Shown here one piece after another: positions 1-33,723 of a stretch of 33,723 bases of DNA. The DNA lies in contig JASHSV010000234.1 in NCBI GenBank assembly GCA_030038535.1, positions 1 to 33,723 of the forward strand. The letters are read 5' to 3'. Numbering within the stretch: position 1 is the stretch's first letter; every line of letters starts with the position of its first letter. A program made the translations under genes and the position numbers. The notes under the pieces are model-generated. The model was given only the letters and a program-made list of their open reading frames with translations. It did not search any database and was not told the origin of the DNA. The DNA is from Candidatus Acidiferrales bacterium. Lineage in GTDB: Bacteria; Acidobacteriota; Terriglobia; Acidiferrales; UBA7541.

Positions 1-23
1 AGGATGTCCGCGGGCGTCCTGCC

Positions 24-1304
24 ATGCAATTGAAAATTGAGAAACTGGTGTACGGAGGAGAGGGGATGGGCCACTCGGACGGAGTGGCCGTATTCGTTCC
101 CTTTGTCGCGCCGGGAGAGACGGTGGCGGTGCACCTGGACGCGCGCAAAAAGAAGTTCGCGCGTGGGCACGTCCAAAAATTTGTGGAGACCTCGCCGGAA
201 CGCGTGGGAGCAAGGTGTCCCTATTTCACACGCTGCGGAGGATGCCATTACCAGCATTTGCCCTATCACGCGCAGTTGCGCTACAAGCAGGAAATTTTGC
301 TGGAGACGCTCGCCCGGCTCGGCGGCGTCCGCTGGGAGGGCCCGGTCGAGGTGCATGCCTCGCCACCCTTCGGCTACAGAAACCGCGCCCAGTGGAAAGT
401 GCGGCCGGCGGCCCGTGGCGCCTCAATCGGTTACCTCGAGGCGAATTCGGAGACCTTATGTCCCGCGGACCAATGTCCAATTCTCAGCCCGCGGCTGGAG
501 GATACGCTCGCGCGCTTGGGCGGTCTGCTCGCCCGGCGTGAGATCCCGGCGCTGCTTGCGGAAGCGGAAGCATTTGCCGATGGAGAAGATGAGCGGATAC
601 TGCTCGGGGCTTCCTTTACACACTTCGGAGGAAATACGGCGCAGGCTCTGGGCGTTCTGCTGCGCGAGGCCATTCCCACAATCGAGAGCCTTCTGCTGCA
701 CGACGCGAGCCGCGACCGGTTCGAGCTGCTTGGTCCGGGACACTTGAAGTACACCGTAGGAAACCAGCGTTACCGGGTCGGGCACCTTTCGTTCTTTCAG
801 GTGAACCGGTTTCTTGTGGACGCTCTTGCGCAACGCGCCACGGCGCAGGCCGCCGGACGGCTAGCTGTCGATCTTTATGCGGGCGTCGGATTGTTCTCGC
901 TGCCGCTGGCGGCGGGATTCGAGCGCGTAATCTCGGTCGAAGGAAACCCAGCCGCGACCCGCGACCTGGAGGTCAATGCCCGCACCGTGGCGGGCCACAG
1001 CGGCGAGATCCATGTACGCACGCAGGACGCGGAGGAATATCTGTTCCCCATGCAGGAGCGCCCGGACTTGATTCTGCTGGATCCGCCGCGCGCGGGGCTG
1101 TCGGAGGCGGTGCGGGCGCGCCTCACAGCGATCGGAAGCCCGGAGATTCGTTATGTGTCGTGCGATCCAGCGACGCTCGCGAGGGACCTGAAATTTCTTT
1201 GCGAATCGTATGAGGTGGCTGGCATGGAGCTGTTCGACTTGTTTCCACAAAGTTTTCACCTGGAGACGCTGGTCCGGTTGCGGCGGCGGGAGCGCGCAGC
1301 ATGA
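24..1304 (+). CDS. rlmD: 23S rRNA (uracil-5-)-methyltransferase, RumA/RlmD (TrmA/RlmC/RlmD) family
   Basis: N-terminal TRAM-like region, Fe-S cysteine motif CPYFTRCGGCHYQHL, SAM-MTase motifs DLYAGVGLFSLPLA and LDPPRAGL, catalytic YVSCDPATLARDL. Confidence 0.85.
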   Translation: MQLKIEKLVYGGEGMGHSDGVAVFVPFVAPGETVAVHLDARKKKFARGHVQKFVETSPERVGARCPYFTRCGGCHYQHLPYHAQLRYKQEILLETLARLGGVRWEGPVEVHASPPFGYRNRAQWKVRPAARGASIGYLEANSETLCPADQCPILSPRLEDTLARLGGLLARREIPALLAEAEAFADGEDERILLGASFTHFGGNTAQALGVLLREAIPTIESLLLHDASRDRFELLGPGHLKYTVGNQRYRVGHLSFFQVNRFLVDALAQRATAQAAGRLAVDLYAGVGLFSLPLAAGFERVISVEGNPAATRDLEVNARTVAGHSGEIHVRTQDAEEYLFPMQERPDLILLDPPRAGLSEAVRARLTAIGSPEIRYVSCDPATLARDLKFLCESYEVAGMELFDLFPQSFHLETLVRLRRRERAA

Positions 1305-3955
1305 GATTGCCAGCCCTGTGGCTTGCCATCGCGCTTGCCGCCGGAATTCGAATCGCGCACGCGGCTTCGGTTTCGCCTCTGGCCTGGGCCGCAGGATTGG
1401 CGACGGCATTGCTCGCGGCGTTTCTGCTCCTGCGCCGGGGAGCGCTGAGCGCAGCCTGGTGGACGAGCTTGGCATGCTGGCTCGCTGTGGGCGCGGTCGC
1501 GGCGGAGCTCCAACGGCGCGACGTTCGCGCGGACAATGCCGCCACCATGATTGCGGAGGGCCGGCTGGATGCGCGCGAACCGCTGCGGTGGCGCGGGCGG
1601 CTGCGGCAGGGGCCCTCGCGGCTTCCCTCCGGCATACGGTACGACGTGGTGCTGGAAGAGGTGGAAGTTGCCGGACGCGCGATACCCGTGAGCGGAGGAC
1701 TGCGCGCGACGCTGAGGGAGTTTCCCGGCCGGGCGTGGGTCGAGCCGCCGCCCGTTGCTCCGGGCGACCGTGTGGAGATGTTGGTCCGGGCACGCGTGCC
1801 GCGGAATTACATGAACCCGGGCGCGTTTGACGAGCGAGGCAGCCTGGCACGGCAGGGAATCCACGTCGAAGGCGCGTTGCGCGACGGCAGCCTTCTCACG
1901 CGGCTGGAAGGCTCGCCCGCCGACATCAGGTGGATTGATCGTTTCGGACGGCTGCGCAATCGTCTTCTCGCGATGCTGGATGAATTGTTCGCTGGGTCTC
2001 AGGACGTGGATGCGGTGCTCCGAGCAATGTTGCTCGGCGATCGTGGGTTTCTGGAGCATCCCATCTCTGAAAAGTATCAAAGGACGGGCGTGTATCACGT
2101 GCTCGTGGTGGCAGGGTTGCACGTGGCAGCGCTGGCCGCCTTTGTGTTTTGGGTGGCGCGGCGGATGCGGTTGCCGATGGAAGCAACGCTCTTAGCGACC
2201 ATGGCTGTGCTCGCGTTCTACGTTCTGGTAGTGGAGGAGCGTCCGCCGATTCTGCGCGCAGCGCTGATGGCGGGAATTGTACTGTGCGCAGCTTTCTTTT
2301 ACCGGAGGCCGGGCGTGCTGAACGGGCTGGCGGTTGCGGTGCTCGCCATTCTGTGCGCCGATCCGGCAGCGCTGTTCGATCCGAGCTTCCAGCTTTCGAT
2401 GGCTGCGGTTGGGGCGATAGGCGCGCTGGGCGTGCCTCTGGTGGAGGCGACGACCGAGCCGTACCGGCGCGCACTTGCGCAGGTGAGCGACGTGACGCGC
2501 GACCCGTTGTTCCCTCCGGGGCCGGCACAGCTCCGCGTGCTGCTGCGCGAGCAGGCCGCGGACCAACTGGAGCAGCGGCTGCCGAAACCGCTGGCGCCAT
2601 ATGCTCTTTCTATGCTGGTGATTCCCGCGCGCTGGGGGCTGGCGCTATGGGATCTTGTGGTGATATCGCTGGCCATCCAAGCGGGACTTATCCCGCTCAT
2701 GGCTCTGTATTTTCACCGCGTTGTGCTCGCCGGTCCGATAGCAAATCTTCCTGCGCTTCTGCTGACGGGAATGATCGTGCCGATGGGATTTCTGAGCTTG
2801 GCTATTGCAAGCGTTTCACAAACTCTTGCTGGGCCGCTGGCGAGCACAGTTGGCTGGCTGGTGCGCCTGCTGGATGGAATGGTTGCCTGGTTTGCGCTGC
2901 CGCCGTGGATCTCTTACCGGATCCCGGCGCCCCCCGAATGGCTGATCGCCGCGTGCGTGGTTGCCTTCGCGGCGCTTGCTGGATGTTTGTGGCGATGGGC
3001 GCACTCGGAATCACACGGAAACGAGCCGCATTCTAAGTTGCAACGCTTAGCGACCGCCGGAAGCGCTGTGGTGTGCTGCGCACTACTGGCATGTGTGGCC
3101 GTATATCCGTTCGCGCCCCGGCTGGCGCGGGGGCAGCTCGAAACGACTGTGATCGACGTCGGACAGGGCGACGCTCTTTTTGTGGCGTTTCCAGATGGAC
3201 GGACAATGCTGATTGATGGAGGCGGCAGCGCGCTTGCACCCCTGGCACGCGAAGCCGGGCGTCCGGAATTCGACGTCGGCGAAATGGTGGTCGCGCCTTA
3301 TCTGTGGGAACGTGGCTTGAAGCGCCTGGACGTGGTGGCGCTCACTCACGGCCATCGCGATCACCTCGATGGACTTTACGCCGTGCTCGAAGATTTTCGA
3401 GTGCGCGAATTGTGGCTTGGACGCGAAATTACATCGCAGGCTTTCCAGGCTCTGGAACAGGAGGCGAAAGCTGAGGGCGTACCGATCGTCCATCACCTTC
3501 GCGGAGACGGGTTTACATGGGCCGGAGTTCAGGGCGCGTTTCTCTGGCCCGACGTGGAACCGCCGACAGATAAAGCGGGAAACAATGATTCACTTGTCCT
3601 GCGTTTGCGCTTTGATGCCGTGACCTTCCTGCTGACAGGGGATATCGAGCGTCCCGTCGAACGCGAACTCCTTTCGCGTCAGGACTTGTTGCACGCGGAA
3701 TTCTTGAAGGTTGGGCACCACGGAAGCAAGACTTCCACGACACCGCAGTTTCTGGCTGCGGTTGCCCCGCGTGTGGCCGTAATTTCGGCCGGCGCCGAAA
3801 ATCCGTATGGGCACCCCAGCCAGTCAGTGCTGGATGAGTTTCGCGGTACCGGCGCGCGGCTGCTGCGCACCGATCGCGACGGAGCGACCACCGTGCTCAC
3901 GGACGGACACGGGATCATCGTGCATTCCTACGCGCAGGGAAACGCCCCGGAGTGA
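1301..3955 (+). CDS. comEC: ComEC/Rec2-family competence protein (DNA internalisation channel with C-terminal metallo-beta-lactamase-like domain)
   Basis: DUF4131-like N-terminus, competence region (GDRGFLEHPISEKYQRTGVYHVLVVAGLHVA), multiple TM helices, C-terminal MBL motifs (VIDVGQGDALFVAFPDGRTMLIDGG, LTHGHRDHLDGL, FLKVGHHGSKTS). Start overlaps the rlmD stop (ATGA). Confidence 0.93.
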   Translation: MRLPALWLAIALAAGIRIAHAASVSPLAWAAGLATALLAAFLLLRRGALSAAWWTSLACWLAVGAVAAELQRRDVRADNAATMIAEGRLDAREPLRWRGRLRQGPSRLPSGIRYDVVLEEVEVAGRAIPVSGGLRATLREFPGRAWVEPPPVAPGDRVEMLVRARVPRNYMNPGAFDERGSLARQGIHVEGALRDGSLLTRLEGSPADIRWIDRFGRLRNRLLAMLDELFAGSQDVDAVLRAMLLGDRGFLEHPISEKYQRTGVYHVLVVAGLHVAALAAFVFWVARRMRLPMEATLLATMAVLAFYVLVVEERPPILRAALMAGIVLCAAFFYRRPGVLNGLAVAVLAILCADPAALFDPSFQLSMAAVGAIGALGVPLVEATTEPYRRALAQVSDVTRDPLFPPGPAQLRVLLREQAADQLEQRLPKPLAPYALSMLVIPARWGLALWDLVVISLAIQAGLIPLMALYFHRVVLAGPIANLPALLLTGMIVPMGFLSLAIASVSQTLAGPLASTVGWLVRLLDGMVAWFALPPWISYRIPAPPEWLIAACVVAFAALAGCLWRWAHSESHGNEPHSKLQRLATAGSAVVCCALLACVAVYPFAPRLARGQLETTVIDVGQGDALFVAFPDGRTMLIDGGGSALAPLAREAGRPEFDVGEMVVAPYLWERGLKRLDVVALTHGHRDHLDGLYAVLEDFRVRELWLGREITSQAFQALEQEAKAEGVPIVHHLRGDGFTWAGVQGAFLWPDVEPPTDKAGNNDSLVLRLRFDAVTFLLTGDIERPVERELLSRQDLLHAEFLKVGHHGSKTSTTPQFLAAVAPRVAVISAGAENPYGHPSQSVLDEFRGTGARLLRTDRDGATTVLTDGHGIIVHSYAQGNAPE

Positions 3956-3971
3956 GCCTGCGCCTCAGGCT
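3955..3971. terminator. Short stem-loop between convergent comEC and DUF2007 genes (possible bidirectional terminator, no U-tract)
   Basis: AGCCTG-CGCCT-CAGGCT, perfect 6-bp arms, filling the gap between the two stop codons. Confidence 0.35.
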
Positions 3972-4268
3972 TCAAGTCTCTTCCGAAGGAGGCTGCTCCT
4001 CTTCAGACGACTCCACTTCCAAACCTTCTTCCGAGGACAAATAATCAGCGATTATGCGGCGCGCATCATCGGCCTGCGAAGCAAGGACGGCAATGTCTCC
4101 ATCGGTCATTCCAGCCGGGGGCGTGTGCATGGGGAATGGCTCGCCAGGAGAAAAATCGGGGACCTGTAGGCCTGCACTTTCGAGTAGGCCACGAATGATC
4201 ATGGCCTCGGTAGATGTGGTGGCGCGGTGAATGATGATGAGTGCGTCCCTATTGCCGGGTTCGGCCAT
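3972..4268 (-). CDS. DUF2007-type small protein (putative signal-transducing protein family)
   Basis: 98 aa; pattern IIIHRATTSTEAMIIRGLLESAGLQ...VLASQADDARRIIADYL resembles DUF2007. Confidence 0.65.
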   Translation of the reverse strand: MAEPGNRDALIIIHRATTSTEAMIIRGLLESAGLQVPDFSPGEPFPMHTPPAGMTDGDIAVLASQADDARRIIADYLSSEEGLEVESSEEEQPPSEET

Positions 4269-4503
4269 GCCGGGTGCCCTCCCAGCGCTGCCCCTATACT
4301 GGGCCCTCGGGTGTCAGCCGTCAATAGAAGCGCCGATCTCTTGGCCAGAATGTGCCATCTCAACCGCCTGCTAGGAATTCTATTCCACACTGATTCGATC
4401 TGCGGATCCCGCGTGCCAAGCATGAACACCCATCTGGTTCATCCGCAAATCTGCGCGATGGGCCTGAAGGGTTAGCGGCCTGCTAGGCGTGAATTCGGCA
4501 GCG

Positions 4504-5085
4504 TCAATGCCCTTGCCAGTACAATACGAGAACAAGGATCGCGAAACCCACAATTGTGCCCGCTAGCGCCTGATATTCCCGGTTGCGTCCGTATTGCATC
4601 CAGGAGAACGGTTCCCGGGCGGCCGTTTCCGGCGGGCGGGGCCAAAAGAGCGGAACGCGCCGAGCATATTCGTCGAAAGCAGGGCCATACTCGGCACGTA
4701 GTTCCTCTTCCTCGCGCTGCATCACTCCGGGGTAAAACACAGCGAGATACAATGCGACGACGGCGGCAGCGATCCAGGATCGAGTTGCGAGCAAATAGCC
4801 CACGCAGAGCAGCAGGCTGCCGAGATAGAGAGGATTTCGCGTCCAGGCATACGGACCTGTGGTGGCCAGCACTTCGTGTTTCCGAAGGTGGCCGGCGGCA
4901 CTCGCGCGGATCACCAGGCCAAGCACGGCGAGAACGGCGCCGATTGAGAGCGTTTGGGGTATCGGGTGCGCGACTAGGAAGGTGACCAAAGCCACGGGAT
5001 AGCCGATGCGGACGCGCCAGCGCGTCCGCCAAGGTGGAGGGAGCGAATCGCCAGGCCTCACGGGCGCGCGGCCTCGACGCGACAA
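4504..5085 (-). CDS. Isoprenylcysteine carboxyl methyltransferase (ICMT)/phospholipid methyltransferase-like membrane protein
   Basis: Multiple TM helices; ICMT-type motif LRKHEVLATTGPYAWTRNPLYLGSLLL and REEEELRAEYGPAFDEYARRVPLFWP; overlaps waaC by 28 nt. Confidence 0.8.
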   Translation of the reverse strand: MSRRGRAPVRPGDSLPPPWRTRWRVRIGYPVALVTFLVAHPIPQTLSIGAVLAVLGLVIRASAAGHLRKHEVLATTGPYAWTRNPLYLGSLLLCVGYLLATRSWIAAAVVALYLAVFYPGVMQREEEELRAEYGPAFDEYARRVPLFWPRPPETAAREPFSWMQYGRNREYQALAGTIVGFAILVLVLYWQGH

Positions 5086-6125
5086 GAAGCCGCGGCGAGG
5101 CGGCGCATTACCGCGGCTTCGACCTGATCGACGGTGATGGAAAGCATCGAAGGCGCATAAGAGGAGCCCCGGTTGTAGGTGGTCTCGTCGGGACGGGCAT
5201 TGCGTACGACCACGTCTTCACGACAATAGGGTCCGGTCTGGGCAGGGTCGGTCGGGCCGTACAGACCGACCACCGGTGTGCCAAGCGCGACGGAAAGATG
5301 CAACGGTCCAGTGTCCCCGCCCACGAAGAACTGTGCGCCCTGAAGCGCGGCCATCAGTTGGAGCAAATCCAACTCCAGTAGCAGTGGCGCCGGACTGCCC
5401 GCTGAGGCGAGGACCGCATCTGCAAGGGGCCGCTCGCCGGGCCCGTAGGTGACGACTCCGCGCCATCCGAAACGGGTCGAAAGCCGGCGGTGGAGTTCGC
5501 CGAATCGCTCGACGGGCCAACACTTCGATAGCCAGCCTCCCCCGGGACTGATCATGAAATAACCCGTCACTCCGTGGCTGCGGAGAGCTTGTTTTACGCT
5601 CGCTTCGGCCTCTCCGGAAATCGAAAGAGGAAACAGAGAACGCGACTCTTCAGCGGAACAGGGAGGTGGCGCCTCGATCGCGGCTGCGAGCGCAAGATTC
5701 TTGTCAATCCGATGGCCAAAGGACGGCAATACGCGCCGGTTGTAGAACAGGGAGGCCCCACTCTCGCGTGCTGCCGCGCCGTCGAAGCCCACACGGAAAG
5801 GAGCGCCGGAGAGCCATGCGAGAAATGCGGATTTGTACAAGCCCTGGACGTCAACCACGTACTCAAAACGCCCACGTCGCAGACGGGCAATGCCCTCGAG
5901 CAGGCCTTGCCATCCACCCCGGGGAATGGAAATAACCTCGTCAATCCCTTTCACCTGATTGAGCAAAGGACGCCAACGATCGTCCACGAGCCACGAAATG
6001 TATGCGCTGGGATACGCGGCGCGCAAAGCCACCGCAACCGGAAGGGCATGGATAATATCTCCCAGTGAAGTCAGCCGGACGATCAGGAGACGGCCCCTGT
6101 TCAGCGGATTTGCGGGTGGGGTCAT
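5058..6125 (-). CDS. waaC: Lipopolysaccharide heptosyltransferase I (glycosyltransferase family 9)
   Basis: LLIVRLTSLGDIIHALPVAVALR N-terminus and FVGGDTGPLHLSVALGTPVVGLYGPTDPAQTGPY GT9 motif. Confidence 0.85.
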   Translation of the reverse strand: MTPPANPLNRGRLLIVRLTSLGDIIHALPVAVALRAAYPSAYISWLVDDRWRPLLNQVKGIDEVISIPRGGWQGLLEGIARLRRGRFEYVVDVQGLYKSAFLAWLSGAPFRVGFDGAAARESGASLFYNRRVLPSFGHRIDKNLALAAAIEAPPPCSAEESRSLFPLSISGEAEASVKQALRSHGVTGYFMISPGGGWLSKCWPVERFGELHRRLSTRFGWRGVVTYGPGERPLADAVLASAGSPAPLLLELDLLQLMAALQGAQFFVGGDTGPLHLSVALGTPVVGLYGPTDPAQTGPYCREDVVVRNARPDETTYNRGSSYAPSMLSITVDQVEAAVMRRLAAASCRVEAARP

Positions 6126-6616
6126 GACCGGTGTGTGGCAGCACTGCGGATGCGAGAGAAGAGATCGGACGTGGAGTGCTTCTTAGGATCCCCGACGATG
6201 GCAACGCGAATGCCGAGCCGCGCCGCGGTATCGCGCTCGGGCACCGTGTTGGGCGCATAGTCGGTGCCTTTTGCGTGCACGTCGGGCCGGAGGAATTCGA
6301 GCAGCCGTTCCACGTTTAGTTCGTGAAAAACAACCACGGCATCCACTGCCCCTACCGCGGCGATCAGCTCTGCCCGAGCGGCTTCTCCCAGAATCGGCCT
6401 GCCTGGACCTTTCAGTTGCCGCGCGCTCGCATCGGAATTTATGGCTACGACTAAAACGTCGCCCTCGCGGCGAGCGGCCTCGAGGTAGCGAACGTGACCC
6501 ACGTGAACTAGATCGAAAATACCATTCGCCAGCACCACGTCTTTGCCGCGCCCGCGAACACTATCGATCATCTCCCGGAGAAAGGCTGGTGACACGATTT
6601 TGTCGCGCGAATTCAC
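6122..6616 (-). CDS. rfaE2: D-glycero-beta-D-manno-heptose 1-phosphate adenylyltransferase (RfaE domain II, stand-alone)
   Basis: Nucleotidyltransferase motif VLANGIFDLVHVGHVRYLEAAR; VHAKGTDYAPNTVPE; 4-nt overlaps with both neighbours. Confidence 0.9.
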   Translation of the reverse strand: MNSRDKIVSPAFLREMIDSVRGRGKDVVLANGIFDLVHVGHVRYLEAARREGDVLVVAINSDASARQLKGPGRPILGEAARAELIAAVGAVDAVVVFHELNVERLLEFLRPDVHAKGTDYAPNTVPERDTAARLGIRVAIVGDPKKHSTSDLFSRIRSAATHRS

Positions 6617-7695
6617 TGCGCATGCCGCCCCGTGCCACCAGGGACATACGAAGGGGCTGCTGCCGGAGTGTGCAGCATCGGCGAATCGCCCGTGATTTCG
6701 CCGCGGAGGGCTGTGAGCAATTCCGGCAGAGTGACAGTTGCTGTGCCCCGTTTCATGACTACGATGCCCCCGGCGTAATTCGCCAGCCGGGCAGCTTCCA
6801 CATAGGTCGCTCCGGCCGAGAGAGCGAGCGTAAAAGCAGCAATTACCGTATCGCCCGCTCCGGTAACGTCCACGGCTTCCGGAGCGCCGAATACGGGAAT
6901 GAAGACTGTGGCGCGCCTCGGTTCGAAGAGCGCCATCCCGTCCTTTCCACGCGTCACAAGCAGGGCGCGGAGTCCAAGACGTCGAAGGGCATTGCGTCCC
7001 AAGCGCTCAAGCGCACCGCGGTCGGCGCCAATGCGAGCGTGGTATAGGGCTTCGAGCTCGGGCTCGTTCGGAGTGGCGGCGGTAACCCCCGTGGCTCGGT
7101 AATCCAGCAGCGCATACCGCGAATCAAGGGTGATTGGCCGCTGGACCGCCCTGCGCAAGCTCCGAACCAGGAGCGGCGTCACGGCGCCAAAGCCGTAATC
7201 GCTCGCCAGCACCGCGTCCGCGCGCGCGGCGAGCTGACGGGCGCGTCGGGCGATGTGATCTCGCGCTGTGGCGGGAAACGGGTGCCGCGGCTCGCGATCA
7301 ACGCGCAGGACCTGCTGGCGGGCTGTGTGCGAAAAACCGGCTAGGTAGCGCGTTTTCGTTGGAGTCGTCCAACCCCGCAAAACTCGAATTCCCGTGATCG
7401 AAACTTTCTTGCCGCTGAAGTATTCCAACAGAGCGTGGCCCGCCGCATCATCGCCCACGCCGCCCACCAGCTGCACCTGGGCACCCAGGTCGACGAGGTT
7501 GTTTGCCGCGTTGGCGCCACCGCCCGGTGTGAGCCGCGTCTCCGAGTGGCGGAGTATCAGCACCGGCGCTTCACGCGAAACGCGTGAAATCTCGCCGCTC
7601 ACAAATTCGTCGGCTACCAGATCGGCAAGCACCAGGATGCGCTGCCGGGGAAACGACTCCGCCAGCTCGATCAAGCGGACAAGATCAGCGCTCAT
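6613..7695 (-). CDS. rfaE1: D-glycero-beta-D-manno-heptose-7-phosphate kinase (RfaE domain I, PfkB family, stand-alone)
   Basis: ILVLADLVADEFVSGEISRVSREAPV; PfkB signature EAVDVTGAGDTVIAAFTLALSAGA. Confidence 0.88.
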   Translation of the reverse strand: MSADLVRLIELAESFPRQRILVLADLVADEFVSGEISRVSREAPVLILRHSETRLTPGGGANAANNLVDLGAQVQLVGGVGDDAAGHALLEYFSGKKVSITGIRVLRGWTTPTKTRYLAGFSHTARQQVLRVDREPRHPFPATARDHIARRARQLAARADAVLASDYGFGAVTPLLVRSLRRAVQRPITLDSRYALLDYRATGVTAATPNEPELEALYHARIGADRGALERLGRNALRRLGLRALLVTRGKDGMALFEPRRATVFIPVFGAPEAVDVTGAGDTVIAAFTLALSAGATYVEAARLANYAGGIVVMKRGTATVTLPELLTALRGEITGDSPMLHTPAAAPSYVPGGTGRHAQ

Positions 7696-8318
7696 CGCGC
7701 GTCTCCCGGCGTCATGGCGGGACGGTGTACGGGCTCGTTCGCGTTTCTCCCGCCCGCTTCGTGGCTCAGAATTGTGTCCACGGCGGCCCCCAGGTCTTCA
7801 GCCACAAAATCCGGAGGATACGGCCACTCGCGCGAATGCCATTCGTACTCGCCGCGGCCGTAGCCGGTCAAAACAAATATCGAGCGGGCACCGGCATTGT
7901 GCGCGAGGCCCACATCGGCTTGGCGGTCGCCCACAACCCATGAGCCCGGCAGCGCAATCGAATGTTCACTGGCAGCGCGTTCCAACATCCCGATGCGCGG
8001 TTTGCGGCAGTCACAACCATCTTCGGACCGGTGCGGGCAAGCATAGAACGCATCAATGTGCGCACCGGAAACCGTCAACTCTCGCCGGATGCGGTCGTGC
8101 ACTTCGGCGATCAGCGACTCCGGGAAGAATCCTCGCCCGGCGCCGGATTGGTTCGTGACAACAACGACGGGAAATCCCGCATCGTTCAGGCGGCGAATGG
8201 CGGCCGGCGCGAAAGGATAGATGTGGAGCCGGGAGATGTGGTTCAGGTAGCCCACTTCTTCGCAGATCGTGCCGTCGCGGTCCAAGAATACGGCCCGGCG
8301 GAGTTGGCGGTCAGCCAC
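7692..8318 (-). CDS. gmhB: D-glycero-D-manno-heptose 1,7-bisphosphate 7-phosphatase (HAD family)
   Basis: VFLDRDGTICEEVGYLNH HAD motif I, ACPHRSEDGCDCRKPRIGML Zn-binding loop. GTG start (VADRQLRRAVFLDRDG) chosen over the longer ORF start at 8375. Confidence 0.88.
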   Translation of the reverse strand: MADRQLRRAVFLDRDGTICEEVGYLNHISRLHIYPFAPAAIRRLNDAGFPVVVVTNQSGAGRGFFPESLIAEVHDRIRRELTVSGAHIDAFYACPHRSEDGCDCRKPRIGMLERAASEHSIALPGSWVVGDRQADVGLAHNAGARSIFVLTGYGRGEYEWHSREWPYPPDFVAEDLGAAVDTILSHEAGGRNANEPVHRPAMTPGDAR

Positions 8319-9375
8319 GGGCGATAGCTCCCTTCCCCTCTTCTGCTGCCCGCCCCAGCCAGTTGCGCGCAGCATCCAGCACCATTTGCAGATCCACGGA
8401 TTTCATACAGCGATGGTCGATCGGACAGTGTCGCAGAAAACAGGGACTGCAGGCCACTTTTTGCTGCACGATCGAGAGGTGCCCAGCAAGTGGCCGCGTT
8501 TCCTCAGGGTCGGTGGGGCCAAACACCGCCACGACGGGAACGCCCACTGCCGCGGCGACATGCATTGCGCCGGAGTCGTTTCCGATAAACAGAGCGCACC
8601 GGGAGAGAAGGGCAGGCAGATCACCAATTGAGCTTCGCCCGATGAGATTGATCGCTCCGTCGCCGGCACCCTGTTCGATCTCGGCTGCGACCGCCGCCTC
8701 CGATGCCGCGCCGAACAGCAGCACCCGCACTCCGTACTCTGAGACGAGCTTGCGCGCGAGCTCGGCATAACGGTTAGCCGGCCAGCATTTCGCTGTGCCG
8801 TAAGCGGCGCCCGCGCCGAACGCAATATACAGGCCGCCGGGCGGGCAACCTGCATCGCGCAGGAACTTTTCGGCTCGCTCGCGAGTCTCCTGCTCGACTC
8901 GAATCCGTACCGGCTTTATCTCCGGCAATGACCGGATCCAACCCACGCGGCGAAGAAGTTCCAAGTAGTAGTTGGATTCGTGAGCGGGAATTTCGCCCGG
9001 ACTGGGAACAGGCACAGCTTTTGTGAGCAAAGGGCCACGCCCATCGCGGGCATAGCCGATGCGCTCGGGAATCCCGGCGCGCCACACGATCCATGCAGCC
9101 TCGAACGAGTTCGGGAATAGTACGGCGGTATCGAACCGAGCGGCCCGGAGATCGCGTGCCAGCCGTTCCAAGCCAAGCGGGCCGCGATGGCGTCCACGAT
9201 GGTCGTAGTGGACGAGCCCATCCACCAGCCCCTGGCCCCGGTACAGATCGGCCACCCAAGGGCGAGCCAGAACGGATATTTCTGCTTCCGGCCAGCGTGT
9301 GCGAATCGTTTCGAGTGCGGGAATAGAAAGAATCGCATCGCCAACCCAGTTGGTGGCTCGCACCAGCAGTTTCAC
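8311..9375 (-). CDS. waaF: Lipopolysaccharide heptosyltransferase II (glycosyltransferase family 9)
   Basis: GTG start (VKLLVRATNWVGDAILSIPALETIR), FIGNDSGAMHVAAAVGVPVVAVFGPTDPEETRPL. The ORF-track extension to 9786 lies inside lpxK and is non-native. Confidence 0.88.
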   Translation of the reverse strand: MKLLVRATNWVGDAILSIPALETIRTRWPEAEISVLARPWVADLYRGQGLVDGLVHYDHRGRHRGPLGLERLARDLRAARFDTAVLFPNSFEAAWIVWRAGIPERIGYARDGRGPLLTKAVPVPSPGEIPAHESNYYLELLRRVGWIRSLPEIKPVRIRVEQETRERAEKFLRDAGCPPGGLYIAFGAGAAYGTAKCWPANRYAELARKLVSEYGVRVLLFGAASEAAVAAEIEQGAGDGAINLIGRSSIGDLPALLSRCALFIGNDSGAMHVAAAVGVPVVAVFGPTDPEETRPLAGHLSIVQQKVACSPCFLRHCPIDHRCMKSVDLQMVLDAARNWLGRAAEEGKGAIARG

Positions 9376-11756
9376 ACCGCAGCTCCGCGCCGCTGGGCGG
9401 CGATTTGCAGGATCGCGCGATAAACCGCCTCCTGATCCGCAGGAACCAGCCGAATGCGACAGGCGAACAGCGGCAGCCCGGCGGCGAGAGGCAAAGGGAG
9501 ATTTCGCGCGTCTTTCTCCGTGCACACCAGCGCCGTGCCTCCCATTTCTCGCGCGGCGCGCTCCACCGCGGAGAGATCGTCTGCGGAATAGCGATAATGA
9601 TCGGGGAATGATTTCTCGCCAACTACGGTCCCCCGTAATTGCCCGGACCATCGACGCAGGTCGGAGAAAAACGCGTCGGGATTGCCGATACCGCAGAATG
9701 CGAAATAGCGTGGCTGGCCATTGGAGCTCTTGTCCTGCGTGTCCATCGCGCCAGAAGGAATCGAAATGGGCATCAGTTCGTCCCATACCGTCCTGGCGTA
9801 GTAAATGGGAGCCGTGGAGTATCGCCGCAGTGCGGCTTCGAGTCCCGGGGTGCGAACGGCGCGGGTGATCACCATTAAGTCGGCCCGGCCCAGGGCGCTG
9901 CGAAACTCCCGTGCTCGCCCCGCGGGCAGCAATCCGCCTCCAAAAGGATCAGTTGCATCGATGAGTACAATGTTGACGTCGCGCTCAAGCTGCAAGTGTT
10001 GGAAGCCGTCGTCCATCACAAACCACTCGACGCCCCGAGCCAGCAGGGGCTGTGCGGCCCGATATCGGTCGCGTCCCTGGGCAATGGGGACCCGGCCACT
10101 TAGTCGCGCCTGGAGCAGTTGAGGTTCGTCGGCCTGGGCCGCGAAACCGGGGCTAGCATTTCCCGGTCCGGAACCTCGGCCGAGTCCGCGATAGCCCCGC
10201 GAGAGAATTGCGGCGCTTTTTCCATCGCGAAGCAGGCATTCGGCTAGCCAGCCAACGAACGGAGTTTTTCCCGTACCGCCGACGGTCAGATTTCCCACGC
10301 TGATCACGGTTGCAGGTAGCCGGTGTGACCGAAGCATGCCCCGTCGATAAGCCTTCGCACGCAACCAACCGGCAAGCCCATAGATGGGAGCAAGTGGAAA
10401 TAGAGCCTCGCGGAGCAAGCTGCGAGCGCGCTCCGGGTGGGGCTGCGATTCCTGCAGAACGGCAGCGAGACGATCGAGAGTGCGTTCAGTGGCTCCCTGA
10501 TTGCGCTCCACAAGCCGTCGCGCTGCCTGCCCCAGGGCCGTCCGATGCGGCTCGTCCTCCAGGAGTTCGAGCCAAACGCGTCCCAGTTCACCGCCGCTGC
10601 GGACGACGTGCGCAGCATTCTCCGCACAAAATTCTGCGGCCATTTCTCGAAAGTTCTCCATATGCGGTCCGAAGACTGGAACTCTACCGCACGCAGCGGG
10701 TTCGAGGATGTTATGGCCGCCCCCGGGAATCAGCGAGCCTCCGACGAAAGTAACGGAGGCGAACTGATAGAGACAGGCGAGCTCGCCCACCGTGTCCAGC
10801 AGCAAAATCTCGATATCTGGAGGGAGCGCCATCGAAAGGTTCGCGGCAGTGCGGCGCAGGCAACGATGGCCGCGTCGGGAAACGATCTCTGCAGCGGCAG
10901 CAAAGCGGTCCGGCTTGCGCGGGGCGAGAATCAGCAGCGCAGCCGGATATCGCGCGCGGACAGCCGCAAAGGCCTCTAGAACTGCCTCCTCTTCGCCCGC
11001 AAGAACACTCCCGGCGACCACAACGGGTGTACGGCGTCCGGCTTCCGCAGCCAGCCAGTCGGCCAAAGGGCCGGGCGCAGGCGGTGTGATGTCGTATTTC
11101 AGATTGCCCGTGACCTCCACCTCGGAGGGGCTGGCGCCGAGCTCCTGAAGACGTTCCGCGTCAGCTCCGCTCTGCATCAGGAACAAGCGCGCATCGCCCA
11201 GCACGCGGCGGAAAAATCCGCCAGCGAGCCAGCGCCATCTCTGGAACCGCGCAAACGACCGCTCGGAGATTCGCCCGTTGACGAATACCACGGGCACCCC
11301 GCAGCGGCGGGCATGGCGGAGAAAGTTGGGCCAGATTTCGGTTTCCACCATCACAACCAGCGCGGGCCGGACCGCGCGGAATGCGCGGCGCACTGGGAGG
11401 GGCCAATCGAGCGGAAAGTAAAAGATTCCGTCGGCCAGGAAAGGCGGCGCGAAGCGCTCGCGTGCCAAAGCCTGCCCTGCAGGAGTCGTCGTGGAAAGAA
11501 CCACCCTATGGCCGGGGAAACGCTCGCGCAACAGCCGACCGAGTGGGAGAGCGGCCAGAGCTTCTCCCACGGAAACGGCGTGAATCCACACCACGGCCTC
11601 GCCGCCCGTGGCTGAGGCACGCAGAGACGCCGGATAGAGGCCCAGCTTCTCGCCCAGGCCTTGAAGATATTTCCCGCGCCACAGGCGCACCAGGGCGAAC
11701 CAGGGCAGCAGAATCACTGCGCCGATCACCGTGAGGAGCGTGTACAGAAAATACAT
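9372..11756 (-). CDS. waaA-lpxK: Fused 3-deoxy-D-manno-octulosonic acid transferase (WaaA/KdtA) - tetraacyldisaccharide 4'-kinase (LpxK)
   Basis: Single uninterrupted ORF. N-terminal half: MYFLYTLLTVIGAVILLPWFALVRL, VVWIHAVSVGEALAALPLGRLLRERFPGHRVVLSTTTPAGQALA (KdtA). C-terminal half: ALFPLAPIYGLAGWLRAKAYRRG, VISVGNLTVGGTGKTPFVGWLAECL (LpxK Walker A), VMDDGFQHLQLERDVNIVLIDA. Junction about 10430-10450. Start set at Met 11756. Confidence 0.9.
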   Translation of the reverse strand: MYFLYTLLTVIGAVILLPWFALVRLWRGKYLQGLGEKLGLYPASLRASATGGEAVVWIHAVSVGEALAALPLGRLLRERFPGHRVVLSTTTPAGQALARERFAPPFLADGIFYFPLDWPLPVRRAFRAVRPALVVMVETEIWPNFLRHARRCGVPVVFVNGRISERSFARFQRWRWLAGGFFRRVLGDARLFLMQSGADAERLQELGASPSEVEVTGNLKYDITPPAPGPLADWLAAEAGRRTPVVVAGSVLAGEEEAVLEAFAAVRARYPAALLILAPRKPDRFAAAAEIVSRRGHRCLRRTAANLSMALPPDIEILLLDTVGELACLYQFASVTFVGGSLIPGGGHNILEPAACGRVPVFGPHMENFREMAAEFCAENAAHVVRSGGELGRVWLELLEDEPHRTALGQAARRLVERNQGATERTLDRLAAVLQESQPHPERARSLLREALFPLAPIYGLAGWLRAKAYRRGMLRSHRLPATVISVGNLTVGGTGKTPFVGWLAECLLRDGKSAAILSRGYRGLGRGSGPGNASPGFAAQADEPQLLQARLSGRVPIAQGRDRYRAAQPLLARGVEWFVMDDGFQHLQLERDVNIVLIDATDPFGGGLLPAGRAREFRSALGRADLMVITRAVRTPGLEAALRRYSTAPIYYARTVWDELMPISIPSGAMDTQDKSSNGQPRYFAFCGIGNPDAFFSDLRRWSGQLRGTVVGEKSFPDHYRYSADDLSAVERAAREMGGTALVCTEKDARNLPLPLAAGLPLFACRIRLVPADQEAVYRAILQIAAQRRGAAV

Positions 11757-11814
11757 GCGCTGGCGCGGACGGCCGGGCAACGGTTCCCCCGCGCGGGCCG
11801 TCACACATTCCGAT

Positions 11815-11820
11815 ATTATA
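11815..11820 (-). promoter_or_regulatory. Candidate -10 element (TATAAT) for the waaA-lpxK/heptose operon
   Basis: Perfect TATAAT on minus strand about 59 nt upstream of the waaA-lpxK start; no convincing -35. Confidence 0.4.
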
Positions 11821-11857
11821 GTGTGCGCGGGATACGGAGCGCAGAAAGCATTCACGG

Positions 11858-12526
11858 ATGAACCCAGAGAAGAGAACGAGGATAAGCGCAGTTCCGGCTG
11901 CTCTTCTGCTGCTCGCCGCGCCCTGGTTTTTGATCCCTCTGGAGTCGCAGTCCCCCCCGCCCGCGAGCCCCGATCCGGCTACCCTCCCCGCGCGAGACTC
12001 CCATCAGGGATTGCTCATCGCTGCGGATCCCTATTTGACCAGTGATAGGAGCCAGCAGAAATTCGGCAAAAAGCATCCGTATGCCGCTGGGCTACTGGCC
12101 ATTGATGTATTCCTACGCAACGATACGGAAACTCCCTTGCGGATCAATCTCGACACCATAGAACTGCGAGTCGAGGTCCCAGGACAGCAGCGCCAGCGGC
12201 TCGAGTCGCTGACGGTCCAGGACGTAGCCTATCGCCTCGTGCTGCCCAACGGCCCCGCGCCTCGCGAGCGCCGCGGGCCTATCCCTGGAGTCGCCGGTGG
12301 TAAGACAAAAGAAGTCGCCAAAATGGAAGATTCCTTGCGCTCCCTGATGTTGCAATCGGATGTGGTCGGCCCGCAGAATGTGATCCACGGGTTCGTGGTA
12401 TTCGACGTCGCGCGCCACTTTGAAGATACCGCAAACTCGACACTATACATTCCCGATGTGAGCCGCTTTGGCTCCTCCGACAAATTGTTCTTCTTCGAGA
12501 TTGACTTGAAGCCTGCTACCCGTTGA
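11858..12526 (+). CDS. Secreted hypothetical protein
   Basis: 222 aa, signal peptide-like N-terminus (AVPAALLLLAAPWFLIPLESQS); central region IDVFLRNDTETPLRINLDTIELRV suggests a beta-rich domain; family not recognised. Confidence 0.7.
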   Translation: MNPEKRTRISAVPAALLLLAAPWFLIPLESQSPPPASPDPATLPARDSHQGLLIAADPYLTSDRSQQKFGKKHPYAAGLLAIDVFLRNDTETPLRINLDTIELRVEVPGQQRQRLESLTVQDVAYRLVLPNGPAPRERRGPIPGVAGGKTKEVAKMEDSLRSLMLQSDVVGPQNVIHGFVVFDVARHFEDTANSTLYIPDVSRFGSSDKLFFFEIDLKPATR

Positions 12527-12547
12527 GCAGCGGCAGCTTGAGGCTGT

Positions 12548-12576
12548 TTGCCCGGCCGAACACTGTCGACTACAAT
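12548..12576 (+). promoter_or_regulatory. Candidate sigma-70 promoter for the pcrA-like helicase gene
   Basis: TTGCCC-N17-TACAAT, 33 nt upstream of ATG 12610. Confidence 0.4.
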
Positions 12577-12609
12577 TTTTTGCTCCACTAGAAGCTCGGC
12601 GCACGTGCC

Positions 12610-14940
12610 ATGGACCTGCTTGGAACACTGAACGACCGGCAACGCGAAGCGGTGACCACAACCGATGGCCCCCTTCTGGTCCTCGCCGGACCTGGCAGCG
12701 GGAAAACCAGAGTCATCACGCATCGAGTCGCCTATCTGATTGAACAAGGCGTCGCGTCACCCGAAAAGATCCAAGCGGTGACGTTTACAAATAAAGCCGC
12801 CGACCAAATGCGGGATCGAATCAGGCACCTCCTCGAGGCAACACCAAGAGCAGGTGCCGAAGTTTGGGTTTCTACGTCTCACGCCTTTTGCGCACGACTG
12901 TTGCGGAAGGAGGCGAGGCGGCTGGGGCTGCCACAGAACTTTACGATCTTCGACGAGGACGACCAAATTTCAGCGGTCAAGCTAGCCATTGCGCAGATCG
13001 GCGCGGATGAAAGAGCTTTCACTCCCCGCGCGGCGCTGGAACGGATCAGTGGGGCAAAAAACAAAGCCGTAACGGTGGGTATGATGGCGGCTCAGGCTCG
13101 CGATGCCCGCGAGAGCCAGCAGGCTCAGATCTTCGCTGCATACGAGGATCGCCTCCGGGCAGCAAAGGCGCTGGATTTCGACGACTTGCTTCTTCGTGGG
13201 CTCCAGCTACTGCGCGACCATCCCGACGTGCGCAAGGCTTGGATGAATCGATTTAACTACGTTCATGTGGATGAATTTCAGGACATTAATGATCTCCAGT
13301 ATCAAATCATCCGTCTTCTTACGGGCCCGGAAGGCAATCTTTGCATTGTCGGCGACGAAGATCAGTCCATTTATAGTTGGCGTGGCGCTCATGTTGGCCA
13401 CATTTTGCGCTTCGAGCAGGATTTTCCCGGTGCGCGCCTCGTGCGTCTGGAGATGAACTATCGCTCGAAGCAGCCCATCCTCGATGCCGCCGGCGCCGTG
13501 GTCGCGCACAATCAGATGCGCATCGGCAAGACGCTCCAGGCCACTCGCGGCGCCGGGTCACCGATGCGGTTCTATGAAGCGCAGGACGCCGGCGGGGAAG
13601 CGGAGTGGGTGACCGAAGAGATCGCCCGGCTGATGCAGGAAGACGGATCGACGCACCTCGCCGTTTTTTACCGCACGAATGCCGTGTCCCGCACGTTCGA
13701 AGAGGCTCTGCGGCGCAGGGGCATCGCCTATCGCCTGGTGGGCGGATTCAGTTTTTACAAGCGCGCCGAGGTACGCGACGCACTGGCCTATCTTCGCGTC
13801 GCGCGCAATCCCGAAGACGACGTTGCGCTGCTGCGCATCCTGAATACCCCGCCTCGCGGCATTGGAAAGACCACATTGGATTCGCTTCGGGAAATGGCGC
13901 AGGAGCGGAAGTGTTCTCTCTGGGCCGCTACTGGCGCGACAGTGGAATCCGGACTTGGGCGGACCTTGGCGCCGCTCCGTGAGTTCCGTTCACTGGTATT
14001 AAGTCTGACTGAGGAATTCCAGGTAGTCGCCGCTCGCGGAGAACCCTCCGGTCGTGGAGCGCCGGATACCACGCGTGATACTGTTTCCCCTCCGGCTTCG
14101 GCCGCGTTCTTGGAGGAGGTGCTGCGGCGAACCGGCTACCTCGATTACCTCCAGCAGCAGAACACTGGTGAGTCGCAGGAACGAAGCGAAAACCTTCAGG
14201 AATTGGTGAACGCGCTCGAAGAGGCGGAGGAGACAGAAGAATCGCTGGAGCAATTCCTGGACCGTGCCGCGCTGGTAAGTGACGCCGATTCCTATCAGGA
14301 GCAGGCGCGGGTTACCCTGATGACTATACACAGTGCCAAAGGGCTGGAATTCGATCATGTATTTCTCGCAGGCCTCGAGGAGGGACTGTTTCCGCATGTG
14401 CGCTCGCTCAAAAGTCCAACCGATCTCGAAGAGGAACGGCGCCTATGCTATGTGGGCATGACACGCGCCAAAGATACGCTCACGCTGACGCGCGCCGTTT
14501 ACCGGCCGGGCTACTGGAACGATCAGGTGGGAGAACCAAAACCCTCGCGGTTCCTGTTCGAGATTCCGAAAGAGTTGATCGAGACTGTGGCCGGCTCCCT
14601 CGCAGGTGCGGGGGAGCAGCGGCGCTATGTGCCTGATCCCGACTCAGAGGCGCGTCGGCTCGTGCACCGCTATCCGATGCATGGCGCGGGGCGCAGAAAA
14701 ACCGAGTCAGCGGAGCGCACGAGCGGCGCGCGTTCGAGTTCTCGCCGCTCGGCCGAGTCGCGGGCCGGGGCAGGCGCGAGCCATCCCCTGCTCGGCATTC
14801 GCGTCCGCCACAAAACTTACGGTGTGGGAACTATCATTGCCGTGGATGGCGAAGAGGACGAGCGGCGGCTGACCATCAGTTTCCTTGATCACGGAACAAA
14901 AAAACTCGTCGAGCGCTATGCCAATTTGGAGCGCGTGTAG
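12610..14940 (+). CDS. pcrA: UvrD/PcrA-type ATP-dependent DNA helicase (SF1)
   Basis: LNDRQREAVTTTDGPLLVLAGPGSGKTRVITHR, VDEFQDIND, GDEDQSIYSWRGA, VTLMTIHSAKGLEFDHVFLAGLEEGLFPH; C-terminal PcrA-like tail VRHKTYGVGTI. Confidence 0.95.
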   Translation: MDLLGTLNDRQREAVTTTDGPLLVLAGPGSGKTRVITHRVAYLIEQGVASPEKIQAVTFTNKAADQMRDRIRHLLEATPRAGAEVWVSTSHAFCARLLRKEARRLGLPQNFTIFDEDDQISAVKLAIAQIGADERAFTPRAALERISGAKNKAVTVGMMAAQARDARESQQAQIFAAYEDRLRAAKALDFDDLLLRGLQLLRDHPDVRKAWMNRFNYVHVDEFQDINDLQYQIIRLLTGPEGNLCIVGDEDQSIYSWRGAHVGHILRFEQDFPGARLVRLEMNYRSKQPILDAAGAVVAHNQMRIGKTLQATRGAGSPMRFYEAQDAGGEAEWVTEEIARLMQEDGSTHLAVFYRTNAVSRTFEEALRRRGIAYRLVGGFSFYKRAEVRDALAYLRVARNPEDDVALLRILNTPPRGIGKTTLDSLREMAQERKCSLWAATGATVESGLGRTLAPLREFRSLVLSLTEEFQVVAARGEPSGRGAPDTTRDTVSPPASAAFLEEVLRRTGYLDYLQQQNTGESQERSENLQELVNALEEAEETEESLEQFLDRAALVSDADSYQEQARVTLMTIHSAKGLEFDHVFLAGLEEGLFPHVRSLKSPTDLEEERRLCYVGMTRAKDTLTLTRAVYRPGYWNDQVGEPKPSRFLFEIPKELIETVAGSLAGAGEQRRYVPDPDSEARRLVHRYPMHGAGRRKTESAERTSGARSSSRRSAESRAGAGASHPLLGIRVRHKTYGVGTIIAVDGEEDERRLTISFLDHGTKKLVERYANLERV

Positions 14941-15064
14941 TGCGCCTTCCGGCGGCCGCAACCGTCGCCTCTCCCATGGGCGCTCAGGTTTCCGACCGTT
15001 TTGCTCTTCTTGCTTCTCTGCTCCGCTACAATGTAAAGTCTCGGTTTCATAGGTCGGGGGCGGC

Positions 15065-16777
15065 GTGCAATCTCAATTCTTCTGCAGGAAAAGCATCGAT
15101 AAGCTGCTGGCCGACGCGGACGAGCCGGACCGCAGGCTGCGAAAAACTCTCGGTGTCTTGAGCCTTACGGCCCTCGGCATCGGCGCCATCATTGGAACCG
15201 GGATTTTCGTTTTGACCGGTACGGCAGCCGCCGGCGAGTCGGCTCAGGAAGCCTCGCTCCTCAAAACACCCCTGCTTACTGTGCTTCTGCACGGCGGGAA
15301 AGAGGTACTCACCGGCCGCCCCGGAGCCGGCCCCGCCATTGCCCTTTCATTTTTCCTGGTAGCCATTGCTTGCGGGTTGGCCGGGCTGTGCTACGCCGAG
15401 CTCGCCTCGATGATTCCCATCGCCGGCAGCGCTTATACGTACTCCTACGCGACGCTCGGCGAGTTGGTGGCCTGGATTATCGGCTGGGATTTGATTCTGG
15501 AATACGCGGTATCCAATATGGCTGTCGCGGTAGGATTTTCCGCCTATATCAAGGACTTGTTCGAAGGCTTCGGCTTCACAATCCCCATCGAGCTCGGAAC
15601 ACCCGCCTACACGCCCGATGGCGGCTGGACGCTGCATTTCAATCTGGTGGGATTCATAGTTGTGATGGTCCTGACTGTGCTTCTGGTGCGAGGAATCAAG
15701 GAATCAGCAAGCGCCAATACTTTCATGGTGGGCGTAAAGCTCACCGCAATTCTGCTATTCGTATTCCTGGCCTCCAAATACATTCACCGCGAACTTTGGC
15801 ATCCCTTCATGCCCGCCGGATGGCAGGGAGTCATGACGGGCGGCGCAATCGTTTTTTTCACTTATATCGGTTTCGACTCGGTCTCCACTGCCGCCGAGGA
15901 GTGCAGGAACCCCAAACGCGACCTGCCGCTGGGGATCCTCCTGTCCCTGTTGATCTGCACAGTCCTGTATGTATCAGTGGCCATCGTGCTCACCGGGATC
16001 CAGCCCTACCAGATTTTCCGGGGCGACGCGGCGCCGGTGGCCACGGCGTTGCACAAGATCGGACTAGAGGGACTTCGCCGCTGGGTGACCATCGGTGCGT
16101 TGACAGGCATGATCTCGTCTCTTCTTGTCTTTCAGCTGGGACAGGCTCGTGTTTGGTTCGCAATGTCGCGCGACCGGCTCCTGCCGGACGCCTTCTCAGC
16201 CGTCCATCCGCGCTTCCGAACTCCGCATGTGGCCACATGGGTTGCTGGCTTTTTTGTCGGCATTCCGGCTGGCATTTTTGACATCGGAACCCTTGCCGAC
16301 CTGTCGAATATCGGAACGCTTTTTGCGTTCGTGCTGGTGTCCCTCGCTGTGCTCATCTTGCGCAAGACCCAGGTCGACCGCCCCCGGTCGTTCCGCGTCC
16401 CGCTGGTTTGGTTCGTCGCTCCGGGTTCGGTCCTCTGCTGCCTGGTGCTCATGATGGGGCTCCCGGTGGAGAACTGGATTCGTTTTGTCGTCTGGCTGGT
16501 GATCGGGATGCTGCTGTACCTCTCCTATGGCGCCCGCCGCAGTTCGAGCGGTGCGGAGCTCGCGGCCAAGGACAGGCGACGAGGACTGGCCAAGGCCGAC
16601 CGTGCCCTGATTGGGTTGGCTGGGTTCCTCGCCGTGCTGGGTTTGATCGTGGTCTTCGCCATGGTGCGCGGCAGCCTGGCCGCCGACACGGGACACCTCT
16701 CCGAAGCCGCTGTGTTGCTGGCTCTCGGCGGGCCATTTGTCCTTATTGGCCTGAAAAATCTGAGAAAGGACTCCTGA
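15065..16777 (+). CDS. APC-superfamily amino acid permease (cationic amino acid transporter-like)
   Basis: LRKTLGVLSLTALGIGAIIGTGIFVLTG, FFTYIGFDSVSTAAEECRNPKRDLPLGILLSL, about 12 TM segments; GTG start. Confidence 0.9.
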   Translation: MQSQFFCRKSIDKLLADADEPDRRLRKTLGVLSLTALGIGAIIGTGIFVLTGTAAAGESAQEASLLKTPLLTVLLHGGKEVLTGRPGAGPAIALSFFLVAIACGLAGLCYAELASMIPIAGSAYTYSYATLGELVAWIIGWDLILEYAVSNMAVAVGFSAYIKDLFEGFGFTIPIELGTPAYTPDGGWTLHFNLVGFIVVMVLTVLLVRGIKESASANTFMVGVKLTAILLFVFLASKYIHRELWHPFMPAGWQGVMTGGAIVFFTYIGFDSVSTAAEECRNPKRDLPLGILLSLLICTVLYVSVAIVLTGIQPYQIFRGDAAPVATALHKIGLEGLRRWVTIGALTGMISSLLVFQLGQARVWFAMSRDRLLPDAFSAVHPRFRTPHVATWVAGFFVGIPAGIFDIGTLADLSNIGTLFAFVLVSLAVLILRKTQVDRPRSFRVPLVWFVAPGSVLCCLVLMMGLPVENWIRFVVWLVIGMLLYLSYGARRSSSGAELAAKDRRRGLAKADRALIGLAGFLAVLGLIVVFAMVRGSLAADTGHLSEAAVLLALGGPFVLIGLKNLRKDS

Positions 16778-17625
16778 TGCAAGGCCGCGATCGGCGTTGG
16801 GGCCGGAGGGCAAGCGTTGCGGCTCTGCTCCTCGTACTCCTGCCGACGGGTGTAACGGCCTGGGGAGCGAACGGCCATCGGCTAGTCACGCACAAGGCCA
16901 TTGAGACGTTGCCGCCGGAGCTACGCCCATGGTTCGAAGCCAATTGGAACTTTATTTCCCAGCACGTCACAGACCCTCTCTACGCCGTTTCCAAAAATTC
17001 CGCCGAAATCCGGTTCCAGCGTATAGAGTTTGAGAAATACGGGCGATTTCCGTTCGATTTGCTGCCGCGCGATTACAAAGCGGCGGTGAAGAAGTTCGGG
17101 AAACCTGCGCTCGACGCCAATGGCCTGCTGCCCTGGCAGATTGGCCTCTACAGCGAACGCCTGACTAACGACATGCGTGCCGGCAATTGGAACGACGCTC
17201 GCACCGATGCGGCTTTGCTCGCCTTCTACGTCGGCGAAGCTCACGACCCCTTTAGCACCACGGATAACTTCGACGGCCATGTCTCCGGTCAGCCGGGCGT
17301 GGACGCCCGCTTCGACTCGAACCTAGTGGACCGGTTCGCACTTTTCATTTACCTTCGTCCGAACGATGCCTTTTTTATTTCCGATCCCACCGACCACGCG
17401 TTTGAAGACTGTCTCACCTCGCACTCGTGGCTCCAGGCAATTCTGCTCGCCGACCGCCGGGCTCGCGCGGGCTTGGCGGACTACACCGACGACTACTACG
17501 ACCGCTTTTACAACACGGCCGGCGCGATTGTGATTCGGCAGCTCTCGGAGGCCTCGACCGAGATCGGATCCTACTGGCTGACCGCTTGGATCAACGCCGG
17601 CAAACCCCAACCCCCGGAGCACTGA
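16777..17625 (+). CDS. Secreted S1/P1-nuclease / zinc-dependent phospholipase C-like protein
   Basis: Signal peptide ASVAALLLVLLPTGVTA followed by WGANGHRLVTHKAI (mature N-terminal Trp and WGxxGH motif typical of the S1/P1-PLC superfamily). Start overlaps the permease stop (TGATG). The upstream ORF extension is out-of-frame permease sequence. Confidence 0.65.
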   Translation: MQGRDRRWGRRASVAALLLVLLPTGVTAWGANGHRLVTHKAIETLPPELRPWFEANWNFISQHVTDPLYAVSKNSAEIRFQRIEFEKYGRFPFDLLPRDYKAAVKKFGKPALDANGLLPWQIGLYSERLTNDMRAGNWNDARTDAALLAFYVGEAHDPFSTTDNFDGHVSGQPGVDARFDSNLVDRFALFIYLRPNDAFFISDPTDHAFEDCLTSHSWLQAILLADRRARAGLADYTDDYYDRFYNTAGAIVIRQLSEASTEIGSYWLTAWINAGKPQPPEH

Positions 17626-17633
17626 ACGTCCTC

Positions 17634-18677
17634 GTGAACCGGAATCCCTCGCTCGCCGACCGCATCCGCGAATGGCCTAAGGCCGAGCTCCATTTGCACC
17701 TGGAAGGCGCAATGGAGCCGGCGACGGTCGTGGAATTGGCCGCGCGCCACGGCGAGGACGTCGCTTTGGAGGAGGTTGCTGCGCGCTACCGCTACAAGGA
17801 TTTCCTGGGATTTCTGGAAGCTTTCAAATGGGTGACTTCCCTGCTCCGCGACCCGGCGGATTACGTTCTGATTGCCAGCCGCCTTGTGGAAACGCTTCGC
17901 AGCCAGAATGTGGTGTACGCCGAGGTCACACTCTCGGCCGGGGTCATGCTCCGCCGTCATCAAGACGTGGCGGAAAACTTCGCAGCTCTCCGGGCTGGGG
18001 CCGAAGGCGCAGCGGCCGGAACGCTCAAGATCCAGTGGATATTCGACGCGGTCCGCCAGTTCGGCCCCCAGAAGGCGATGGAGGTGGCGAGCTGCGCGGC
18101 TGAGCAGCGCGACGCCGGTGTCGTCGCCTTCGGGCTGGGAGGCGACGAACTTTCCTTGGCCGCTCAAGAGTTCCGCGGTGTTTATGATTTTGCGCGCTCC
18201 CAGGGACTGCACGCCCTGGCACATGCCGGCGAAATCGGCGGCCCCGACGAGGTGCGCCGGGCTGTCGAAGTTTTGGGAGCCGAGCGCATCGGGCACGGCA
18301 TCGCCGCCGTGGGCGATCCGCGAGTGGTCGAGCTGCTGGCCACGCGCCGGATCCCTCTCGAAGTCTGCCCGACAAGCAATCTCCGCACCGGGGCGCTGGG
18401 CAAAGTCAGCGGCAACCAGCTCGCCGGACTGCCGGAGCACCCTGTGGCGGATCTGTTTTTTGCCGGCGTGCCCGTCACGCTTTCCACGGACGATCCCGCG
18501 ATGTTCGAGACAAGCCTCGCGCAGGAATATGAGGCGGCCCTCTCCGCAGGTCTGGATACAACCGGGCTGATTCGCGTAACCGAGCAAGGATTTGAGTCAG
18601 CGTTCCTGCCGCTGGCCGAAAGACAAGCACTCGTGGCGCGCTTCCATCAGGTCCTCCGGATGCAGGGGCTGCTATAA
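17634..18677 (+). CDS. Adenosine deaminase family protein (adenosine or aminodeoxyfutalosine deaminase)
   Basis: KAELHLHLEGAM, HAGEIGGPDEV, ERIGHGIAA, EVCPTSNLRTGAL, PVTLSTDDPAMF metal/active-site motifs; GTG start 9 nt after the preceding stop. Confidence 0.88.
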   Translation: MNRNPSLADRIREWPKAELHLHLEGAMEPATVVELAARHGEDVALEEVAARYRYKDFLGFLEAFKWVTSLLRDPADYVLIASRLVETLRSQNVVYAEVTLSAGVMLRRHQDVAENFAALRAGAEGAAAGTLKIQWIFDAVRQFGPQKAMEVASCAAEQRDAGVVAFGLGGDELSLAAQEFRGVYDFARSQGLHALAHAGEIGGPDEVRRAVEVLGAERIGHGIAAVGDPRVVELLATRRIPLEVCPTSNLRTGALGKVSGNQLAGLPEHPVADLFFAGVPVTLSTDDPAMFETSLAQEYEAALSAGLDTTGLIRVTEQGFESAFLPLAERQALVARFHQVLRMQGLL

Positions 18678-18694
18678 TCGAGTGGAGGGCGTTG

Positions 18695-18937
18695 ATGAGA
18701 GCTCATGTGTGGGTGATGCCGAAACAGTCTGTGCTTGACCCGCAGGGAAAAACGATTCAGCACACTCTGGCGTCGTTGGGCTTTGCGGCAGTGAAGGACG
18801 TTCGCCAGGGGAAATTCTTCGTGCTCGACCTCGGCGGCGTGAGCCGGGATGAAGCAGCGAAGCAGGTCGAGCGCATCAGCCGCGATGTCCTGGCCAATCT
18901 TGTCATCGAGGATTTTCGGTTCGAAATCGTGGAATAG
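18695..18937 (+). CDS. purS: Phosphoribosylformylglycinamidine synthase subunit PurS
   Basis: 80 aa; MRAHVWVMPKQSVLDPQGKTIQHTLASLGFAAVKDVRQGKFFVLDL...VLANLVIEDFRFEIVE matches the PurS pattern. Confidence 0.88.
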   Translation: MRAHVWVMPKQSVLDPQGKTIQHTLASLGFAAVKDVRQGKFFVLDLGGVSRDEAAKQVERISRDVLANLVIEDFRFEIVE

Positions 18938-18976
18938 TCTGTTTCCGCCTACCTTCCCTGGCCTTCGGCTAATGGA

Positions 18977-19447
18977 TTACTTCAGATTGATCGTTCCCCG
19001 GCATTTCGGCGCGCCGCAGCGGCATTTGCAGCGGATGGTGTCTTTCGAGAATCGGTAGTCGACGCTCAGCTCCTCGCCGCTGCGGACACGCTTTCGGCTG
19101 TAGTAATAAATGTGGCCGGCAATGCGCCTGCGCACCAGGTTCGGTTCGCAACTATGGTTCACCAGCTCCGCGCCCGTCCCCCCGGCCGATCCGTCGATCA
19201 CCCAACGCTTGTTCAGGACAAAAAAGTAGAACCGGCGCGGTCGTCCCGACCGCAGAATCCTCCGGAAACGCCCATTCGCCGTCCGATACGTAATGCGCTC
19301 TCCCGTGTACTCGATCACTCGGCGGTTGCGGGGAATTGTTTCACCGGCAAAGATTCCGTAGCGGTCGATGGGAGAACGCCGAACAAGCAACAGAAACGGG
19401 CTGAAGCGGGGGTCGATTCTGGCGACGATGCGCTTGCCCGTTCTCAT
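18977..19447 (-). CDS. Stand-alone SET-domain protein (putative protein-lysine methyltransferase) with post-SET-like cysteine cluster
   Basis: [52 protein letters not shown], then [17 protein letters not shown] (post-SET CxCxxxxC-like). Confidence 0.9.
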
Positions 19448-19623
19448 GCGGCCGGATCCTCTTTCACGCGAACGCGAAATCTTATAGGAAATTCGGCGCC
19501 CAGTGTCCAGTGGAAACGCAACAGATAGCCCTTAGCCGACGCCCCTTGCGTCGCTGTGTTACTCTGGTGGTGTTCCCCCGGAAGTGCGCGGCGGAATCCC
19601 TTTTTGCAAGGAGCGAGTGGGCA

Positions 19624-21486
19624 ATGTGCGGAATAGTTGGTTATCTGGGACCCAAGAAAGTGGTGCCGTTGATCATCGACGGGCTGAAACGGCTGGAATA
19701 CCGCGGCTACGATTCCGCCGGCATTGCGGTCGTTACGCAGAACGGCAAACTTGAGGTGCGTCGTGCGTCCGGAAAACTGCGGAACCTGGAGGAAACGCTG
19801 CGGCTCTCGCCGATCGACGGCATTTATGGCATCGGTCATACTCGCTGGGCCACGCACGGCAGGCCCACGGAAGAAAACGCGCACCCGCACCGCGACTGCT
19901 CGGGCGAAATCGTGGTCGTCCACAACGGGATCATCGAGAACTACGTGGAACTGAAGCACCGTCTGGCCGCCGAAGGCCACAAATTTGTTACGGAAACGGA
20001 CACGGAGATCGTCGCCCACCTGGTCGAACACTATGCGAATCTGGGGGGGCTCCCGCTCGAAGAGGCGGTGCGCCGCGCGGTCAAGGAATTATCGGGCGTG
20101 TTCGCGCTCGTCATTCTTTCCACCAAGGATCCGAACAAAATCGTAGCCGCCCGCTGGGGACCGCCTGCCGTGATCGGGTTGGGACAGGACGAGTTTTTCG
20201 TGGCCAGCGACATCCCTGCCCTCTTGCAGCACACCCGCGACATCTTTTTCCTGGCCGATGGCGATATCGCCGTGCTGACTCCGCAGGGAGTCCGCGTCAC
20301 GGATTTCGAAGGCCGGCCGCTCCAACGGCCCGTCCAGCACGTCACCTGGGACCCCATCATGGCCGAGAAAGGCGGCTTCAAGCACTTCATGCAGAAAGAG
20401 ATCTTCGAGCAGCCACGGGCCACTCGCGATACCCTGCTCGGCCGCATCTCTCTGGAAACTGGGCGCGTCTTCCTGGACGAGATGGACATCACCGAAAAGG
20501 AGTTCCAGAGCTTTACTGCCGTCAAAATCGTTGCCTGCGGCACGAGTTGGCATTCGGCGCTCGCGGCGAAATTCATGATTGAGCGGCTGGCGCGAATCCC
20601 GGTCGAAGTGGACTACGGAAGTGAGTTCCGTTACCGGGACCCCATCTTGGAACCCGATCAACTCGCCATCCTGGTAAGCCAGTCCGGCGAGACGGCAGAC
20701 ACGCTTGCCGCCCAGCGCGAGGCCAAACAAAAGGGCGCGAAGACGCTGGCTATTTGCAACGTAGTGGGCTCCATGATGACTCGCGAGGCTTCCGGAACAA
20801 TCTATACGCACGCGGGCCCGGAAATCGGCGTGGCCTCCACCAAGGCCTTTACCGGTCAGCTTGTCGCCCTTGAGCTTGTCGCCCTTTATCTGGCGCAGAC
20901 ACGCGGCACGTTTCCCGTCGAGAAAGCAAAGTGTCTTCTGCAGGAATTCACCCGGATTCCTCACAAAATGGAATCCATCCTGCAGCGCGACGAGGAAATC
21001 GAGGAACTGGCGCGGCAGCTCTTCCGCCACACCGACTTCCTTTACCTCGGGCGCGGCATCCATTACCCGATCGCGCTTGAAGGCGCCCTCAAACTCAAGG
21101 AAATTTCCTATATCCACGCGGAAGGGTATCCCGCAGGAGAGATGAAGCACGGGCCCAACGCGCTAATCGACGAGAATCTTCCCGTCGTCGTCTTAGCGAC
21201 GCGGGATGAAAAGGACGAAGCCTCCATGCTTCGGTATGAAAAGACTGTCTCCAACATCAAGGAAGTGAAAGCACGCGATGGCATTGTGATCTCCATCATT
21301 ACGGAAGGAGATCGTCTGGCACGCGAGGCATCGGACCACTGCCTGGAGATCCCTTCGGCCCCCGAGACCCTTTCGCCGTTGCTTGAAATCCTGCCCCTCC
21401 AGCTCCTTGCCTACCACATAGCTGTCCGCCGGGGCTGCGACGTGGATCAGCCTCGGAATCTAGCCAAGTCCGTCACGGTGGAATGA
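19624..21486 (+). CDS. glmS: Glutamine--fructose-6-phosphate aminotransferase (isomerizing)
   Basis: [57 protein letters not shown] motifs ([12 protein letters not shown]), C-terminal LAKSVTVE. Start set at MCGIVG (Cys nucleophile), not the ORF-track start. Confidence 0.97.
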
Positions 21487-22859
21487 AGCGGGAGCGTTTG
21501 CCCGTGACGCACGGGAACTCAGGTAGAAGGCGGCTGTATTTCCCTGAAGTGCCGTGGAGCATGGCAGTGCTAGTCGTTTCCGCGATTCTGGCTTGCACCG
21601 CGGTGTGCCCCTCCACCCTCGCGCAGTCGACTGGGCTGGGGCCGGCGACTTCAAAGGTTGCCTCCGTACAATTCAGCGGCTCGAACCGGTTTCCCGCCGA
21701 TGTCCTGGCGCGCAGCATCGGCCTCGCACCCGGATCGGTCGTCACCCGCCGCGAGATCGAATCTGCCGCTGACCGGCTCGCAAGGCTCGGCTGGTTCAGC
21801 GAGGTGCACTATAAGTTCGACAGCTCCACGAAAGGTGTGGAGATTCAATTCGCTCTGCAGGACGCTCCCTGCCATCCGATGTGGTTCGACAATTTCCCCT
21901 GGTTTACGGACTCGGAAATCGAGCACGTCCTCCAGGCCACCGGAATGCCCTACAACGGATCGGCACCCGAATCCGGTATCGGATTGGACACTTTCCGGGA
22001 GGCGATCGCAGATCTGTTGAAATCGCGCCGCATTCCCGGCGAGGTGGAGGGCGAGCTCGTGCAGGCGCCGGGCTCAGACGACATGGTCGAGAGATTCCGT
22101 GTAAATGGCGCCAAGGTGACGGTCAACGCCCTCACATTCTCCGATGCGCTCGCGGAAAACGCTTTGGCGATCAAACAGGTAGAGGACGTCATCGTTGGCA
22201 AGGCCTATTCACGCTATACGCTGGCCATCTTCGTGGTCGAGCATGTGCGGCCGGCCTACACTTCGCAAGGTTACTTGCACGTTCGCTTCGGTGAACCCCT
22301 GCCACAGTTCGTCGGCGAACCTACAAAGCCCCTCTCGAATGAAATCGTTGTGCAATTACCCGTCGAGCCCGGTCCGCAATACCACTGGGGCGGAATCGAA
22401 TGGAAGGGGCAACTCGCTCTCGATGTGAGCGCGCTCAACACGCTTCTCGGATTTGCCTCCGGAGAACCAGCCAATGATCTGAAGCTGCAAGCGGGCTGGG
22501 ACGCGATTACAAAAGAGTATGCCAAGCGCGGCTATTTGGAGGCAAAAATCGAGCCGGCGCCACAGTTCGACGATCCAAAAGGATTGGTTTCCTACTCCGC
22601 GCGCGTCATCGAGGGGATCCAGTACCGCATGGGCCAGCTCGTGGTCACCGGCCTTTCACTTTCGGCCGAACGCCAGTTGCTTTCGAACTGGAAACTCGCG
22701 CGCGGCGACGTTTTCGACAATTCCTACCTCGAGGACTTTCTGAATGGCGGCGCTCGAAATATTTTCAAGAATTCTCCCGTCCATTTCGAGCACATCGGAC
22801 ACCTTCTGAAGCCCGACCCACAGACCAGAACGGTGGACGTTCTGCTGGATTTTCAGTAA
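21483..22859 (+). CDS. POTRA-repeat periplasmic protein lacking an Omp85 barrel (BamA/TamA-like N-terminal region only)
   Basis: Signal-peptide-like hydrophobic stretch, then POTRA-like repeats ([114 protein letters not shown]); ORF ends at VDVLLDFQ with no barrel. ATGA overlap with glmS; Met 21561 is an alternative start. Confidence 0.75.
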
Positions 22860-22976
22860 AGCTCGCAAATCTTCGCGCTGGATGCCCTATCTGCCCGGCT
22901 GAGACAGGAAGCGGATCGCCCCTCGTCTGCGACGCCAATGCTCCGGACGGCAGGGCATCGCGATATACTGCAGCGC

Positions 22977-23816
22977 ATGGAATCGAGTGTGCCCGTTGGC
23001 TTGGCGGTCGAAAAACAAGCGCAGCTCTTGGCTCGTCTCGGCGATTTGCCTTCGCTTCTGATCGCACTATCGGGTGGGGCGGATTCCGCCTATCTCGCCT
23101 GGGCCGCCCATCGCGCGCTCGGCTCCCGCTCGCTTTCGGTCACCGCCATTTCCCAGAGTTTCTCCGCATACGACCGCGAACAGGTGGAGCTGCTCGTCCG
23201 CTCAGCGGACTTGCGGCACGAATTCGTGGATACCCATGAGCTCGAAAACTCGCTCTATGCGGCCAACCGTCGCGACCGCTGCTATTACTGCAAGGACGAG
23301 CTGTTCTCGGTTCTCGGAGGCCTCGCAGCGGAACGCGGCATCGCAGCCGTCGCGTACGGGATCAATGCCGACGATGAGGGAGATTTCCGTCCTGGTCATC
23401 GTGCCGCCGGCGAACACGCGGTTCTATCGCCCTTGCTGGACGCGGGCCTGAGCAAAATGGAGATTCGCCTGCTCTCTCGGCAGGCCGGGCTGCCCACTTG
23501 GAACCGTCCCGCTTCCGCGTGCCTTTCTTCGCGCGTCCCCTACGGCTCCCCGGTCACCCCGGAGAAGCTGGCGCAGATTGAACTCGGAGAAGCCGGTCTT
23601 CGGGAAATGGGATTCCGACAGTTTCGCGTGCGGCACCACGGCGAACTGGCTCGGATCGAAATCGCAAGGGAAGAATTGCCCCGCGCTCTCGACCCGGCCA
23701 CCTTGCGTGAAATGGGTGAGCGGCTCCGCGCCGCGGGCTTCCTCTTCGTGGCCCTCGACGTCGAGGGCTATCGGCAAGGTTCGCTCAATGCAGGACTTAA
23801 GATTGTGGGATCGTAA
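22977..23816 (+). CDS. larE: ATP-dependent sacrificial sulfur transferase LarE family
   Basis: PP-loop LLIALSGGADSAYLAWAAH, RDRCYYCKDELF, WNRPASACLSSRVPYGSPVTPEKLAQIELGE. Confidence 0.88.
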   Translation: MESSVPVGLAVEKQAQLLARLGDLPSLLIALSGGADSAYLAWAAHRALGSRSLSVTAISQSFSAYDREQVELLVRSADLRHEFVDTHELENSLYAANRRDRCYYCKDELFSVLGGLAAERGIAAVAYGINADDEGDFRPGHRAAGEHAVLSPLLDAGLSKMEIRLLSRQAGLPTWNRPASACLSSRVPYGSPVTPEKLAQIELGEAGLREMGFRQFRVRHHGELARIEIAREELPRALDPATLREMGERLRAAGFLFVALDVEGYRQGSLNAGLKIVGS

Positions 23817-23822
23817 GTAAGG

Positions 23823-23838
23823 GCGGAACTTTTTCCGC
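23823..23838 (+). terminator. Short hairpin just downstream of larE
   Basis: GCGGAA-CTTT-TTCCGC, perfect 6-bp arms, begins 7 nt after the larE stop; no U-tract. Confidence 0.3.
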
Positions 23839-23901
23839 TCATAGGACGTTGATCCTCATAGAGGCGGGCACTGCGATTTCGCCCGGCGTTGCAGGTGACG
23901 G

Positions 23902-24906
23902 ATGGCTCCTGACATCAAAAGTAAGCCGCCGCTATTCTGGCTCGCGGCGGGGGTTGCAAGCGTGATCTTACAGACCGGATGTATGGTCGGCCGGAGCGAG
24001 GCTACTTTCTCGCGGACTCTGAAGGTGGACGGGCCCGTTCGTTTGGAAGTGAACACTGGCTCAGGACGGATTGTGGTTCGCACCGGCGGCCCGGGTGAAG
24101 TGCGCATCAGCGGCGAGGTGCGTGCCGGCGGATTTTTGGGCGCGAGCGCCAGTCGTCGGGCCGCCGAAATCGCCTCGAATCCTCCTATCGATCAGAACGG
24201 CAACCTGATCCGGCTGGGAGGGGATAGAGGAAACGCCCGATGGGGAATCGTCTCCATCAGCTATACAGTGGAAACGCCTGCGGACACGGAAGTGAACGCG
24301 AAGACAGGATCGGGAGACGTTCAGATCACCGGTGTTCGGGAGCCGGTCGGAGTTACGATGGGTTCGGGCGTGGCTCGCGCGGACGATCTCGGCGATAACC
24401 TCACAATTTCGATAGGCAGCGGCAGAATTGAAGCCTCCAGGATCCAGGGAACCGTCAGCTTCCACAGCGGCTCCGGCGGCGTGACGTTTCGCGACATCAG
24501 GCAGGACGTACGGGGCGCCTCTGGCTCGGGCTCGATCGAAGTCGAACGCGCACAGGGGCGCGTGAGCGTCGAAACGGGAAGCGGCCCTATCCGCGTAAGC
24601 GGCGCGATGGATGACCTGCGCGCTTCAACCTCCTCGGGGAGAATCGAAATCCATGGAAATCCTTCCGGAAACGCATTCTGGGATTTGGGTGCGGCCTCGG
24701 GAACAATCACGCTGGCCGTGCCGCATAACGCAAGCTTTGCGCTAACCGCCCATACTAGCTCGGGCGACGTGCGCGTCGACATGCCTATTAGCATCGAGGA
24801 ACAGTCCCGCAAGTTCCTACGCGCGCGTGTGGGAGACGGAAAAGCGCACGTAAACGTGGAAACGAGATCCGGAAATATTCGTATCGTCCAGGGCGGAGAG
24901 ACTTAG
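23902..24906 (+). CDS. DUF4097-type beta-repeat protein (secreted/lipoprotein-like N-terminus)
   Basis: Hydrophobic N-terminus with lipobox-like VILQTGCMV; repeated GSGRI/TGSGDVQITG/SGSIEVERAQGRVSVETGSGPIRV beta-ladder pattern. Confidence 0.8.
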   Translation: MAPDIKSKPPLFWLAAGVASVILQTGCMVGRSEATFSRTLKVDGPVRLEVNTGSGRIVVRTGGPGEVRISGEVRAGGFLGASASRRAAEIASNPPIDQNGNLIRLGGDRGNARWGIVSISYTVETPADTEVNAKTGSGDVQITGVREPVGVTMGSGVARADDLGDNLTISIGSGRIEASRIQGTVSFHSGSGGVTFRDIRQDVRGASGSGSIEVERAQGRVSVETGSGPIRVSGAMDDLRASTSSGRIEIHGNPSGNAFWDLGAASGTITLAVPHNASFALTAHTSSGDVRVDMPISIEEQSRKFLRARVGDGKAHVNVETRSGNIRIVQGGET

Positions 24907-24977
24907 CGCGCCAAGCCGAACGAGCATCTCTTCGCGCGCGCTTCCGGCCGGCGCGGCCTCACGCTTTCAGTTTTCCG

Positions 24978-27900
24978 CTAAATGACTCTCAGTGTGAGCG
25001 TCAGTACCTTCATCAAATTCACGCCGTTCATGCCCGTGGCAGTCACCGTGACCATATAGCTGCCCTCCGGTGTCGTCGGCGCCCCAGGGATGGCCGGCGC
25101 CGGATTGCTCACGCATCCTGCCCAGCTGATTGCGACCATCAGCAGCAGCAGCGCCGGAACCGCGCGTGCAAGCCAAGGCTTCGGAACCACCCGGCGCAGC
25201 ATCACGAACAGAACCAGCGTACCCACCCACATTCCGGCGAACGGCGGGGGCAAGATCGGCGGCGATTTCTCTGGCCCCGGCGAAAGCAACGATGTATTGC
25301 AGTTCGTCTGCACCGTCACTGTAATCACTGGTACGGCTGCCCCGCCCAGAGTGACCTGCGTCGGGCTGACCGTGCAAATCGAATAGGGCGCCGTAGTAGT
25401 GCAGCTCAGGCTTACCGTCACCACCAGCCCCGGCGTGCTGCTTATATTCACCGGATAGGTCGCTATATCTCCTGGAGTGACCGTGAGCGTGGCCGAACTT
25501 CCCGCAGTCGGCGCGAGGGTCACCGTGGCTCCGATGCCCGAGAGCGAAACCGTCTGCGTGCCGGGTGGAGCGTTGTCGATGAAGGTGAGCGTCCCGGTCT
25601 GTAACCCCGTCATCGTCGGCGTAAATGTAACGCTGACCATGCAATTCGCCCCGATCGCTACCATTCCGCACGTGTTCGCCGACACGTTGAACTCCGCACT
25701 CGCCGTCACGCTCGTGACATTCAGCGTCGCTCCTCCGGAATTCGTGATGGTGATGGTTTGAGCTGCGCTGGTTGTGCCTTCCAGCACTGCCCCGAAATAA
25801 AGAGGCGCGGACAATGCAAAGCCCGGGACTGTGGTTGAGCCCGTGCCGGAAAGAGTGATCGTCTGCGGGCTGTTCGCCGCATTATCTATGATCACTATCG
25901 AGCCGTTTCGCACGCCCGCTCCCGACGGGGTAAAGGTAACCGTAATCATGCACATCCCGCCCGCTGGAACGCTCGGGACGCAGGTGTCCATCTCCGAATA
26001 ATCGCCTGACGCAGCGATTGTGGTGATATTGAGTGCAGACCCTCCGGTGTTCATCAGCGTGATAGGCGCCCCTGCGATGGGCACGCCCACTGCTTGCGTT
26101 CCAAAAGTCAGGTTGTTCGTCGATAGGATCGCCGTCGGCGGTGTGACTCCCGTGCCGGTTAGCGTCGTCGTTTGCATGCCCACCGAGTCGGTTACCACGA
26201 GTGTCCCCATCAGCGTTCCGGACGCGAGCGGAGTAAAGGTCACATTGATGCTGCAATTCGAACCCGCGGCCAGCGACGTGCCGCAATTGCTCGAGAGCAC
26301 GGCGAAGTCGCCGGTCGTCGCGATGTTGGTGATCGGCAGGGGCGCGCCTCCCGTATTGCTCAGCGTCGCCGCCATCGACGGGCTCGTCGTGTTGATTGCC
26401 TGAGAAGTCGTAAAGGTGATCGTGGCCGTCAAATTGGCCGTCGGTGGCGTGACCCCTGTGCCGTTGATGGTCACGTTTTGCGGGCTCGCCGGAGTTCCGC
26501 TGGCGTTGTCCGTGAACTGCAGCGTAATCGTGCGCGCACCCGTTGCCTGAGGAGTGAATGTCAGAGACACCACGCAATTCGCCCCCGCCGCCAGCGAGCT
26601 GCCACAACCGTTCGAGGCAATCGCGAAATCGTTCATGTCTGCGCCGGTCAGCGCCACATTCGCCAATGTAAGCGGCGAACTCGCCGACGTGTTCGTTAGC
26701 GTCACATTCATCGGTGCGCTCATCGTCATCAGCACTTGATTCGGAAACGTCAACGGAGTGGGTGGTGCCGGATTGAGCGTCAGTGTGGGGAGCGCCAGGT
26801 CGGTGCCGCTCACCCCAATTGTCTGCGTGCCGTTTGTGGCGTTGCTCGCAAGCTGCAGCGTCGCCATTCGGTTGCCAGCCGCCCCCGGCTGCGGCGTAAA
26901 CGTCACGCTGATGACGCACGTATTGCCGGGTGCCACGGCAGTCGTGCATCCCGTAGCTGCAAAATCCATAAAATTCGTTCCGCCAAACGTCAGCGGTTGC
27001 GTGACCACGAGATTTGCTGCCGGTGCCGTCGCGCTGTTGGTGATGGTCACCGTCTGCGCCGTGCTCGTGGTTCCCTGCACCTCCGGACCAAACAGAAGAC
27101 TGAGCGGCGGGACCGACACGACAGCCGGCGGAAAAACACTCGTAGCATTGAGCATAACGCTCTGCGGGCTGCCGACTCCGTCATCTGTGAATACCAGCGT
27201 GGCAGAACGCCCCCCCGGCGGCACGGTGTTCGGCGTGAACGAAACATAGACCGTGCAGGTCGAATTGTTGTCTTGTATCTGGCTGTTCGGATAGCAATAG
27301 TTAGGATTGATGCTAAATTCCCCGGGATTCGCGCCAGCCAGCATCACCGGCGTCGGACTCGACAAATCCACATAAGAGGTTGTGCTCGTGTTGGTAAAAG
27401 TCACGGCCACCGGGCCGCTCGAGGAACCCACCTGCGTCGTCCCCATGAAGTTGACGGGAGACGGCGTCAGCGTCACCGTTGCAGGCGGCAGGGCAATCCC
27501 CGTTAATGCGGCCGTACACGACATCGCTGTAGGGCAATTCGCGTTGTTCTGGATCACGACTTGTGCGTTTTCCGCCGCCGGGCCCTCCATGGTCGAGGCC
27601 GTCGGCGTAAACCGGATAGTGATCTGGCACGAGGCCCCTCCCCCCGCCACCGTCGCACAGTTGTCCGTCTCGGGAAAATCCCCGGCATTGGCCCCTTTAA
27701 TTGTGATCGTGCTCGTCAATTCGGCACTCCCCTGATTGTAAATGGTCAAAACTTGGGGACCGGATGGGTAGGGTTGGTTAGGGGTATTCGAGAGTGAAGA
27801 CCCGAAGTTGAAAGTCAGCGGCGTGGAGGTAGTCGCCGACGTCGCATTCATCAGCGCCGGTGAGAAGCACGCCGAAGCCGAGTTCGTCGGATTGATGATT

Positions 27901-30569
27901 GCCACAAATCCATTATTGTCGTTGTAGTACAACTGATCGGCATTCGCGCCCGGAATCTGGTTGATGAAGCACAGGCCCGGTTCTCCGTATTGGTTGAGCG
28001 TGTTGCCCGTGGTGCCATACGACGTGCTTCGCCCCGCAACATACATAACCCCGTTGCTGTCCAGCGTGATCGAGGTGCCCACGTCCGTCGGTGAATTGCC
28101 GTAGTAGTCGTACAGACCGCCATAGTAGCTGGAAAATAGAAGCCCACTGCCCAGGTTGTTCACTACCGTCACGAACGCCGAAGACGAGTAATACTGAGCA
28201 TTCGATTGCGTCTGCAGCGCGTTCGCAAGCGGGAAGCCGGGATCCGCGCCCGTCCCGCTGGCGGTAGACCCGGTTACGAACGAATCTCCATTCTCGTCAG
28301 CCGCGATCCCCAGCCCTATGTCGTCATTTGAGCCACCCAGGTAGGTCGCATAATTGATATCATCCCCTCCGCCGCACTCCGTGGTGCACGCATAGTAGAA
28401 CGACACCACAAAGGCATCGTTCCCGCCGTTGTTATTGGCCTGGAAGGGCTGCCCTTCGCAAAACTCCGGGCAAATCACCGTTACCGGTTGAAAGTCTCCC
28501 GACTCGGTCTGCCCTGTCACAAAGGCGTCACCCTCCAGGTCGAGCGCGATTGCATTTACTTGGTCGGCGTTGCTCCCCCCCAGGTACGTGCCGTAGGACA
28601 CGTACTGCCCGAACTCGTTCATCTCAACGAAGAACCCGTCCCCACACGCGAATACATATCCCGGTCCGCAAGTGTTGGAATCATTCGAAGTCTGCTGGAG
28701 AGAACCCCCGGTGATGGCAACACACCCATCGCAGGGATAGGAGAACGTCAGATTCGGGTCGTTTCCGGAAAAAGTTACGCCACCTACGAAGACATTGTCG
28801 TTCTGGTCCAGCGCGATCGCCAATCCTGCGTCCGTCTCGTACCCGCCCAAATATGTCGCGAACATCAGCGCTCCGGAATTCGCGCAGATCGTGCCCGCCG
28901 GGCACACAGGATTGTTGATCCCCGCCACAAAAGCGTCGCCCGCTCCGTTGTAATATTCCTGAAACGGAGAGCACTCCTCGCAAAACGTTTCGCTTACCTG
29001 GGTGGGAAAATATTCGCCCGCCGCTCCGGTCAAGAAGGCGTTTCCATTCCCATCCACCGCAATCGCATAGCCTTCGTCGTCGTCACTTCCCGCCAAATAC
29101 GTGCTGAATAGCAATTGGCTCAGGTCGGGGCTGAACACGGAGACGAATACGTGATGGCACGCGCGCGGCTGTGCGGTTGTGCCGCATCCCGAATTTGTCA
29201 CCGGATAATTGATCGTCCCCCCGCCTTCTGGGCACGAGCTCACCCCGAGCACGCACTGAATCGCGTTCGCCGTCGTCGGGTAATCCAGCGAGTCCGTCTG
29301 CCCTACGATGTAGGGGTCGTCATTCTCGTCCAGCGCAATCCCCCAGGCCACATCGTCATTCGATCCGCCAATGACCGTGGAAGTCACCAGCACCGGCGCC
29401 GTAATCGTGCTGACGTTGAATTCCGCCACAAACGCGTCGCCGCACGGCGACTGCGGAATTTGGCAGTTCACGTTCGGAGACCCCAGCGGCCCGTAGCCGC
29501 CTTCCGTCGTCACGGGAAAGTCATACGAATCTTCGAATCCTGTCACGTAGATGTGGCCCGTTGCCGCGCTCACCGCGATGCTCTCGATGGAATCCTCATA
29601 GCTCCCTCCCAGGAACGTGGAGAGAGACACCGAACCCCCAGTCGGCGGTGGCGTATCGGGAGGAGTTCCGTTATTTCTGCGCCCCCGCCCTGTGCCCTTC
29701 GCCGCCTGCCTCGCAGCCCCATGTCTCAGAGACACCTGGGGATCGATCACCAGAGCTTCCGCGTGGTTGTAGGCCGCCACCTCGAATCCGATTTCGCCCG
29801 GGGCTCGCCACACGTACCGCCCAGCGACTTCCGGCCGTTCGCCCCCGAACTTCTGGTACATGCGTGGGGGCAGCAGCATCACCTCGCCCGCGGCCGTGCG
29901 CGCGACTAGGCCTCCCTCCTCCGTCAATTCCACGCTCCCGGCTCCCTCAACGCGCATCCGGATGGCGGAGGGATCCGCGCCCGGCGCTATCACAAAGTCG
30001 AATTCCATCTCCTGTCGGTCGCCGTAAAACACAGCGTCGATGCCGGGATACAGACCTTCATACCGTACTCGACCGAAATGCGGCACATTGCGGCGCCAGC
30101 CGTTTGGGTCGCCCCCTTTGAAGTAATTGATGGTGCCCGGCTCCGGATCGACCCCTTCCAGCCGCGCCTCTGGATCGCTGCCCGCAAATTCCAGGCGCAC
30201 CAGAGCCGACGCCGCCATCGCGTCGGCCCAGCCGAGCCCTTCGGGTTCGAGTTGCGCCGGGCGCTTCTCACGCGTATGCAACGTATGGAGGTGCAGGTCG
30301 GCCTCGTCCGGCGCCAGCCCGAGCATAAAGTTTCCGCCCCGGGCCACAAATTTCATCCGCGCATTCGTCTGCCCGATGTTCTCCTCAAAGCTCAATGGCG
30401 CCCCTGTCAGCGCGCTCCGCACCCGTTGTTCGAACGCGGCATCGCGCAGCAGACCACGATTGCCCGCTCCGGCGATGCGGCGCGCCGGCGCCCGCGGCGG
30501 ACGCTGCCCGCTCAGCAGAAACCCGATGGCGCAAAGCACACCCGTTGCGAGTAAGACCTTTTTAGACAT
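24978..30569 (-). CDS. Giant secreted protein: N-terminal DUF7948-like region, SBBP beta-propeller repeats, about seven ASH/choice-of-anchor-D-like repeats, C-terminal Ig-like segment with embedded TM helices
   Basis: About 1863 aa from MSKKVLLATGVLCAIGFLLSGQ; repeated TYLGGSNxDxGxGIAxDxxGxxFVTGxT (SBBP); repeated LxFGxxxxGxTSxxQTxTITNSGxAxLxxTxxxxSxxFxxxxxxCxxxxAxGxxCxxxVTFTPxxxGxxxGxLxxxDNAxxxxQTxxLSGxG (ASH-like). Confidence 0.85.
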   Translation of the reverse strand: MSKKVLLATGVLCAIGFLLSGQRPPRAPARRIAGAGNRGLLRDAAFEQRVRSALTGAPLSFEENIGQTNARMKFVARGGNFMLGLAPDEADLHLHTLHTREKRPAQLEPEGLGWADAMAASALVRLEFAGSDPEARLEGVDPEPGTINYFKGGDPNGWRRNVPHFGRVRYEGLYPGIDAVFYGDRQEMEFDFVIAPGADPSAIRMRVEGAGSVELTEEGGLVARTAAGEVMLLPPRMYQKFGGERPEVAGRYVWRAPGEIGFEVAAYNHAEALVIDPQVSLRHGAARQAAKGTGRGRRNNGTPPDTPPPTGGSVSLSTFLGGSYEDSIESIAVSAATGHIYVTGFEDSYDFPVTTEGGYGPLGSPNVNCQIPQSPCGDAFVAEFNVSTITAPVLVTSTVIGGSNDDVAWGIALDENDDPYIVGQTDSLDYPTTANAIQCVLGVSSCPEGGGTINYPVTNSGCGTTAQPRACHHVFVSVFSPDLSQLLFSTYLAGSDDDEGYAIAVDGNGNAFLTGAAGEYFPTQVSETFCEECSPFQEYYNGAGDAFVAGINNPVCPAGTICANSGALMFATYLGGYETDAGLAIALDQNDNVFVGGVTFSGNDPNLTFSYPCDGCVAITGGSLQQTSNDSNTCGPGYVFACGDGFFVEMNEFGQYVSYGTYLGGSNADQVNAIALDLEGDAFVTGQTESGDFQPVTVICPEFCEGQPFQANNNGGNDAFVVSFYYACTTECGGGDDINYATYLGGSNDDIGLGIAADENGDSFVTGSTASGTGADPGFPLANALQTQSNAQYYSSSAFVTVVNNLGSGLLFSSYYGGLYDYYGNSPTDVGTSITLDSNGVMYVAGRSTSYGTTGNTLNQYGEPGLCFINQIPGANADQLYYNDNNGFVAIINPTNSASACFSPALMNATSATTSTPLTFNFGSSLSNTPNQPYPSGPQVLTIYNQGSAELTSTITIKGANAGDFPETDNCATVAGGGASCQITIRFTPTASTMEGPAAENAQVVIQNNANCPTAMSCTAALTGIALPPATVTLTPSPVNFMGTTQVGSSSGPVAVTFTNTSTTSYVDLSSPTPVMLAGANPGEFSINPNYCYPNSQIQDNNSTCTVYVSFTPNTVPPGGRSATLVFTDDGVGSPQSVMLNATSVFPPAVVSVPPLSLLFGPEVQGTTSTAQTVTITNSATAPAANLVVTQPLTFGGTNFMDFAATGCTTAVAPGNTCVISVTFTPQPGAAGNRMATLQLASNATNGTQTIGVSGTDLALPTLTLNPAPPTPLTFPNQVLMTMSAPMNVTLTNTSASSPLTLANVALTGADMNDFAIASNGCGSSLAAGANCVVSLTFTPQATGARTITLQFTDNASGTPASPQNVTINGTGVTPPTANLTATITFTTSQAINTTSPSMAATLSNTGGAPLPITNIATTGDFAVLSSNCGTSLAAGSNCSINVTFTPLASGTLMGTLVVTDSVGMQTTTLTGTGVTPPTAILSTNNLTFGTQAVGVPIAGAPITLMNTGGSALNITTIAASGDYSEMDTCVPSVPAGGMCMITVTFTPSGAGVRNGSIVIIDNAANSPQTITLSGTGSTTVPGFALSAPLYFGAVLEGTTSAAQTITITNSGGATLNVTSVTASAEFNVSANTCGMVAIGANCMVSVTFTPTMTGLQTGTLTFIDNAPPGTQTVSLSGIGATVTLAPTAGSSATLTVTPGDIATYPVNISSTPGLVVTVSLSCTTTAPYSICTVSPTQVTLGGAAVPVITVTVQTNCNTSLLSPGPEKSPPILPPPFAGMWVGTLVLFVMLRRVVPKPWLARAVPALLLLMVAISWAGCVSNPAPAIPGAPTTPEGSYMVTVTATGMNGVNLMKVLTLTLRVI

Positions 30570-30682
30570 AGCGAACTCCCCACCGATGGAGGATCGAAAA
30601 CACGCGTCTAGTTGGAGGGCGCCGTTCGATTCGGGCTGACCCCGGAACACCCGCATCGTTCAATCAATTCGAAGCCCGAAGC

Positions 30683-30711
30683 TAAATAGTACGTGGCAAG
30701 GGGAATGTCAA
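30683..30711 (-). promoter_or_regulatory. Candidate sigma-70 promoter for the giant SBBP/ASH protein gene
   Basis: Minus strand TTGACA-N17-TATTTA: perfect -35, weak -10. Confidence 0.4.
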
Positions 30712-30907
30712 GAATTAAGGGGAAGTGTCCGCACTCCCCGCTCGGCTTTCTTCCACTACCTGGGCAGCAGTTTGGTCGCTTGCGGCTCGCCGCTAGAGCC
30801 CGATGTGAACCCTCGCCGCTCAAGTGTCCGCATTCCTGGGCGCCCAAGCAATTTTCCTGCTCTCTGTGTTACCTTTGAACCTTCCCCTTCGCCTCTGAAA
30901 GGCTAGC

Positions 30908-32512
30908 ATGTCGGATCTCCCCACACCCCAGGCGGGCCGCCCGGCGGATTCCCTCTCGCCGGGAAAGACCCCTCCGGATACGACCCAGGCGGAACTGGCC
31001 CGGGAACGCGACCGCCTCCGGCTTCTGCTCGAAGTGAACAACGCGGTTGTCTCCAATCTTGAATTGCCGGACGTATTTGCCGTCATTTCCGCCTTTTGCC
31101 GCGATTTGCTGGGCCACGAGTACACCAGCCTGGCGCTCATGGACAAAGAAAGCCCGGGCAAGATCCGCTTGCACGCCGTGGATTTCCCTTCCGGCAAGCA
31201 CCTCCTTCGCGAAGAAATGGTCTTTCCACTGGACCAAGTGCCTTCAGGCCAGGCCATTGAGTCCAGGCAGCCGGTTCGATTTGACCGCGAATCACTCGAG
31301 CGCATGGCTACCGAGGGCGCCAGGCTTCTTCTTGCCGAAGGGCTCATCTCGGGAGTCTGCCTGCCGCTGCTCACTCGCAACACCGTGCTTGGCACCTTGA
31401 ATCTGGCCAGTTCCCGCCCGGAAGCCTTTTCTGACGCCGACATCGAGCTGCTCGGACAGGTCGCCGTGCAATTCGCTATCGCTCTGGAGAATGCCCTCGC
31501 TTATTGTGAGATCGAGGATCTCAAGAACCGTCTTGCCGAAGAGAACCTGATTCTCGTGGACGAAATGCGCTCGGGCTACCAGTTCGAGGAGATGGTGGGA
31601 GAAAGTGCCGCCCTCCAGCACGTTCTGCGGCAAGTGGAAACTGTCGCGCCCACCGGTTCTTCAGTCCTGCTCCTCGGTGAGACCGGTACCGGGAAGGAGC
31701 GCGTCGCCAGGGCTATCCACAACCTCAGCCCGCGGAGCAAGGGCCCCTTTGTCAAGATTAATTGCGCCGCCATTCCCGCGGGTTTGCTCGAAAGCGAGCT
31801 CTTTGGCCACGAAAAGGGCGCGTTTACCGGCGCGGTCGCACAAAAGGTGGGACGCTTTGAGCTCGCCGAGCAGGGAACCATTTTCCTCGACGAAGTAGGA
31901 GACATTCCCCTCGAGCTGCAGCCCAAGCTCCTCCGCGTCCTCCAAGAACAGGAGTTCGAACGGCTCGGAGGCAGCCGCACCATACGCGTCAATACGCGCG
32001 TCGTCGCCGCCACCAACCGCGACCTTCCCGCCATGGTCGCCGGCAAGCAATTCCGCAGCGATCTCTATTACCGCCTCAATGTCTTCCCCATTCGCGTCCC
32101 TCCGCTCCGCGAACGCACCGACGATATCCCGCTGCTGGTCCGCTTTTTCGCCCAGATGTATTCGCGCCGTATGAACCGCAACATCGAAACCATCCCTTCC
32201 GAGAGCATGGATGCTCTGGTCCGGTATCCCTGGCCAGGCAACGTGCGCGAACTGGAAAACCTCATCGAGCGCGCCGTAATTCTTTCCCCTGGTACAGTTC
32301 TCCGTGTCCCCATCGCCGAGTTGCGGGGAATGGACGCGCCCGCTCCATCTCCCTCCGCCACGCTCGAAGAGATGGAACGGGAGCATATCCTTCAGACCCT
32401 GCGCGAATCCAAATGGAAGCTATCCGGACCCGGCGGCGCGGCACCCCGCCTCGGGTTGAAGCGCACCACGCTCCAATCGCGCATGAAAAAACTCGGAATC
32501 GAGAAGAGCTGA
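30908..32512 (+). CDS. Sigma-54-dependent transcriptional activator (GAF - AAA+ - Fis-type HTH), FhlA/NorR-like
   Basis: GAF-like N-terminal domain; AAA+ motifs [17 protein letters not shown] (Walker A), [14 protein letters not shown] (GAFTGA sigma-54 loop), [34 protein letters not shown]-terminal helix-turn-helix [15 protein letters not shown]. Confidence 0.95.
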
Positions 32513-32527
32513 GCTTCGTGGCCGATC

Positions 32528-32563
32528 CTGCCGAGATTTCGGCAACTGCCGACATCTCGGCAG
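32528..32563. promoter_or_regulatory. Two tandem 16-bp dyads (TGCCGA-N4-TCGGCA) forming a near-perfect 36-bp palindrome; candidate activator binding sites or, alternatively, a hairpin
   Basis: TGCCGAGATTTCGGCA (32529-32544) and TGCCGACATCTCGGCA (32547-32562), AC spacer; outer arms CTGCCGAGAT/ATCTCGGCAG perfectly complementary. Confidence 0.65.
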
Positions 32564-32646
32564 TCTGGATCTCCGGACGTCATCAGCCTGAAACATCTTA
32601 ACCGACATTCCTGCATTAAGACTTTGTTTTTCAATGAGATAAAAAC

Positions 32647-32665
32647 TAGGACTCCATGAGTCCTA
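32647..32665. promoter_or_regulatory. Perfect dyad operator candidate upstream of the STAS gene
   Basis: TAGGACTC-CAT-GAGTCCTA, 8-bp perfect arms; contains GACT-N5-AGTC. Confidence 0.6.
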
Positions 32666-32667
32666 TT

Positions 32668-32683
32668 TGGCTCCCGGCGTGCT
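32668..32683 (+). promoter_or_regulatory. Candidate sigma-54 (-24/-12) promoter for the STAS-sigma operon
   Basis: TGGCTCCCGGCGTGCT: GG (32669-32670)-N10-GC (32681-32682); compare consensus TGGCAC-N5-TTGCW. An overlapping TACAAT (32683-32688) is an alternative -10. Confidence 0.4.
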
Positions 32684-32711
32684 ACAATTGTTGCGCGATT
32701 TGGTTCGGCCT

Positions 32712-33059
32712 ATGCTTCGAGTGACTGAGTCAGACCAAGGCAGTTCCTACGTGTTGATGGTGGAGGGCAAGCTTACCGGAGCCGCTCTGGGACTGCTTTC
32801 TGGCCTTCTGGAGCGCCTTCCAGCAGCGTTCGTAGGCGGCAAGCAGGTTCTGGTCGATTTGATGGGGGTTACTTCGATAGACGCCGAGGGAAAGCGGATT
32901 TTGAAGAATTTGCACTCCCGCGGCGCCACCTTTCGTGCGAAGGGCTGCCTGAATCGCGCCATCGTTGAGGCAATCACCTGCTGCGCTCCGGAGCCCGCGG
33001 GGGCGGGCGCACCACCGGAGCCGCAGGGAGAGGGCAGTGATCGGGGGGATGGAAAATGA
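32712..33059 (+). CDS. STAS-domain-like protein (anti-sigma-factor-antagonist-like fold)
   Basis: 115 aa; VLMVEGKLTGAALGLLSGLLERLP...KQVLVDLMGVTSIDAEGKRILKNLHSRGATFRAKG fits the STAS pattern; stop overlaps the sigma-factor ATG. Confidence 0.65.
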   Translation: MLRVTESDQGSSYVLMVEGKLTGAALGLLSGLLERLPAAFVGGKQVLVDLMGVTSIDAEGKRILKNLHSRGATFRAKGCLNRAIVEAITCCAPEPAGAGAPPEPQGEGSDRGDGK

Positions 33060-33723
33060 ACACCATACGCCAGGAAAAGCTGCAATCATCGAGAATCGTT
33101 CCGAATCTTGTATCGACAAAAGATCCGCAGTTGCTTCTGATCGAAAAGGCCCAGGCGGGAAATCAGGACGCTCTGGAATCCCTGTTCGCAAAACAAAGCC
33201 CAGCCCTCTATCAAACGGCCCTTCGGCTGGTGGGCACACCCGAAGAGGCGGAGGATGTGCTTCAGGAGGGAATGCTGAGTGCCTTCCGCAATCTGCGGCG
33301 CTTCGAGGGCCGATCTCAGTTTTCCACCTGGCTCACGCGCATCGTTATCAACGCTGCCTTGATGCGCCTGCGCAGCCGTCGCGCGCGGCCGGCCGTCTCC
33401 CTGGATGAGCGTTTAGCAGAGGACGACGAGATGACCTTCGCCGACCAGTTTCCGGACACCGCCCCCAGTCCGGAGCAGATTGTGGCGCGCCGCGAGCTGG
33501 AAGACCTGCTGCGCCGCAATCTCCAGACGCTCTCGCCGGTCCTTCGTTCGGCCTTCATCTTGCGTGAAATGGAGGGCTTCTCTACGGAGGAAGCGGCGGA
33601 GGAGCTGGGCATTTCCCAGGGAACGCTAAAGGCCCGGTTGCACCGCGCAAAACGCCAGCTCTCGCGCTTGATTGGCCGTGCTTTACGGCCGCCGGAAGCA
33701 GAGAGCCGCCGTGGTGGTGGCTT
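33056..33723 (+). CDS. ECF-type RNA polymerase sigma factor (sigma-70 region 2/4), 3'-truncated by window end
   Basis: Translated by hand (absent from the ORF track because no stop lies in the window): MNTIRQEKLQSSRIVPNLVSTKDPQLLLIEKAQAGNQDALESLFAKQSPALYQTALRLVGTPEEAEDVLQEGMLSAFRNLRRFEGRSQFSTWLTRIVINAALMRLRSRR...LSPVLRSAFILREMEGFSTEEAAEELGISQGTLKARLHRAKRQLSRL. Confidence 0.92.
   Translation, partial: MNTIRQEKLQSSRIVPNLVSTKDPQLLLIEKAQAGNQDALESLFAKQSPALYQTALRLVGTPEEAEDVLQEGMLSAFRNLRRFEGRSQFSTWLTRIVINAALMRLRSRRARPAVSLDERLAEDDEMTFADQFPDTAPSPEQIVARRELEDLLRRNLQTLSPVLRSAFILREMEGFSTEEAAEELGISQGTLKARLHRAKRQLSRLIGRALRPPEAESRRGGG

Follow-up and report, generated by a model that had tools for sequence, protein, structure and literature searches.

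Tandem dyads as a probable sigma-54 enhancer between a GAF-type activator gene and a STAS-ECF sigma operon in an Acidobacterial genome

Introduction

Near one end of a contig from a Candidatus Acidiferrales bacterium, a gene for a one-component sigma-54 activator (EBP) is followed by a gene for a STAS-domain protein and a gene for an ECF sigma factor. Two tandem dyads lie between the EBP gene and this operon, and the question raised by the locus is whether they are the site from which the EBP controls its neighbours, or whether they serve some other protein or act only in RNA. An earlier note, made from the sequence alone, had suggested that the EBP may activate the downstream operon in a sigma-54 to ECF-sigma cascade. 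Here we follow up this suggestion across related genomes; the window, as referred to below, is the whole stretch of 33,723 nucleotides that was analysed. The account that we consider highly probable is that the dyads are the tandem enhancer of the EBP, that a sigma-54 promoter drives the STAS-ECF sigma operon, and that this operon is the remnant of an efflux module.

Results and discussion

The locus

The features relevant to the argument are as follows.

30908..32512, + strand: EBP gene, encoding a 534-aa one-component sigma-54 activator with one GAF domain, an AAA+ domain and a Fis-type HTH
32529..32544, no strand: dyad 1, TGCCGAGATTTCGGCA, proposed EBP enhancer site (UAS)
32547..32562, no strand: dyad 2, TGCCGACATCTCGGCA, proposed EBP enhancer site (UAS)
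32607..32647, no strand: AT-rich spacer from UAS to promoter, where the DNA may bend
32648..32664, no strand: third dyad, AGGACTCCATGAGTCCT, directly next to the -24 element and possibly an additional operator
32667..32683, + strand: predicted sigma-54 promoter, TTGGCTCCCGGCGTGCT, with GG at 32669-32670, N10, and GC at 32681-32682
32680..32688, + strand: extended -10-like element, TGCTACAAT, read from the sequence as a possible sigma-70 promoter with a start at ~32695
32712..33059, + strand: STAS-domain gene, 115 aa, the first gene of the operon; its start, MLRVT, is conserved across 17 relatives
33056..33723, + strand: gene for an ECF sigma factor, which shares 4 bp with the STAS gene and is truncated where the contig ends, at 33723

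The EBP matches Sigma54_activat (PF00158, 2.6e-72), GAF_2 (2.2e-15) and, above the curated cut-off, HTH_8 (3.2e-06), which places a Fis-type HTH at its C-terminus. The protein carries the GAFTGA motif at residue 304 and a Walker A motif, GETGTGKE, at 257; an in-frame stop lies just upstream of the ATG, and an orthologue in the same genus is 88% identical. Most relatives of this EBP have open frames of ~700 residues, whereas the EBP of the window and its orthologue in genome G011 are short and seem to have lost an N-terminal sensor domain.

Recurrence of the tandem dyads

Both dyads are exact 16-bp copies of TGCCGA-N4-TCGGCA with centres 18 bp apart, as the earlier note had described, and the first follows the EBP stop codon after 16 bp. 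The genome scan that the note had proposed shows them to be the only exact copies in the source genome (a draft of 3.38 Mb, 79% complete). One-mismatch copies of a single dyad do not outnumber a reversed control in this genome (12 versus 19 sites), and therefore isolated near-matches carry no meaning, whereas two exact tandem ones do.

The note had also made its reading hinge on conservation of the dyads in orthologous loci, and tandem dyads indeed recur. With up to 3 mismatches allowed, the tandem pattern is found in 27 of 399 genomes of the class and in 11 of 89 of the family, at one site apiece and with no reversed pattern in either set; because the motif had been drawn from the relatives encountered first, the figure for the family is in part circular, a reservation that does not extend to hits from other families and phyla. 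By our reading of the flanks, all 27 class sites belong to one gene system (L047, L049 and L050 were counted as members on the basis of larger flanks): in 24 the next gene downstream encodes a STAS-domain protein, in one (G011) it is the sigma gene, and the remaining two adjoin a TolC-type gene, the EBP gene being ~5 kb off. The intergenic DNA behind EBP orthologues of other genera is diverged, yet the tandem TGCCGAnATnTCGGCA-N2-TGCCGAnATnTCGGCA dyads are retained. Further loci came from scanning named genomes for exact matches; they carry the labels Nitrospirae, Verrucomicrobia, Gammaproteobacteria and Blastocatellia (metagenome bins, taxon labels as given), and the first three of these labels include loci with the same arrangement of dyads and -24/-12 element. 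A search of genome contigs for related loci with the STAS gene as the query returned no match, but the DNA pattern search did find such loci. Altogether, the combination of tandem dyads, -24/-12 element and gene order is shared, with near-fixed spacing, between different genera, families and phyla. Some loci labelled Nitrospirae or Verrucomicrobia (L067:3496-7998, L073:6429-7999, L070, L064) have the same dyads and -24/-12 element before a TetR-like gene and RND-type pump genes, and one of these contigs carries two dyad sites.

The dyad pair also forms a near-perfect 36-nt inverted repeat that could fold into an RNA hairpin. The dyads could accordingly be read as the arms of a palindrome acting in the EBP transcript, as a terminator or 3' stabiliser, and not as protein-binding DNA. 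The predicted hairpin is strong (z = -3.6, arms 94% complementary), and in most loci the dyads are 0-30 bp past the EBP stop codon. However, the hairpin has no T-run after it and is not listed by a terminator scan for intrinsic terminators, and its free positions pair at the level of chance (11 observed versus 8.9 expected, 12 versus 10.4, and 11 versus 9.9). Moreover, in five of the 27 loci the dyads precede STAS with no adjoining EBP gene, so that they follow the promoter rather than the 3' end of the EBP gene; in others, they are 49-139 bp from the stop codon. A terminator would also leave the fixed distance from the dyads to the -24/-12 element unexplained. We rejected a hairpin or terminator as the main role on the covariation, the loci without the EBP gene and the missing T-run, and regard this explanation as extremely improbable, although the dyads may have an additional hairpin role. 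An Rfam search of the window matched no family.

The centre of the dyads avoids perfect symmetry: at the N-A-T-N centres (32535-32538 and 32553-32556), the free central bases are complementary in 4 and 3 of 33 cases, compared to ~10 expected.

A predicted sigma-54 promoter at a near-fixed distance

The GG-N10-GC element that the note had placed downstream of the dyads is present at 32667-32683. Its TTGGC and TGCT fit the TGGCAC-N5-TTGC context, with a weak middle, and the source genome encodes sigma-54 (PF04552, 7.5e-56). For the predicted start near 32694, the dyad centres fall at about -158 and -140, in agreement with the note, and the leader to the STAS start codon at 32712 is 18 nt long.

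The promoter call had been ranked below the dyads, and for GG-N10-GC alone this ranking stands; it does not hold once the relatives are counted, because the fixed position of the element among them makes it strong promoter evidence. Scored with a simple consensus (cut-off of at least 23), a -24/-12 element follows dyad 2 after 92-112 bp in 29 of 34 loci, which share ancestry and are not fully independent, with spacer DNA between genera too diverged for alignment by eye. Dinucleotide shuffles give an expectation of 1.4 +/- 1.1 loci (5 at most), and in other segments of these real sequences the element is found in 0-3 loci. Among the Acidobacterial loci from the class-only set, 20 of 24 have it at this distance against 0.8 expected. 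The median distance from dyad 2 is 104 bp, and no helical phase preference in the dyad-promoter distance was detected across the aligned sites. The alignment of 33 promoter sites yields TTGG[C/A]A...TTGC, with near-invariant positions (T31 G33 G33 ... T31 G32 C33). In Acidobacterial loci, the segment from -60 to -20 ahead of the -24 element is ~70% AT, compared to ~50% in the flanks on either side, and an IHF/HU-type protein might occupy the corresponding AT-rich spacer of the window.

Overlooked in the earlier note, an exact AGGACT-N5-AGTCCT dyad abuts the -24 element. It is the sole exact copy in the source genome, is kept as AGGACcctgacAGTCCT in a second species of the genus (genome G001) and is absent from other genera. 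The AGGACT dyad was considered as a genome-wide operator and rejected, with one exact copy and near-matches rarer than the control. In several genera (L078, L079, L080, L081, L082, L083, L022, L095), the place next to the -24 element is taken instead by a third TCGGCA half-site or dyad, possibly serving autorepression.

This crowded segment gives rise to the main rival of the sigma-54 reading, namely, that in this genus the STAS-sigma operon is transcribed mainly from the overlapping extended -10 sigma-70 promoter, perhaps repressed through the AGGACT dyad, with the sigma-54 element secondary or decaying. The extended -10-like element is conserved between the window and G001, where it reads TGCTATAAT, and the exact AGGACT dyad is directly upstream of it; the starts predicted for the two promoters differ by only 1-2 nt. 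Against this, a sigma-70 scan found no acceptable -35 and no two-hexamer site, the extended -10-like element is absent from other genera, and the GG and GC of the -24/-12 element are retained together with both dyads in both species. We therefore judge dominance of the sigma-70 promoter to be unlikely; the extended -10 and the AGGACT dyad may nevertheless supplement the sigma-54 promoter with a further promoter or with a site for a repressor.

The recognition helix of the EBP covaries with the dyad half-site

Under a strict call, the recognition helix of the EBP and the half-site of the dyads change in step: the EBPs by TGCCGA sites have the helix RTTLQS, with Gln, as in the window (19 loci), and the EBPs by TGACGA sites have RTTLNS, with Asn (10 loci), with one apparent exception, in which the EBP is not beside its dyad site. 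The Asn-A loci form a single clade on the EBP tree, so that the switch is one evolutionary event and the covariation is supportive rather than conclusive. This natural Gln/Asn change is a candidate specificity switch, open to direct test.

The covariation bears on the possibility that the dyads are bound by a regulator other than the neighbouring EBP, be it a paralogous EBP, a TetR-type protein or another repressor. EBPs are not the only regulators with palindromes of this type, the source genome has many EBP paralogues (~22 EBP-like matches), and in L067 and L073 the dyads are followed by TetR-like genes (a name read from the sequence). The half-site, however, follows the helix of the adjacent EBP, the EBP gene adjoins the dyads or is within ~5 kb in 22 of the 27 loci, and the fixed spacing from the dyads to the sigma-54 promoter is typical of a UAS. 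Binding by another regulator thus appears very unlikely to be the explanation, and we retain the neighbouring EBP as the probable ligand of the dyads.

The EBPs of a sister clade (L102, L104, L106-L116, L033, L035, L036) have RTTLNS helices, TGACGA-N4-TCGTCA sites and a TCGTCA half-site after the EBP stop codon, with -24/-12 elements at a constant distance; several are near STAS-like genes. From its sequence features, this clade appears to be a parallel regulon with changed operator specificity.

The STAS-ECF sigma operon and its efflux relatives

For the window protein alone, the STAS assignment is weak (STAS_2, E=0.0072), but for the family it is firm: all 17 members match STAS_2, a PDB profile search gives a match to TM1442 (1.3e-06), and the predicted model has a STAS fold (pLDDT 78). 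By profile and modelled fold, the protein thus resembles STAS anti-anti-sigma factors of the SpoIIAA/RsbV type. In SpoIIAA, the phosphorylated serine is part of a D-S-S-G motif. At the position that we take to be equivalent in the STAS alignment, all 17 members lack the phosphorylatable Ser and have IDAEG- or IDPAG-like sequences (IDAEG in the window); also unlike the SpoIIAA/RsbV systems, there is no switch kinase beside the gene. The sigma factor is recognized by Sigma70_r2 (2.8e-18) and Sigma70_r4_2 (9.1e-16), and its complete orthologue in G001 has 235 aa. The sigma gene directly follows STAS in G001 and directly follows the promoter in G011. In the window, the STAS and sigma genes share 4 bp, so that a promoter for the former would also serve the latter.

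In relatives, the first target gene encodes a STAS-like domain, then a signal peptide, then a TolC-type outer membrane protein, and is followed by genes for HlyD, in places a cytidylate-kinase-like protein, and an MFS pump; in G005 and G013, the pump operon also includes an ECF sigma gene. In the window and G001, only the stand-alone 115-aa STAS protein and the ECF sigma are left, and no close orthologue of the TolC part was found in G001 or in the 79% complete draft of the source genome (best match, 34% identity). The operon of the relatives resembles tripartite efflux systems of the EmrAB-TolC type in combining OEP, HlyD and MFS components, but differs in the STAS-like domain at the N-terminus of the TolC-like protein, ahead of an internal signal peptide, and in the proposed activation by sigma-54. 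The module probably first drove such an efflux operon (STAS-TolC fusion, HlyD, MFS and, in places, a terminal ECF sigma); the lineage of the window would then have dispensed with the pump genes while retaining the switch together with the STAS part and the sigma gene.

STAS-TolC fusions occur in L080:8357-9988 (- strand), L083:9966-11630 (+ strand) and L085:6466-8091 (- strand), as well as in L082, L084, L086, L087 and L091. A STAS domain ahead of a signal peptide is an odd topology for a cytoplasmic domain, and a full-text literature search for the fusion returned no paper matching all its terms. We can only speculate, and with little confidence, that regulation in this system centres on the STAS domain, that in the relatives this domain is freed into the cytoplasm by signal-peptide cleavage, so that successful export of the pump itself is signalled via STAS to the co-encoded ECF sigma or its anti-sigma, and that the lineage of the window kept this signalling pair alone under sigma-54 control.

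A proposed mechanism and its closest known counterparts

The note's suggestion that the EBP activates the STAS-sigma operon is supported by the conserved dyads, -24/-12 element and gene order, the presence of a sigma-54 gene, the GAFTGA motif and the helix/half-site covariation. In the proposed mechanism, the GAF domain would sense a signal, upon which the EBP would act from the tandem dyads immediately downstream of its own gene, as two dimers or as a hexamer. Its GAFTGA loop would then contact RNA polymerase-sigma-54 at the 32667-32683 promoter, ~105-140 bp downstream, a contact that a bend in the AT-rich spacer would probably ease. Transcription from ~32694 would yield STAS and ECF sigma from one operon, in a sigma-54 to ECF-sigma cascade in which the sigma factor may pass the response on to its own targets.

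The window EBP shares its GAF-AAA-HTH layout with the FhlA-type GAF EBPs, whose recognition helix (R-TTL) is also similar. The signal for FhlA is formate, its palindrome is another one, and its target genes are unrelated to those of the window. An EBP-to-ECF-sigma step like that predicted here is known from Pseudomonas syringae, in which the EBPs HrpR and HrpS together with sigma-54 transcribe the ECF sigma gene hrpL (PMC8228185). HrpRS, however, are without a sensory domain, act as a pair, are encoded in a separate operon and serve type III secretion (PMC8228185), whereas the window has a single GAF-type EBP next door and a STAS gene first in the operon, and relatives have an efflux operon as the target. 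In Desulfovibrio vulgaris, regulons of one-component EBPs, which were found by a comparative method as here, are alike in that EBP genes are co-localised with sigma-54 promoters, one of them downstream of the EBP gene, and palindromic or half-site UAS lie upstream of the promoters; the motifs are different, and the portion of that account available to us does not mention tandem TGCCGA dyads, a STAS-sigma operon or an efflux target (PMC4641369).

A literature search found no description of a sigma-54 regulon with these dyads, and a 2025 survey of sigma-54 regulons mentions neither Acidobacteria nor STAS (PMC12316311). The predicted regulon is well supported, and its proposed mechanism (EBP, UAS and -24/-12 element) is of a known kind; its new aspects are an operator code, an association with efflux operons that encode STAS-TolC fusions, and a switch that outlives the pump. 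For an uncharacterised class of GAF-type EBPs in Acidobacteria and several other soil lineages, the analysis predicts the operator; it would also link sigma-54 to efflux-type operons and, in the lineage of the window, to an ECF sigma factor.

Also shared with G001 is a divergent gene (24978-30656, - strand) for a 1892-aa repeat-rich protein, which has a counterpart of 1891 aa in the same place.
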